Source: Gammaproteobacteria bacterium (GTDB lineage Bacteria; Pseudomonadota; Gammaproteobacteria; Steroidobacterales; GCA-2729495). Taken from it: a stretch of DNA of 58,677 nt. The stretch is from NCBI GenBank assembly GCA_029245525.1, contig JAQWPD010000041.1, positions 1-58,677 of the forward strand, in the 5' to 3' direction. The position numbers were made by a program, and so were the translations under genes. Below, one piece after another: positions 1-58,677 of this stretch. The notes under the pieces are model-generated. The model was not told where the DNA came from, did not search any database, and worked only from the letters and a program-made list of their open reading frames with translations. Numbering within the stretch: the first letter of the stretch is position 1; every line of letters begins with the position of its first letter.

Positions 1-833
1 TAACCCACCGTTGCCATTGCGCCCATGCGCATTAACACAGCGCCGTCACCATCAACCACGAACACCTTCCGGTGGGGCTGTGCAATGGCAAGCCCAAGCC
101 CGAGAGTACTGGCACAACCCATAGAACCCACCATATACAGCTGGTTATCGCAATCATCAAGGGCGAACAACTCTCGACCAGTATACCCGGTGGTGGCAAT
201 AACAATATCGTGCGGGCCAGCGGCTGCTTGCACAGCCCGCAGCGCTGCGGTCCGGCTGGCAACAGGCGTTGCAGGCGTGACTACCGGCCCGGTTAACGGG
301 CGGGGGCTTGCCGAAGACTGCAGCTTCACCGAATCAACACTGCCCTTCCGCATTACTAATGCATAAGGGCGCTGCGTTTCATTCATGTAGGTCAGTGCTC
401 GATCCAGTGCAGGACGAATTTGCTCATCCTCGGTGGGAAAAAATTCCCAGGCTATCCGCATTAACTCAAGAAACTCAGTAGTGACCTGCCCCATCAACTC
501 ATGCTGGGGCTCATCTGCTGCACCACCGGGTTCGCCACGCAATGTGGGAATTAACAACACTGGCACTTCAAAGGTAAAGGTTAACGAGGTTAATGGGCTC
601 ACCGCGTTGCCAAGACCCGAGTTCTGGAACATGACGACGCTGCGCTGGCCCCCTAGCTGGGCACCTGCGCCAATCGCAACAGCATCACCTTCATTCGCTG
701 CGCCAACATAACGCAAGTCTTTAGAGTCGATGACGTAATTAATAAAAGGCTTTAGATACGAGCAAGGAACACCCGTATACAAGCTAAAACCCAGATCACG
801 AGCTGCTTCAATAAAGCCTTGTGCTTTAATCAT
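1..833 (-). CDS. aepY: Phosphonopyruvate decarboxylase (3' part cut by window edge)
   Basis: ThDP-dependent enzyme that decarboxylates 3-phosphonopyruvate to phosphonoacetaldehyde, the step that makes PEP mutase chemistry irreversible. I read it on the minus strand from the ATG at 831-833 (MIKAQGFIEAARDLGF) to the edge, 277 codons of a protein usually near 375-400 residues. Family signs are the N-terminal segment TGVPCSYLKPFINYV, the pyrimidine-side NEGDAVAIGAG stretch, and the start of the ThDP-diphosphate motif VVDGDGAVLM just before the edge. An AGGA Shine-Dalgarno lies 3 nt before the ATG. It sits 61 nt downstream of the PEP mutase gene, the usual partner. The remainder and any aminotransferase or dehydrogenase for phosphonoacetaldehyde lie outside the window. 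Family identity is secure; the in vivo end product cannot be read from here. Confidence 0.92.
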   Translation of the reverse strand, partial: MIKAQGFIEAARDLGFSLYTGVPCSYLKPFINYVIDSKDLRYVGAANEGDAVAIGAGAQLGGQRSVVMFQNSGLGNAVSPLTSLTFTFEVPVLLIPTLRGEPGGAADEPQHELMGQVTTEFLELMRIAWEFFPTEDEQIRPALDRALTYMNETQRPYALVMRKGSVDSVKLQSSASPRPLTGPVVTPATPVASRTAALRAVQAAAGPHDIVIATTGYTGRELFALDDCDNQLYMVGSMGCASTLGLGLAIAQPHRKVFVVDGDGAVLMRMGAMATVG

Positions 834-894
834 AATTCCTGCTCATAACACAGCTTGCATGCTCGCCAAGGTGGGCAAAGCCAAGCGAACGATA

Positions 895-2514
895 CTAAGA
901 AAAACTTCCGGCCGCGACCAAATCTTCGAGACTATCAATATCGAGCCAATGCCCCGTGGTATACACCACCCGAATCTTTTCACCATCAGCCGCTAGCGCT
1001 GCCAACAAATGATACAACTTGGCTTTACGCATATCAGGCTGCGCTGCTAATTCAGCCACCTTGGCTCTGAAGCCCGGCAATGCCGGCTTTGATACTCGAA
1101 TCAGCCCAGTCCACTCACCGTTGATAGCGGCCTCGTCCATAGACTCATTGGAGTCCGTGAGCAATACACGAGGGTTAAATGCCTGGCGCGAATAGGGTTC
1201 GGTGCAGCTCACATAGTCTGCTGCACGCCCTCGATTTCCTGACTCCTGCCAATTGGTATCTACAGCCACGACAAAGTCTTCCTGAGGCTCTGCAAGCTGA
1301 TCCAGAATATGCCGTTTAAACAGAACGTCACCAAAAGAAACGAACAAGTTACCCTTAATATCGGTGTCAGCCCGTAGCGCTTTATCAAGCGAAATCAGTT
1401 CTCCGGTATCGGCATAATCGGTGTTATCGACATAGTGAATAGACTGCAAATCAATTTTTTCAGCCAAATACCCACGAACCACTGAAATACTTTTTATACC
1501 GGCTCCGTGATAAGCCGAAACGATATGGCTCAACAATGGTTGCCCTTGAATATCGACCATTGCTTTAGGCTTATCGACTGTCAGGTCGCCCAATGCAGAC
1601 CCACGGGAGGCAGCCAGCACAATCGCTTTGGCCTGTTCACCGGTTTTTGGCAAATAGCGTTCCTCTGCTTCCTGCAATTCAGATGCGCCCTGTAAGCGAA
1701 AAATCTCCTTAACAGGAACAACCTTATCTTCAATAGCAACCAGGGTCTGATGCTCCATAAGTGCCGCCGCAGTTTCCTGATACGCGGCAATCGCTGAACG
1801 CAACATATGGTTGGCCCAAATAGCCATAGAGAAACCAGCTTCACGAAACACGTCGGTGGGAGTGGCATAGTACTTGGTCGGCACAATAATTACGGGTGAA
1901 CGGTCTGCCCATTCCTTCTTAAAGGCCAGAATTTCGCTGGGATCGCGCAACGCACTGTGAATTAGAATGCCATCAGAACCTGCTTCATGATAAGCCTCAG
2001 CACGCTTCATCGCTTCGCGTAGCCCCCAACCCGCAATAAATGCTTCGACCCGTGTGATGATGCAAAAATCATCATCCTTCTGCGCGTCTTTGCCCGCTTT
2101 AATGCGACTGCAAAACTCATCGATCTCGGCAAGCTGCTGTTTCTCACCATCGATAAAACTGTTGGTCTTCGGGTATATCTTGTCTTCGATGCAAACCGCA
2201 GCAATATTGCGCTGCTCAAGCTTGTGCACCAAACGACGCACATTGTTGAAGTTGCCATAACCGGTGTCGCCATCGAGCAAAATAGGAATACTTGTGGCAT
2301 CAGCCATAAACTCGAGCATTTCGAGCACCTGCGTCCAGCTCGCCTCGTTGCTGTCACGCACACCGTACTGGGCCGACATACAGAGTCCACCGGCCCACAG
2401 AGCCTTAAAACCGGCCTCTTCGCCGATTTTGGCACTGACACCGTTGTGGGCTTCAAGCAAAAACTCAAGCTCGGAAGACTGCAGTAGGCGCTTAAATTGA
2501 GTAGTTCGTTCCAT
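895..2514 (-). CDS. aepX: PEP mutase fused to a nucleotidyltransferase
   Basis: Two-domain protein of 539 residues. Residues ~1-290 are phosphoenolpyruvate phosphomutase, which isomerises PEP to phosphonopyruvate and opens phosphonate biosynthesis. The diagnostic mutase motif [10 protein letters not shown] is at residues 110-119 and the metal-binding loop DGDTGYGN at 81-88. Residues ~296-539 are a sugar-phosphate-type nucleotidyltransferase: the nucleotide loop reads [20 protein letters not shown] and is followed by [14 protein letters not shown]. Such domains are known to activate phosphonates such as 2-aminoethylphosphonate as CMP derivatives (PntC type) for transfer to lipids or glycans, so the fusion points to a macromolecule-bound phosphonate rather than a free antibiotic; that is inference. 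The gene lies between the PhyH dioxygenase (48 nt gap) and aepY (61 nt gap). The Shine-Dalgarno before this ATG is weak. Confidence 0.95.
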
Positions 2515-2562
2515 CAGGGGAGTTTACCGGAGTCAAGGGCCAACTACAGCCACCAAGTAGCA

Positions 2563-3333
2563 CTAAACCCGATAGACGTACTCTTTATCGTCATCGCGTT
2601 CAATATCCGGAGGATAACTGAGGCGCTTATCGGCATAATACTGAGCGATGTGATCGCCAGCAGATGCGGCATTGTAGGTGTAATACAAAACCCTGCGTGG
2701 ACTGGTGCTGCGATTGGGCTCTGAACGATGCGGTGCGTATGAATCAAAGAAGACGGCATCGCCCGGCTCGGCCTCTATTTTTTCATACTCCAACTCAGCA
2801 ATATTAGCGTCATCAAGCGGCGTCCATTCATCCCCCAACAAACCACGATTATGAAACCCCCCGGCCATTTCCAAGCAGCCATTTTCGATGGTGGTCTTGT
2901 CAATGGTGATCAATACGGTAATATGCAAATCAGCATACTTTGCCCAACCAGCCTGCACATCCTGGTGAGATTCAAACCCACCCCCACCTGGTTTTTTAAA
3001 ATTAATCTTATCTTTAAAAAGTGTCGCGGGCTCACCGAATAACTGCCCGCAAGTCCCCTGCATTTTTTCGCCCGCTGCCAACGCATTAAACTGCTCATGA
3101 TAAGGCAGCATATTCTCAATGCGATTTAACAGACGCTGCTTATCTTCAGTCTGCTCAAAGTACATCATCCACTTGCCGGCAGTTTCGGGCCAGGCTTCGA
3201 CTTCTTCGACCCACTGCGTAATAGGCTTTATTTCACTTTTACTGAACAAACCCGGCACGACCACATAGCCCTGCTCACGGAAAAATTTAATTTGTTCGTC
3301 GGTCAACGGACCGGAAACATATTCGTCACTCAT
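2563..3333 (-). CDS. PhyH-family Fe(II)/2-oxoglutarate dioxygenase
   Basis: Phytanoyl-CoA-dioxygenase-like hydroxylase of 256 residues. The iron facial triad is visible as H123-x-D125 in FESHQDVQAGW and H202 in SYAPHRSEPNRS, with a nearby Arg for 2-oxoglutarate. The HQDVQAGW context resembles the 2-aminoethylphosphonate hydroxylase group (PhnY type), which makes 1-hydroxy-2-aminoethylphosphonate. Here it lies immediately upstream of PEP mutase rather than beside a PhnZ oxygenase, so a tailoring role in phosphonate synthesis is more likely than catabolism (inference). A GGGGG Shine-Dalgarno sits 5 nt before the ATG. Gaps are 53 nt to the upstream lyase gene and 48 nt to the PEP mutase gene. 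The substrate could also be the carboxylic acid handled by the upstream genes. Confidence 0.85.
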   Translation of the reverse strand: MSDEYVSGPLTDEQIKFFREQGYVVVPGLFSKSEIKPITQWVEEVEAWPETAGKWMMYFEQTEDKQRLLNRIENMLPYHEQFNALAAGEKMQGTCGQLFGEPATLFKDKINFKKPGGGGFESHQDVQAGWAKYADLHITVLITIDKTTIENGCLEMAGGFHNRGLLGDEWTPLDDANIAELEYEKIEAEPGDAVFFDSYAPHRSEPNRSTSPRRVLYYTYNAASAGDHIAQYYADKRLSYPPDIERDDDKEYVYRV

Positions 3334-3386
3334 GGTGACCCCCGTAAATAAGAAGTTCTAAATTCAACATCAGATCCGACGCAACA

Positions 3387-4301
3387 TCAACTCTGAGAAC
3401 GATCATCCGCGTGATCGGTAGCACTCTTTAAGGCGCCTGAGTAGGCTTGACCATCAGCCACCGTGCGACTTAAACCAACGAGCTCCATAACCTGACTAAA
3501 GTCGAGCATATCGTCGAGCATGTTCGCCGTAGTGCCATCCGTGTTAAGCACATTCAGATAATCCTGAGCAGCCTTGGTAATAACCCGAACCATCGCACCA
3601 GGGTAAATGACCAGACTAAAGCCCAGCTCACCCAGGCGACCAGCAGGCAGTAACGGAGTTCGACCACCCTCCACCATGTTCGCCAGCAACAGCACTTTGC
3701 CAGACAAACGTTCACTCACTTGGCGCAACTGAGCCTCATCACGCGGCGCCTCTACAAACAGCATGTCTGCTCCAGCTTGAGCATAGGCCTCGGCGCGATC
3801 CAGCGCAGCATCAAAACCCTCGACGGCGACTGCATCGGTGCGGGCAATAATCAAGGTATCGCTATCAAGCCTTGAATCAAGCGCGGCTTTCAGCTTGCCA
3901 GTCATCTCGTCAACGCTAACCAGACTTTTGCCAGCCAAATGCCCACAACGCTTCGGCAAGGTTTGATCTTCTAACTGAATCGCACTGGCCCCCATGCGCT
4001 CAAACAGCTTAACTGTGCGCTGCACATTCAGCGCGTTACCAAAACCGGTGTCAGCATCAACCACCAAAGGAATATCGACGCGCTCACGCATTCTGGCAAT
4101 GCTATCGCTCACTTCATTCATAGTGGTCAAACCAAGGTCAGGCCTTCCCAGCTTGGTAAAGGATACGCTGGCCCCACTCACATAGGCACAACGAAAACCT
4201 GCCTGCTCAACCATTAATGCAGTCAACGCATCGTAAACACCCGGCGCAATCAGCGGCGCTCCCTTCTTTAATTCTTGGCGTAGCTTGGCAGCGGGACTCA
4301 T
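3387..4301 (-). CDS. Isocitrate lyase/PEP mutase family C-C lyase (2,3-dimethylmalate lyase-like)
   Basis: TIM-barrel lyase of 304 residues in the same superfamily as PEP mutase but with lyase-type catalytic residues: the loop carries KRCGH (Cys119), as in isocitrate, 2-methylisocitrate and 2,3-dimethylmalate lyases, instead of the mutase EDK...NS arrangement. The Mg-binding segment is VDADTGFGN (residues 81-89), preceded by the usual SGASVS strand. Characterised relatives cleave a 2-hydroxy-dicarboxylate to pyruvate or glyoxylate plus a second acid, and some family members are oxaloacetate decarboxylases. Its ATG overlaps the stop of the LeuD-like gene (ATGA), so the two are translationally coupled. 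A hydratase making the hydroxy acid and this lyase cleaving it would mirror DmdAB plus dimethylmalate lyase of anaerobic nicotinate breakdown. The exact substrate is unknown. Confidence 0.85.
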   Translation of the reverse strand: MSPAAKLRQELKKGAPLIAPGVYDALTALMVEQAGFRCAYVSGASVSFTKLGRPDLGLTTMNEVSDSIARMRERVDIPLVVDADTGFGNALNVQRTVKLFERMGASAIQLEDQTLPKRCGHLAGKSLVSVDEMTGKLKAALDSRLDSDTLIIARTDAVAVEGFDAALDRAEAYAQAGADMLFVEAPRDEAQLRQVSERLSGKVLLLANMVEGGRTPLLPAGRLGELGFSLVIYPGAMVRVITKAAQDYLNVLNTDGTTANMLDDMLDFSQVMELVGLSRTVADGQAYSGALKSATDHADDRSQS

Positions 4302-4792
4302 ACGATTTCTCCTGCAGCTAAACGCTGCTTTAGCCAGGGCATTAAACCACCGGCATTAATCATATCCATCAAATAATCGGGAATTGGATCAACCGAATAA
4401 TGTTTATTCTGAGTATGGTTTATCACACTGCCTGAAATGGGGGCGACACTAAGCTCATCGCCCGCCTGCACCTCGGCATAGGCCGGGAACCGCAATACCG
4501 GCACGCCAAAATTGAGTGCGTTGCGGTAAAAAATACGCCCGAAAGAAGGTGCAAGAATCGCAGCAACCTGATGATGCTTAAATGCCAGGGCCGCCTGTTC
4601 ACGCGCCGAACCCACACCAAAACTCTCTCCTGCAACCACAACGTCTCCCGGCTGCACCCGTTTGGCAAACGCCGGGTCGAGTGCCTCCATGCAATGGGTG
4701 GCCATCTCTTCCATAGAACTTTTAAAATAAAGTCCGGGTGCCATTACGTCGGTATTTACCGCTTCACCAAAAACCCACGCTTTACCACTCAT
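4298..4792 (-). CDS. LeuD-like small subunit of an aconitase-family hydro-lyase
   Basis: Swivel-domain subunit of 164 residues of a two-subunit hydro-lyase. It shows the entry segment NTDVMAPG, the substrate loop SFGVGSAREQAA (the GS-x-RE signature of LeuD/aconitase domain 4), and SFGRIFYRNALNFGVPVL. With the LeuC-like partner just upstream it would form the active site that adds or removes water on a dicarboxylate. Its start overlaps the LeuC-like stop and its stop overlaps the lyase start, both as ATGA, giving three tightly coupled cistrons. Members of this subfamily include isopropylmalate isomerase, homoaconitase, citraconase and dimethylmaleate hydratase. No leuA or leuB is adjacent, so leucine biosynthesis is an unlikely role. 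Confidence 0.88.
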   Translation of the reverse strand: MSGKAWVFGEAVNTDVMAPGLYFKSSMEEMATHCMEALDPAFAKRVQPGDVVVAGESFGVGSAREQAALAFKHHQVAAILAPSFGRIFYRNALNFGVPVLRFPAYAEVQAGDELSVAPISGSVINHTQNKHYSVDPIPDYLMDMINAGGLMPWLKQRLAAGEIV

Positions 4793-6063
4793 GGCACAGC
4801 GCTCAGCATTTCACGAGGATCAACCAACTCACCGGCAACTGCCGCTGCGGCAACACTATAGGGTGACGCCAAATAGACACTGGCCGAATTGGCCCCCATA
4901 CGACCTTTAAAGTTTCGGTTGGTGGTAGACACACACACTTCATCTTCAGCAAGAATACCTGCGCCAAGAGCAGCACAAGCCCCGCAGCCGGTTGGCAGTA
5001 TAATAGCGCCAGCCTGAGTAATAGCAGCCAGTGTGCCATCGACTGCGGCGGCAGTCATCACCCGCGCTGAAGCTGGAGCCACCATTAACCGCGTGCCCGG
5101 CTTCACCTTGCGGCCACGCAATACCTCCGCCACCATATGCAGATCGCTGAGCTTGGCACCCACGCAGGAACCAACATAAGCCTGATTGATTTTGGTGCCG
5201 CGATAATCGCCAACAGGACCAGAGTTAGATGGTGAATGCGGAGCCGCTATTTGCGGCTCAAGCTCGGCCGAGGAGAAATCCAACCGGTTCTTGTAAACTG
5301 CATCAGCATCACTGCACCATTCACGCACATTGGCAGCGGGCTGCTGGCCGGCGTCACGCAATGCCTGCAAAGTGACGTCATCGGGCTCAACAATACCGGT
5401 TTCGGCACCAAGTTCGGCCGCCATATTGCACAGCACGGCTCGCTCCTGCATGCCCATGGCGCGAACTGTGCTGCCACCATACTCCATAACCACGCCACCA
5501 TTGTTCATGCCAAGCTCACGACATAGCTTCAGCATTATGTCCTTTGCTACAACGCCATGTTGAAACTCACCTTCCCAATTAATTCGCACAGTCTCAGGCA
5601 CCGGAATCCAGATTTCACCAGTAACGGTAACGCCGGTCATCTCAATAGCGCCAAAGCCCGATATGTAGCAACCAAATGCACCGCCATGCGTCGAATGCGA
5701 ATCGCCGCCACAGACGAACATCCCCGGATGCAAAAAACCTTGCTCGGCAAGCATCAGGTGACCGATGCCCTGCATATCAAAGAATTTATTAATCCCAAAC
5801 TCGGTGGCAAAATCCCGGGTCAACTTTAGAATTGCCGCAGATGCAGTATCGACTGCAGGGACAAAGTGATCGGTACACAGAACAATCCGATCAGGGTCCC
5901 AGACACCCACGTCCAGTTCTTTTAACCGCGGCCAGATACGTCGCGGACCACCAGAATCAAGCAGCAAGGCAAGATCAACTCGGCAGGTTACAATTTCACC
6001 ATGGCGAGGGTCGGAGCGACCCGATGCGTTGCGCACAATTTTCTCTGTAATGGTGAGGCCCAT
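4789..6063 (-). CDS. LeuC-like [4Fe-4S] large subunit of an aconitase-family hydro-lyase
   Basis: Iron-sulfur subunit of 424 residues, the short form typical of archaeal/bacterial homoaconitase-type LeuC proteins. Cluster ligands are visible as VGSCVGAKLSDL followed by PTGCGACAALG (one plus two Cys). The segment GGDSHSTHGGAFG is the usual active-site strand, and FDMQGIGHLM stands where this family carries its conserved His-containing loop. It is encoded 71 nt after the PanE-like reductase gene and overlaps the LeuD-like gene by 4 nt. Candidate reactions are hydration of a methyl-substituted maleate or citraconate-type acid, or isomerisation of a 2-hydroxy acid, with the product handed to the C-C lyase. 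Aconitase homologues also act in some phosphonate pathways (for example FrbA with phosphonomethylmalate), but the required synthase partner is not seen. Confidence 0.88.
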   Translation of the reverse strand: MGLTITEKIVRNASGRSDPRHGEIVTCRVDLALLLDSGGPRRIWPRLKELDVGVWDPDRIVLCTDHFVPAVDTASAAILKLTRDFATEFGINKFFDMQGIGHLMLAEQGFLHPGMFVCGGDSHSTHGGAFGCYISGFGAIEMTGVTVTGEIWIPVPETVRINWEGEFQHGVVAKDIMLKLCRELGMNNGGVVMEYGGSTVRAMGMQERAVLCNMAAELGAETGIVEPDDVTLQALRDAGQQPAANVREWCSDADAVYKNRLDFSSAELEPQIAAPHSPSNSGPVGDYRGTKINQAYVGSCVGAKLSDLHMVAEVLRGRKVKPGTRLMVAPASARVMTAAAVDGTLAAITQAGAIILPTGCGACAALGAGILAEDEVCVSTTNRNFKGRMGANSASVYLASPYSVAAAAVAGELVDPREMLSAVP

Positions 6064-6134
6064 GAAAGTCCGGATAAATAATATGCAGTTGCGGGCGCTG
6101 GCCTTGGCCTAACGATTTGGCTCTAGATTCTTGC

Positions 6135-7124
6135 TCATTTTTTAGGGTAACAACCAGCGCTGCGACCAATCTCAGCAGCTAGCTCCGCAACAGTATCAAG
6201 TTTATCGGTAGCAGCACCAGTATTCCTGCCCAGTTCCTGTACCGCGGTTACCAGCGCACCGATCTCAAGCTGCCGCCCCCCTTCAAGGTCCTGCAACATT
6301 AGCGTCTTGTGCTCGCCCAGCAATACCGAGACATCCAGCAGCTCCTTCGGTGTCATAGACGGCGTTATGCCAAGCGATTTAGCCACCGCGACAATATCAT
6401 TCATAATCTCAACAACCTCCCTGCGTAACCGATAATTAATGAACATGTCACCAGGTTTTTTACTGGTTAGCACGCTGACTAAACTGAAAGCCGCACTCGC
6501 CATTATTCGCAGCCAAAGACTGCTGCGAATGTCACTGACTACATCCGACCGTAAACCTGCATCCAAAAATGCCTGCTGAACTTGCTCTGAGCGTTTCGAT
6601 TTCGACCCGTCCGGCTCACCCAGCAAAAACCGGGAGCCAAACTGGTGTTGAATAATGCCGGGACCCGTGCTGTTTATCGATGGATACGCGATACAACCAA
6701 GCGCGCGCTCAGGGCCGATGGCTGCCCAGATTGCACCGAGGGGATCGACAGCATCAAGCCAGTGATCCTCTGGGTTGTACTTGTGCTTGTGCTTATAGAA
6801 GTACCACCAGGGGATGCCCTCACAGAGCGTAACGACTGCCGTATCTTTACCCAGTAGTGGCTGCAATGAGTCAGTAATGCCAGCCAACTCCATTGAACGA
6901 ACAGCAATAATAACCAGATCCTGCTCGCCTAAATCAGCAGGACAATCTGTAATCGGCAGGCTTACCTCAAGCGGGCTGTCGTCGCTCGTCAGCTTCATGC
7001 CATCCCGCCTGAGCACGGCACAAATATCGCTGCGATCAACGCAGCTGAGCTCATGATCGGTCGCCTTAAACCGAAGGGCTATCCAACCACCTATGGCCCC
7101 TAAACCATAGACACAGATTTTCAT
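6135..7124 (-). CDS. Ketopantoate reductase-like (PanE/ApbA) dehydrogenase
   Basis: NADP-dependent 2-oxo-acid reductase family member of 329 residues. It starts with the Rossmann motif CVYGLGAIGGWIA, has an all-helical C-terminal domain with the family's Lys/Asn-rich helix (SSLWLRIMASAAFS), and ends with EIGALVTAVQELG, close to the PanE segment that contacts substrate. Authentic PanE reduces 2-dehydropantoate. The context here, between a UbiD decarboxylase (121 nt upstream) and a LeuCD/lyase set, suggests reduction of a different branched oxo-acid or semialdehyde. The N-terminal part of the nucleotide loop is typical but a long insertion (about residues 110-140, Trp/Tyr/His rich) departs from standard PanE. 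No strong Shine-Dalgarno is present before the ATG. Confidence 0.8.
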   Translation of the reverse strand: MKICVYGLGAIGGWIALRFKATDHELSCVDRSDICAVLRRDGMKLTSDDSPLEVSLPITDCPADLGEQDLVIIAVRSMELAGITDSLQPLLGKDTAVVTLCEGIPWWYFYKHKHKYNPEDHWLDAVDPLGAIWAAIGPERALGCIAYPSINSTGPGIIQHQFGSRFLLGEPDGSKSKRSEQVQQAFLDAGLRSDVVSDIRSSLWLRIMASAAFSLVSVLTSKKPGDMFINYRLRREVVEIMNDIVAVAKSLGITPSMTPKELLDVSVLLGEHKTLMLQDLEGGRQLEIGALVTAVQELGRNTGAATDKLDTVAELAAEIGRSAGCYPKK

Positions 7125-7245
7125 CTTTGTTTTGTCTCTGACACAAGGTCCCCTAGAACATCACAACGAAGTCTCAAAACGTTAAAATAGTGCAACTTTA
7201 AAACCAGCAATATTTGATCCGTTATAACTCGAAGACTCCTGTCAT

Positions 7246-8742
7246 TTAAAGGATACCTTTCAACTTTTCAGCAACCTGAGCCACTTTCTCACGCGGAGGA
7301 AAACTTACTTCCTGATATTCATCAAAACGCTCGGGCACTTTAATGGTTGCATCAATGCCCATCTGCGAACCTGTAACAGGGAACCCATGATGACCTTTCG
7401 GCGCCGACGGATCCAACACGAATGCCTGTCCTGACTCATTCACAATCATGTCACTTGCAGGCATGACACGGGTTGCGATTGCCCACTCAATTGAATCCAT
7501 ATCGTAAGGGTCAACATCAGGCCCGACAACAATCACGATCTTTGCTGTACGCCCCCAACGACCTGCCGAACCCCATACCGCATGCAGAATATATTTACCG
7601 AACTCAGCATGTGGCTTACGCGCACCATCAACACTTAGCTGGACGATGTAGGTCATATTAGGAGTCACCACAACATCCTGCACCTCGGGCGCTTTGCGCT
7701 GTAAGTCGCTTAACACTTCGCCTTCAACTGGAACAAGTGCAATGTAATTGTGATCAAACGGCGGCACCATTTCCATGGTTGCATACCACTGAGCATTCTT
7801 ACGGTGCGTAATGTGTTTTACGTCAACCATCGGAAACACCTGAATAGCATCGTAGTAACCAACTGGGTTTGAATGACGACCAATAGTCTGCTCGGCATCG
7901 GGGTGGAACACGCCTTCAATAACAAACTCGGCACCAGCTGGCACTTCCAGGTCAACGGTATCGCACTTCACCAACTCGATAGGTTCGCCTTTTAAACCGC
8001 CCGCAAAGTTGTATTCATCGGCACCAAATGGCACACCGGTTGCGGCCGCCATATGCACAACAGGATCAACCTGACAGGCAATCGCAATTTCAAGCGGTTT
8101 ACCCATTGCTTTGGCTTTTGCCAGATGCAAACCAATATGGCTCATTGGCGGGTTCCAAAAACAGAAAACCGATAACATTTTCTTCTGCTCTTCTTCAGAG
8201 TAGGAACCACCGGTAGGATGCTCGGCACCAGAGAACTGAGTCAAACGATACCAGCCCACATTGCGCTCGCCCGTTTCCGGATCTTTCGTCACCACAACAC
8301 CGCCGGTCACATAGGACGCCTGCTCTTTACCAAACCAGACCAAAGGCAGCTGCTTCGATAAATCGATCTCTGCCTCTTTAATAACAACCTCTTTACACGG
8401 TGCGTCAGCAGCATCAATAATCTTCGGCTCATGCCACTTGGAATTATCGCCCAAAATACCGGCATGCTTGATTTTGCATTCCAGCGGATCGGCAGTATCA
8501 ATGGTCATCGCGGTTCGCTCGCGGGTACCGAAAACATTGAACATCACAGGATGCTGCGGCGTGTTGTAGCCCTTCAGGTTATTCAGCATTAACGCCGGGC
8601 CGTCCTGCTCACAGACCAAGCGCATCAGCGCCTGCATCTCATTTTCTTCACCAATTTCACAATTGAGCTCAACATCAACCTGCTTCAACTGATCCTGACT
8701 GTCCAAATGTGCCAGAAACTCACGCATATCCTTAAAAGGCAT
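7246..8742 (-). CDS. UbiD-family decarboxylase with altered catalytic glutamates
   Basis: UbiD/Fdc-type protein of 498 residues that would use prenylated FMN to decarboxylate (or carboxylate) an unsaturated or aromatic acid. I chose the ATG at 8740-8742 (MPFKDMREFL) because a GGAG Shine-Dalgarno precedes it; an in-frame codon 60 nt upstream only adds a poor extension. The flavin-side Arg is present in RNVGWYRLTQF (Arg166) and the metal-ligand Glu in ADEYNFAGG (Glu243). The usual EGPFGE-x-x-GY block, which supplies both catalytic Glu residues, reads IGRHSNPVGY (287-296), so both Glu positions are Ile and Asn. This suggests either a divergent subgroup with different proton chemistry or a non-decarboxylating homologue. 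ubiX lies 2 kb away. Confidence 0.88.
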   Translation of the reverse strand: MPFKDMREFLAHLDSQDQLKQVDVELNCEIGEENEMQALMRLVCEQDGPALMLNNLKGYNTPQHPVMFNVFGTRERTAMTIDTADPLECKIKHAGILGDNSKWHEPKIIDAADAPCKEVVIKEAEIDLSKQLPLVWFGKEQASYVTGGVVVTKDPETGERNVGWYRLTQFSGAEHPTGGSYSEEEQKKMLSVFCFWNPPMSHIGLHLAKAKAMGKPLEIAIACQVDPVVHMAAATGVPFGADEYNFAGGLKGEPIELVKCDTVDLEVPAGAEFVIEGVFHPDAEQTIGRHSNPVGYYDAIQVFPMVDVKHITHRKNAQWYATMEMVPPFDHNYIALVPVEGEVLSDLQRKAPEVQDVVVTPNMTYIVQLSVDGARKPHAEFGKYILHAVWGSAGRWGRTAKIVIVVGPDVDPYDMDSIEWAIATRVMPASDMIVNESGQAFVLDPSAPKGHHGFPVTGSQMGIDATIKVPERFDEYQEVSFPPREKVAQVAEKLKGIL

Positions 8743-9054
8743 GTTTTTCACTCCGAAAATGCTTGTTATTAAGCGCAGCTTGCACGCAATGCCGGTCACC
8801 ATATCAAAAAACCGGCATCGACCCTATGGTTTCAAAGGTCTTGAGCACGATGGTGTCCATTACATTTGATAGATAGCCAGCGGGTTAGACGCTTATGCCG
8901 ATCCAGGAAATAACCAAGAACACACTATTTCTCTCAAAAAACTAAGGCATAAACAGCAGAAAACCGCTAAAGTGCGCCACCTAAATGACGCCAAAAGGCG
9001 TCTAAGCATAATCAATCAGCAGATTTCAGATACACCATATTTAAGGAAGGACAC
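8743..9054. promoter_or_regulatory. Divergent control region between ubiD-like and SDR genes
   Basis: This 312-bp stretch separates the minus-strand ubiD series from the plus-strand SDR gene and must hold promoters for both. I see two dyads. ATGCCGGT at 8789-8796 is repeated in inverted form, ACCGGCAT, at 8811-8818, with arms centred 22 bp apart, about two helical turns, on the ubiD side. GACGCC/GGCGTC (8987-8992 and 8997-9002, AAAA loop) lies about 50 bp before the SDR start. No convincing -10/-35 pair could be assigned. No regulator gene is encoded nearby, so the factor binding here would act in trans. Confidence 0.45.
8789..8818. promoter_or_regulatory. Perfect 8-bp spaced dyad, candidate operator
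   Basis: ATGCCGGT and ACCGGCAT are exact reverse complements separated by 14 bases, 47 nt upstream of the ubiD-like start codon. The spacing suits a dimeric repressor on one DNA face; as RNA it would form a stem with a U-rich loop in the ubiD leader. Which of the two it is cannot be decided from sequence. Confidence 0.4.
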
Positions 9055-9846
9055 ATGGCTGACAACGAACGTAAAGTGGCGATTGTTACGGGCTCTGCAA
9101 CCGGAGTAGGTGCTGCCGCAGCAATCATGCTGGCAGAAAAAGGCTGTAACGTCGTGATCAACTACACCCGCAGCAAAGACGAAGCAGAGGCAACAACTGA
9201 AGAATGTCGCAGCCATGGCGTTGAAGCCATTGCTTTCCAGGCCGATGTTTCAGAAGACGACGATTGCCGTGCAATGGCTCAGGCTGCCGTGGATAAGTGG
9301 GGTCGCATTGACTACCTGATTAATAACGCAGCCCGCACCAAATTCAACCCCTTCCCGCAAATGGACGGGGTTAACAAGCAAGACTTTCTCGACATCTATG
9401 CCGTCAACGTTGTTGGCCCTTACCAGATGATTCGCGCCGTTGAGCCCTTCATGCGTAAAACCGGCGGCGCAGTGGTAAATGATTCATCTATCGGTGGCGT
9501 TACCGGTATTGCTTCATCAATTCCCTATGCGGCTTCTAAAGCTGCCCTGAACCTGATGACCAAATCACTGGCTCACGTACTTGGCCCTGAAATCCGGATT
9601 AACACCGTTGTACCGGGGATGATTCAGACCCGCTGGTTGAAAGGCGGCTTAGGCGATGATGCCTATGAAGCGATGCTGTCATCGACAGCTGAAGGTTTGC
9701 CACTGAAGAAAGTCGCAACAGCCGAGGAAGTGGCTGAAGTTCTGGTCTGGTTCCTGTTTGGTGCCTCTGTTGTTACCGGTGAAACCCTCATCGTTGATAG
9801 CGGTCTGCATCTGGGTCCGTTCCCGCCGTATGCGAAAGGCGAGTAA
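9055..9846 (+). CDS. Short-chain dehydrogenase/reductase
   Basis: Classical SDR of 263 residues. It has the cofactor loop TGSATGVG near residue 12, the NNAA motif, and the catalytic Ser/Tyr-x-x-x-Lys set in NDSSIGG and PYAASKAALNL. The C-terminal region is FabG-like (VPGMIQTRW, TGETLIVDSG). These enzymes oxidise or reduce a secondary alcohol/ketone with NAD(P). An AAGGAAGG Shine-Dalgarno precedes the ATG. It is transcribed divergently from the ubiD series and ends at a strong terminator, so it is monocistronic; a role in the same pathway is inferred only from the shared control region. The substrate is unknown. Confidence 0.88.
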   Translation: MADNERKVAIVTGSATGVGAAAAIMLAEKGCNVVINYTRSKDEAEATTEECRSHGVEAIAFQADVSEDDDCRAMAQAAVDKWGRIDYLINNAARTKFNPFPQMDGVNKQDFLDIYAVNVVGPYQMIRAVEPFMRKTGGAVVNDSSIGGVTGIASSIPYAASKAALNLMTKSLAHVLGPEIRINTVVPGMIQTRWLKGGLGDDAYEAMLSSTAEGLPLKKVATAEEVAEVLVWFLFGASVVTGETLIVDSGLHLGPFPPYAKGE

Positions 9847-9882
9847 TATACGCCAGCCGCACGGAATCATGACCCATAAAAG

Positions 9883-9906
9883 ACCCCGCTACTGCGGGGT
9901 TTTTTT
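9883..9906. terminator. Intrinsic terminator after SDR gene, probably bidirectional
   Basis: Stem ACCCCGC/GCGGGGT with TACT loop followed by six T on the plus strand. On the minus strand the same stem is followed by CTTTT, so it can also end transcription from the convergent PPOX/ubiX pair. Confidence 0.88.
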
Positions 9907-9971
9907 ATGGCGTAACCTTATGACTAAAAAATCAAAGCGCTATGCAGCGTCTGCTTCAGGGGCAGATGCTC

Positions 9972-10448
9972 CTATAGCCCGAACTCTTCGCGGTGGCCAA
10001 AGCCTTTTGCATTATCAATAAACCGAATCCAATCGGGTTTGATGCAATAGAAATTCGCTGCTTTTAGACGTTTAGCAATGGTCTCTTCATGCTCACCGGA
10101 CGGCTTTGCATAGAGTTGATCAATCTGGGGAAACTTCTTCAAGTAAAGCATCAACGCTTTCGCACGTTGCAGACCATCAACAACTCTAGCAGTGCCGCTT
10201 ACCTGGACGCCATGCACATCGTGCCAATTGTCGCAGTCAGGATTAATGGTCGCGGCTACCCGGCTATTCTGCGCCATGTCTCCCCCATGATGGGTGCGGT
10301 AATCGGAGACAAAATACAGATTCAGGTCCGAGTCACTGACAAAAAAGACTGTCGCGGCCCAAGGCTTATCGTCCTGACTCGTCGCTAGTGTGAGCGTACT
10401 GTATTGCTGCAGGTACTTCTGCACCCTGGCTTTATCGTCTTTATTCAC
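9972..10448 (-). CDS. PPOX-type flavin-binding protein
   Basis: Split-barrel protein of 158 residues of the pyridoxamine-5'-phosphate oxidase-like group (YhbP-like). Visible features are the early strand STLTLATSQDDKPWAATVFF, typical of the FMN-binding face, the HHGGDMAQNSRVAATIN turn and the VQVSGTARVV strand. Characterised relatives bind FMN, F420 or heme and often act as reductases or binding proteins. It is encoded 20 nt after ubiX, almost certainly in one transcript. The pairing with prenyl-FMN synthase suggests flavin handling or reduction in the same system (inference). No specific substrate can be given. Confidence 0.8.
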   Translation of the reverse strand: MNKDDKARVQKYLQQYSTLTLATSQDDKPWAATVFFVSDSDLNLYFVSDYRTHHGGDMAQNSRVAATINPDCDNWHDVHGVQVSGTARVVDGLQRAKALMLYLKKFPQIDQLYAKPSGEHEETIAKRLKAANFYCIKPDWIRFIDNAKGFGHREEFGL

Positions 10449-10468
10449 GAGCTTACCTATTCAGTGAT

Positions 10469-11041
10469 TTAAGACTTAGGACGACCACCAGACCATCGCT
10501 TGACAAACTCGTTGTCGATATCGAAAAGATCAAGCACACGACCAACTGAATGATTAATCTGATCATCGATCGTTTTTGGCAGATTATAAAAGGCAGGCAT
10601 GGGCGGAGAAATAATTGCACCCATCAATGCAGCCTCATGCATCAGTTTAGTATGACCAACGTGCAGCGGTGTTTCACGAGGCATGATCACTAACTTACGA
10701 CGCTCTTTCAACACAACATCAGCTGCACGCACCAGCAGAGTATCCGCGTAAGAATTTACGATACCGGACAGCGTTTTCATCGTAGCCGGAGCGACCACCA
10801 TCCCCGCGGTTTTAAATGAGCCACTCGAAATAGTTGCTGCGAGATTCTGATCGCTGTGCACCTCATCAGCCAAGGCCTCAACATCCTCTAACTTCCAGTC
10901 TGTTTCGAGCTTAATATTGAGCTTGCCGCCATTACTGACAACCAGATGAGTCTCCACATCCGGTATTTCTCGCAGCATCTCCAGCATACGAATCCCATAG
11001 ATGACACCACTGGCACCAGAAATACCCACAATCAAACGCAT
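10469..11041 (-). CDS. ubiX: Flavin prenyltransferase UbiX
   Basis: Makes prenylated FMN from reduced FMN and dimethylallyl monophosphate, the cofactor of UbiD decarboxylases. The 190-residue protein starts with the FMN-binding GISGASGVIYGIRMLEMLRE, has a Ser-rich segment (TISSGSFKTAGMVVAPATMKTLSGI), and a C-terminal MPRETPLHVGHTKLMHEAALMGA that holds the prenyl-phosphate-binding Arg/His residues. Two UbiD proteins, at 7.2 and 13.8 kb, are the natural clients. It leads the PPOX gene. The organism may have another ubiX for ubiquinone, and the present copy may be dedicated to this cluster. No clear regulatory site was found upstream. Confidence 0.93.
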   Translation of the reverse strand: MRLIVGISGASGVIYGIRMLEMLREIPDVETHLVVSNGGKLNIKLETDWKLEDVEALADEVHSDQNLAATISSGSFKTAGMVVAPATMKTLSGIVNSYADTLLVRAADVVLKERRKLVIMPRETPLHVGHTKLMHEAALMGAIISPPMPAFYNLPKTIDDQINHSVGRVLDLFDIDNEFVKRWSGGRPKS

Positions 11042-11910
11042 TCGCTACACCTTTGTGTCTTTTATATTCAGGGTTTCATTAGAAACCAAGCTCAGTGATG
11101 CTGCAAGCCGCAAATGATTGATTGACCCCCTATGCCCGACGCATGGCATTAAAACCTCATAGCCGGTCAGCAGCCGGCAATATGGCGCGCCCCAAGCTAT
11201 TTTCTCTGAACCCAGCCAAAAAGGGGCCGGACTGTGACGAGGCTAGACGCTATTCGAGCTGCGACCGTCACTTTGACCCACCTGACAATGTTGGTAGTCA
11301 CGCTGGAAAAAACACCCTGCTAAAAAGGGTGTGTGCGCTATAACAGTTGACGATAAACCGGAAACCAGAGATTACCTACTTATACGATTCATTCTAAAGC
11401 AGGGAATGCGGGGAGCAGAAAACGTACGGCTGCGCAGAAGCAACCTGACCCGATCTCTCAAAACCCCGCATCTGGTGCAGAACCTGGCAACCCCAAGTTA
11501 AACTTCCGCAAACCAGACTCAGTATAAAAACACTAAGAAATTGCGCTTCCTACCAGCAGAATTATTGCCGCTGCAAAAAAAACAGCGCAGAGTATCAGTA
11601 ATACAGCGGACTTTGGTTTTACTTGGAGCATGTTTGTAGCCTCATTCAAACAAACAAAACCTGATGTAGCATCCCCAGAATCTCTTTCACCTTGGTAAAA
11701 CTGCTTGCATACTAGCAACAAATCCAATGGATTAACATAATAAAAGAAAGAAAAACAATCCGTTATATCGGGCTGACCCAGCTCTGTGCCCGCTCATGCC
11801 AAAATGCGCGGCAAACGCATGCCTGCACGCCCATTGATGGGAAAAATGAGCTGCTAAAATTGGCGGCTAACAAAGTAAACTGAGCCACAGCAACCCTGAA
11901 GATTAAACCG
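11042..11910. other. 869-bp intergenic stretch with at most one tiny gene
   Basis: No standard gene is supported here. A reading frame at 11122-11343 has no recognisable features. A hairpin ACACCCT/AGGGTGT (11312-11332) lacks a T-run and is not a normal terminator. The only candidate coding element is the 32-codon membrane peptide at 11533-11631. The stretch marks a break between the ubiX/PPOX pair and the plus-strand VOC/rhomboid pair. Confidence 0.5.
11533..11631 (-). CDS. Possible 32-residue single-helix membrane peptide
   Basis: Reading from ATG 11629-11631, preceded by GAGG at 8-nt spacing, gives a 32-residue peptide with a short basic N-terminus (MLQVKPKS) and one hydrophobic helix of about 22 residues ending in GSAIS. 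Size and shape fit known small membrane proteins. A longer in-frame start at 11727 exists but adds a low-quality sequence. No homologue is recognised, and chance occurrence is quite possible. Confidence 0.3.
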   Translation of the reverse strand: MLQVKPKSAVLLILCAVFFAAAIILLVGSAIS

Positions 11911-12819
11911 ATGCTGCGACAAATTAAAATGGTCACCTATTCCGTCGCTAACCTGCGCAGCAATGTGGATGCATGGCAAGAGCACCTTGACTACAAGCTG
12001 ATTCATGAAGGCGCAGTCGACACAAAGCTGGCGACCGCCTGGAACGCGCCAACCGCGGCCGGCAAACCTATGGCCATATTACAACCCGCAAGCGAAGAAC
12101 CGGTATGGTTGCGGTTTATCGAAACCGGTCACGACCTCCCTTTTCAATACCCGCTGTACCAGGGTTGGAATGCCACAGAGATTCTGGTTCAGGATCCCGA
12201 TGAACTCGCCGCGCGTTTCCGTAACTCTCCCTTCCAATTAATTGGCGGACCGCATGATTTGTACCCGAGAAAAAAATCACCGAGGGCAATTCAGGTTATA
12301 GGTCCTAGTGGTGAACTCCTTTACTTCAGCAGACTGCTGCCCGGCGGCAGCAAGTATGGTCTCAAAGGGGCAAAATCTTTCGTCGACAGAACCTTCAATG
12401 TCATTTCAGGTGGCACTGATTTAGCCGCAATGGCTTCGTTCTATCAAGAGCGGCTGGGGCTGCGCACTTACGACCCCATGACCTTTAGCATTCCGATGCT
12501 CGCCGACGTGTGCGGGGTCGCGCCAAGCACGCCTTTTAATTTGCAGATAGCAAAAATTGCCGGCCGTCGATTCATTATTGAACTGGATGAATACCCGCAG
12601 AGCGTCTCCCCGCGCCCGACCGAATCCGGGATGCTCCCCCCCGGTATGTCGATGGTGAGTTTTGCAGTGGAATCTTTGGATGTATTTCAGTTGCCTTGGA
12701 ACAGCCCACCTGAAGCCATCAATTGCTTCGGGTACGCCCAACAAAGAACCGCGGTCACACAAGGTGCTGCTGGCGAATGGGTCGAACTCATTGAATCCGC
12801 AGATATGATCACAGCATGA
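11911..12819 (+). CDS. Two-domain VOC (glyoxalase/extradiol-dioxygenase fold) protein
   Basis: Vicinal-oxygen-chelate protein of 302 residues with an N-terminal module from residue 1 (MVTYSVANLRSNVDAWQEHL) and a second from about residue 155 (TFNVISGGTDLAAMASFYQE). Each begins with the strand-helix pattern of a VOC half. Family members bind a divalent metal and catalyse isomerisation, C-C cleavage or epimerisation; metal ligands cannot be assigned with confidence here, and the first module lacks the usual starting His. The following rhomboid gene starts 28 nt downstream, so the two are probably cotranscribed. Proximity to UbiD/UbiX genes suggests ring or enol chemistry, which is inference. 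Confidence 0.75.
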   Translation: MLRQIKMVTYSVANLRSNVDAWQEHLDYKLIHEGAVDTKLATAWNAPTAAGKPMAILQPASEEPVWLRFIETGHDLPFQYPLYQGWNATEILVQDPDELAARFRNSPFQLIGGPHDLYPRKKSPRAIQVIGPSGELLYFSRLLPGGSKYGLKGAKSFVDRTFNVISGGTDLAAMASFYQERLGLRTYDPMTFSIPMLADVCGVAPSTPFNLQIAKIAGRRFIIELDEYPQSVSPRPTESGMLPPGMSMVSFAVESLDVFQLPWNSPPEAINCFGYAQQRTAVTQGAAGEWVELIESADMITA

Positions 12820-12847
12820 ATCAACCTCCAGCCATCAAGGAAGCGCC

Positions 12848-13594
12848 TTGTTTCCATTAGGTGACGACAATACGAAACTGCTGTTCCCCTTCGCAACTCT
12901 GCTGCTCATCATCTTAATATTGGGCACTTGGGTGTTGATTCAGGGTGCTGGAAGCGAGCCACAACTATCAGCCTCTGTATGCACCTTCGGAATTATTGCT
13001 GGAGAGCTGCTGCAACTTTTACCGCCTGGCACATATCTGCAGATAGCGCCGCAGTTATTTTGTGTAATGGATGACACGCCTAACTGGTACACAACCATTA
13101 GCTACATGTTTATGCATGGCGGCTGGATGCACCTTATCGGCAACTTATGGTTTCTTTGGGTATTCGGTCGTAGCGTAGAAGACTCCATGGGTCCACTGCG
13201 ATTTATAGGCTTTTATCTGATCTGTGGATTAGCCGCTGCCGGACTGCAAGTCACTTTTGCCCCGGCATCCGCCATTCCTATGGTTGGCGCATCCGGTGCA
13301 ATCGGTGGCATCATGGGCGCCTACCTAGTGCTTTACCCCAAAGTGCATGTAAACATGCTTATCTTTCTGGTTGTCTTTATTACGACAGTGCGTATCCCCG
13401 CCATATTCATGCTGATCTACTGGCTCGCCATCCAGTTTCTCGGCGGACTCAATAGCATAGGTAATGACGTGGGTGGGGTGGCCTTCTGGGCACATGTCGG
13501 CGGATTCGTCACCGGCATGTTACTGGTCTGGGTGTTTGTTCGCCAGGACCTGCTGCGCCAGCACCGCTATTATGGCTGGCAAGATCACGCCTAA
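12848..13594 (+). CDS. Rhomboid-family intramembrane serine protease
   Basis: Polytopic membrane protein of 248 residues that cleaves transmembrane helices of other membrane proteins. The catalytic Ser149 is in VGASGAIGG and the paired His216 in AHVGGF; the L1-side motif HGGWMHLIGN is at 90-99. At least six hydrophobic helices are visible. The start is a TTG at 12848, preceded by AAGGA at suitable spacing; no ATG fits. A long loop (residues ~33-80) with three Cys lies between the first helix and the core. It follows the VOC gene by 28 nt. The substrate is not predictable. Confidence 0.9.
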   Translation: MFPLGDDNTKLLFPFATLLLIILILGTWVLIQGAGSEPQLSASVCTFGIIAGELLQLLPPGTYLQIAPQLFCVMDDTPNWYTTISYMFMHGGWMHLIGNLWFLWVFGRSVEDSMGPLRFIGFYLICGLAAAGLQVTFAPASAIPMVGASGAIGGIMGAYLVLYPKVHVNMLIFLVVFITTVRIPAIFMLIYWLAIQFLGGLNSIGNDVGGVAFWAHVGGFVTGMLLVWVFVRQDLLRQHRYYGWQDHA

Positions 13595-13807
13595 AGCATC
13601 AATCATTGGGCAGCCCAGCTGTCCTCGGGAGAAAGGGCCCATGCCAAAGGCTATGAAAGCAGTCGTTTTCAGCACTATTGTCTGCATTAACAACCCGGCA
13701 TACAGCCAATGGCACACAGTGAACAGACAGTCGATTGTGTTAGCCAAGCAAAACCCCAGTGGATATGCTCAAACACATTAAAAAAACAGCAATATGGAGC
13801 GCATGAA

Positions 13808-15517
13808 GTGACTAATAAGAATTTAACTCAGACACCGTCAGCGATCACCGAACCGGTCGATACCAATATTATCAACCCCGGACGTCGCAATTTTCTGACA
13901 GCCGGTGCAGTAGGTATTGCAGCTGCTTCTGCACTCCCCTCGTTAGGCTTTAGTGCTGAAGAAGATTCTCAAGCTGCCACAATCGATGGCGTGAAAATGG
14001 ACCCTGCCATTGGCGCTCCATTTAACTCTCTGCGCGACTACATGAAGGCTATTAAAGATCAAGGTCTGGTATTTCATGTAAAACGTCTTGATCAGGATAA
14101 CTATGAGATGACCGCGCTAATGTACAAACTGATCGATGAGTACGGTTGGTACGATGCTCCTGCCATTATGGCTGATGAAGTTAAGATCAACGGTGAGTGG
14201 GTGAAAGGGCCGGTTATTTCTAACCAACAAGGGCCTTGGGAAACAGAAGCTATTGTGTTCGGCGTTGCCAATACTCCCGGCGAGCCAGAAGTCACCTATC
14301 GACGAGCCATCAAGTACCTTGAGGGCAAGATTGAAAATGGCAACTACCCCACTATTGCCCCCGTTACTGTCAGCGCGAAAGACTCTCCATGCAAAGAGAT
14401 TGTGCTCACCGGAGATGAATGCGACCTCACTAAGTATGCTTTCATTCAGAGCAATCCTGCCGATTCGCGTCGCTATGTAAATACAGGTTCCATTTACACC
14501 ACCGACCCTGAAATGGGAATGAATTTTGGCACTTACCGCTGTGAATTGCGTGGACCTCGGTTATTGGGTGTTAACCCCGAACCCAATCAAACCGGCTGGA
14601 AAATGCTGATGGCGGCGAAAGAACGTGGTGAGAAAACCGCCAAAATATCCATCGCTCTTGGCCAGGATCCTATCACCTGGATCGTCAGTAGCTCGCGCGT
14701 TGTCAATCGCATTACCAATCGCGGACCTATTGATGAGCACGCAACTGTTGGCGGCCTGCGCGGTAAGGCCCTTGAATTGGTTAAGTCGGAAACCAACGAC
14801 ATCATGGTGCCCGCAAACAGCGAAATGATTATTGAAGGTGAAGTGTCGCTTACCGAAACTCTTCCCGAAGGCCCATTCGGTGAAATGTATGGCTACCTGG
14901 GTCTGAAGAAAAGCGAAAACTTCTTTATGACCGTTACCGCCATTACCCATCGAAAAAATCCATGGATTATCAACCAATTTACCGGGGCCACCCGAGGCTA
15001 CTGCACCGGCCCCACTGCAGCACTTTACAACACCACTCTGAAAGGTTTAATCCCGGGACTCGTTGAGCTGCATTCTCCCATTGAATCAACCGGGCTCACC
15101 TTTGTAAGAATTAAAAAGACAAAGCCCGGTGAAGGTAAGAAGGCGGGTGAACGGCTGGCAAAACTTATTCCAATTTTCAAAGTGGTGGTGGTCGTTGATG
15201 AAGATGTTGACGTAATGAACACTGGTGAAGTAGGTCTTGCTATTGGCTCACGCCTGCAAGCCGAAACCGCTGTCAGTATCTTCACCGGTCGCGGTATGCC
15301 ACTCGACCCGAGCTCGATCGAACGGGGCAAGTCAGGCAAGCTTGTTATCGATGCCACGCGCCAGTGGCCTGAAGAAGGTGGCCCGGACTCTTACCCCAGC
15401 ATGAATCGCACACTGCTCGAAGAACAAGCCCCGCAATCGTTTGAACTGGTGAGCGAGCAATACAACAAGTACATTAAGCCAGGTCGAAAATGGAAAGGCC
15501 CGAAACGGCGTGTTTAA
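13808..15517 (+). CDS. UbiD-family decarboxylase with a twin-arginine leader
   Basis: UbiD-type protein of 569 residues. The catalytic set is intact: Arg244 (FGTYRCEL), metal-ligand Glu310 (DEHATVGGLRG) and Glu354/Glu359 in EGPFGEMYGY. The N-terminus carries a Tat-type signal: GRRNFLTAG with Arg26-Arg27, then a hydrophobic stretch to about residue 48 and EED. I place the start at GTG 13808, with GGAG 8 nt before it; an in-frame ATG at 13709 would add 33 residues without a convincing ribosome site and put the RR pair deeper. Tat export carries folded, cofactor-loaded proteins, so prenyl-FMN could be inserted in the cytoplasm first. A terminator follows directly. The substrate is unknown. Confidence 0.88.
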   Translation: MTNKNLTQTPSAITEPVDTNIINPGRRNFLTAGAVGIAAASALPSLGFSAEEDSQAATIDGVKMDPAIGAPFNSLRDYMKAIKDQGLVFHVKRLDQDNYEMTALMYKLIDEYGWYDAPAIMADEVKINGEWVKGPVISNQQGPWETEAIVFGVANTPGEPEVTYRRAIKYLEGKIENGNYPTIAPVTVSAKDSPCKEIVLTGDECDLTKYAFIQSNPADSRRYVNTGSIYTTDPEMGMNFGTYRCELRGPRLLGVNPEPNQTGWKMLMAAKERGEKTAKISIALGQDPITWIVSSSRVVNRITNRGPIDEHATVGGLRGKALELVKSETNDIMVPANSEMIIEGEVSLTETLPEGPFGEMYGYLGLKKSENFFMTVTAITHRKNPWIINQFTGATRGYCTGPTAALYNTTLKGLIPGLVELHSPIESTGLTFVRIKKTKPGEGKKAGERLAKLIPIFKVVVVVDEDVDVMNTGEVGLAIGSRLQAETAVSIFTGRGMPLDPSSIERGKSGKLVIDATRQWPEEGGPDSYPSMNRTLLEEQAPQSFELVSEQYNKYIKPGRKWKGPKRRV

Positions 15518-15530
15518 TGCAAAACCTTAA

Positions 15531-15560
15531 AAGCCCGGTTTAATAAAACCGGGCTTTTTA
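15531..15560 (+). terminator. Intrinsic terminator after Tat-UbiD gene
   Basis: AAGCCCGGTTT (15531-15541) pairs with AAACCGGGCTT (15546-15556) around an AATA loop and is followed by T residues. It lies only 20 nt before the nitrilase-fold start codon, so the next gene depends on readthrough or a promoter inside this gap. Confidence 0.88.
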
Positions 15561-15579
15561 TCTCCAAAGGACTCAACTC

Positions 15580-16644
15580 ATGACCACTCAAACTCCCACA
15601 ATGGTTCGCGAAGACGGCACTTATCCCGTCAAAGAATTACGCCGCCCATTTACTATGGTAAGCGCGGTGCAAACCCGGGTGCAGGGTGTAGATGGGGCAA
15701 ACCCTGGCCCTGGCATACGCAAAAATCTGGACTACATGCTCGAATGCATAGACATTGCACAAAGCAATGGTCCGCCGAGTGATCTACTAGTCTTTCACGA
15801 GTTCCCGATCACCGGCTTCGGCACTCAATGGACCAAAGAGCAACACTACAATTTGGCGCTGGAAGTACCGGGCCCCGAAGTTATGGAAGTGGCGGCCAAA
15901 GCAAAACAATATGGCTGCTATATCGTGTTCGGGACCTATGCAAAAGACCCCGCCGATTGGCCAGGACATATTTTGCATCTAATGGTGATGGTTGGCCCCG
16001 AAGGCACCGTCGTTGCGAAGCACTGGAAACAACGCAACGTGCGTGGCATGTTCCCTGGCAGTGAGCAATACACCTCGGCCATATATGATGTCTACGATCG
16101 GTTTGTCGAGATGTATGGCATTGATGCGGTGGTTCCGGTGGTGGAAACCGATATAGGTAATATCGCAATGTCAGCTGTACAGTTTGAACCGGAACTGTTT
16201 CGTTGCTTTGCACTGAAAGGCGCAGAAATTATTTGTCGCGTGGCTACCGGCGGCTTTGAGTACGAGGATATGCGTCTCACCTCATACCACAACAGCCTGT
16301 ACACAATTATTGTGAATAACTCTGTCACAACTGGTGAGCGCAACCCAGGTTTCTTCGATGAGGAAGCCTACGGCGGCTCAGGACGCTCTGCTATCTTTGG
16401 CCCACGCGGGGTTGAAATTGCTACTGCCGGACCTTTTGAGTGCAAACAGTTCACAGTTATCCCAACTGCTCAGTTCAGAGCCAAACATCGCACGCCGGAT
16501 GTGCACATGACATTGTACGAACCAGTATTCAGCCAGTATCGCGAGCGCTATGATCACAGCCAATATCTTGATTATCAGCCTACAGACAAACGTGATGCTT
16601 TCAGGTTCTTTAAAGAGAACTCGCGCTGGACGCATAACTGGTAG
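15580..16644 (+). CDS. Nitrilase-fold protein, aliphatic-amidase-like, catalytic Cys replaced by Ser
   Basis: Carbon-nitrogen hydrolase superfamily protein of 354 residues. The Glu of the catalytic triad appears in VFHEFPITGFG and the Lys in VAKHWKQRNV. The nucleophile region, by comparison with AmiE (Cys-Asp-Asp ... Pro-Glu-Ile-Trp-Arg), reads SAVQFEPELFRCFALKGAE; Ser198 (TCA at 16171-16173) stands at the Cys position. The surrounding KGAEIICR segment confirms the alignment to aliphatic amidases/formamidases. Loss of the thiol normally abolishes amidase activity, so this may be a binding protein, a Ser-dependent hydrolase or an inactive paralogue. An AAAGGA ribosome site precedes the ATG, and a terminator closes the gene. 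It lies directly downstream of the Tat-UbiD gene. Confidence 0.87.
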   Translation: MTTQTPTMVREDGTYPVKELRRPFTMVSAVQTRVQGVDGANPGPGIRKNLDYMLECIDIAQSNGPPSDLLVFHEFPITGFGTQWTKEQHYNLALEVPGPEVMEVAAKAKQYGCYIVFGTYAKDPADWPGHILHLMVMVGPEGTVVAKHWKQRNVRGMFPGSEQYTSAIYDVYDRFVEMYGIDAVVPVVETDIGNIAMSAVQFEPELFRCFALKGAEIICRVATGGFEYEDMRLTSYHNSLYTIIVNNSVTTGERNPGFFDEEAYGGSGRSAIFGPRGVEIATAGPFECKQFTVIPTAQFRAKHRTPDVHMTLYEPVFSQYRERYDHSQYLDYQPTDKRDAFRFFKENSRWTHNW

Positions 16645-16661
16645 ACAGTGCATAGACCAAT

Positions 16662-16689
16662 AAAAAAGCCCGCTTATGCGGGCTTTTTT
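16662..16689. terminator. Strong intrinsic terminator, symmetric
   Basis: AAAAAAGCCCGC pairs with GCGGGCTTTTTT around TTAT. The symmetric A/T tails allow it to work in both directions, ending the nitrilase-fold gene and the convergent small gene at 16721. Confidence 0.92.
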
Positions 16690-16720
16690 ATGCTTTATTC
16701 CCGATACGACAGCAACAATG

Positions 16721-16951
16721 CTATTCCTTAAGCATTTCTTCGGGAAACTCTACTGTAATCATCTGTTCAAACTGCTCACGCAACTCAACATCTCCCATAC
16801 CAACCGACCGTGCCAATACCACCGCCGCAGCGAGGGATGCATATACTGCAATCTCCGGCTCAATTTCCTCTGTGTCCGCCTGATCCATAATGGCGTCACA
16901 GATTTCTTCAGACCATTCAATGGCAAAGTGGTTACTGGTTTTGTCGGTCAT
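16721..16951 (-). CDS. Small acidic protein of unknown function
   Basis: A 76-residue, strongly acidic, probably helical protein without Cys pairs or membrane segments (composition dominated by Glu, Ala and Ile/Leu; ends in FPEEMLKE). I do not recognise a family. It is isolated: the nitrilase-fold gene converges on it and shares the terminator, and the lipoprotein gene diverges from it across about 150 bp. A coding role is plausible because of a clean composition and its own terminator. Confidence 0.55.
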   Translation of the reverse strand: MTDKTSNHFAIEWSEEICDAIMDQADTEEIEPEIAVYASLAAAVVLARSVGMGDVELREQFEQMITVEFPEEMLKE

Positions 16952-17104
16952 AGTCGTATTCCGGCATATTGCAAATAAAAATTAATTGTATGTTAATGGG
17001 CTTAAAATTACCGCGTTATACGGATTCAGCGTACCTTTGCCAGCACGCATTGAAGCATTGAGCAGAACCGTGCCACAATCAGCGAAACCCTATGAGGCAA
17101 AACA

Positions 17105-17713
17105 ATGAACTCTTCAATACTTAGAATTAGCCTAACCTTACTTATTGTGATTGTCGCCGGGTGCGCGTCGCAACCCCAGTCGAGCATCGAAGTTACCCGG
17201 TTTCACTTGAATAAGGACATAGCTCCGCAGAACATCAATATTGAACCTGCCAAAGGGGTCGACGATTCAAGCCTCGAATACCAGAGCTACGCGACGGCTG
17301 TCGCTAACGAACTGGCTGAATTAGGATTTACCTCGGTCGACGGCAATGATGCGTCTCTATTTGCTGCCGTCAAAATTTCTCGGCAAGTTCAGCAGCAAGC
17401 GCCAAAACGGTCGCCATTTTCGATTGGTATTGGCGGCGGCTCTTTCGGCAGCAGCGGCGGCGTCAGTGGTGGTGTCAGCGTTCCACTAGGCGGCTCTTCA
17501 GGCGGAGAGGCATTGGTTAACACCTTGGATGTGCAACTGATTCGGCGAGCAGAAAATGCAGTAAGCTGGGAAGGTGAGGCCATCGCTTCAAATGATGGCG
17601 ACGCTGGCTTCGTATCTGTCCAGCAATTGGCCGCCGCATTGTTCAAGAACTTCCCCGGGGCATCGGGCAAAACCGTTAAGGTCATCCCCAGTCCAACTCA
17701 ATCACAAAACTAA
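17105..17713 (+). CDS. Outer-membrane lipoprotein, DUF4136-like
   Basis: A 202-residue lipoprotein with a short signal peptide and lipobox IVAGC (Cys20). The body resembles DUF4136-type proteins: alternating strands, a segment YATAVANELAELGFTSV, then a Gly/Ser-rich linker (GIGGGSFGSSGG and following) and a final helix QLAAALFKNFPG. Asp at position +2 is absent (Ala follows Cys), so sorting to the outer membrane is expected. Function is unknown. The gene stands alone between the small acidic gene and tRNA-Thr. Confidence 0.75.
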   Translation: MNSSILRISLTLLIVIVAGCASQPQSSIEVTRFHLNKDIAPQNINIEPAKGVDDSSLEYQSYATAVANELAELGFTSVDGNDASLFAAVKISRQVQQQAPKRSPFSIGIGGGSFGSSGGVSGGVSVPLGGSSGGEALVNTLDVQLIRRAENAVSWEGEAIASNDGDAGFVSVQQLAAALFKNFPGASGKTVKVIPSPTQSQN

Positions 17714-17828
17714 TAACAAACGCTTAAGGTTGAGAATAAACTCAGGGACCTATCCGCAGCACCTGTATCGGGTCATGCGCATTGGAACTGGCGCATAGCT
17801 CTGCACCAAATGAGCAAGCCAAGATGAA

Positions 17829-17904
17829 TGGTGCCGGAAAGAGGAGTCGAACCTCCGACCTACCGCTTACGAGGCGGTTGCTCTACCAACTGAGCTATTC
17901 CGGC
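17829..17904 (-). tRNA. tRNA-Thr (anticodon CGT)
   Basis: Minus-strand cloverleaf of 76 nt including encoded CCA. The acceptor is GCCGGAA/TTCCGGC with discriminator A; the D arm reads GCTCAGTTGGTAGAGC; the anticodon stem ACCGC/GCGGT encloses CTCGTAA, giving anticodon CGT (plus-strand 17869-17871) for ACG codons; the T arm is GGAGGTTCGACTCC. Confidence 0.96.
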
Positions 17905-18005
17905 ATAGGGTCTTAGCGCTTGATATCTGCGTACCTGCGGGCCAGCAAATCTGCAGAAGCAGAATTCTAGCTGATTGCATCAATGGAATAAAACCTGAAA
18001 ACAGC

Positions 18006-19373
18006 TTAACGCTCACTTGCCCGGCTGCCACCCTCGTAGACTCTCGCCCAGTTGTATATCGTGTCCATTGCCTCCGGGCCTAACAACTCTTCCGGACTAA
18101 CTTGCAAGTAGTCATCCGACTTGTACTGTTCGGGGTTAGCCATATCATCTTCAGAAACCCATCCTTTTTCCAGCAACCGGTCGAGCAGACTATGGGCGGT
18201 AACATAGTGCCCTAACGGGCTGAAATGACCATCACACATATAATAAAAGCCGGGTAGCAGAGGTTGGTTGATTTCCTGATAACGGTCAAAGTTGTCGTTC
18301 AGATCAAGAAATTCAATGCCCTGCGCCGCAGTAAACTGTCTCAAACGGTTTCGCGGATACATGAGATCAATATCGCTTGGCATTTCTTCACCTATCACAT
18401 CAGCGTAACGCTCTGGCAGCGATGCCGAATAGGAACTGCCAGTACTGGGCAACAACATAACCACAAACTTACTGCCATCCTTAGTGACCATCTGATTTAG
18501 GCGCTCAATGGCTAGCTCAGTATCATTCCAGGCTTGCTGCCAGACGGGGTCAGGCGGCGACTGATAAACACCCGCATGCATAAGAACATTATCCTTTGCC
18601 CACCAATAATCCTCATCGACACCCGCCTCCTGCGAGGGCGCACCGACTCCCCAAGTCCGATTAGCCACACGGCGCACACGCATAATCAACTTGTCAAGAA
18701 TGAAATAAATATACGAGTAGCGACGCAGCGAGTAGTGCAGATCGCCGCCACTGCTTCGATTCATGATAAGCGACCAGGCGTTCGGGTCGGGCGCGACAAG
18801 CTCACCTTCATTATCAAACATCGGTCGTAATGATCCCCAGCCTGCTGCAGCCGTTATTAAATCTGAGTTATCTTCGACATCGTTCACCTCTAAAAATGCA
18901 AGCACCACAATATCCGGTGAGTAATTTCGGGCTTTCAGTTCGTAGGTGTAAAGCTGCTGAATACTGCCATACCCCGGCACCCCGAAATTAAGGGCGTCAC
19001 CCTCAAGCAATTGCCGTGAGATTGCTGCGGCAGCTTCTTCACCGTCAGACACCTCACGCCCCATGATGAAACTGTCACCCAGCAACGCGATACGCGGCCC
19101 TTCTTTGATGGGTACAAGCGGGTATTCACGCGAAGAGCGCATACCTGCCTGATTAATTGCAATCGCTTTTATATTGAAGCAGGCATTGCTGTGACTCAAT
19201 GTTGCTAAATTAGGGTCCACTTCGGAACCAAGAACCGGATGAAAACGCAGATAAGTTATGCTTTGACCAAAGCCCATCTGGATGGGCAGAATCCTACCTG
19301 CCACCTCAAGTACACCTATAAGGAAAAGCACAACAAGTGCAAATACCGCAAAGCTTTTAGTTCTGTTGCGCAT
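18006..19373 (-). CDS. Membrane-anchored SGNH hydrolase-like protein
   Basis: A protein of about 455 residues with an N-terminal anchor helix (AVFALVVLFLIGVLEVAG) and a periplasmic SGNH/GDSL-type domain. The nucleophile block is ALLGDSFIMGREV and the C-terminal catalytic pair is in MCDGHFSPLGH (Asp and His); the Gly and Asn blocks appear as NFGVPGYGS and LEVNDVEDN. Such proteins often O-acetylate or de-acetylate cell-surface glycans (AlgX/AlgJ-like). I use the ATG at 19371-19373; in-frame GTG codons lie 12 and 36 nt upstream. The neighbouring sugar aminotransferase and glycosyltransferase support a polysaccharide role. Confidence 0.82.
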   Translation of the reverse strand: MRNRTKSFAVFALVVLFLIGVLEVAGRILPIQMGFGQSITYLRFHPVLGSEVDPNLATLSHSNACFNIKAIAINQAGMRSSREYPLVPIKEGPRIALLGDSFIMGREVSDGEEAAAAISRQLLEGDALNFGVPGYGSIQQLYTYELKARNYSPDIVVLAFLEVNDVEDNSDLITAAAGWGSLRPMFDNEGELVAPDPNAWSLIMNRSSGGDLHYSLRRYSYIYFILDKLIMRVRRVANRTWGVGAPSQEAGVDEDYWWAKDNVLMHAGVYQSPPDPVWQQAWNDTELAIERLNQMVTKDGSKFVVMLLPSTGSSYSASLPERYADVIGEEMPSDIDLMYPRNRLRQFTAAQGIEFLDLNDNFDRYQEINQPLLPGFYYMCDGHFSPLGHYVTAHSLLDRLLEKGWVSEDDMANPEQYKSDDYLQVSPEELLGPEAMDTIYNWARVYEGGSRASER

Positions 19374-19740
19374 GCCTTTACTCACCCGACCAGGACAGTC
19401 CGAAACCAAGATTAGCCTATTTCTCTATATAAGCCTGGCCAAATTGCAGTTCTAACCTGATGTCAATATCAGCCAAAATTCAGACGCCAGTCACTATGGC
19501 GTGCCTGCGTTCTTTTCCACTCCGCAATTCTGACCAATCAATAATGCCCATATGACCTCTGAAAAGTAACAATTGCTATGCTACCACGGCACTAAAATGG
19601 CATCATTAATCACCCTGTCACCATACGCAGTCCGCCACTAGGCTCCCGGGAAAGCACCGGACTACGACAGAGTTAACAGTATTCTGAGCTTCTACCATTA
19701 TAATATTGACCTAATTTACATATATAGAGATGACCAAATC
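19374..19740. promoter_or_regulatory. Divergent intergenic region with a consensus -10 before the DegT gene
   Basis: About 370 bp between the SGNH and aminotransferase genes. A perfect TATAAT lies at 19699-19704, giving a predicted start near 19711 and a 30-nt leader. The best upstream hexamer, TTAACA at 19673-19678, is 20 bp away, wider than the preferred 17. GAGATGA about 8 nt before the ATG may serve as ribosome site. Nothing else recognisable was found. Confidence 0.45.
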
Positions 19741-20895
19741 ATGAGCCGCGATCCAATACCACTGTTTAAAGTTTTCGTCAGCGATGATGTGCTCAAACCC
19801 GTCAACGAAGTGCTGATGTCCGGCTATATTGGTCAGGGCCCAAAGGTTAATGAGTTTGAAGGCCTGCTCAAGAAACATGTTGGCAACGACAATCTGGTAA
19901 CTGTTAACTCAGCCACTTCGGCACTGCATCTTGCGGCACATATGCTCAAGAAGCCTGACCCTGAAACCAATTGGCCCGGTCTCGAAGCTGGTGATGAAGT
20001 ACTCACCTCTGCTCTGACCTGCACCGCGACCAACTGGCCGATGCTTGCCAATAATTTGGATCTTAAGTGGGTGGACGTCGATACCGAAACCTGCAACATG
20101 TGCCTCGATGACCTCGAAGCCAAAATCACCGAAAACACCAAAGTTCTTCTGCTTATCCATTGGGGCGGTTATCCGCTGGATCTGGATCGGATTAGTGAGA
20201 TTTTGGATCGTGCAGAAAAACGCATCGGCTTCCGCCCGTTTGTTATTGAAGATTGTGCGCATGCCTATGGCAGCAGATACAAAGGCAAGTTGCTGGGCAA
20301 CCACAACAGCATGGCTTGCTTCAGCCTGCAGGCGATCAAACACTTTACCAGTGTTGATGGCGGCTTCATTACCATGCCCAACAAGACGCTCTATAAGCGT
20401 GCCAAATTGCTGCGCTGGTACGGTATCGATCGTGAATCACCTCGCGAAGAGTTTCGCTGTGAAGCAGATGTTGAGGAATGGGGTTTCAAATTCCACATGA
20501 ACGATGTCAATGCCACCATCGGTATGCACAACTACCCACATATAGACAGGCTGGTTCAGGCGTTCAAAGACAACTCTGCCTGGTATGACAAAGAACTGGA
20601 AGGCGTCGCGGGTGTTACGAACATGCGCCGCGATGACTGGGCCGATTCAGCCAGCTGGATTCACACCATTAAAGTCGAGCGGCGTGATGACTTCTCACGA
20701 CACATGGAAACCCTCGGCATCATGACCAGCCGGGTTCATGAACGAAACGACAAACACTCCTGTGTAAGCCAGTACAAAACAACATTACCTAAGCTCGATG
20801 AACTGGTTAATGAAATGGTTTGTATTCCAAATGGCTGGTGGCTGTCAGATGACGACCGACAGTACGTTCTGGATTGCATCAAGAAAGGCTGGTAA
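19741..20895 (+). CDS. DegT/DnrJ/EryC1-type PLP sugar aminotransferase
   Basis: PLP-dependent aminotransferase of 384 residues that typically transfers an amino group to a nucleotide-linked keto-sugar. It has the cofactor segment IEDCAHAYGSRYKGK, the Schiff-base lysine in CFSLQAIKHFTSVDGG, and the N-terminal substrate loop SGYIGQGPKVNEFE. An unusual feature is a ~15-residue insertion near PDPETNWPGLEAGDEVL that is absent from compact members. It stands alone on the plus strand with no other sugar-nucleotide genes in the window except the converging glycosyltransferase. Likely involved in lipopolysaccharide or capsule sugar synthesis; the exact sugar is unknown. Confidence 0.88.
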   Translation: MSRDPIPLFKVFVSDDVLKPVNEVLMSGYIGQGPKVNEFEGLLKKHVGNDNLVTVNSATSALHLAAHMLKKPDPETNWPGLEAGDEVLTSALTCTATNWPMLANNLDLKWVDVDTETCNMCLDDLEAKITENTKVLLLIHWGGYPLDLDRISEILDRAEKRIGFRPFVIEDCAHAYGSRYKGKLLGNHNSMACFSLQAIKHFTSVDGGFITMPNKTLYKRAKLLRWYGIDRESPREEFRCEADVEEWGFKFHMNDVNATIGMHNYPHIDRLVQAFKDNSAWYDKELEGVAGVTNMRRDDWADSASWIHTIKVERRDDFSRHMETLGIMTSRVHERNDKHSCVSQYKTTLPKLDELVNEMVCIPNGWWLSDDDRQYVLDCIKKGW

Positions 20896-20909
20896 CAGCT
20901 GCTCTTCTG

Positions 20910-22055
20910 CTACTGGTCCTGCCACGGACCCGGGCTAGTTCGCACACCCTTTACTAAATCTGCAATATCGTTGGTGACGATAGCGATGCGTTGCTCAGCA
21001 ATCGCGTCGCCCAATAGCGGTAGCGTTGGCAGTGGCTGGTCATCAACCAGCCCAATAATCAATAAGTAGAAATACCGCGCTGTTGTTGTACGGCGCCGGA
21101 TGCGGCTTGCCAAGTTGTAATCCTCTTCAATACTGTTTTGCGTCGGCCCTTTCTGCCACAGGTGTTTGCGCACATACCAGATATCAGCCAAGCCGATCAG
21201 CCACCGCGCTATGGGGCGAGGGAAACTGTTTGCCAGCTTGTCGAAACCACCCCGAGAGAACAACAACGCACCTTCTATGGCACCCACTTCAGTAAACCCG
21301 CCGATGTGCTTGAGGTTATCGCTTTGACGATAACGGACACGGGCACCGCGATCGGCCATCAGCATTGTCAGAGCCTTGCCACTGTCATAGTCGGCCTTCT
21401 TCAAGCCCATTTTTTCCAGAGCTTCCTGATGCTCTGCTTCCAGCTCATTCCACCCGATCACTTTAAGCCCTACACCAGTGGCTTCACGGGTCTTCATAAA
21501 TTCTCTGTTGTTATAAATAACAAAATAATCACAGGCAATAGTTGCACCATTTTCTGCGTAGGCATGAATACCATGCATGTGACGAAATGATGTTGGCAAC
21601 GTAATGTCGTCTTCGTTGTACCAAAGCGGCAAGCACGAAGAGAACACCTCGGCCTGCTGCAGATCCTCTTGGAAATCTTCAAGAAATGGACCGACAGCAA
21701 GAATGTCGGAATCCATAAAACAAAACCAATCGGAATCGGTCCGGGCATGCAAAAAGTCGAGTGTCTCGCCATGCGGTACCATACGTTTTTCCGGCATGAT
21801 CAATAATTCCAGACGATCATCTAATGCGGTAATTGCACGCAGCAAATCACACTCATCATCTGAGCAGCCATTGGCCACCATGCGATAACGACAATCAGAC
21901 CACCTCAGCAGCGTTGAAATAAAGGGCGTCAAATAACGCACCGTACCGGGTGTATAAATAACGTTAAACTGCAGCTCAGATGTATTCATTAAGTTTGGCA
22001 ACTGTTCGTCGCGGATAGGCAGTGGGTATAGACCTGAATATATAGCCAAAGCCAT
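20910..22055 (-). CDS. GT-A-like glycosyltransferase
   Basis: A protein of about 381 residues with an N-terminal nucleotide-sugar domain: VIYTPGTVRYLTPFISTLL, then a metal-binding DxD in WFCFMDSDILAVGPF (family 2-like). The C-terminal ~120 residues (QKGPTQNSIEEDYN onwards) match no family I know. Start is uncertain: ATG 22053-22055 is used, a TTG lies just before it, and an internal ATG at 21989 (MNTSELQFNVIYTPG) is closer to the domain edge. It converges with the aminotransferase gene with a 14-bp gap and no visible terminator. Probably acts in the cytoplasm on a surface glycan; acceptor unknown. Confidence 0.68.
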   Translation of the reverse strand: MALAIYSGLYPLPIRDEQLPNLMNTSELQFNVIYTPGTVRYLTPFISTLLRWSDCRYRMVANGCSDDECDLLRAITALDDRLELLIMPEKRMVPHGETLDFLHARTDSDWFCFMDSDILAVGPFLEDFQEDLQQAEVFSSCLPLWYNEDDITLPTSFRHMHGIHAYAENGATIACDYFVIYNNREFMKTREATGVGLKVIGWNELEAEHQEALEKMGLKKADYDSGKALTMLMADRGARVRYRQSDNLKHIGGFTEVGAIEGALLFSRGGFDKLANSFPRPIARWLIGLADIWYVRKHLWQKGPTQNSIEEDYNLASRIRRRTTTARYFYLLIIGLVDDQPLPTLPLLGDAIAEQRIAIVTNDIADLVKGVRTSPGPWQDQ

Positions 22056-22084
22056 CAATTACCAAGACCAAGGCTGCGGACAAC

Positions 22085-22107
22085 AAAAAGCCGGCGTCAA
22101 GCCGGCT
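22085..22107 (-). terminator. Intrinsic terminator for the Fur/Irr-like gene
   Basis: On the minus strand, AGCCGGC pairs with GCCGGCT (22101-22107 with 22089-22095) around a five-base loop and is followed by TTTTT. It ends the regulator gene at 22134 and insulates the glycosyltransferase gene. Confidence 0.85.
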
Positions 22108-22133
22108 CTTCAGTCACTTAGCACATTTGCTGA

Positions 22134-22547
22134 TTAGGCTGCCGCGGCGTTGCGCACCCGAATAATGATCTCAACATCGCTCTCCACTGTACCCTGAGGC
22201 AATTCAGGCAACCCGGTGATCCGCACGGTGGGGTCATCGATATCAGTCAACTCGCCGGTATCAACATTATAAAAATGATGATGCGGGTGTGCCGTCGAAT
22301 CGTAGAACATCCGTTCCGGATCAACAGCAATCTCGCGAACGATACCTTCCTTCGATAACAGGTTTAAGGTGTTATAGACGGTGGCTTTAGAAAGACGACT
22401 GCCCTTCTCTCTTAGTTCCCTGAGTATCTGTTCCGCCGACATATGGCGCGGTATGGCGAGCAATAATTCGCCAATCTCCAGACGCTGCCGCGTTGGACGA
22501 ACTCCCTTATCACGCAAACGCGCTTCTAATTCTTTTTGTAACCCCAA
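22134..22547 (-). CDS. Fur-family regulator, Irr-like
   Basis: Fur-superfamily DNA-binding protein of 137 residues. The winged-helix part is KGVRPTRQRLEIGELL ... SKATVYNTLNLLSKEG, followed by the metal-site segment AHPHHHFYNVDTGELTDID. The His-rich HHH and GELTDI wording resembles the heme/iron-responsive Irr branch. I prefer a TTG start at 22547 because GGGGGAG precedes it by 6 nt and it gives normal family length; in-frame ATGs farther upstream (22679) would add an unrelated N-terminus. It lacks the C-terminal CxxC zinc site of zinc- or peroxide-sensing members. It is transcribed divergently from the pilin genes. Confidence 0.85.
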   Translation of the reverse strand: MGLQKELEARLRDKGVRPTRQRLEIGELLLAIPRHMSAEQILRELREKGSRLSKATVYNTLNLLSKEGIVREIAVDPERMFYDSTAHPHHHFYNVDTGELTDIDDPTVRITGLPELPQGTVESDVEIIIRVRNAAAA

Positions 22548-22740
22548 TGCAGGCTCCCCCGAATGCTGCGATAAATAGATGCATTGCTGCCCCTTGCTGA
22601 CTGCTGATTCTAGCCCCCCCAGCACCAGCGCTGCAAAACTAATACGGTCAACTTGTTTCACCTTTGTCGTTAGTTTCATGAGCAAAGCGCGATAAATGAC
22701 TATCGCTACTGAAGATTGTTGGTAAGACAATAGCCTCTCA

Positions 22741-23268
22741 ATGAAGAAAATAATGCGACACTCAGCCATCTATCGGTCAACTATCTCCCCGCGGGTGCTT
22801 GGGCACTCCCTTCTCGAACTCGGCGCTGCCGTTGCCATTCTGGCAATACTCTCTGTGTCAGCACTCCCAGGATTAAGAAACCTTGCGGTAGAGGCGCAAC
22901 AACGGGCCCATGGGAATGCATTTATCGACGCCGTGAGGTTCGCAAGAGAAACCGCCGCCAGCACCGGCGAGCAGATAATTGTGTGCCCGCGCAAAGAGAA
23001 TATAACTTGCGGCGATAACTGGAACAGCGGCTGGGGAGTATTTCATCTCACCGCCGATAAAACCAAACCACTTCGCGAATATATTATTAACGGTTCTGCA
23101 ATTCGAGTTAATGCCAATAGGCAGAAATTTGTTTTTCAGCAGCATCTGCGTGCCACCAATGGCACCATCAAATTCTGCAGCGAGCGATTAACGAATTACC
23201 TGAATGTTATTGTGAGCTACACAGGAAAAACCACCCTCACTAAAACAGAGGCCGGCGGATGTTATTAG
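22741..23268 (+). CDS. fimT: Type IV minor pilin, FimT/GspH type
   Basis: Pseudopilin of 175 residues. The prepilin peptidase site is VLG|HSLLELGAAVAILAIL, with Gly at -1 and Glu at +5 of the mature protein; +1 is His instead of the usual Phe/Met. The leader is long (21 residues, basic). The GspH-like body contains Cys residues near 80-90 and the C-terminus, as in FimU/FimT. These proteins prime assembly and cap the type IV pilus fibre from the inner membrane. It overlaps pilV by 10 nt and starts a four-gene operon. Confidence 0.85.
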   Translation: MKKIMRHSAIYRSTISPRVLGHSLLELGAAVAILAILSVSALPGLRNLAVEAQQRAHGNAFIDAVRFARETAASTGEQIIVCPRKENITCGDNWNSGWGVFHLTADKTKPLREYIINGSAIRVNANRQKFVFQQHLRATNGTIKFCSERLTNYLNVIVSYTGKTTLTKTEAGGCY

Positions 23269-23606
23269 CGCAAGACGGCAGCGGTCTGCTTGACTGCTTA
23301 ATTGCGCTCACGATTATGTCGATTGGATCGCTAGGCGTGGCTGAAATGAGCATTCATCGACAACAGCTTCTGCGTACAGCAAACCAGCACGCGCTAACTC
23401 TCGAAGCCGCCTGGAATACCGCGGTGCTGCTGAGCAGCACCGGAGAATCAAGCGGCGATGCAATAACCCCAGCTGACGGCGGGTTCACTATCGCACGGCA
23501 CACGGATAATGGGCATAACAGCGTTCTCGTCCAAAGGGCGCTACAGAACAACCGCATCATTTCAGTATCAATGCCCGTGCATAGTTTGAACCCGCTCAGC
23601 CAATGA
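23259..23606 (+). CDS. pilV: Type IV minor pilin, PilV-like, with Asp at position +5
   Basis: Short pilin of 115 residues. The cleavage site is QDG|SGLLDCLIALTIMSIG; the residue at +5 is Asp rather than the almost invariant Glu that neutralises the N-terminal amine of the neighbouring pilin and promotes methylation. Position in the operon (after fimT, before pilW) identifies it as PilV. Its start overlaps fimT and its stop overlaps the pilW start, so translation is coupled. The globular part is small and holds no clear Cys pair. Confidence 0.8.
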   Translation: MLLAQDGSGLLDCLIALTIMSIGSLGVAEMSIHRQQLLRTANQHALTLEAAWNTAVLLSSTGESSGDAITPADGGFTIARHTDNGHNSVLVQRALQNNRIISVSMPVHSLNPLSQ

Positions 23607-24493
23607 ACCCCAAGCACTGCCATTCGGTACCCTCGCCGAGTGGCTTTTCGCTGATCGAAGTGCTCATTGCAACAAGCATCGGATTGTTTTTGGTGGCGGG
23701 CAGCTTGCGCTTATATGCCAATATCCGTCACACAGAAAATCAGATCAATGTGCAGCTGCACCTACAGCAACGCGCAACTTTTGCACTCGATATTATTAGC
23801 CATGACTTACGCATGGCCAACTTCTGGGGGCTGCACAATAATCCTCAGCATCTAGCAACCAATAACTCAGGAGTGATCTACTGCCGCAATCAGGATGTCA
23901 CAGCATGGGCATTGCAATTAACACATGCCATCGAACTCAATAGCAGCAGAGCATCGTGTATGAACAATCCCGACAAAAGTGATGGCGCCGATCGGCTAAC
24001 GCTGCGACATGCATCGGTAACGCCAGAGGCTCCCGACCCGCGGTATGTGCAAATACACACCGACCATCGCTGGGGGTATCTGCACAAAAGTGGCGTACCA
24101 GACCCCACTGGTATGCATAATCCAAACAACTTCCAGCTGCTCATACACAGCTATTATCTAAGCGCCAATTCACCGACCGGGCTCCCTGAACTCCGCCGCT
24201 GGGCGCTCGGCAGCAATGCAACCATGCGCAACGAAATGGTCATGCCGGGGATCTCTGCATTGGAAGTGCGTTTTGCGTATCTGCGCGCTGGCCAGCTTGT
24301 CTGGAAAAACATCATTGATGGCCCACCACTGTTAGCGCGCATTACGCTAATTGCTGTTGGCACTCATGGCACAGAGACCCTCGAACACAAAACCTCACGA
24401 ATCGTTGCCTTAAAAAATACACCAGTAGCCAGTGCATCCTATGCTCCCATAGGGGACACTGCCATCCCGCCAGGACGCGCCGCGCCGATATGA
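23603..24493 (+). CDS. pilW: Type IV minor pilin PilW
   Basis: Minor pilin of 296 residues with a canonical cleavage site PSG|FSLIEVLIATSIGLFLVAG (Glu+5 present). PilW is the largest of the priming minor pilins and forms the tip complex with PilV, PilX and the adhesin PilY1. The body contains the QQRATFALDIISHDLRMANFWG helix typical of PilW and a C-terminal SRIVALKN strand. Overlaps of 4 nt with pilV and pilX keep the cluster coupled. Confidence 0.88.
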   Translation: MNPKHCHSVPSPSGFSLIEVLIATSIGLFLVAGSLRLYANIRHTENQINVQLHLQQRATFALDIISHDLRMANFWGLHNNPQHLATNNSGVIYCRNQDVTAWALQLTHAIELNSSRASCMNNPDKSDGADRLTLRHASVTPEAPDPRYVQIHTDHRWGYLHKSGVPDPTGMHNPNNFQLLIHSYYLSANSPTGLPELRRWALGSNATMRNEMVMPGISALEVRFAYLRAGQLVWKNIIDGPPLLARITLIAVGTHGTETLEHKTSRIVALKNTPVASASYAPIGDTAIPPGRAAPI

Positions 24494-25092
24494 GAAGACG
24501 AGCTTTCGGGCTTGAGAGGCCAACGGGAATTGCATTGGTCGCCTGCCTGATTATATTGGCGGCACTAACCATCATTGCCATTAACGGCAATGATCGTTCT
24601 ATCGTAAATGTACGCTTGGTTGACAACCAACAACGCCGCGCTCATAGCTTCATGCTGGCCGAAGCAGGCATCGAGCGGGGAATCAGCCTGCTTAGTCAGC
24701 AAGCGCTCTCATTTGACCCGGCTGTGAGACGACTGGAACGCGTGGAGCGCACTGAAGGCTCGTACGAGGTGTATTTGGTTTACAAAAACAGCGATCTGCT
24801 GTGTAAAGACGACAATAATACGATACTAAGCGAAACAAACGATACAGCCAGAAACCAGCGGCATCATTATGAAATAGTGAGTAGCGCAGAGGCAGGACGC
24901 AGCGCCTGGAGAGCCCATGCCCGGGCGGTTTCAGTATGCGACTACCCGGAAACTAAAAGATCAATTAAAATAAGCTACTGGCGACCACTCATAAAATCTG
25001 AATACAATTCCCTTCTGCAAAGACTATCGATGAAAAATGCAGAAGGTGACAGCAGTATTGAAGATGGGCACAAGCAGGTCAGCAAAGACTAA
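24490..25092 (+). CDS. pilX: Type IV minor pilin PilX
   Basis: Minor pilin of 200 residues with the GspK/PilX-type N-terminus ERPTG|IALVACLIILAALT and the MLAEAGIERGISLL helix typical of PilX. There is no Glu at +5, which is usual for this type of capping pilin. In known clusters it is followed by pilY1; here its 3' end runs into lspA on the opposite strand with a 4-bp overlap, so no pilY1, pilY2 or pilE follows. The acidic, hydrophilic tail (last ~30 residues) is unusual. Confidence 0.82.
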   Translation: MRRRAFGLERPTGIALVACLIILAALTIIAINGNDRSIVNVRLVDNQQRRAHSFMLAEAGIERGISLLSQQALSFDPAVRRLERVERTEGSYEVYLVYKNSDLLCKDDNNTILSETNDTARNQRHHYEIVSSAEAGRSAWRAHARAVSVCDYPETKRSIKISYWRPLIKSEYNSLLQRLSMKNAEGDSSIEDGHKQVSKD

Positions 25093-25679
25093 CGATCAGT
25101 AGAGCGCCGGTCCTTGCCTTCAAGATCAGCAGCGCGACGACCACCGCGTTTCTTTTCCAGAAACAGGTGATCCCAAATCACCAAAGTGACACCAACAGTA
25201 ATCGCCGAATCGGCCACATTAAAGGCAGGCCATGCGTAATCGCCAATGTAGATCAACAAAAAATCAATAACATGACCGTAAACTATACGATCAATAACAT
25301 TGCCAATTGCACCGGCAAGCACCAGCGCCAAGCCTAATGACAACAAGCGGTGGCGAACTCTGGGCAAGTGCCACTGCCACCATAAAATCACGCCACTGAT
25401 AATGGTTGCGAGACCGGTAAAAAACCAGCGCTGCCAACCAGACGCATCAGCAAACAAGCTAAATGCTGCACCGGTGTTGTGCAAGCGCACAAGATCAAAA
25501 AAAGGGAAAACACTAATTCGCTGGTACAACTGAAAGTTGTCGACAACAAGCCACTTGGTGAGCTGATCGAGCACAATGACTGCACCAACGAGCCATAACC
25601 AACGCAATGAATCAGGCCCGGAAATAGTTTGGGTATCGGTACGGCGATCAATCTGAGTATTTTCATTGACATCATGCAT
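25089..25679 (-). CDS. lspA: Lipoprotein signal peptidase LspA
   Basis: Inner-membrane aspartic peptidase that removes signal peptides from prolipoproteins. In the 196-residue product the four helices and the two catalytic Asp boxes are present (GNVIDRI and FNVADSAI), with HNTGAAFS before them. The start at 25677-25679 (MHDVNENTQ) is chosen because GGAGAGG lies 9 nt upstream; it overlaps the ileS stop by 8 nt (ATGCATGA). An N-terminal cytoplasmic extension of about 27 residues and a basic C-terminal tail (KKRGGRR) exceed the E. coli protein. It ends the murJ-side ribF-ileS-lspA gene series. Confidence 0.95.
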
Positions 25680-28491
25680 AGCGACGAACCTCTCCTGAGC
25701 CGTCCACGTTATCAGCACAACGACCACAAATCGACTCATGACCAGCAATGCTTCCGACATCTGGACGCCGATGCCAACAACGGCTGCACTTGTCGTTATT
25801 ACTGCTCGTTACACTTACCGAGAAGCCATCGAACTCTTTAGCGTCGGATGGCTTTTGTTCCGCGTCGACAACGCGAGCCTCCGACGTAATAAACACGAAC
25901 CGCAATTCTTCAGCAACGCTCTCAAGAGCTGCTTTAATCGCACCATCGGCATAAACGGTAACATCTGCCTCTAATCCTGAACCCAAAGTTCCGGCAGCAC
26001 GCTGATCTTCTAGAGCCTTTGATACGCCCTCACGCACTATAATCAAACTACTCCAGTCGATATTCTGCTCCGCCACAACCGGAATATTATAAAACTGGTC
26101 AAAGAACACTGAAGCCTCCCGCTGCCCTGGTAACAACACCCAGATCTCTTCAGCAGTAAAACTTAGAATCGGAGCCAGCAACCGAACCATTGCTTCGCTT
26201 ATATGGTACATCGCTGACTGAGCCGAACGCCGGGGATGGCTGTCAGCTCCCGTTGTGTAAACACGGTCTTTAATAATATCAAGATAAAACCCGCCCAACT
26301 CAACCACGCAGAAGTTATGCAATAACTGATAAGCACGATGAAACTCGTAAGCCTCATACGCCGATAAAACCGATTCCTGAAGCTGCGCCATGCGCTGCAC
26401 AGCCCATTTGTCCAGCTCGACCAAATCATCAACATTAAGAAGGTTTACTGAAGGGTCGAACCCATTCAGATTGCCCAACAGAAAGCGCATCGTGTTACGC
26501 ATACGCCGATATGAATCGGCAACACGCTTGAGTATTTCATCCGAAACCGTCATCTCGCCACGATAGTCAGTCGCAGAAACCCATAAGCGCAGAACGTCGG
26601 CACCAAGGCTATTGGCAACAGTCTGCGGAGCCACGGTGTTACCCAATGACTTAGACATTTTGTGGCCTTTCTCATCGACCGTGAAGCCATGAGTCAATAC
26701 CTGCTTGTATGGCGCAGTGCCATTCATAGCTACCGAACTCAGTAATGAGCTTTGGAACCAACCACGATGCTGATCGGAACCTTCTAGGTAAAGATCGGCC
26801 GGGTAAACCAATTCGTCCCGACTGCTCGTAACGCAGTGATGCACCATGCCCGAGTCCATCCAAACATCCATTGTGTCGGTAGTGCGTTCGTAATGATCTG
26901 CAGTAGCGCCTAGAAACTCAGAGGGATCTGCATCAAACCAGGCATCAACACCCCCGGTGTCCATCTGGTCTGCGATAGCGTCTAACAAAGCCGGAGTATC
27001 GGGGTGCAACTCGCCAGTTTCTTTATGCACAAATAACGGCAGTGGAACACCCCAGGTACGTTGCCGTGAGATACACCAGTCTGGGCGACCCGAAACCATG
27101 CCCTCGATGCGCTGCTCACCCCATTCAGGAATCCACTCAACCCCACCAACTGCTGTTAATGCGTCATTACGTAAACGATTTTGATCCAGGCTAACAAACC
27201 ACTGCGGTGTAGCGCGAAAAATGAGTGGCGTTTTATGACGCCAGCAATGTGGAAAGCTGTGAGTAAAAGCAACCTGATGAAGCAAACGGTTCTTATCCTC
27301 AAGCAGCTGAACAATGTCCTTCGCCGCTTTATAGATGTGCTGGCCACCAAAAATACTGGTGCTTTCCAGATACACACCATCACCTGCCACTGGGTTATCG
27401 AGCGGCAAATCATATTGCACTCCTACAGCAAAATCCTCCAGACCATGGCCAGGTGCCGTATGAACCGCGCCTGTGCCGGCATCGAGAGTCACATGCTCGC
27501 CAGTAATTACCGGAACAACTCGATCATAGAAGGGGTGATCAAGCTGCAATCCCTCAAGCAACAAACCCGGGAAAGTTGCCAGTACCTGTGTATCTTCGGC
27601 ACCAAAACGCGCTAATGCTTCAGCGGCGAGCCCTTTGGCCAGAACCAGCCTTTCGACCTCATCATTTATGCTGGCCTCAACCAGCAGATATGGCAATTCA
27701 GGGTTCACTGCCACAGCCTGATTGGCTGGCAGAGTCCAGGCCGTGGTAGTCCAAATCGGAATCGATACTTTGCAGTCTTTTCGATCTAACTCAGTCTCGG
27801 CCTGTGCATCAACCAAACAAGAATAAAGCTCATCGGGTTGCGTTACAGGAAAACGCACATCGATAGCCACCGATTGCTTGTCCTGATACTCAACCTCGGC
27901 TTCGGCAAGTGCGGAACCGCAGTCGAGACACCAATGGACCGGTTTATAACCGCGATACAGATGCCCGTTTTCGATAATCTTCTTAAAGCCACGCACCTGA
28001 TTCGCTTCGAACTGCGGATCGAGAGTTAGATAGGGGTTATCCCAATCAGCCAATACGCCAAGACGCTTGAAGTCTTCACGCTGACCATCCACCTGACGCA
28101 TTGCGTAGTCACGGCAAGCCTGGCGGAACTCGGTGGCATTGAGCTTATGCCCTACCTTGCCTTTCTTCTTCTCAACCTGCAGCTCTATGGGCAGCCCATG
28201 ACAATCCCAGCCGGGAATATACGGCGCATCAAACCCTGCCAAGGTACGCGACTTAACGACGATATCCTTAAGCACTTTGTTTACCGCATGACCGATATGA
28301 ATAGGTCCGTTTGCGTATGGAGGTCCATCCATTAACACAAATTTCGGCCGGCCAGCTGAGCGCTTGCGAATTTCGCCATAACGATCTTCCGCATACCACT
28401 GTTTCAACATGCCGCGCTCACGATTAGCCAAATTGGCTTTCATCGGAAACGATGTGCTCGGAAGGTTCAAGGTATCTTTGTAATCTGTCAC
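25672..28491 (-). CDS. ileS: Isoleucyl-tRNA synthetase
   Basis: Class I synthetase of 939 residues. HIGH-type motif is in [19 protein letters not shown], the KMSKS loop in [10 protein letters not shown], the editing domain contains the [12 protein letters not shown] block, and the C-terminal zinc site reads [12 protein letters not shown] ... CGRC. The GTG at 28489-28491 (translated [15 protein letters not shown]) matches the family N-terminus better than the TTG 12 nt upstream. Gene order ribF-ileS-lspA is the standard gammaproteobacterial one. The 30-nt gap to ribF and the overlap with lspA suggest cotranscription. Confidence 0.97.
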
Positions 28492-28520
28492 AACTTCATC
28501 CAATTCATTTAATTATGCCT

Positions 28521-29453
28521 TCAGACACAAGCCAGAATTTGTCTCGCTTGCGCCGCATCGACATGCATTTGTTCCCGCATGCTATCGAGATCCAGAAACT
28601 TTTCTTCATCGCGAAGTTTGCTCACAAACTCAACATCGATATATTTACCGTAGATATCAGCCGAGAACTCGAAAATATGCACTTCGAGAATAGGCTCAAC
28701 ACCGTTAACCGTAGGCCGCGTACCCAGACTTGCAACGGCATCCAACGGCATATTGCCAAGGCCTAACACCCGCACCGCAAATATTCCCGCCAACGGACTC
28801 AATTTTCGATTTAACTTCAAGTTTGCGGTTGGAAACCCAAGGGTATGCCCTAAACGCTGACCCGGCACCACCCTTCCCGACATCCGATATGGACTGCCAA
28901 GCATTCGGCCGGCTTTATCCAGATCACCGGCAAGCAGGGCTGACCGGATCCGGGTGCTCGACAGACGTTCGCCATCCAGTTCCACGCTGGCAACCTCTTC
29001 GACGGTAAAACCATATCGCTCACCTGCCAGAATCAAATCATTAATTGTCCCTTCGCGGTTGCGTGCAAACCGAAAATCATCGCCGACCACCAAATGCTTA
29101 ACATTCAGCGTTTGCGTGAGCAACTGCCCAACGAACTCATCGGGTGCTAATGAACTCAGCGAACGCTCAAACCGGGGGCAATAGAACACATCGATGCCGA
29201 AAGCCTGTAAAGCCCTAAACTTCTCGCGGAACCGCATTAGCCGCGCGGGCGGCGTTGTGACACTGAAATACTCCTGTGGCGTCGGCTCAAACGAAAATAC
29301 CAGTGCGGGCAGGCCACGATCACGGGCCGCATCCAACACGCGCCCAAGAATCAGACGATGGCCTGCATGCAGGCCATCGTACACACCAATAGTGGCTACA
29401 CAACCATCGCGCAGCACTGCTGGAGTCTTGTTGGGTCGGCGGATCAGTAACAT
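28521..29453 (-). CDS. ribF: Bifunctional riboflavin kinase / FAD synthetase
   Basis: Makes FMN from riboflavin and FAD from FMN. In 310 residues the N-terminal adenylyltransferase carries GVYDGLHAGHRLIL and the SSTRIRSALLAGDL motif; the C-terminal kinase carries PGQRLGHTLGFPTANL. It lies between murJ and ileS, the normal position. Supply of FMN is also relevant to prenyl-FMN production by ubiX in the left region, although no special link is visible. The upstream gap to murJ is 55 nt. Confidence 0.96.
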   Translation of the reverse strand: MLLIRRPNKTPAVLRDGCVATIGVYDGLHAGHRLILGRVLDAARDRGLPALVFSFEPTPQEYFSVTTPPARLMRFREKFRALQAFGIDVFYCPRFERSLSSLAPDEFVGQLLTQTLNVKHLVVGDDFRFARNREGTINDLILAGERYGFTVEEVASVELDGERLSSTRIRSALLAGDLDKAGRMLGSPYRMSGRVVPGQRLGHTLGFPTANLKLNRKLSPLAGIFAVRVLGLGNMPLDAVASLGTRPTVNGVEPILEVHIFEFSADIYGKYIDVEFVSKLRDEEKFLDLDSMREQMHVDAAQARQILACV

Positions 29454-29508
29454 CCCGGCATCATCAATTTTAATTAGGGGCTGACCCCTATGCTATTCCA
29501 ACAGCCAA

Positions 29509-31152
29509 TTATAAGGAGTGGTTCGAAGATTTGATACGCAGATCTGAAATACGCAGTCCGATCGCGAACAACGCAGCGAGATACGCAACCGCCCCACCGA
29601 GCACCAATACACCAAGCCACCATGCTCGTGTCGCTGCAGATACCTCGTACCATTCACTTAACGGCGGAGCGAATTCGAGCAAGAGCATCGCCATCAGCGC
29701 ATTCGCCAACAACAACCGCAGCAGCAAGCGCCGCCAACCGGGCAATAAATGCAGCACCCCGGCGCTCCGCAGACCTCTAAATAGGAGAAATGCATTCAAA
29801 AGTGCGCTCAATGCGGTAGCCACGGCCAGGGCCGTATGCGGACCTGGAAAATCATTCTCTAGCCATAACGAAACAAGAATCAAATTCAAAACCAGATTCG
29901 CCGCCAACGCCACCAAGCCAACCTTGACCGGTGTCTTTGCATCCTGACGAGAAAAATACCCAGGCACCAGAATTTTCACTAGCGTAAAACCAACTAAGCC
30001 AAAGGAATACGCCATCAAACTCATACGAGCCATTTCGACAGCTTCAATATCAAATAAGCGACCATAAAATATGGTGGCTATTGCTGGGCCAGCCAAGACA
30101 AAAAGCCCTACCGCTGCCGGAGTCGATATCACGGCAACTAAGCGCAACGCCCAATCCAGCGTGTGGGAAAACTCGTCCATAGAATCACCGCTAAAGTGAC
30201 GCGACAAATTGGGCAATACGACAGTGGCCAACGCAATGCCAAACACGCCGAGCGGAAACTCCATTAAACGATCAGAAAAGTACAGCCAGCTAACGCTGCC
30301 CGTAATCAAAAACGTAGCAATCATCGTGTCAAACAAAATACTAATCTGCGCAACCGATGAGCCAAACAGCGCCGGCGCCATGAGCTTAACGATTCGACGC
30401 ACGCCCGGATCATGCCAACCCCAGCGCGGCATGCCTAACAGTTGAATTCCGCGGAGAAATGGCAACATAAACAGCAGTTGTGCCAAGCCAGCAACAAACA
30501 CGCCAACAGCCAATACAATGCCGGGATTAGAGCTGTATGGCGCGACATAGATAGAAAAACCAATAAGCACTACATTTAATAACACCGGCGCAAAAGCCGG
30601 TGCCGCAAACTTCTTATAAGTATTAAGAATGCCGCCAGCTAGAGCTGTTAACGAAATAAAAAACAGGTAAGGAAATGTAAACCGCAGCATATCGGCGGAC
30701 AATGCGAACTTATCCGCACTGTCCGGAGCCGGAGAAAACAACCAGCCCATGCCAAACATCGAAATCAATATCGGCGAAGCAATAACGCCCAACGCTGTGA
30801 AGACAAATAAAATAATGCCCAGAGTGCCGGCAACGTTATTGGCTAGAGACTGCAATTCCTCATGGCTGCGCTGATCTTCATACTCGGCAAACACCGGCAC
30901 AAACGCCTGAGAAAAAGCGCCTTCAGCGAAAAATCGCCGGAAGATATTAGGAATCTTGAAGGCGACGAAAAAAGCATCCATCACCAGACCGGCACCGAAG
31001 AAACGCGCATAGACCATATCGCGCGCCAGTCCGAGCACACGAGATAGGAGTGTCATAGACCCCACTACCAGAGTGGATTTGAACACCCCCCCGGCTTTTT
31101 CAGCGCCCTGTTTTGAGTTATCCGCCTCAGACACCATCAAATCCTTAAACAT
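29509..31152 (-). CDS. murJ: Lipid II flippase MurJ
   Basis: MOP-family membrane protein of up to 547 residues that moves lipid II across the inner membrane. The hallmark N-terminal region STLVVGSMTLLSRVLGLARD and GAGLVMDAFFVAFKIPNIFR is present, with 14 predicted helices and the FAEGAFSQAFVPVF loop. The first ATG (31152) gives MFKDLM; an ATG 15 nt further in, with AAGGA just before it, may be the real start. It heads the murJ-ribF-ileS-lspA series and is divergent from rpsT across 333 bp. Confidence 0.95.
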   Translation of the reverse strand: MFKDLMVSEADNSKQGAEKAGGVFKSTLVVGSMTLLSRVLGLARDMVYARFFGAGLVMDAFFVAFKIPNIFRRFFAEGAFSQAFVPVFAEYEDQRSHEELQSLANNVAGTLGIILFVFTALGVIASPILISMFGMGWLFSPAPDSADKFALSADMLRFTFPYLFFISLTALAGGILNTYKKFAAPAFAPVLLNVVLIGFSIYVAPYSSNPGIVLAVGVFVAGLAQLLFMLPFLRGIQLLGMPRWGWHDPGVRRIVKLMAPALFGSSVAQISILFDTMIATFLITGSVSWLYFSDRLMEFPLGVFGIALATVVLPNLSRHFSGDSMDEFSHTLDWALRLVAVISTPAAVGLFVLAGPAIATIFYGRLFDIEAVEMARMSLMAYSFGLVGFTLVKILVPGYFSRQDAKTPVKVGLVALAANLVLNLILVSLWLENDFPGPHTALAVATALSALLNAFLLFRGLRSAGVLHLLPGWRRLLLRLLLANALMAMLLLEFAPPLSEWYEVSAATRAWWLGVLVLGGAVAYLAALFAIGLRISDLRIKSSNHSL

Positions 31153-31485
31153 ATGCCGAAAATTTGCGCGTCCCGAGCAACGAATTGCCTGAAGGTTCAG
31201 CCTCAGCCAGCGAAGCCTTTTCAGCTAACACCCCTGTTCGCACCTCTCACATTCCGCCTATTCTATACACTTCAGGCTGTATATAGGTGCTCAGCAGCAG
31301 CAGCTCTCTAAGAAATACGAAAAAAGGCGCAGCGCATCCCAATTCCAAGTACGGGGAAATATTGACATCAGGCTCTCAAATCTGAAGAATACGCATCCTC
31401 TATAGGGCACCGAGCACTAGCGAGGCCCGAAACGACCGCAACTGCTGCTGTCGTACACCGATTAGAATTAGCACAGGATACCCAC
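31153..31485. promoter_or_regulatory. murJ-rpsT divergent region with rpsT promoter
   Basis: Contains TTGACA at 31362-31367, a 17-bp spacer, and AAGAAT at 31385-31390, a good sigma-70 candidate for rpsT with a leader of about 90 nt. S20 mRNA leaders are known sites of autoregulation. An AGGA ribosome site lies 8 nt before the GTG start. On the murJ side no clear promoter could be assigned. Confidence 0.55.
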
Positions 31486-31752
31486 GTGGCAAATATTAAA
31501 TCAGCAATCAAGCGCGCAAAAACCAGCGAAAAGCAGCGCCAGCACAACGTTGCTTTGCGCTCCCGAATGCGCACGGCCGTCAAGAAAGTCGTTGCGGCCA
31601 GCGAAGCTGGCGATGTCGACGCTGCTAATGCCGCCTTCAAAACCGCTCAACCGGCAATCGACAGCATGGTGAACAAGGGCTTGATTCATGGCAACAAAGC
31701 TTCACGCACTAAAATTCGCCTGAACAAGCGTATCCGCGCTATCGGTGCTTGA
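31486..31752 (+). CDS. rpsT: 30S ribosomal protein S20
   Basis: The 88-residue, strongly basic S20: ANIKSAIKRAKTSEKQRQ at the N-terminus, then SRMRTAVKKV and HGNKASRTKIRLNKRI. It binds 16S rRNA early in 30S assembly. The start codon is GTG, paralleling the non-ATG rpsT start of E. coli, where weak initiation is part of autoregulation. The gene is monocistronic and ends at an exceptionally long hairpin. Confidence 0.97.
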   Translation: MANIKSAIKRAKTSEKQRQHNVALRSRMRTAVKKVVAASEAGDVDAANAAFKTAQPAIDSMVNKGLIHGNKASRTKIRLNKRIRAIGA

Positions 31753-31770
31753 ACTCAAAATCCGCTCTAA

Positions 31771-31821
31771 AACGTATTCACAAAAAACCCGGCTGAGTGC
31801 CGGGTTTTTTGTGAATACGTT
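31771..31821. terminator. Bidirectional terminator with a 23-bp perfect stem
   Basis: A perfect inverted repeat: the left arm spans 31771-31793 (AACGTATTCAC, A6, CCCGGC) and the right arm 31799-31821, with TGAGT as loop. Core CCCGGC/GCCGGG followed by T6 on both strands makes a normal terminator for rpsT and for the convergent obgE; the outer 11 bp extend it beyond what termination needs. Confidence 0.93.
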
Positions 31822-31847
31822 ATTGCTACGCGAAAATAACGCAGTAT

Positions 31848-32918
<1,071 letters not shown>

Positions 32919-32940
32919 CTACCGCTGATTAAACATCAGC

Positions 32941-33399
32941 TCAGACATAAGTAACCGGAATAGCTGTTGTGTACTTCAACTCTTCCATAGAAAAACTCGA
33001 ACTCACATCTGTGAATTCAAGCTTATTGATCATTGTTTTATACACCCGATCAAAACTCTGAATACTTGGCACCACCACGCGCAGCAAATAGTCCGTATCA
33101 CCGCTTAGGCGATGTGCCTCGATAATTTCGGGAGTGCTGTTAACAACGTCCCTAAACAAATCAACCCAATCGGCTGCATGCCGATTAGCCCTGACAGAGA
33201 CAAATACTGTGATGCCAACGTTCATCTTCTCGCGGTCCAACAATGCGACCCGGTTGCGGATGTAGCCCTGTGCCTCAAGACGCTGAATACGTCGCCAACA
33301 AGGGGTCGTCGTTAAACCCACCTGAACGGCCACCTCGGCAGCCGTCAACATAGCGTTTTGCTGCAACAGCCCTAATATCTTTCGGTCTTTAGCATCCAT
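32941..33399 (-). CDS. Lrp/AsnC-family regulator
   Basis: 152-residue amino-acid-responsive regulator. The N-terminal helix-turn-helix is DRKILGLLQQNAMLTAAEVAVQVGLTTTPCWRRIQRLE, and the C-terminal RAM domain includes VIEAHRLSGDTDYLLRV-type sequence. It is divergent from the cysteine-dioxygenase-like gene with about 117 bp between start codons; this pairing is common for local, ligand-responsive control of cysteine or sulfur amino-acid breakdown, so I infer it regulates that gene. The spacer contains an A/T-rich stretch but no clear palindrome. Confidence 0.9.
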   Translation of the reverse strand: MDAKDRKILGLLQQNAMLTAAEVAVQVGLTTTPCWRRIQRLEAQGYIRNRVALLDREKMNVGITVFVSVRANRHAADWVDLFRDVVNSTPEIIEAHRLSGDTDYLLRVVVPSIQSFDRVYKTMINKLEFTDVSSSFSMEELKYTTAIPVTYV

Positions 33400-33516
33400 A
33401 GTATTTAATTCTAAAAAAATTCATTTAAACGGTAATAATTTTCCACTATTTGTTTGTATCTAGCAATATTTGCAAGCACTTTGCGCCGTAATACCTATAT
33501 TCTACTGAGCAAAGCC

Positions 33517-34107
33517 ATGGAGTGCGCCTTGCAACTTGCAACACAAACCCATCACCCGGCGCTCAGCCGTTTTCCGACAGGCAGGAGCACCCAGCTCGAA
33601 GCGTTAGTCAGCTCCGTCAGAGCATCGCTGAGCCTGCGTATTGAGGAAACAGACGAGGTGACACCTATTGTCGCCTCACAACTGCGCAGCTTCCTATCGG
33701 CCAGAGAACTGCTAAACCAAACTCAACGGCAACCCAATGCCCATCGTTACCAACGCCATGCCCTGTATCGCGATGAAGCCGGTGAGTTCACCATATTTGC
33801 GCTTATCTGGCTCCCCGGACAAGAAACTCCGATCCATGGTCATATGGCCTGGAGCGCCATGGGGCTGTATGCCGGTGAGCTAAACCTGACCCATTACGAG
33901 ATCTTCGGAACACGCGCCGGGCAAATGCATCTGAAGCAAATAAGTGAGGCGGACATCAGGGAGGGAGATGTAAATTCGGTGACAGGTGACATTAATGATA
34001 TTCACCGCATCCGCAACACAAGCTGCAAACCAGCTATCAGCATTCACGTTTGCGGCATGGATGTCGCAGCGGAATCACAATCTCTGAATATTTTGTTTCC
34101 GCAGTAG
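33517..34107 (+). CDS. Cysteine dioxygenase-like cupin
   Basis: Thiol-dioxygenase-type cupin of 196 residues. The iron ligands are His107 and His109 in TPIHGHMAWSAMGLYAGEL and probably His163 in DIHRIRN. Members oxidise cysteine to cysteine sulfinate, or 3-mercaptopropionate in a sister group. I start at ATG 33517 (MECALQLATQ); a TTG 63 nt upstream would add a poor extension. No Cys is seen at the position of the mammalian Cys-Tyr crosslink, as usual in bacterial enzymes. The gene is divergent from the Lrp/AsnC gene, and a terminator-like hairpin follows. Confidence 0.8.
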   Translation: MECALQLATQTHHPALSRFPTGRSTQLEALVSSVRASLSLRIEETDEVTPIVASQLRSFLSARELLNQTQRQPNAHRYQRHALYRDEAGEFTIFALIWLPGQETPIHGHMAWSAMGLYAGELNLTHYEIFGTRAGQMHLKQISEADIREGDVNSVTGDINDIHRIRNTSCKPAISIHVCGMDVAAESQSLNILFPQ

Positions 34108-34168
34108 CCGAGACAAAACCACCGGCGCCAACAACCCTATAACTTTCCCCGAATAGCAGCAGACAAAA

Positions 34169-34204
34169 AAAAGCCCCGTTCGGCAAACCCGGACGGGGCT
34201 TTCT
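34169..34204. terminator. Terminator after rpmA, also facing the cupin gene
   Basis: AAGCCCCGT-C-GG pairs imperfectly with CCGGACGGGGCTT around a short loop. On the minus strand the stem is followed by a run of eight T, a strong end for rplU-rpmA; on the plus strand only TTTCTCTTT follows. Confidence 0.85.
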
Positions 34205-34222
34205 CTTTATAAGTTTCAGCGC

Positions 34223-34483
34223 TTAGACGGTGGCTTCAACACTGACAAACTGGCGCATCTTAGGGCCACGGCGGGTGAACTTCACGCGTCCGTCAGCTTT
34301 AGCAAACAGAGTGTAATCTTTGCCTACACCAACATTAGGGCCGGCATGATACTTAGTGCCCCGCTGACGAATAATAATATTGCCCGCAATAACTGCCTCG
34401 CCACCAAAGCGTTTCACGCCAAGGCGCTTACTCTCTGAATCGCGTCCATTGCGGGTACTGCCCGCAGCTTTCTTATGTGCCAT
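34223..34483 (-). CDS. rpmA: 50S ribosomal protein L27
   Basis: 86-residue L27 with the invariant N-terminus [20 protein letters not shown] and the [20 protein letters not shown] segment. No leader peptide precedes the AHKKA sequence, unlike Firmicutes. The N-terminal tail reaches the peptidyl-transferase centre. It follows rplU by 3 nt in the standard operon; obgE, the usual third gene, is displaced. Confidence 0.97.
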
Positions 34484-34486
34484 TAA

Positions 34487-34849
34487 TCAAGCCTCCGCGT
34501 CTTCAGCTGCCACTTTCTTAGCAGCCTTCTTAGCAGCACCACCCTTAATGCCAGTGATTTCTACCAGTGTGTATTGCTGACGATGTGTGCCCATACGCAA
34601 ATAATTCTTACGACGCTTGAACTTAATCACATCAACTTTTTTGGTTTTACCCAGTTCGATAACCTTGGCTTCGACCTTGCCACCAGAGACCAATGGAGTG
34701 CCGATTTTAATATCAGCACCTTCACCGACCATCAGTACTTCGTCGAATGAGACCTTATCGCCTTCGGCGACCGGCAGTCTCTCAATTTGCAGAGTATCGC
34801 CTTTAGCGGCGCGGTACTGCTTACCGCCAGTTTTAAATACGGCGTACAT
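34487..34849 (-). CDS. rplU: 50S ribosomal protein L21
   Basis: L21 of 120 residues: [40 protein letters not shown], and [12 protein letters not shown]. It carries a C-terminal Ala/Lys-rich extension ([16 protein letters not shown]) of about 17 residues beyond the E. coli protein. GGAG is found 10 nt before the ATG. First gene of rplU-rpmA. Confidence 0.97.
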
Positions 34850-34970
34850 TGCTGGAATGCTCCAAAATACAAAAAAGTCTCACGGCAGAAGCGCCAGGAG
34901 ACCCCGAAACGAGGCGGAATTTTATAGAGTCAGGCGCAGTTAATCAATGGCTTGGGCTGATTCGGGCTGG

Positions 34971-35810
34971 TTATTTTACCGCTTCACCCCTATCCGCAGC
35001 CTTTGGACACCATATTTGATTGAGTTCGGCTGCAAGGCGAACGCCCGCCTGAGCCAAGCGAACATCAATTATTTGTTTAGATTCATAAATATACGAATCA
35101 CTCAATACGGCCAGGTCGCCTGATTCAGCCGGCCTGTAGTCGTAGGCAACGGCTCGCAACGCCAGTGACTCCTCCACCCAGTCGGTCGGCAGGGAATCCT
35201 GCCAAGCGGCCACCTGACCCCGCGTCAAAGCCAGCAACGCGAGCCTATAGTCCTGAACACTCTGCGATTCAGACTGCAGTAACCCGGTATCCCACACAGC
35301 GTGAAGATTGGTCTTTTTGTCGCCGAGGAACACCCGAAGCTTGTTCCCGCCCAAGTCGCTGGCATAGCCCACATGCAGTGGCTGATGCACGTCAACAACA
35401 AAATGCACCAGAAATAACATTGCCACCCGGCGCTGCTCCAAGTCACTGTCAGTGCTCGCCAGCTGATCGCGGTATCTGTATATTGCGCTCAGCACATCCC
35501 CCTTGCTGCTGCGCGGTGTATCCGCGGAGAATGGCGCATTTTCAATGTTCATGTAGTGCCAAGGGCGTGTATATGCCCATTCTTTTCGATAACGAACCTT
35601 GTCCGCCCAGCTGCCTGCAGTCGAAAATGAATAACGACCGTTTAGCACTGCCAGCTCGGTTCGCGCCGGCTCACAGAGGTAAACCTCGGCCACCTCGCCT
35701 GCCAAACGGTGCCCCAGCGAGCCGAATGCATGCGCGACCCACGGGCAGACAGCCACTGCAGGCAGAAGGACTAATGCTAAAAGTTTTACACGACCGCTCA
35801 TCATCGGCAT
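34971..35810 (-). CDS. Secreted S1/P1-type zinc nuclease
   Basis: Zinc-dependent single-strand nuclease family protein with a signal peptide ending VAHA. All expected zinc ligands of nuclease P1 can be placed: SLGH after the cleavage site, WADKVRY (Asp), WHYMNI (His), HFVVDVHQPLH (His, Asp, His) and LHAVWDTG (His, Asp). The mature N-terminal residue, itself a zinc ligand through its backbone in P1, appears to be Phe rather than the usual Trp. ATG 35810 is used; a GTG at 35819 is the alternative. It probably degrades extracellular nucleic acids for phosphate. Its start lies about 13 bp from the divergent ispB start. Confidence 0.9.
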   Translation of the reverse strand: MPMMSGRVKLLALVLLPAVAVCPWVAHAFGSLGHRLAGEVAEVYLCEPARTELAVLNGRYSFSTAGSWADKVRYRKEWAYTRPWHYMNIENAPFSADTPRSSKGDVLSAIYRYRDQLASTDSDLEQRRVAMLFLVHFVVDVHQPLHVGYASDLGGNKLRVFLGDKKTNLHAVWDTGLLQSESQSVQDYRLALLALTRGQVAAWQDSLPTDWVEESLALRAVAYDYRPAESGDLAVLSDSYIYESKQIIDVRLAQAGVRLAAELNQIWCPKAADRGEAVK

Positions 35811-35823
35811 TATTGACACACTT

Positions 35824-36822
35824 ATGCATCTCGTCCAAGAACAAAATCAGGATTTCGACCTGCGCACTATCCGCAATCAGTTGGGCAATGACTGGTTCGC
35901 AATGGATGAAGAAATAATTACCCAACTGAGCAGCGACGTTGCGCTGGTTAGCAGTGTGGCTAATTATATCGTGCAAAGCGGGGGCAAGCGCTTGCGCCCG
36001 CTTCTGGTGTTGCTTTCGGCGCGGGCCTGCGGTTACCAAGGACAACAGCATGTCCGGGCTGCGGCAATTATCGAATTTATTCACACCGCAACGTTGCTGC
36101 ACGATGACGTTGTTGATGAGTCGACCTTGCGACGCGGCCAGAACACAGCCAATGCCGTATTTGGCAGTTCGGCCAGCATACTCGTCGGTGATTTCCTCTA
36201 TTCCCGATCATTTCAAATGATGGTGCAACTCGGCCAGATGCGCATCATGGAGATTCTTGCGGAGGCCACCAATACCATTGCCGAAGGTGAAGTGTTACAG
36301 CTCATGAACTGTAATGATCCCGATACCACCGAATCCCAATACATGGAAGTTATCAAGCGAAAAACAGCGAAGCTGTTCGACGCCGGCATGCTTATTGGCG
36401 CAATCCTGGCAGATCAAACACGCAGCGTAGAAGACGCAATGAGCCTTTATGGTCGCAAGCTTGGCACTGCATTCCAACTGGCTGACGACGCACTGGACTA
36501 CAGCAGCACCAACAAAGATCTGGGCAAAAATATCGGCGATGATCTTGCCGAAGGCAAGCCAACCCTGCCATTGATTCATGCGCTTCGTAAAGGCAGTCCG
36601 GGTGAACAGGTTGCTATTCGCAATGCCATTGAAGAAGGTGGCCTCCATCAACTCGACACCATTATTGCTGCCATCGAGTCTAGCGATGCACTGGCGTACA
36701 CCATGAAGCAAGCGCAAAAATCCGCGAATGAGGCAGTAGCGGCACTCGATAAAGTTCCCGACTCACCCTTTAAAGACTCGCTTATCAGGCTTGCCCACTT
36801 TGCCGCCAATCGAAGTTATTAG
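35824..36822 (+). CDS. ispB: Octaprenyl diphosphate synthase
   Basis: Trans-polyprenyl diphosphate synthase of 332 residues that makes the isoprenoid side chain of ubiquinone. The first Asp-rich motif is LLHDDVVDESTLRRG and the second is LADDALDYSS; GGKRLRPLL marks the substrate loop. It is placed beside rplU-rpmA as usual. The N-terminus is ~15-20 residues longer than that of E. coli, and no Shine-Dalgarno is visible before the ATG. A DUF1838 gene starts 5 nt after its stop and is probably cotranscribed. Confidence 0.95.
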   Translation: MHLVQEQNQDFDLRTIRNQLGNDWFAMDEEIITQLSSDVALVSSVANYIVQSGGKRLRPLLVLLSARACGYQGQQHVRAAAIIEFIHTATLLHDDVVDESTLRRGQNTANAVFGSSASILVGDFLYSRSFQMMVQLGQMRIMEILAEATNTIAEGEVLQLMNCNDPDTTESQYMEVIKRKTAKLFDAGMLIGAILADQTRSVEDAMSLYGRKLGTAFQLADDALDYSSTNKDLGKNIGDDLAEGKPTLPLIHALRKGSPGEQVAIRNAIEEGGLHQLDTIIAAIESSDALAYTMKQAQKSANEAVAALDKVPDSPFKDSLIRLAHFAANRSY

Positions 36823-36827
36823 CAGCA

Positions 36828-37604
36828 GTGAGTAATGCTATTAATCTGCAAGAGCCCTCGCAAATTCTCAACGCGCAAGTCAAGCTGCGGGGCAGCTCGG
36901 ATGGGTCTGCAGTTATGTGGTTTATGCGCGGCACGCAGTATGGTGTAATCGATCTCGAACCCACTCCGTTTTACAACCTGTGTAACGGCAGCTTCCAGCG
37001 AATTACACAGATGGACGAAGACCTTTTCCAGATAAAAATGCTTGAATTATCGTTCTTTACCGACCTGAATACCGGAGAACCGCTGCGGCAGTTTACCAAC
37101 CCGTATAATGGAAAACTGTGTGACATGCCGAATGAGGTATTTGGTCCGAACACTGTCAGCATTAATCTTGATGGCATGCAGCCACCAGAGCACTTTCCTT
37201 TTGGCACGCTAACCTTTGACGGCGGTCTTGGTCCCGCTCACACTATCGGCGATGACCTTTGGGTTCGCGAAGAGACAAAAGTGCGAATGCGCTCAGCGAA
37301 CCCTGCCTTCGGCAACTATTTCTACAACGAAATCGTCAACTACCGCGGTAGCTTTAATGAAGTCAATGACCCCGAGGTAAAAAATGCTGCAGCAACCATC
37401 GACTATCACACGACAAGCAACTTCCGTCCGTGGATGCAGATGGCCGAACTGCAAGGCAACCTTGAGTCACAGGCAACAGGCAAAAAAATAGCCAGCGTGG
37501 AAGAGTTTCCAGCCGACTATCTGTCAAAAGCAAAAAAACTATTTCCTGAATTTATCGCAGACCCAATTGCTGTTCTCGATAGTCCACCAAAGTTTCCATC
37601 GTAA
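36828..37604 (+). CDS. DUF1838-family protein
   Basis: 258-residue protein resembling the DUF1838 family by its overall plan and motifs such as LNAQVKLRGSSDG, FMRGTQYGVI, PFYNLCNGS and TLTFDGGLGP. The usual Tat/Sec leader of many members is absent, so the protein would be cytoplasmic. The start is GTG 36828, 5 nt after the ispB stop, so it is likely translated from the ispB mRNA. Molecular function is not established for the family; I make no guess. A 203-bp untranslated stretch without a clear terminator follows. Confidence 0.72.
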   Translation: MSNAINLQEPSQILNAQVKLRGSSDGSAVMWFMRGTQYGVIDLEPTPFYNLCNGSFQRITQMDEDLFQIKMLELSFFTDLNTGEPLRQFTNPYNGKLCDMPNEVFGPNTVSINLDGMQPPEHFPFGTLTFDGGLGPAHTIGDDLWVREETKVRMRSANPAFGNYFYNEIVNYRGSFNEVNDPEVKNAAATIDYHTTSNFRPWMQMAELQGNLESQATGKKIASVEEFPADYLSKAKKLFPEFIADPIAVLDSPPKFPS

Positions 37605-37807
37605 GCCCGACATCGCTGTTTTTATCGCTACAATAAAAGCCTTAGTGAAACCACACTGCTGCTTATCGCAACTGATGCCAGCCGCAGACGTCATGCGAGT
37701 GCCATAACTCGCGATTTTCCAAGTGCCAAGTGCGGTGAGGAGAACACCGCCCTTATTTTATTATGCAATCTACTTATTTTCGTTTTATCGCAGCAGGGGA
37801 GTTTTGA

Positions 37808-38251
37808 ATGTTAAACGTCAGTTTAGGCCGGTTTATATGGACATTTGTTGTGGGTTATTTTTTCTGCAGCATGTTGAATTGGGGGATAGCTGAGTTTTTG
37901 CTCAATGATTGGGCCGCACCTTATTTCGAAGGCTTTGTGCGCTCAGGCGAAGGCGCCTCGGCCGGTATCAATATTGTCAAAATGTCGGTTGGCTTTATGG
38001 TGCCATTGTTTGTTTCGGCATGGTGGTTTTCAACCATACGGGTACCGACATCTTGGGCACTGCGCGCTATTTACGTGGGCTCTATGGTTAGCTTGGCGGC
38101 GTTTTTTGGCACTTACACGTTTATTTCTGGCTGGGGTAACGTCAATTGGTGGCCCCTGATGGTGACAGCCGTCTGTGATATGGGAAGCATTGTGCCCGGC
38201 ACCCTGTTAATTGCCTGGCTGCAGACCAAAGGTACGCACAAAGGTGTATAG
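37808..38251 (+). CDS. Small four-helix membrane protein, unknown
   Basis: 147 residues with four probable transmembrane segments (around 7-32, 56-74, 85-107 and 120-138), Trp-rich loops such as SGWGNVNWWPLM, and a short basic tail. I recognise no family. AGGGGAG lies 6 nt before the ATG, a good ribosome site. It is a single gene between the DUF1838 and pseudouridine synthase genes. Confidence 0.7.
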   Translation: MLNVSLGRFIWTFVVGYFFCSMLNWGIAEFLLNDWAAPYFEGFVRSGEGASAGINIVKMSVGFMVPLFVSAWWFSTIRVPTSWALRAIYVGSMVSLAAFFGTYTFISGWGNVNWWPLMVTAVCDMGSIVPGTLLIAWLQTKGTHKGV

Positions 38252-38363
38252 GCAATAGTTTGAAAACTGCCAATATCTACAAAATACCGGTCTTTTTTTA
38301 CTCCGCTTTGTTGCAGCTAATTGCTGCTCTATTGCGCTAGCATCAGGCTTAAAAGAGTCCGTC

Positions 38364-39215
38364 ATGAATGCACCGGAAGACCATCAGGAACAACATGTGT
38401 CAGTTGCCTCAATGGAAGACAGTCCGGTCGAACTGCTGCATCGTGCTAGCGGACTTTCCAGGCAGCGCATAAAAGCAGCAATGAGTCAGGGAGCAGTTTG
38501 GCTAACCAGAGGAAGCAATACTCAACGACTTCGTCGTGCTAAGCGCCCGCTTCTTGCAGGAGATGAACTTCACCTTTACTACGATGCAAAAATTCTTGCC
38601 GAGGCTCCCGCTGAACCAATGCTGATCTGCGACGCTAATGGCTACTCGGTATGGCGCAAACCCTATGGCTTGCGCTCACAAGGGTCTAAATGGGGAGACC
38701 ACTGCACTGTTGTACGTCAGGCCGAGCAAAAACTAAAGCCACAGCGTCCGGCATTTAGCGTGCACCGACTCGACCGTGCGGCCAACGGCCTTATTCTGGT
38801 AGCGCATTCCAGGTCTATAGCCGCTGCGCTTGCAAGCCTATTTCGTGAACGCTCCCTAGAGAAACGTTATCAGATAATTGTTTCTGGAGACTTTAGCGGT
38901 CAGCCTGATCCCATTCGAATTGAGCAAGCCCTCGACAATAAAGAGGCCATCAGCGAGGCTTCTTTTCGGCGACTTAGTGCGGATGGCATGCAGTCGTTAG
39001 TGGATGTAAGAATCGAAACAGGTCGCAAGCATCAAATTCGCAAGCTTCTGGCGTCTCTCGGATATACTATAATTGGCGACCGGTTGTATGGCAGCGGCGA
39101 AAACGATGGCGTCGACTTGCAATTGACGGCGTACCTGCTCGCATTTCGATGCCCGGTGAGCAATGAGCCTGTAGAATATCGACTGCCTGCCAAGTGGATG
39201 CCCAAGCTCGTATGA
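38364..39215 (+). CDS. RluA-family rRNA/tRNA pseudouridine synthase
   Basis: 283-residue pseudouridine synthase. An S4-like N-terminal domain (ELLHRASGLSRQRIKAAMSQ) precedes the catalytic domain with HRLDRAANGLILVAHS, catalytic Asp137, EKRYQIIVSG and ETGRKHQIRKLLASLGY. In the HRLD block most family members have T-S-G or A-S-G after Asp-x; here it is RAANG, a small deviation. The exact RNA target (RluA, RluC/D or TruC branch) cannot be set from sequence alone. It stands alone on the plus strand. Confidence 0.85.
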   Translation: MNAPEDHQEQHVSVASMEDSPVELLHRASGLSRQRIKAAMSQGAVWLTRGSNTQRLRRAKRPLLAGDELHLYYDAKILAEAPAEPMLICDANGYSVWRKPYGLRSQGSKWGDHCTVVRQAEQKLKPQRPAFSVHRLDRAANGLILVAHSRSIAAALASLFRERSLEKRYQIIVSGDFSGQPDPIRIEQALDNKEAISEASFRRLSADGMQSLVDVRIETGRKHQIRKLLASLGYTIIGDRLYGSGENDGVDLQLTAYLLAFRCPVSNEPVEYRLPAKWMPKLV

Positions 39216-39643
39216 ACCCCGTCGCAGACGACACCTAAATAACGCCCCTGACCTGGCATCGAGCGCGCTCGCGGTGCACCAACCGCATCAACCATAAGAT
39301 CCCGCGAATCTGCTTCGCCCGCTCAGAGAGGGCTGCTGCAGCCACAATCTTATTACTCACCCGCCTCAGCGGGTCAAACACACTCTGTGCTGAAAACGCT
39401 CACCGGAACAGCGGCTTAACTCGGATCAACGCCGGTTACAAACTGTTACCAATAAACGGCATCTGCTCATCGAACTGAGCGAAATCTTCACTAGTGAGTG
39501 GCTCAAAAACCGCTTTCTGCAGTCACTGCATCGCAACACTAAGGCTGTGCAACACCATTGAAATGAAACGCGATAATTTTATGTTAAATAACAAAAAATA
39601 CAGGAGCTTAATCACTGCAGCGCGTCAAGCCAAAACTAAAAAG

Positions 39644-39659
39644 TGTGAACTGCGTCACA
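39644..39659. promoter_or_regulatory. CRP-type site, perfect core TGTGA-N6-TCACA
   Basis: TGTGA ACTGCG TCACA, flanked by G and C so that the dyad is GTGTGA/TCACAC. This matches the E. coli CRP/Vfr consensus exactly in both half-sites. It lies about 135 bp before the start codon of the first VPLPA-CTERM gene. Confidence 0.65.
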
Positions 39660-39705
39660 CATTTAGAACAGGAGCAAATGCACTATGAGTTCCAGTCATC
39701 GAATA

Positions 39706-39721
39706 CGTGACACACGTCACA
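39706..39721. promoter_or_regulatory. Second CRP-type site, one mismatch
   Basis: CGTGA CACACG TCACA, one base from consensus; the inner dyad GTGAC-ACAC-GTCAC is perfect. Its centre is 62 bp, close to six helical turns, from the first site. A start site near 39755 would put this copy at about -41, the class II position. Confidence 0.6.
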
Positions 39722-39787
39722 CTATTTTGTTGATTAATTAAATAAGACGGGGCAACCCCGCGATAACAAAAACGCAGAGGAATAGTT

Positions 39788-40516
39788 ATGAACACACTCA
39801 AAGCTTGGGCCCCCCTTTTAGCGGCAATGGCGCTGTTTTCACTAGTGAGCAGTAACGCTAATGCTGCAACCGTCACCGACTGCGGCACCGATGTTTGCTT
39901 CACGTATGACAATTCCACACGGTTTGGAACGGCTAACGTCGTTCAAAACGCCATTTTCTTTACACCGTCTAATTTCAAGATAAGATCCAGAAACAGTAAT
40001 GGAACTCGGAGTAGGACCGCCACACTAAACATTACTATCGAGACAATTAACCCTGAATTTAGCATGTCTCAGTTCTTCCTCGAAGAACAAGGTGATTATA
40101 AACTGGACGGCGAATCCACATCGGTTAGTGCTGATGGCATGCTCGCTGTCACCAGTGGCTCAAAAACCTGCACCAACACTGTTAACCCGCTCTTCCCGAG
40201 TATGCCGTGCCGCTCAAGCAACCTCTTTTCATCCCCTGATCTGTTGGTGCAGGGTGCCCTTTCAGACTGGTCAGCCAGCTCATTTATCGATCTTGCGGAC
40301 GATCCAGACTGGGGCTCTGACACGAGCGTGGTAATGACTCTTCAGAACAACCTGTACGCCAGCAGCTTTGCGTTTGGTGAGATTGCGCTCATTCAAAAGA
40401 AATTTGCCGGTGTAGGCATACGCGTGATGCCTGAAGTTCCGGTTCCTGCAGCGGTATGGTTAATGGGTTCTGCTCTTGGGGTATTGGGTATGATTCGTCG
40501 CCGCAGAACCAAGTAA
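39788..40516 (+). CDS. VPLPA-CTERM-type exported protein 1
   Basis: 242-residue exported protein. A signal peptide ends near SNANAA; the C-terminus has the sorting signal VPVPAAVWLMGSALGVLGM followed by RRRRTK, the VPLPA/PEP-CTERM plan (Pro-rich motif, helix, basic end) processed by exosortases in biofilm-forming bacteria. The body is Ser/Thr/Asn rich with Cys pairs at about 37/42 and 128/138. Function is unknown; such proteins are usually surface or matrix components. First of three tandem members, and the one placed next to the CRP-like sites. Confidence 0.85.
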   Translation: MNTLKAWAPLLAAMALFSLVSSNANAATVTDCGTDVCFTYDNSTRFGTANVVQNAIFFTPSNFKIRSRNSNGTRSRTATLNITIETINPEFSMSQFFLEEQGDYKLDGESTSVSADGMLAVTSGSKTCTNTVNPLFPSMPCRSSNLFSSPDLLVQGALSDWSASSFIDLADDPDWGSDTSVVMTLQNNLYASSFAFGEIALIQKKFAGVGIRVMPEVPVPAAVWLMGSALGVLGMIRRRRTK

Positions 40517-40583
40517 CTGCAAAATATCCCTAGGCATCTAACCGTCTTTTCTGGTGTAACGTAAGCCGTCGAGGAATAAAAAA

Positions 40584-41198
40584 ATGAGAAAAGTTAATCT
40601 TAAAATATTCTTCCTCTGCCTTTTTGGGGCCGCGTTGCAGGCTAATGCGGCCACCGTGAGCCGCGAATTTAGCGGCAATGATTGCTCAGGCTATTTCGGT
40701 ACCGGGTTCGACTCTTGCGCTGTGTTTGTGTATTCAGGCGATGAGAAAATTGAGCTGTCTCCAGTCATCGCTAAGTTCAATGAGGGCTTTTCTCTGAGCG
40801 ACGCCAATTCCACACTGTTTCCAAGTGTTGATGGCACAGAGTTTAATTTTAATAGTCTGTCGTCGGGAAACAAAACAGGCACTTGGGATTACACAGCAGG
40901 CGTTGACGACCCTGGTGTACGCTATTGGTCGGCAAAAGCCGGCCCTAAGTTCTTGTTGTTTTGGGAAGTAGCAGACGCGGCTGTACAAACTGGCGGCGCC
41001 TGCGATGTGCCCGATGTTTACACCCTAAATTGCCTAAATATAGCGCTTGCGGTTGACACGGGTGACTGGACTACGCCGAACAATAAAAGCCTGTCACACA
41101 TTACCTTTTACGATACAGCGGTGGTGCCGCTGCCTGCAGCTGCCTGGCTGTTCGGATCGGGTTTAGGACTGCTGGGTTGGATGCGCCGTAAACCCTAG
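40584..41198 (+). CDS. VPLPA-CTERM-type exported protein 2
   Basis: 204 residues: signal peptide ending LQANAA, a Ser/Gly-rich body with several Cys, and the sorting tail VVPLPAAAWLFGSGLGLLG plus MRRKP. Canonical VPLPA wording. GAGGAA precedes the ATG. It follows protein 1 by 67 nt with no terminator between, so cotranscription is likely. The body shares no obvious similarity with protein 1 beyond the tail, but the general Ser-rich beta-type composition is alike. Confidence 0.87.
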   Translation: MRKVNLKIFFLCLFGAALQANAATVSREFSGNDCSGYFGTGFDSCAVFVYSGDEKIELSPVIAKFNEGFSLSDANSTLFPSVDGTEFNFNSLSSGNKTGTWDYTAGVDDPGVRYWSAKAGPKFLLFWEVADAAVQTGGACDVPDVYTLNCLNIALAVDTGDWTTPNNKSLSHITFYDTAVVPLPAAAWLFGSGLGLLGWMRRKP

Positions 41199-41284
41199 TC
41201 CAGATAGGTAATGCGGCAGATCATATCGATCTTTAGAAAAGTGCGCACACAGAAAAATGAAGGTTATAAGTAAAGGCAAATCAA

Positions 41285-42019
41285 ATGGGTCGATTAACAA
41301 CATCAAAATTAGAGGCTTATGCTGATAACGCCGGCGCTCGAGTTCTTGCATGCAGCTCACTATTGTCGTCGCTTGCCCTAATGGCTTCACTGCTTCTTAT
41401 GCCTCTTGGCAATGCTAATGCGGCTTCAGTTTATTACACCTTCGCAGGTATCGTCGACCAGGCTAAATTTGATTCTGCTGATTATGGCTTTAGTGTAGGT
41501 GACGTTATCAGGGGAACGATCAGAATTGATGCTACAGACACTCCCTACTCGAGCGCCTCAAATAAAAATGAATACCGAGATAACTCACTGTTCGTTCGAT
41601 TTACAGTGGAAACGGCTGCGGGGGTCTTGCTCTATAGTTCAGGCACGCCGGCTGATGATATAAAGCTAAAACTCGAAAACAATAGAAGCGGTAAAGATAA
41701 ATTTGAATTTGAAGATAAGTCTTCACGAGCTGCGGTTACCAGAAGCGGTGGCTACAGCAGTGCTTTCGAGAAACTAAAAATTAAGCTGGAAAATGACGAC
41801 GAAAATGCTATCAACTCTGCAGTCCCGTACGGGGATGCTGATATGAGGCTTTTGGATTGGCCCGATAAGGCAGAATTTGAGCTTAGGTTCGACTCAGGCA
41901 GCGAAGATGTTAAGTTACAAGGAGACCTCTCTGCCTTTGTTGTACCGGTTCCCGCCGCAGTATGGCTGTTCGGTTCAGGCTTAGGCCTGCTGGGCTGGAT
42001 GCGCCGCAAGCCAGCTTAA
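41285..42019 (+). CDS. VPLPA-CTERM-type exported protein 3
   Basis: 244 residues with a long N-terminal leader (about 47 residues, cleavage near GNANAAS) and the sorting tail VVPVPAAVWLFGSGLGLLG plus MRRKPA, almost identical to the tail of protein 2. The body is Lys/Glu/Asp-rich and lacks the Cys pairs of its neighbours. The ATG at 41285 has AAAGG at 6-7 nt. A terminator closes the trio. Confidence 0.85.
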   Translation: MGRLTTSKLEAYADNAGARVLACSSLLSSLALMASLLLMPLGNANAASVYYTFAGIVDQAKFDSADYGFSVGDVIRGTIRIDATDTPYSSASNKNEYRDNSLFVRFTVETAAGVLLYSSGTPADDIKLKLENNRSGKDKFEFEDKSSRAAVTRSGGYSSAFEKLKIKLENDDENAINSAVPYGDADMRLLDWPDKAEFELRFDSGSEDVKLQGDLSAFVVPVPAAVWLFGSGLGLLGWMRRKPA

Positions 42020-42044
42020 CTTAGCCTGACAATCTTTCAGAAAC

Positions 42045-42067
42045 CCCAGCCCAGTGCTGGGTTTTTT
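42045..42067 (+). terminator. Intrinsic terminator after VPLPA-CTERM trio
   Basis: CCCAGC (42045-42050) pairs with GCTGGG (42056-42061) around CCAGT, followed by six T. On the opposite strand the T-run is short, so protection of the RND gene end is weaker. Confidence 0.85.
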
Positions 42068-42094
42068 ATGCCCGTAAAAAAATCACTGTCGCTT

Positions 42095-45000
42095 CTAAGC
42101 CAGCGCTTTACGCGCTCGAAAATTAGCGATTTTAGAGCGCCCATCTTCAACAATCAGGTACAAACACGGCACCATGATCAGAGTCACAAATGATGCGAAG
42201 AACACACCAAAGCCCAAAGATAATGTCATCGGCTTCAGATACTCCGATTGCGAACTGCGCTCTAACATAATAGGCAGCAAACCCACAAAGGTTGTAACTG
42301 ACGTCAGAAGAATCGGACGAAACCTACTTACAGCAGCCTCTATGACGGCTCGACCTATTTCACCATGCTGATCGCGCAACTGATTTATGCGATCAATCAG
42401 CACAAGATTATCATTTATGACCACACCTGCTGCTGCAACCACACCCATAAATGAGAACATCGACATAGTTACACCGAACACCAAATGCCCCACTACCGCG
42501 CCTAGCAAGCCGAATGGCACTGCACTCATCACTAATGCCGGCTGTATGTATGAACGGAATGCTATAGCAATGAGCCCGAAGATACACAAAAAGGCCATCA
42601 GCGTAAGGCGAATCAGTTCAAGCATAAATTCACCGGCCGCATCCTGCTCGCCTTTAACCAAAAATTTTAGCCCAGGAAACTCCTGCTCAAGGCCCGGAGC
42701 AAAGTTGGCGCGTATATCGCTCACTATCTTTGTCGGATCGGCATTTTTATAATCCGTGTCCGCAACAACTTCGACAATCCGCTTTCTATCCAGCCTGCGT
42801 ATAGCACTGGCGCCCTGAGTGAATTCCAAATTAGCCACACTACTAATAGGAACCTCAACGCCATTACCCAGACGAACCCGTAGGTCATTTATCTGCTCCA
42901 GAGAGCGACGGGATGTTTCAGGATAACGCAGCATAACCTTAACTTCATCACGACCTCGCGGAATGCGCTGAACCTCTTCACCAAAAAAGCCCTGCCGAAC
43001 CTGCCTCGCAATCTGTTCACGATCTACATCATAGTTATCGATGCTGGACTTTGCCTTAACCAGAATTTCTGTGCGCGCTGAGCGCTGGCTGTTATTAATT
43101 CCGAATAAGCCATCATAGGTAGCAAGCTTATCCTCCACTCGCTCAGTTGCCTGCGACAAGGTATCAGCGTCATTAGCTGTAAGCCCTAATTTGATCGGTG
43201 GTTCACGATCAATTAAGTGATAATCAAATGCGTATGAATTCGTATCGGGAATAAAGCCGATACGCTGACGCCACCTGTCTGTAACATCTTCAATTGGCAT
43301 GCCTCGATCTTCACCCGGCAACAACTCCATGGTAACCAGAATATTATTCTCTCGAGCGAAACTGCGGATATTCTTTACAATATCGACACCATTATTCTCT
43401 GCTGCTAACTGACTCCGCACTTGAGCAGCTGCCACTTCAATCTGATCAACCACCCCCCGTGTCGTAGAAAATGAGATACCATCAGACAGCACAACTGAAG
43501 CGATAATATTATCCCCTGGAATTAATGGATAAAATGTCTGCTTAACCCAACCACCCTGAACAAAGCTGATTAACACAAGCCAAAGCGCTATGAAGCATGA
43601 AATCGTCAGGTAACGAGCATTGACCGCACGCTCTATAAATGGGCGATATTTATCCTCACTAAAACCACTCAGCGCAGCTGCTATACGCAAGCGCAAAGCC
43701 GCCAATGAACCCGGCTTAGGGTTGTCGCTAATAGGCTTAAGATGTGACAAATGCGACGGCAGAATCAAAAATGCCTCGACCAAAGAAAAAGCCAATGCAA
43801 GGATCACCACAACGGACAGGGGCATGGTCAGCTTAGCCGCTGCGCCATCAATAAACAGCGCCGGGGAAAATGCGATCATTGTTGTCACCGCAGCGAAAAC
43901 CACAGGCTTTAGAACTTTTCGAGCACCCTGATAGGCAGCTTCATTATCGCCCGAGCCCTCCTGAATCTGCACATGAATGCTTTCGCCAATAATAATGGCA
44001 TCATCAACCACAATGCCCAGCACCAGAACAAAGGCGAACAATGTCATCATGTTTACCGATATAGGCGTAGAAGGAATCACAAACAGCGCACCCATGAATG
44101 ACACCACGATGCCCACACAAACCCATATAGCGATTGCAGGGCGTAAGAACAGTGTGAGTAGCACAAACACCAGCACTAAGCCCATCAAACCACTACCAAC
44201 CAGCATATTTGCGCGGCTACTGAATATTTCAGAGCGATCAAGCCAGATATCGAGCGAGACGCCAGGTGGAAGGTTTTTTTGGGCGGCATTGGCATAGTTG
44301 CGCACCGCCTCATTAACGCTAACAACATCGGGATTATTTCTTACCCGCACAATCAATGCCGCAGCCCGATAACCATTAAATCGACTTAAAGAATTGCTTT
44401 CTTCAAAACCATCCCGAATGGTTGCGACATCTCCCAGCAGTACACGCGTTCCATCACTGTTACGAAGCAATACAACCGCCGCATAGTCTCCCGCCGTATA
44501 CGCCTGTTCATAGGTGCGTAGCGAGATATCCCCACCATCGGTGCGCACTAAACCCCCTGGCAAATTGATTGAAGAACGACGAATCGCACCGGCTATATCA
44601 TCAAATGACAACTGATACTTGCGCAGCATATTTTCGGATACTTCGATTGACATTTCGGGCTGGCGAAGACCCTCAATGTTGACCTGATCTACTCCGGGTA
44701 AACTGGCTACATCATCACGTACGCGCAGCGCTATATCCCGCAAGGCTGCTTCATCAGTGTCCGCACTGAGCACTAACTCGATAACCTCTTCGCTCCACGG
44801 TGCCTCCTGTATTTGCGGTTCCTCAGCCTGCTCAGGCAAATTATCAAGTGCATCAATTCTGCCTTTAATGTCACTGAGTACCTGCTGCGTATCAAAGCCT
44901 TTAGCAACCTCAACCGCTACCCCACCGCGGCCATCTACGGCCTCTGAAGTGATCGACTTAATACCTTCGAGGTCATGAATAGCCTCTTCAATACGAATAC

Positions 45001-45184
45001 AGATACGCTCTTCAATCTCAGCAGGACTGGCGCCGGGGTATTCAACGTTGATTTGCACCATATCCAAGGGAATACCCGGCATCACCTCCCGGTCCAACAA
45101 CGGCAACGAGAGTATGCCGCCCAGCACAATTGCCATCATCAGCAAATTGGCGGCAACCTTATTTTCGATAAACCAGCGCAACAC
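42095..45184 (-). CDS. RND efflux pump, inner-membrane transporter
   Basis: 1029-residue AcrB/MexB-superfamily transporter that drives export across the envelope by proton antiport. It has the N-terminal helix plus porter domain (REVMPGIPLDMVQINVEYPG), the helix-4 proton-relay motif VLVLGIVVDDAIIIGESI (paired Asp), and the second half with GVVINDNLVLIDRINQLR. Two large periplasmic loops and 12 membrane helices are visible. It lies 2 nt after the membrane fusion protein gene, third in padR-MFP-RND. No outer-membrane channel is encoded here, so a TolC-type partner elsewhere is needed. Substrates unknown. Confidence 0.94.
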   Translation of the reverse strand: MLRWFIENKVAANLLMMAIVLGGILSLPLLDREVMPGIPLDMVQINVEYPGASPAEIEERICIRIEEAIHDLEGIKSITSEAVDGRGGVAVEVAKGFDTQQVLSDIKGRIDALDNLPEQAEEPQIQEAPWSEEVIELVLSADTDEAALRDIALRVRDDVASLPGVDQVNIEGLRQPEMSIEVSENMLRKYQLSFDDIAGAIRRSSINLPGGLVRTDGGDISLRTYEQAYTAGDYAAVVLLRNSDGTRVLLGDVATIRDGFEESNSLSRFNGYRAAALIVRVRNNPDVVSVNEAVRNYANAAQKNLPPGVSLDIWLDRSEIFSSRANMLVGSGLMGLVLVFVLLTLFLRPAIAIWVCVGIVVSFMGALFVIPSTPISVNMMTLFAFVLVLGIVVDDAIIIGESIHVQIQEGSGDNEAAYQGARKVLKPVVFAAVTTMIAFSPALFIDGAAAKLTMPLSVVVILALAFSLVEAFLILPSHLSHLKPISDNPKPGSLAALRLRIAAALSGFSEDKYRPFIERAVNARYLTISCFIALWLVLISFVQGGWVKQTFYPLIPGDNIIASVVLSDGISFSTTRGVVDQIEVAAAQVRSQLAAENNGVDIVKNIRSFARENNILVTMELLPGEDRGMPIEDVTDRWRQRIGFIPDTNSYAFDYHLIDREPPIKLGLTANDADTLSQATERVEDKLATYDGLFGINNSQRSARTEILVKAKSSIDNYDVDREQIARQVRQGFFGEEVQRIPRGRDEVKVMLRYPETSRRSLEQINDLRVRLGNGVEVPISSVANLEFTQGASAIRRLDRKRIVEVVADTDYKNADPTKIVSDIRANFAPGLEQEFPGLKFLVKGEQDAAGEFMLELIRLTLMAFLCIFGLIAIAFRSYIQPALVMSAVPFGLLGAVVGHLVFGVTMSMFSFMGVVAAAGVVINDNLVLIDRINQLRDQHGEIGRAVIEAAVSRFRPILLTSVTTFVGLLPIMLERSSQSEYLKPMTLSLGFGVFFASFVTLIMVPCLYLIVEDGRSKIANFRARKALA

Positions 45185-45186
45185 AA

Positions 45187-46356
45187 CTATTTCTCCGCCA
45201 CTTTTTTAGCAACGGTCTGATCAATTGCCCGAACTCTCAGGCCATCGACAAACACCTCGACAGGAGAAACACACACTTTATCCCCAGGATTCAAACCTTC
45301 ACTAATGAACACTGTTTCGTAATCTGTGCGCAGCACATCGACCTCACGGCGACGCAGACGGCTATCAGAATCAACGACCAACACATACTCCTGGTCACGC
45401 AAAGCCATTCTTGGAAGACGATAAACACTGTCAATCTGACGACCTTCTATCTCTGCTTCGACGAACACCCCCATTGCCAAAGGCACATTAATAGTGTCGC
45501 TTTGAATTCCATAGGGGTCATCCACCCGAGCCACCCCGTACCAAACCCGGCTATCGTCATCCACTGCGCCTTCCATACGATGCAAATAGCCACTCCACTC
45601 AGCGTTACTTCCGCCAACATCGGCCTTAAAAACAACCGGAACATTTGGCAAGGCCTCATTAGTTCCCGTACCAAACGGCAAGCTGAGATAACGTAACTGC
45701 TTATCTGCGAGTGGCAGACGGATCTCTGCAATATCAGTAGAAAAAATTCGTCCGACAGACTGTCCTTTTCCAATATATTGACCAAAGTCGGCCGACGTAA
45801 ATAACACACGCCCATCAAAAGGTGCTTTTATTCTAGTGCGACGCAAGTCAGCATCTGCCTGCGAAAGCGCTGCCCGTGCTGACGCGACACGAGCCTCAGC
45901 AGAAGCGACCTTGGCTTCGCGCAATGGGAATAGCCCCTGGCTCGCCAGCTCTGCCTCTGACTTTTCTATCTCCAGGTCCTCATTGGCCTCTGCAACACTG
46001 GCTGCTGCACGAATTTTTGCCAACTCATAATCGGTAGCGTCTATCTCTAATAAGGTATCGCCTTTAGTGAAATAGCCACCATTAACAAATGCTGGCGCAA
46101 CACTGACCACATTACCGGGTAACTCACTCACTAGATCGATCATATACTGCGCTGCAACCTCACCTTGGCTGCTCACGGTAAGACGGATTGCCGATGGCTC
46201 AGCAGTAACAGTCCGCACTGTGAGTTGCTGTCGCTCGGGAATAATTACATCGATGGTCGGCCCCGAATTACGGATAACTGCAGCAATAACATAGGCTGCG
46301 GCAACAACCGCCAACGGTCCTAACCAACGCTTGTTACGGGTAAAAAAATGGTTCAT
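45187..46356 (-). CDS. RND pump membrane fusion protein (HlyD family)
   Basis: 389-residue periplasmic adaptor with an N-terminal membrane anchor (WLGPLAVVAAAYVIAAVI). The lipoyl/barrel-sandwich parts are ISSQGEVAAQYMIDL-type and RIKAPFDGRVLFTSADFGQY; between them is a ~60-residue coiled-coil rich in Ala and Glu (EANEDLEIEKSEAELASQG). It bridges the transporter and outer-membrane channel. It overlaps padR by 4 nt and the transporter follows within 2 nt. No lipobox Cys is seen. Confidence 0.92.
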   Translation of the reverse strand: MNHFFTRNKRWLGPLAVVAAAYVIAAVIRNSGPTIDVIIPERQQLTVRTVTAEPSAIRLTVSSQGEVAAQYMIDLVSELPGNVVSVAPAFVNGGYFTKGDTLLEIDATDYELAKIRAAASVAEANEDLEIEKSEAELASQGLFPLREAKVASAEARVASARAALSQADADLRRTRIKAPFDGRVLFTSADFGQYIGKGQSVGRIFSTDIAEIRLPLADKQLRYLSLPFGTGTNEALPNVPVVFKADVGGSNAEWSGYLHRMEGAVDDDSRVWYGVARVDDPYGIQSDTINVPLAMGVFVEAEIEGRQIDSVYRLPRMALRDQEYVLVVDSDSRLRRREVDVLRTDYETVFISEGLNPGDKVCVSPVEVFVDGLRVRAIDQTVAKKVAEK

Positions 46357-46895
46357 GTCTTAGGCCCCTTAACCTGCGCATTATTTGATATGTCTTGTTC
46401 TTGCAACTCATTCAGTTTGTTAAGCAGCCATTCAAGCTCAACTTCCAGCTGACGCAAAGCTAAGTCCATAGCAGGATGAAGATGCAGTACATCTTCGGGC
46501 AGCGCCTTAAGTTCCTCGTGGCGAATAGCGACGGCATCCAGGCGCTTTTGCAATTGCTTTGCTGCCGCCAACGGATTCACCTCTCCAAGAAAGTTCAGCA
46601 CGGCTATTCCCGGCTGATCAGCGGTCGCATCGACAGATAAACTCTCAAGCATTAACGTTTGAAACAGCGCCTCGCCTTTCGGAGTCACTCTATAGACGTG
46701 GCGCTCGGGACGATTGCCGTCCCGCTCTGTGCTACTGACGACAGACCCATCGTCCTCAAGCGCTCGCAATAAGCGGTAGGCATTGGATTTACCAATTGCG
46801 GCACCACTGGTGCTGTGGGTTTTCAAATATTCCACCAGCTTATAGCCGTGGAGGTTTTGCCCTCGAAGAAGCCCCAATAACAACAGTTTTTTCAT
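46353..46895 (-). CDS. PadR-family transcriptional regulator
   Basis: 180 residues. The winged helix is LLLLGLLRGQNLHGYKLVEYL and NAYRLLRALEDDGSV, followed by HVYRVTPKGEALF; a C-terminal dimer helix ends QLEVELEWLLNKLNELQEQ. PadR proteins repress pumps or phenolic-acid genes and release DNA on binding ligand. A perfect dyad lies 19 bp upstream, and the gene is first in the pump operon, so autoregulated control of the pump is likely. Stop overlaps the MFP start. Confidence 0.9.
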   Translation of the reverse strand: MKKLLLLGLLRGQNLHGYKLVEYLKTHSTSGAAIGKSNAYRLLRALEDDGSVVSSTERDGNRPERHVYRVTPKGEALFQTLMLESLSVDATADQPGIAVLNFLGEVNPLAAAKQLQKRLDAVAIRHEELKALPEDVLHLHPAMDLALRQLEVELEWLLNKLNELQEQDISNNAQVKGPKT

Positions 46896-46913
46896 ACCAA
46901 AGTCTGCACATGA

Positions 46914-46932
46914 ATAGTCATGTTATGACTAT
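46914..46932. promoter_or_regulatory. Palindromic operator candidate for PadR
   Basis: ATAGTCAT-GTT-ATGACTAT, an exact 8-bp dyad around three bases, 19 bp upstream of the padR ATG (46895). Position and symmetry fit autoregulation of padR-MFP-RND. Confidence 0.72.
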
Positions 46933-47074
46933 ATGACCTTCTGACCCATAAAAGCAACAGAATTAGCTCAAGCTTTAGCGAAGACCCTCACCAAACTCGA
47001 TGGCCATCGATCAGGCGAGCCTGCGTCTTGTGCATCGAACAGCCCGCAAAGACAAACGGTTAAAACAGGTTCCG

Positions 47075-47860
47075 TTATTGCGCAAAACCCTTTTGAGGTA
47101 GGTCATCCACATGCTGCCGGATAAAATCCGTCACTTTGCTAACACGCGTGTAATAGGCCGTTCCGCCATTCTGGCCACAGAGATTTCCGTCCGTTGCACT
47201 AATAACTCCCGCAACAACATCGCCATCCATCGAAACCAACAACGGACCGCCACTATCACGATGGCAAGGGCCGACCGACGATGTCAGTCGAACAACAGAT
47301 CCATTTAAAGGCCGGCCAAGCCCGTCGATATCGGCAGGTATAACGCCGCGATGCAACCACTCGGGCAAACTTCTGTCCGGCAGCCTACCCCAACCCAGAA
47401 TCGATCCACCAGCACCCTGTTGCAGCCAGGCCAACTCCTGATCACGGTTAATAAGCGATGCCACCGGAAGATCAAGCGGTTCACTGAGCTGCAGCAAACC
47501 GATATCATTTTGACCTGTCGGCCGGTGATACCCTGGATGCCGGATAGCACGGGTTATCGACATCTCCCTACCCTGCTTTCGATCACTGCTGCCATAAACC
47601 ACAACCTTGGTTATCGCCGTGCAATGCGCGGCAGTCAGCACCCAGGTGGGGGAAATCAGCACACCACCACAGATGCCCCCATTGAGTCTGTTAACAACCA
47701 CCAGCATCCATGGGTAGTTCTCACCGAATTCGCTTTTAGTAACCGGCACTCCATTCACCATAGCCTGCGTAACCGATGGCGCCGATAGCGCTAGCATCAA
47801 CCCGATGGCAACACGAGCAACTATTTTTATTCGCAATACACTCAACCCAGAACTATTCAT
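47075..47860 (-). CDS. Secreted trypsin-fold serine protease with Arg at position 193
   Basis: S1-family protease of about 261 residues with a signal peptide ending VTQA. Catalytic His79 is in TAAHC, Asp119 in NDIGLL, Ser203 in PCHRDSGGPL. Compared with chymotrypsin numbering, residue 193 is Arg instead of Gly (CHRDS for C-Q-G-D-S) and residue 189 is Gly, so specificity is not trypsin-like. Cys pairs for S1 disulfides are present in part. I take ATG 47858-47860 because GGAAGA lies 4 nt upstream; the in-frame ATG 30 nt earlier lacks this. It stands alone, divergent from the small gene at 48279. Confidence 0.9.
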   Translation of the reverse strand: MNSSGLSVLRIKIVARVAIGLMLALSAPSVTQAMVNGVPVTKSEFGENYPWMLVVVNRLNGGICGGVLISPTWVLTAAHCTAITKVVVYGSSDRKQGREMSITRAIRHPGYHRPTGQNDIGLLQLSEPLDLPVASLINRDQELAWLQQGAGGSILGWGRLPDRSLPEWLHRGVIPADIDGLGRPLNGSVVRLTSSVGPCHRDSGGPLLVSMDGDVVAGVISATDGNLCGQNGGTAYYTRVSKVTDFIRQHVDDLPQKGFAQ

Positions 47861-48278
47861 AGAGTCTTCCACTCTCTCATCCAGACGCAATCGGCAATCG
47901 GCAAGCGCCGGGCTGGAGCCTCACACACGGACTGCAGTGCTGAAGCCGCCGACCGATAAGCTCAGAATGCATTAAGACAAATCACGCTCGCCGCTCAAGC
48001 CCAGCATTGACTTATATTACAATAAGTTACATACCAAAAACCACCAGAAACATTGCAAAAATAACGCCAAAATGCTATAGTTCAAAAAATAAGAAAATAA
48101 TTTTATCGTTGGTAGACGGGTAACTGTGAAATCGGCCTGAAACACGAGCATCGGGACACAGCGTTAAAATGCAAAGCCCGCAAAACAACGTCAAAAAAAT
48201 TTTGAACCCATCGATTTACAGAAAACCACCAACTGTTCTTAATACAGCTATTTTATACAATCACACGGTCGATTAACT
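47861..48278. promoter_or_regulatory. 418-bp divergent region with a sigma-70 candidate
   Basis: TTGCAA (48053-48058), 17-bp spacer, TATAGT (48076-48081) form a reasonable promoter for the gene at 48279, leaving a leader of about 190 nt. A/T content is high between 48000 and 48270. No long palindrome, riboswitch fold or additional gene was recognised. Confidence 0.4.
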
Positions 48279-48536
48279 ATGCCTGCCACAGAAGAATCTG
48301 ATTTTGTCGCGAACCCATTTGAACTGATATCAGTTGATGAATCCAAAGCGCCCAATGGTATGGAGGGTGATAAATGGTGCAAATACATTATTAAACAAGG
48401 CACCAACGAGATCATTGGATACAGCGTCGGCAGTGCGCGTCAGGTAAAGAAAGAAGCCAAAGAAAAAGTGGTTGAACTCAATCTCCGTCGCTACGGAAAA
48501 AAGGGCCCGCCCAAAGCGAAAGGCAAAGCCGCCTAA
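48279..48536 (+). CDS. Small conserved-looking protein with a basic tail
   Basis: 85 residues. The first two thirds are mixed (FELISVDESKAPNGMEGDKW, KYIIKQGTNEIIGYSVGS), followed by a helix rich in Lys/Glu and a Lys/Gly/Pro tail (KKGPPKAKGKAA) like those of nucleic-acid-binding proteins. The first half reads like a small beta domain with a G-Y-x-V-G-S hairpin. I do not recognise a named family. The next gene begins 43 nt later. Confidence 0.65.
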   Translation: MPATEESDFVANPFELISVDESKAPNGMEGDKWCKYIIKQGTNEIIGYSVGSARQVKKEAKEKVVELNLRRYGKKGPPKAKGKAA

Positions 48537-48578
48537 TACAAGCAGCTCCTTTCCCCTCCTCAAAACAGGATTTGCACC

Positions 48579-50117
48579 GTGAACACACGACGTGGTTCTG
48601 CTGCGCAACCTTTACTTGAGGAGGCTATGCGGCTTCATCAACAGGGCAATCTTGAGCAAGCCTGTAATTTCTATGCGGAGTGCCTGCAGCATGAGCCTGC
48701 CCAAACTCAGGCCTTGCGCCTGTATGGAATTGCAGCACGCGAATCCGGGCAATCGGAGCTCTCACTCAAACTGCTCATACAGCTTGCCCAGGTGCAGCCT
48801 GATAGCGTCGTTGCCTATGACGAAATGGCCCTTACCTATATGGCATCCGGACTGCTTGATGACGCAAGTCGCGCCCTGGACCACGCCCTCAATATAGAGC
48901 CAGATCACTTACGCGCACTCACTAACCAAGGTGCACTTCTGCACTTCCGCGGTCATTCTCTGGAAGCGATAAGGGCGTATAGGAAAGCCTTGCACGTTGC
49001 ACCTACGGATATTGAAACCCGCTGCAACCTGGCTAAAGCTCTAGCCGACACAGGTGATGCGGAGCAAGGGTTGATAGAATGCCAAACTGCAATAGACGAG
49101 TCTGACGAACACCCGCTCGCAGTGTCAGTGAAAGCCACCATACTCGCTGATATCGGGCAGCATAAAGAAGCGGTGGAGTTGTTTGAGTCGCTGCGAGAGT
49201 ATGCCAGCTTTGATGAATCGATACTGATCAATCTTGGCTTCAGCTATCAGCAGACGGGTGCGGCTTCCGCCGCTCTAAAAACATGGCGAGAAGCTGTTGA
49301 TATAAACCCACATAACGCCCGGGCTGTTTCAGATCTTGCCTATGGACTCATCGTTAAAAACGACGGCCGCTTGGCGCGTGAACTGTGCGAAGGCTTTCTG
49401 CTGCGACATCCCGGCGAACCGCTTGTCGTTGCTGCTCTGGCGTATGCGCTTGCTGCAACTAATGATGAAAGCTACCAGCAGCTATTGGATTATCAAAACC
49501 TGGTACACGCCACACCTATCACCCTGCCGGACACTTATACGTCTATTGCCCAATTCAATGCGGAACTTACGAACGTCATCACTGAAGACCCGTCTCTTAC
49601 GTTGGAACCCCTGAACAAAGCAACGACCGGCGGTAGTCAAACCGGCGAACTGAATCTGCAACCGCAGGCGCTGGCACAGTTGGAAACAGGCATTCGCAAA
49701 GCGGTAAGTGCCTACTGCGAACACCTCAATGATGCTGGACTTGCCCACCATCAGGCGCTAAGTCGTGCAGACGCCGACTATGGCGTCCGCGCATGGGGCA
49801 CGGTGCTTGCCAGCGGAGGTCGTCAGACGCCACACATCCATCCCACGGCATGGATTAGTGGCGTTTATTATGCGGCAGTGCCGAAAGATCTGACAGACAA
49901 GGGCGGCGCAATTCAATTCGGCCTGCCTCCTGAACGAGCCGGCATTACAAACAAATTACCTGAGGATTTTCAGCTGAAAACCATCAAGCCTGAAGAAGGG
50001 CTTTTGGTGCTCTTCCCCTCCTACATGTACCATCAGACCTTACCTTTTGAATCGAGTGAAGCGCGCATTAGCATTGCTTTTGATGCATTGCCGTTTCCGG
50101 CTATGGCCGTTTTTTAA
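48579..50117 (+). CDS. TPR protein with a putative 2OG-Fe(II) oxygenase domain
   Basis: 512 residues. Residues ~10-300 hold about eight TPR-like helices (AMRLHQQGNLEQACNFY, ALDHALNIEPDHL, AYRKALHVAPTDIETRCNLA). From ~390 on is an oxygenase of the TIGR02466 type: TPHIHPTAWISGVYYAAVP gives the first iron His, and FPSYMYHQTLPF the distal His. Such proteins often hydroxylate protein or small-molecule substrates recognised by the TPR arm. The start is GTG 48579. No signal peptide. Substrate unknown. Confidence 0.82.
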   Translation: MNTRRGSAAQPLLEEAMRLHQQGNLEQACNFYAECLQHEPAQTQALRLYGIAARESGQSELSLKLLIQLAQVQPDSVVAYDEMALTYMASGLLDDASRALDHALNIEPDHLRALTNQGALLHFRGHSLEAIRAYRKALHVAPTDIETRCNLAKALADTGDAEQGLIECQTAIDESDEHPLAVSVKATILADIGQHKEAVELFESLREYASFDESILINLGFSYQQTGAASAALKTWREAVDINPHNARAVSDLAYGLIVKNDGRLARELCEGFLLRHPGEPLVVAALAYALAATNDESYQQLLDYQNLVHATPITLPDTYTSIAQFNAELTNVITEDPSLTLEPLNKATTGGSQTGELNLQPQALAQLETGIRKAVSAYCEHLNDAGLAHHQALSRADADYGVRAWGTVLASGGRQTPHIHPTAWISGVYYAAVPKDLTDKGGAIQFGLPPERAGITNKLPEDFQLKTIKPEEGLLVLFPSYMYHQTLPFESSEARISIAFDALPFPAMAVF

Positions 50118-50168
50118 AGCTCATCAGTAGCACCAACTTTCGGCACATCTTCAGTTATGGGATTCACT

Positions 50169-50498
50169 ATGCGACTCACTAAATGCATTATTCTTAGCCT
50201 ATCAATGTCAGTACTTGCGGCTTGTGTCGAACACAGCGCAGAGGCACCAACAACCGACTGCATAAAAGTTGCGCGCTGGGTTGAACTCGGCTTACAGGCA
50301 GAATCCCTGATTAGCGACGAGTCTCAGGACGCGGCCTACAATCAGACCATCGCTGACCGCCAAGCGCTTGGCAGAAGCATGTCAGAACATGACACTCGCT
50401 TTGGTGAAACCCTGGTCAACCAAATTAATACCCGAGCGGCAGCGCCATACGCTGATATTTACGGCCTATGTCGTAAATGGGAAACCGGGAACTACTAA
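50169..50498 (+). CDS. Small lipoprotein
   Basis: About 109 residues with signal peptide and lipobox LAAC, then a short domain with three more Cys (TTDCIKVA and LCRKWE). I use the ATG at 50169 (MRLTKCIILS); an ATG 12 nt upstream is equally in frame. A possible structural disulfide joins the two halves. No family recognised. Not clearly linked to its neighbours. Confidence 0.65.
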   Translation: MRLTKCIILSLSMSVLAACVEHSAEAPTTDCIKVARWVELGLQAESLISDESQDAAYNQTIADRQALGRSMSEHDTRFGETLVNQINTRAAAPYADIYGLCRKWETGNY

Positions 50499-50553
50499 GC
50501 GCTATCAGTGCGAAGACTTTGTATCTAACGGGCAGGAAGAGTAACCTGCTCTA

Positions 50554-51756
50554 ATGATTAACCCGAAATCCTGTTGCATTGTTGGTGGTGGTCCGGCAGG
50601 TATGATGCTCGGCTATCTGCTGGCCCGACGGGGTATTTCGGTTACCGTGCTGGAAAAACATGCGGATTTTTTGCGTGATTTTCGTGGTGATACAGTGCAC
50701 CCATCGACACTGATCGCTCTGCAGCAGGTCGGTCTGTTACAACGCTTCAACGCACTACCACAGTCACGAATTAATCGGCTGTCTGTGCGCATGGGTGAGG
50801 TCGTGCAGACCGTCGCCGACTTCCGGGGGCTAGCGCCCTTCGACTACGTCGCCCTAGTACCGCAGTGGGATTTGCTTAATCTACTGGCGAAAGCAGGCAG
50901 GGCATTGCCACATTTCACATTACGGATGCAACACGAAGCCACAGCTTTGGTGCGTGATGGCGACAAGGTGGTAGGTGTCACCGCCAATACCCCGACTGGC
51001 GAACGTCAGTTCCTTGCTGACTTAACCATTGCCTGCGATGGTCGTGGCTCGACACTTCGCGACAGAGCCAGTCTAGCTGTCGAAGAGCTGGGTGCGCCAA
51101 TGGACGTACTATGGTTCAGACTTCCCAAACCGCATGCATCAAACGGTGAACTCTTCGGCGTCATCGGTGCTGGCACTGCAATAGTACTTATCGATCGCAT
51201 TGACTACTTTCAAGTGGCCTATATCCTGCCCAAGGGCAGTGATATGAAACTGCGTAGCAAACCGTTGGAAAATTTCCGCCAAACATTGGTATCGCTTGCG
51301 CCAGAACTAAAAGACAGCATCGCCGCAATTCAGTCATGGGACGAGGTGAAGACACTGGAAGTTAAAGTCGACCGGTTGCAGACGTGGCATCAACAGGGTT
51401 TGCTGCTGATCGGCGACGCCGCCCATGCAATGTCGCCTATCGGCGGTGTCGGCATTAACCTCGCCATTCAAGACTCCATCACAGCGGCCAATGTGCTCGC
51501 CCCAGCACTTGCGGCTGGTGACGAGCTAAACGATGCGCTTTTAAGCAGGGTGCAGCGACGGCGCCTCCCCGCCGTAAAAAAAGTGCAGGCGCTTCAGGTA
51601 GCACTGCAGAACAATGCGCTTTCCGCGGTACTCGCCGCGAAAGGCCAGGCGCCAAAAATCCCGGCTCCGATTCGCTGGCTACTGAAATTTAGGGTTCTCC
51701 GCAATATTCCCGCACGTATTATTGGTTACGGCTTTGATCGCGAGGATGTGCAATAA
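50554..51756 (+). CDS. FAD-dependent monooxygenase (UbiH/PHBH-like)
   Basis: Flavoprotein of 400 residues of the aromatic hydroxylase type. It has the N-terminal dinucleotide motif CIVGGGPAGMMLGYLLARRG, the FAD-ribityl block LLIGDAAHAMSPIGGVGIN, and an internal CDGRGSTLRDRA segment, the conserved DG of this family. These enzymes insert one oxygen atom with NAD(P)H, mainly on phenols and quinone precursors. Context gives no pathway: a lipoprotein gene lies upstream and a convergent cytochrome c gene downstream. It could act in ubiquinone synthesis or in aromatic breakdown. Confidence 0.88.
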   Translation: MINPKSCCIVGGGPAGMMLGYLLARRGISVTVLEKHADFLRDFRGDTVHPSTLIALQQVGLLQRFNALPQSRINRLSVRMGEVVQTVADFRGLAPFDYVALVPQWDLLNLLAKAGRALPHFTLRMQHEATALVRDGDKVVGVTANTPTGERQFLADLTIACDGRGSTLRDRASLAVEELGAPMDVLWFRLPKPHASNGELFGVIGAGTAIVLIDRIDYFQVAYILPKGSDMKLRSKPLENFRQTLVSLAPELKDSIAAIQSWDEVKTLEVKVDRLQTWHQQGLLLIGDAAHAMSPIGGVGINLAIQDSITAANVLAPALAAGDELNDALLSRVQRRRLPAVKKVQALQVALQNNALSAVLAAKGQAPKIPAPIRWLLKFRVLRNIPARIIGYGFDREDVQ

Positions 51757-51799
51757 ACTTTGGCTGCAGGTGCCAAAATACGCCATGGGCATTATACGC

Positions 51800-52594
51800 C
51801 TATGGTCTTCCTGGCAATATCCCACCATGCAAGGTGACGCCAGCTGCAGGCTTTGACACCCACAACTCCTGTGCAAACCGCGGAATACTCATTGCGACAA
51901 TCGGAAAGCATTCAACAAATTGCTTAGGCTTAAGCGGAATACGATGTAACGCGTAACAAAAGAAATCACGCTCATCGACGTGCCAGAAGCCCGTTACTTT
52001 AGTGTTAGATGACACGGAGCCATCCCTATTAAAATAAGCATCGAACTCGTACTCTCCCTCAGCCGTCACCATTCGATAATGAGTGGTGTTATTCATCATA
52101 TGGTTCCAGAAGCTCGGATACTTCTCCGCAATACCGGCACCTTCTGGGAGCAATTCCTCCTCAATCTCAGGGCGCTCCCAATCAGCTGCGCCAGTCTCCA
52201 ACATCATAAAAGACACAACCGCCGTTCGGTCCACGTCAGGAACACCTTCGGGGATCATCATATTGGTATTGGGAACCTTGATCAGCGGATCAGCTATAAA
52301 TTCACCCATGTTTGCAGGCGTCCAGTCGAAATCGGCATTTGTCATCGCATCGGAGTAAGCAAAATTAGGTTTTACACCAGCTCCGCCACCGAACACACCA
52401 TAGAGATTGGGTCCGACCAGATTACTGCCACCTTCGGCTAAGGTATGACACGCGCTGCAACGCTGCTGAAATGCGGTGCGACCCTGCTTGTAGTCGGCAT
52501 CAACCAATGACTGACGATCAAAATCAGCTCCCCAAACAGGCGAGAAGGCGAGCATCGCAGCAAAAACAACGAGCGAAGGAAAAACTTTCAACAT
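51800..52594 (-). CDS. Cytochrome c with additional C-terminal domain
   Basis: About 264 residues. Signal peptide ending VWGA, then a class I cytochrome c domain: heme site CSACH in QRCSACHTLAEGG, G-P-N-L-Y-G-V, and a Met ligand region TNMMIPEGVPD. After residue ~150 a further ~110-residue domain follows (FDAYFNRDGSVSSNTKV, GFWHVDERDFFCYALH), with a beta pattern that I do not recognise in mono-heme cytochromes. The start ATG at 52594 (MLKVFPSLV) gives a normal leader; an upstream in-frame start adds 12 residues. It is periplasmic and may link electron transfer to ligand binding. Confidence 0.8.
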   Translation of the reverse strand: MLKVFPSLVVFAAMLAFSPVWGADFDRQSLVDADYKQGRTAFQQRCSACHTLAEGGSNLVGPNLYGVFGGGAGVKPNFAYSDAMTNADFDWTPANMGEFIADPLIKVPNTNMMIPEGVPDVDRTAVVSFMMLETGAADWERPEIEEELLPEGAGIAEKYPSFWNHMMNNTTHYRMVTAEGEYEFDAYFNRDGSVSSNTKVTGFWHVDERDFFCYALHRIPLKPKQFVECFPIVAMSIPRFAQELWVSKPAAGVTLHGGILPGRP

Positions 52595-52705
52595 AACTGC
52601 ATCCCGGAAAAATTTAACTTTGACCATCACTAAGCGGGCTTAAAAAATACAGCTTAACATTAACCCACAAATATCAATTCACGTCGGCTTATAGGCCACG
52701 TAGTT

Positions 52706-54346
52706 CTATGGCTCTACATAATTTTCAGGCACCAACACGGTATCAACAGCTTCGGCATCGGTCAGCGTTTCCGGATAATCAAGGGTGTAATGCAACCCAC
52801 GACTTTCCTTACGATCTAACGCGCTACGAATAATCAGGTCGGCGACAACAACAAGGTTACGTAACTCAATCAGGTTATTGTCGATGCGAAAATTCCTATA
52901 GTAGTCGCGAATTTCGGACTGCAATAACCGCACACGGTGGCTGGCACGCTCTAGGCGTTTACTGGTGCGAACAATGCCCACGTAATCCCACATGGTGCGG
53001 CGAATTTCATCCCAGTTATGGGTGACAACAATCTGCTCATCTGCATCGCTCACCTGACTTTCATCCCAAGGTGGCAAGTCCACATCATCAGGTGGGCTAA
53101 ACTTATTAGCAAGAATACTGGCGCTGGAAGAAATCGCAAAAGTGAGACACTCCAGCAAGGAATTACTGGCCAATCGATTTGCCCCATGCAACCCTGTGGC
53201 GCTCACTTCACCGACGGCGTACAAACCCTGAACATCTGTCCGCCCTTCAAGGTCGGTCAGGACGCCCCCACAGGTGTAATGTGCGGCCGGCACCACCGGC
53301 ACTGGCTTGGTCGTCAAATCGAAGCCTAGATCAGCGCAACGTTCCGAAATATTGGGAAAATGCTCAAAAATAAACTTAGCCGGCTTATCGCTAATATCAA
53401 GATACACCGACTCAAAACCACCTCGCTTCATTTCGTAATCGATAGCGCGCGCGACAATGTCACGCGGCGCTAACTCAGCACGGTCATCGTGGTCGGGCAT
53501 AAACCGGGTGCCATCTGGCAACCGCAATAATGCGCCCTCACCACGCAAGGCCTCTGACAACAAGAATGATTTTGCCTGTGGGTGGTACAAGCAGGTGGGA
53601 TGAAATTGCACAAACTCCATATTTGAAACACGGCAACCGGCCCGCCAGGCCATAGCAATGCCATCACCGGTCGAGGTGTCCGGATTACTGGTGTACAAAT
53701 ACACTTTTGACGCACCGCCGGTTGCCAGAACGACTGTAGTGGCGGGCAAAGTGACCACCCGACTTGTTGCCTTATTAAGCGCATACAAGCCTAAACAGCG
53801 ATTCGTTCCAGACAGGCCTAACTTGGACGAGGTAATGATATCGACAGCAATATGCTGCTCGAAGATTTTAATCCGCTCGTGGCTGCGCACCCGTGCTTCC
53901 AGGGTTTGAATAACCGCACGCCCGGTTGCATCATCGGCATGAATAACCCGACGGACAGAGTGCCCGCCTTCACGCGTGAGATGATAAGGATTTAACTCAG
54001 GATTGATGCCATCGGACTCGCCCTGACCTTTAAGAGTAAACTTTACGCCCTGATCAATCAGCCACTTAATGCTGCTGCCACTTTCTTCAACAACAAATCG
54101 AACACTGGCCTCATTACACAGGCCTGCGCCTGCACGTAAAGTATCTTCTATATGAGAATCGACACTGTCGCTTTCGTCAAGAACTGCCGCAATGCCACCT
54201 TGCGCATAGTGACTGGAACCCTCAGACAACTGACGCTTAGCCAGCATGAGCACGTCACGCCCGGCATCGGCTAAACGCAGCGCCACAGTCAGACCTGCCA
54301 AGCCACCACCGAGGACAATTACTGGCGTACTTTTAGACAAGGTCAT
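52706..54346 (-). CDS. nadB: L-aspartate oxidase
   Basis: FAD enzyme that oxidises L-aspartate to iminoaspartate in NAD synthesis, 546 residues. It shows the N-terminal [38 protein letters not shown]-type block [17 protein letters not shown] and SLLECLTF near the C-terminal half. The product passes to NadA, whose gene lies 11 nt upstream. The length and domain plan match the E. coli enzyme. This is a coherent two-gene operon. Confidence 0.97.
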
Positions 54347-54357
54347 AGGGACTGAAA

Positions 54358-55380
54358 CTAGCGCGGACCAATTTCCAACATTCTCTCAACACTGCGTCTG
54401 GCGCGAGCCGCTATGTCCGGGTCAACCAATACCTCCGGTTGCAAGGTCTGAAGAGAATGAAGGATTTTAGGCAATGTAATCCGCTTCATGTGATCACATA
54501 GGTTACATGGTCGCACAAAACTAACATCGGGAAATTGCACAGAAACATTGTCGCTCATAGAGCACTCGGTAATCATCACGACTTCATTAGGACGAGTCTC
54601 ATCCAAATGGTTAATCATTCCCGAGGTAGAACCCACGAAGTCAGCCTCATGCAATACATCCGGAGGACACTCGGGGTGTGCAATGACATGAATACCGGGA
54701 TGTGCGTTTCGATATTCACGCAACTCAGGCGCTGTAAATTTTTCGTGAACTTCACAGCAACCGGCATATAAAATAATTTCAACGTCAGTTTGCTCGGCAA
54801 CATAACGGCCGAGGTATTCATCAGGAATAAAGATAACTTTATCGACGCCCAAAGACTCCACCACCTGAACAGCATTTCCGGAAGTGCAACAAACATCTGA
54901 TTCCGCCTTCACGTCGGCACTGGTATTTACATAAGTCACCACAGGCACGCCGGGATGCTGCGCCTTCAGCCGACGCACATCCGCACCGGTTATAGACTCC
55001 GCCAGCGAACAGCCTGCAGCCATATCGGGAATCAATACTGTTTTACCCGGATTCAGAATTTTTGCGGTTTCGGCCATAAAGTGCACACCGCACAGGACAA
55101 TGACATCGGCATCGACATTTGCGGCTTCACGCGCTAATGCCAAAGAGTCACCCGCAATATCGGCCACACCATGAAAGATTTCCGGTGTTTGATAGTTGTG
55201 CACCAATAAAACAGCATTTTTTTCCATCTTGAGCCGATTGATTTCAGCGATATAAGGGGCATACACCGCCCACTCGACCTCAGGGACAAGGCCCTTTAGC
55301 CGCTCCCAGGCCGGCTCGGTTGCCTTGGCAATTTCCGGCGTAAATTCAGGAATTTGGTACTGTGTAACGGTTCCAACCAC
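54358..55380 (-). CDS. nadA: Quinolinate synthase
   Basis: [4Fe-4S] enzyme of 340 residues that condenses iminoaspartate and dihydroxyacetone phosphate to quinolinate. The three cluster Cys lie in [23 protein letters not shown] and [12 protein letters not shown]; an adjacent CCTSGNAV is conserved. The start is GTG (55378-55380), and no nearby ATG fits. First gene of nadA-nadB, divergent from aceE. Confidence 0.96.
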
Positions 55381-55673
55381 GATAATAACTACCCGAGACT
55401 CTTACTATAGGATATGAGACAGCACCAAAGCCCGTTATGTTTCAACCCGTGGTGCAACCAGTTCTTGCTGGGATTATATAGCAGCTAACGCCCGCTGCGG
55501 AGGTCAACAACGGATTCTCTCCCACCGCAGCTAGGGCAAAGCCACTATCAGGCTTCGACCAGCAAGAAACCGGTGCTAGAATTGCCGCAAAAATGGTCCG
55601 TAAACAATCCTATCAGCTTGGTTAAGCAAGAAATCCGCTCAGTTCGGCCCACCACACAAAACAGGCAGACCCC
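55381..55673. promoter_or_regulatory. nadA-aceE divergent region
   Basis: Holds the promoters of nadA and aceE. I see an inverted repeat GCTGCGG/CCGCAGC (55494-55500 and 55525-55531, loop 24). No match to the PdhR operator pattern AATTGG-N-CCAATT was noticed. No confident -35/-10 pair was assigned. Confidence 0.35.
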
Positions 55674-58388
55674 ATGGCAACAGACCCTAAGCAAATAAAC
55701 ACCACGCATACTCCAGGCAACGATGTGGAACTGCATGAATGGTTAGAGTCTATCGAATCGCTGCTGCGCAACGAAGGACCGGACCGCGCCAGAGAAATCT
55801 TTCGCGCACTGCGCGATCACCTTAACAATGCCAATGTGGCAATGGATGACGCGACGCTAAACACCCCTTACCGCAATACAATATCGCTAGACGAGCAACC
55901 CCAATACCCCGGCGATATCGAAACAGAAGAAAAACTGGAGAACGTCCTGCGCTGGAATGCCATGGCAATGGTACTGCAGGGTTATGACAGTGGCTCCGGT
56001 GTCGGCGGCCATATTGGCACGTACGCTTCTGCGGCCACCATGTTGGAGGTTGGCATGAATCACGTATTCCGTGCCCGCACTGAAGACTACGGGGGTGACC
56101 TGATCGCCATTCAGGCACATGCGGCACCGGGCATCTATGCACGCGCTTTCCTTGAAGGCCGGCTGAGCGAAACTCAACTCAAAAATTTCCGGCGTGAACT
56201 GCAGCCGGGCGGTGGGCTCTCGTCATACCCGCATCCGCGCAACATGCCACAGCTCTGGCAGATGCCATCGGCATCGATGGGTCTTTCAACGCCCAGCGCT
56301 ATCTATCAGGCCCGATTTGCACGCTACCTCGAAAACCGCGGCCTCAAACCGCACAATGGCGGCAAGGTTTGGGCATTTATCGGCGATGGCGAGTCGGATG
56401 AACCCGAGGTAATCGGCAGTATCAACATTGCTGCGCGCGAAAACCTCGACAACCTGATTCTGGTGGCCAACTGCAACCTGCAACGGCTCGATGGCCCGGT
56501 CCGGGGTAACGGCAAGATCATTCAGGAACTTGAACGCAGTTTCCGCGGTGCTGGCTGGAATGTTATTAAAGTGATCTGGAGCGGTGAATGGGATGCCCTA
56601 TTTGCCCGCGACCGCAACAACGTCATGCAAAACCGAATGGATGAAGTGGTGGATGGTGACTATCAGATGTACTCGGTTTCCAGTGGTGATGAAGTGCGCG
56701 AACACTGGGTCAACGGTGATCAACGCCTGGCTGAGATTATGCATACACTGTCTGATGAAGAGATCCGTGCCATTCGTCGCGGCGGCCATGACCAACGTAA
56801 AATCTACGCGGCATTCCAACGGGCGATAAACACCAAAGGCAAGCCCACGGCAATTCTGATTAAAACGATTAAAGGCTATGGTATGGAAGGCCATGAAGGC
56901 TCAAATGTCGTGCATCAGAAGAAGAACCTCAATGCCGAAGAGCGCATCGAGTCGGCCAAACGGCTGGGCATTACTATGTCGGAAGATGACATTAAGGCAG
57001 CGCAGTTTTACAAGCCGGAAGATGACAGCATCATCGTTGAGTACATGAAACGACATCGCACTGCCCTAGGGGGCGTGCTGCCCAAGCGCACGGTGAATTG
57101 CCCACAACTTCCGGTTCCGGAGCTGGAGTATTTTAAAGAGCAATTAAATGGGTCTGGCGAACGGTCCATTTCAACCACTATGGCGTTCGTGCGCGTACTC
57201 GCCAAACTGTTGCAGCATCCGGATATCGGCAAATACATTGTGCCGATCGTTCCGGATGAAGCCCGAACCTTTGGCATGGAAGCCCTATTCCGTAAAGCGG
57301 GTATCTATTCATTTGAAGGGCAGAAGTACAAGCCAGTGGACAGCAGCACACTAATGCCCTACCGGGAATCTAAAGATGGGCAAATTCTGCAGGAGGGCAT
57401 CTGCGAGGTTGGGGCAATGGCATCATTCCTTGCTGCCGGCACTGCGTACGCCGTGCATGAAATACCCACAATCCCATTCTATGTATTTTATTCGATTTTC
57501 GGTTTCCAACGAGTCGGCGACATGATCTGGGCCTGCGGCGACATGCTTGCTCGGGGCTTTTTACTGGGCGGCACTGCCGGGCGCACCACGCTGAACGGCG
57601 AAGGCCTCCAGCATCAGGATGGCCATTCCCCATTGGTCGCAAGTACAGTGCCCAACATGCGCAGCTACGATCCAGCCTTTGCTCACGAACTGGCGATTAT
57701 TCTCCGCGATGGCATCGACCAAATGTATCACCAGCAACAAGAAATTTTCTACTACATCACTATCTACAATGAAAACTACTTAATGCCCAAAATGCCAGCA
57801 GGGTGCGAAGAAGGCATTATTAAAGGCATGTATCGGTTCAAAGCATCAACAACGCCTGTATCGGGCGAACGCAAAGCGCACCTGTTTGGCAGCGGATCGA
57901 TTATGACTGAGGTTCTGCGCGCTGCGGACATACTCGAAGCCGAAGGCGTATCCGCCGATATCTGGAGCGTCACTAGCTACAACCAACTCAGCCGTGAAGC
58001 TCAGCAAATTGCCCGTTACAACCTACTGCATCCGGAAGGCCCCGAAAAACAATCTTATGTTGAGGAGTTACTCACCGAAGAACATGGTATTTTCATAGCG
58101 GCCAGTGACTACATGAAAGCTATGCCTATGAGTATCCAGAAGTGGGTTCCGGGCGACTACACCGTGCTTGGCACTGATGGCTATGGGCTGAGTGAATCAC
58201 GCCCTGATCTTCGCACTCACTTTGAGGTGAGTGCGGAATACATCGCTTATGCCGCCGTTGTCGCGTTGCATAAACAAGGCAAGGTTGCGCTCGAAGACCT
58301 CAACACAATTGCGGGCAAACTGAACATTGACAGTGACAAGCCTGACCCCGCAATTGCAAGTCCATCAAGAATCAACTCTCCGAAATAA
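55674..58388 (+). CDS. aceE: Pyruvate dehydrogenase E1 component, homodimeric type
   Basis: 904-residue ThDP enzyme that decarboxylates pyruvate and acetylates the lipoyl group of E2. The ThDP motif is FIGDGESDEPEVIGS followed by NCNLQRLDGPVRGN, and GVGGHIGTYASAATMLEVG lies near the N-terminus. Length is slightly above the 887 of E. coli. There is no aceF after it: a terminator and a convergent gene come directly, so E2 must be encoded elsewhere. The last ~15 residues (KPDPAIASPSRINSPK) form an extra tail. Confidence 0.97.
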   Translation: MATDPKQINTTHTPGNDVELHEWLESIESLLRNEGPDRAREIFRALRDHLNNANVAMDDATLNTPYRNTISLDEQPQYPGDIETEEKLENVLRWNAMAMVLQGYDSGSGVGGHIGTYASAATMLEVGMNHVFRARTEDYGGDLIAIQAHAAPGIYARAFLEGRLSETQLKNFRRELQPGGGLSSYPHPRNMPQLWQMPSASMGLSTPSAIYQARFARYLENRGLKPHNGGKVWAFIGDGESDEPEVIGSINIAARENLDNLILVANCNLQRLDGPVRGNGKIIQELERSFRGAGWNVIKVIWSGEWDALFARDRNNVMQNRMDEVVDGDYQMYSVSSGDEVREHWVNGDQRLAEIMHTLSDEEIRAIRRGGHDQRKIYAAFQRAINTKGKPTAILIKTIKGYGMEGHEGSNVVHQKKNLNAEERIESAKRLGITMSEDDIKAAQFYKPEDDSIIVEYMKRHRTALGGVLPKRTVNCPQLPVPELEYFKEQLNGSGERSISTTMAFVRVLAKLLQHPDIGKYIVPIVPDEARTFGMEALFRKAGIYSFEGQKYKPVDSSTLMPYRESKDGQILQEGICEVGAMASFLAAGTAYAVHEIPTIPFYVFYSIFGFQRVGDMIWACGDMLARGFLLGGTAGRTTLNGEGLQHQDGHSPLVASTVPNMRSYDPAFAHELAIILRDGIDQMYHQQQEIFYYITIYNENYLMPKMPAGCEEGIIKGMYRFKASTTPVSGERKAHLFGSGSIMTEVLRAADILEAEGVSADIWSVTSYNQLSREAQQIARYNLLHPEGPEKQSYVEELLTEEHGIFIAASDYMKAMPMSIQKWVPGDYTVLGTDGYGLSESRPDLRTHFEVSAEYIAYAAVVALHKQGKVALEDLNTIAGKLNIDSDKPDPAIASPSRINSPK

Positions 58389-58431
58389 TGCGCGCTCATA
58401 CCGGGGACCTGATGAGTAAAACTCCGGACAT

Positions 58432-58461
58432 AAAAAAGCCCTGCGAAACCAGGGCTTTTTT
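58432..58461. terminator. Terminator between aceE and convergent gene
   Basis: AAAAAAGCCCTG (58432-58443) pairs with CAGGGCTTTTTT (58450-58461) around CGAAAC. Symmetric A/T tails suit use from both sides. Confidence 0.92.
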
Positions 58462-58478
58462 AGGGGCGCGAGAATAAT

Positions 58479-58677
58479 TTAGCTGTTTCGCTCGTCGTTA
58501 ATCTTCTTCACGTAATCCTCGTCCACCAGAGCAACCCCGTCGGCCTTTGCCTGCTTGATAATGCCCTTGAGCACCGTCTTAATAAACGGCTTCGGCACTC
58601 CCGTAAGCTGCTTACAGGCCGCACGGGTAAACTGCACGCTATCCGGCTCGAGACGGTTGGCCTCATACAGAACAGAC
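58479..58677 (-). CDS. C-terminus of a protein with a PCP_red-like helical domain
   Basis: 66 codons of a minus-strand gene ending TAA at 58479-58481, cut by the window edge. The sequence (EPDSVQFTRAACKQL, TGVPKPFIKTVLKGI, KQAKADGVALVDEDYVKKI) follows the plan of the ~45-residue domain found at the C-terminus of the BchB protochlorophyllide reductase subunit (PCP_red) and appended to various bacterial proteins: small helices, Val-Pro, then an Ala-x-x-x-Gly turn. The rest of the protein and its role are not visible. Confidence 0.55.
   Translation of the reverse strand, partial: SVLYEANRLEPDSVQFTRAACKQLTGVPKPFIKTVLKGIIKQAKADGVALVDEDYVKKINDERNS

Follow-up and report, generated by a model that had tools for sequence, protein, structure and literature searches.

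The window, that is, the whole 58,677-nucleotide stretch of DNA that was analyzed, lies on contig C61 of assembly G000 (2.28 Mb, 98% complete). On its forward strand, positions 13808 to 15517 encode a 569-residue protein of the UbiD decarboxylase family with a Tat leader, designated P0001; the open reading frame and its coordinates are as described in the original prediction. The gene has a GTG start codon, and a GGAG ribosome-binding site (13796–13799, +) is situated 8 bases 5' of the GTG at 13808. A terminator-like hairpin plus T run, recognized by eye (15529–15559, +), separates the UbiD gene from the gene that follows. That next gene was identified by profile match as a CN_hydrolase (nitrilase/amidase superfamily; 15580–16644, +), which also adjoins the UbiD gene of the sister genome; given the intervening hairpin, an operon with the nitrilase gene is not supported. 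On the reverse strand, profile searches located a ubiX flavin prenyltransferase gene (10469–11041, −), with no second copy found in the genome, and its partner, a PNPOx/YhbP-like gene (9972–10448, −).

The anticipated leader, GRRNFLTAG followed by a hydrophobic stretch, is present in P0001: the sequence and the leader scan place a twin-arginine motif, GRRNFLT, at residues 25–31 (13880–13900, +) and an uncharged hydrophobic region at residues 32–48 (13901–13951, +), and the AlphaFold pLDDT is below 50 over residues 1–61. The twin-arginine leader, GRRNFLTAGAVGIAAASALPSLGF, precedes a complete UbiD fold, and the N-terminus, VTNKNLTQTPSAITEPVDTNIINPGRRNFLTAGAVGIAAASALPSLGFSAEEDSQ, has the form of a Tat-type leader whose n-region is rather long, including the RRx-hydrophobic-hydrophobic motif and uncharged h-region by which Tat substrates are recognized in sequence. 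By eye the c-region is weak (GFSA-EED, in which −3 is Phe and not one of the small residues), which makes cleavage of the leader in P0001 uncertain, and the NCBIfam model TAT_signal_seq (TIGR01409, 29 positions) scored the protein at 12.5 bits, below the cut-off of 16.7; this model matched weakly overall, reaching just 18 of the 62 members of alignment A4 at E ≤ 1. The weak c-region and the low score for the curated Tat model would both suit a leader that acts as an N-terminal membrane anchor, with no export and with the enzyme held on the inner face of the inner membrane. An in-frame ATG (13709), 33 codons 5' of the GTG, would suit a different reading, in which the N-terminus is mis-called, RR is there by chance, and the UbiD is an ordinary cytoplasmic one. 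At the sister genome locus (L038, 97% identical), a stop codon occurs seven codons 5' of the same GTG with no start codon between them, and ATG 13709 is therefore not a conserved start. Values of dN and dS were 0.0099 and 0.234 for the mature part and 0.083 and 0.478 for residues 1–60, indicating that the gene is under purifying selection.

A survey of UbiD proteins for Tat leaders, as proposed in the original prediction, was carried out on 80 stretches taken from more than 150 listed matches, with identical 190-residue cores merged; 197 loci yielded 124 subfamily open reading frames, of which 121 were complete at the N-terminus (the three cut there were left out). A strict Tat-leader scan was positive for 94 of the 121 homologues, and all 94 belong to one clade of 99. 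Three further leaders in the clade were identified by eye, including that of L195, SRREFLATGLAAVSAESILAGTASA, which the strict scan had missed, giving a leader in 97 of 99 members and in none of the 22 leaderless relatives, every one of which falls outside the clade. Two clade members, L094 and L153, show no leader, which may reflect either a true loss or an assembly fault. Among the 94 stacked leaders, the residue before RR, a position outside the scan rule, was S in 60, D in 20, and T in 9; position +3 was L in 41 and F in 40 and position +4 was L in 67, although the stack was chosen by RR and the scan rule at +3/+4, so those letters are partly so by construction. The absence of Tat leaders that had been expected of ordinary UbiDs was confirmed in controls drawn from the same class but other families (0 of 28, from 29 loci, one of which gave no open reading frame), which are mostly canonical ubiquinone-type UbiDs and represent only some of the UbiD types. 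Nor was a leader seen in 12 UbiD pieces that were partial or more distantly related, several of them cut at the N-terminus. A somewhat looser scan was positive for 55 of 1341 neighboring non-UbiD predicted genes, some of them true Tat proteins.

A quick tree of the mature part only (LG+G4, SH-aLRT) gave the 99-member clade a support of 100 among the 121 homologues. Two of the by-eye leaders had been labeled beforehand and L195 only afterwards, so the tree carried 96 of 99 labels; with this labeling the leader changed state 4 times, against a mean of 26.2 for shuffled labels. Such change counts alone cannot separate gain from loss of the leader. With four ordinary UbiDs as outgroup the leaderless rows were basal to the clade, and because these relatives branch below it, a single gain before the radiation of the clade is the simplest history. 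On the basis of the start shared with the sister genome, a leader carried by 97 of the 99 clade members, and its absence from all 28 controls, a mis-called start with a chance RR is ruled out for practical purposes, and we regard the ordinary cytoplasmic reading as extremely improbable. The membrane-anchor reading is also unlikely, if less drastically so: no leader without RR was seen among the 99 clade members, where an inner-face anchor would not need RR, and a lipobox-like motif, equally needless for such an anchor, follows the Tat motif in 33 of the 94 strict-scan positives. The conservation of the leader across the clade makes export much likelier than it would be from one sequence, and we judge an exported location of P0001 to be very likely on these sequence comparisons.

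The catalytic part of P0001 spans residues 70–556 (14015–15475, +) according to Pfam, the AlphaFold model, and the structure search. Both Pfam domains of the family exceeded their cut-offs (PF01977, 163.2 bits against a gathering score of 23.3; PF20696, UbiD_C, 75.7 against 24.2), no match to the UbiD_N model was obtained in the Pfam scan, and P0001 scored under the cut-offs of NCBIfam TIGR00148 (207.8 against 244.85) and, by far, NF041204 for VdcC (181.1 against 650). The AlphaFold2 model, built from a 62-row alignment, had a pLDDT of 87.4 and a pTM of 0.83. Its top structure match was chain A of 7ae4, the vanillate and hydroxyarylic acid decarboxylase ShVdcC (Z 42.0, 459 residues aligned, 3.5 Å, 27% identity), which was also the best sequence match and shares the UbiD fold and the Arg-Glu-Glu site; HmfF (Z 41.6) and Escherichia coli UbiD (Z 41.0) came next, and UbiD-family entries made up 49 of the 50 structure matches listed. 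The match to VdcC starts at residue 69, past the leader, and the structural alignments to solved relatives extend over residues 69–557. VdcC works with a small subunit, VdcD, according to the accessible text of PMC8379154.

The UbiD motif R-Xn-E-X4-(E/D) corresponds to the ionic network Arg173-Glu277-Glu282 of Fdc1, as given in the accessible part of PMC5818171. In P0001 this motif is matched as R-Xn-E-X4-E by Arg244, Glu354, and Glu359, which align with the R/E/E residues of both VdcC and HmfF, so the complete Arg-Glu-Glu site foreseen for the protein is intact. Arg244 lies with Asn239 in the sequence NFGTYR (14522–14539, +), and both are invariant across the 99 clade members and the 22 leaderless relatives, as is Glu310 (14735–14737, +), taken as a metal ligand. 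Within EGPFGE (14867–14884, +), Glu359 is likewise retained by all 99 clade members and Glu354 by 93, the remaining six (L172, L174, L176, L182, L187, and L193, leader-bearing UbiDs of one subclade) having Asn at this equivalent of Glu277. A dead enzyme is ruled out by the retained Arg and both Glu residues together with the low dN/dS. We conclude that the domains, predicted fold, and motif firmly identify P0001 as a UbiD family member, one that differs from the family (PF01977/PF20696; TIGR00148) in its export leader, the sub-threshold TIGR00148 score, the missing UbiD_N match, and the absence of a metal-position His.

This last difference concerns Thr262 (14591–14593, +), at the position that we take to be that of Fdc1 His191, which binds Mn at the prFMN phosphate as one of three metal ligands, Asn, His, and Glu; Asn239 and Glu310 are taken to correspond to Fdc1 Asn168 and Glu233. 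A residue number for the metal His was not found in the texts searched. Two of the three ligand positions are thus kept in P0001, and the third is Thr262. The residue at 262 was T in 69 clade members, S in 8, G in 8, R in 6, Q in 3, A in 3, V in 1, and M in 1 (n = 99), with no His, whereas the leaderless relatives had His in 18 and Asp in 4 (n = 22; Fisher p 6e-18 for His, ignoring relatedness). Because the nearest leaderless sisters include those with Asp, the change at the metal site may predate the gain of the leader. When a leaderless relative was aligned, its 262-equivalent His fell on the His of VdcC, HmfF, and PhdA, so VdcC retains the residue; the direct alignment of P0001 with VdcC placed Gln261, not Thr262, opposite that His, and the exact partner of the metal His is accordingly uncertain by one residue. 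A His one residue earlier, at 261 in place of Gln, is present in 5 of the 99 clade members. UbiDs carry Mn and Na or K at the prFMN phosphate in the accessible text of two reports (PMC8988006, PMC7976604).

The absence of a metal-position His throughout the sampled clade is a new observation from the alignments, and it complicates the claim of a prFMN cofactor. It could mean that P0001 is an exported protein with a UbiD fold but no prFMN decarboxylase, using another flavin or none in a different periplasmic role, and the Asn in place of Glu277 in the six members of one subclade would agree with such a role. We give this reading a low probability, although a higher one than the membrane anchor: the equivalents of Asn168, Glu233, Arg173, and Glu282 are all invariant in the clade, the gene is under purifying selection, ubiX is kept in most genomes with the subfamily (see below), and the five members with His one residue earlier suggest that a ligand may come from nearby. 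A prFMN-dependent decarboxylation outside the cytoplasm is probable.

TatC, a component of the Tat translocase, was detected in the genome at 226.2 bits (vs 25.1). The suggestion that the nearby ubiX could load the enzyme holds in part: the gene is present in the window and is the sole one found, but it lies on the opposite strand in a separate transcription unit, so an operon with ubiX is not supported and nearness counts for little. Its being the sole ubiX found in the genome is stronger evidence than its proximity. The PNPOx/YhbP-like gene was adjacent to ubiX at 29 of 29 uncut loci (30 examined, one cut) and is a possible prFMN maturation or handling protein; as a small gene product of a flavin-binding type encoded beside ubiX, it may be comparable to the prFMN maturation proteins PhdC and LpdD. 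Above-cut-off ubiX genes occurred in 31 of 40 genomes of the family, comprising 31 of 37 with the subfamily (G035 counted among them) and none of three without it (G003, G011, and G028; Fisher p 0.0085), a correlation that rests on three subfamily-free genomes, two of which, G003 and G011, belong to one genus. For five of the six subfamily genomes lacking ubiX, completeness was at most 88%. A canonical-type UbiD (≥250 bits) was found in only one of the 40 genomes, G011, where the absence of ubiX may for that reason be an assembly gap; by the same count, ubiX seems to be retained mostly for other UbiD-like enzymes. Leaderless UbiDs also need ubiX. Since UbiX has no leader, the enzyme, if it uses prFMN, would have to be loaded before its export. 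Tat transports folded proteins, as stated in the accessible text of PMC3712460.

Five UbiDs are encoded in the genome, three with Tat leaders (the target, L002, and L003) and two without. L002 (SRRTVLG...LAGC) and L003 (SRRTMLG...ANAC), both 45–49% identical to the target, have lipobox-like sequences after the Tat motif. A leaderless paralogue in the window (7246–8802, −) has IGRHSN in place of EGPFGE, so that both catalytic Glu residues are apparently gone while Arg is retained; beside it (3387–7124, −) are genes resembling methylisocitrate lyase, the large and a putative small subunit of aconitase/isopropylmalate isomerase, and ketopantoate reductase.

UbiDs (PF01977) were found in 38 of 40 family genomes, with a maximum of 13 in one genome, and 48 of 60 relatives matched at 1e-20, a figure that includes distant ordinary UbiDs. 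The leader-bearing class is large, which rules out an oddity unique to this genome. Wide spread was not seen either: at E ≤ 1e-100 the class sample gave matches in 2 of 369 genomes (our own and another member of its family) and the phylum sample in 1 of 398 (our own), the class and phylum samples being empty outside the family in a first pass that scored at most the 3 best candidates per genome, so copies could be missed. The order sample gave matches in 57 of 296 genomes. Two N-termini from the order outside the family, G049 (= L095) and G038 (= L115), were leaderless, and most other such genomes align just from profile position ~40 onward; leaders may exist in G1001 and G992, because the alignment starts at profile position 1 in the former and at 10 in a piece of the latter. 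Among the genomes sampled, close matches by sequence are confined to one family and its order. The best 80 of 188 relatives in a contig scan were all MAGs, the closest being 'Chromatiales bacterium SI072_bin130' and the other records mostly labeled Gammaproteobacteria or groups within, a few otherwise. There were no matches to viral contigs; 389 plasmid records matched, all below 60% identity, and the one N-terminus examined (Rhizobium jaguaris, L290) had no leader.

A conserved neighborhood common to the homologues was not found among 121 loci, where recurrent clusters are a minority: Rieske proteins at 16 loci, SDR at 16, one MFS cluster at 11, and DUF1838 at 8, as raw counts for phylogenetically non-independent loci. 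Near other paralogues there are Rieske oxygenases (of VanA_C type in the two scanned), luciferase-like monooxygenases, SnoaL-like proteins, and SDR proteins, and some have DUF1838, SDR, and aldo/keto reductase proteins with Tat leaders of their own nearby. A homologue of the CN_hydrolase near the leaderless UbiD L091 also carries a Tat leader. In L061 and L167, DUF1838-cluster genes with Tat leaders immediately follow the Tat-leader UbiD gene, and in L147 such a cluster gene comes two genes after the UbiD gene (Pfam was run on L061 only); in the accessible part of the literature searched, DUF1838 appears in an antibiotic gene cluster context. Such neighbors occur in only a minority of loci, where they hint at organic acids of an aromatic or recalcitrant kind. 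Several further genes were noted along the way. The window encodes a DUF1838 protein without a leader (36828–37604, +) and a PEP mutase-nucleotidyltransferase fusion (895–2514, −) beside a PhyH-type dioxygenase (2563–3333), two genes that may belong to phosphonate metabolism. A short-chain dehydrogenase whose Tat leader is accompanied by a lipobox-like motif, SRRRFIAGGGAVVAASSLSGC (L036:3607–4659, +), lies ~3.7 kb from the own-genome paralogue L002 on the same contig.

Taken as a whole, the explanation we favor, and consider reasonably probable, is that P0001 is a Tat-exported, UbiX-dependent decarboxylase that is loaded in the cytoplasm and acts on an unsaturated or aromatic acid from outside the cell. 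UbiX would make prFMNH2 in the cytoplasm, where apo-UbiD would fold and be loaded, perhaps with help from the PNPOx-like protein paired with UbiX, and Tat would then carry the folded holoenzyme across the inner membrane. In the periplasm it would decarboxylate an alpha,beta-unsaturated or aromatic acid arriving through the outer membrane; the product, carrying less charge, could afterwards pass the inner membrane. Paralogues with a lipobox-like stretch, two of them in this genome, would be membrane-anchored lipoproteins. The exported enzyme might instead run as a carboxylase or detoxifier rather than as a first uptake step, since UbiD chemistry is reversible and catabolic neighbors (Rieske/VanA-like oxygenases and transporters) accompany a minority of loci; we hold this to be about as unlikely as the membrane anchor, as an energy supply for carboxylation is not evident in the periplasm and many paralogues per genome better suit the catabolism of diverse substrates.

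The UbiD family is thought to act inside the cell. Its prFMN cofactor depends on UbiX and has to be matured by proper oxidation, and the activity of some UbiD enzymes is lost on exposure to oxygen. Oxygen inactivates VdcCD, the nearest solved relative, at its cofactor (accessible text of PMC8379154), and for that reason oxygen would be a problem for a decarboxylase in the periplasm. The proposed working, with cytoplasmic folding and cofactor loading followed by export on an RR leader, resembles that of Tat-exported cofactor enzymes such as the periplasmic nitrate reductase NapA, as outlined in the accessible accounts of these systems, although NapA is unrelated in family and cofactor. No exported UbiD was found in the literature searched, judged by titles and the starts of abstracts among the matches listed and with subscription papers mostly outside the search, and UbiD paralogue expansion in MAGs was likewise not found in the literature searched.

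Judged by the homologues compared here, the apparently exported UbiD clade is a real and unusual feature. A broader proposal, which we advance tentatively and think doubtful, is that one lineage moved prFMN chemistry outside once, rebuilt the metal site at about that time (with loss of His), and multiplied paralogous soluble and lipoprotein decarboxylases, which, together with Tat-exported DUF1838, SDR, and aldo/keto reductase proteins, may constitute a system outside the cytoplasm for dissolved organic matter that is aromatic or carboxyl-rich. The 97 leader-bearing sequences offer a test set for extracytoplasmic decarboxylation and may also serve biocatalysis with feedstocks that are unable to get into cells. 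If the favored explanation is true, a whole clade of exported UbiDs would represent a new compartment for the prFMN cofactor and would raise the questions of how holo-UbiD is proofread before Tat transport and kept active outside, and some aquatic bacteria would decarboxylate acids ahead of their uptake.
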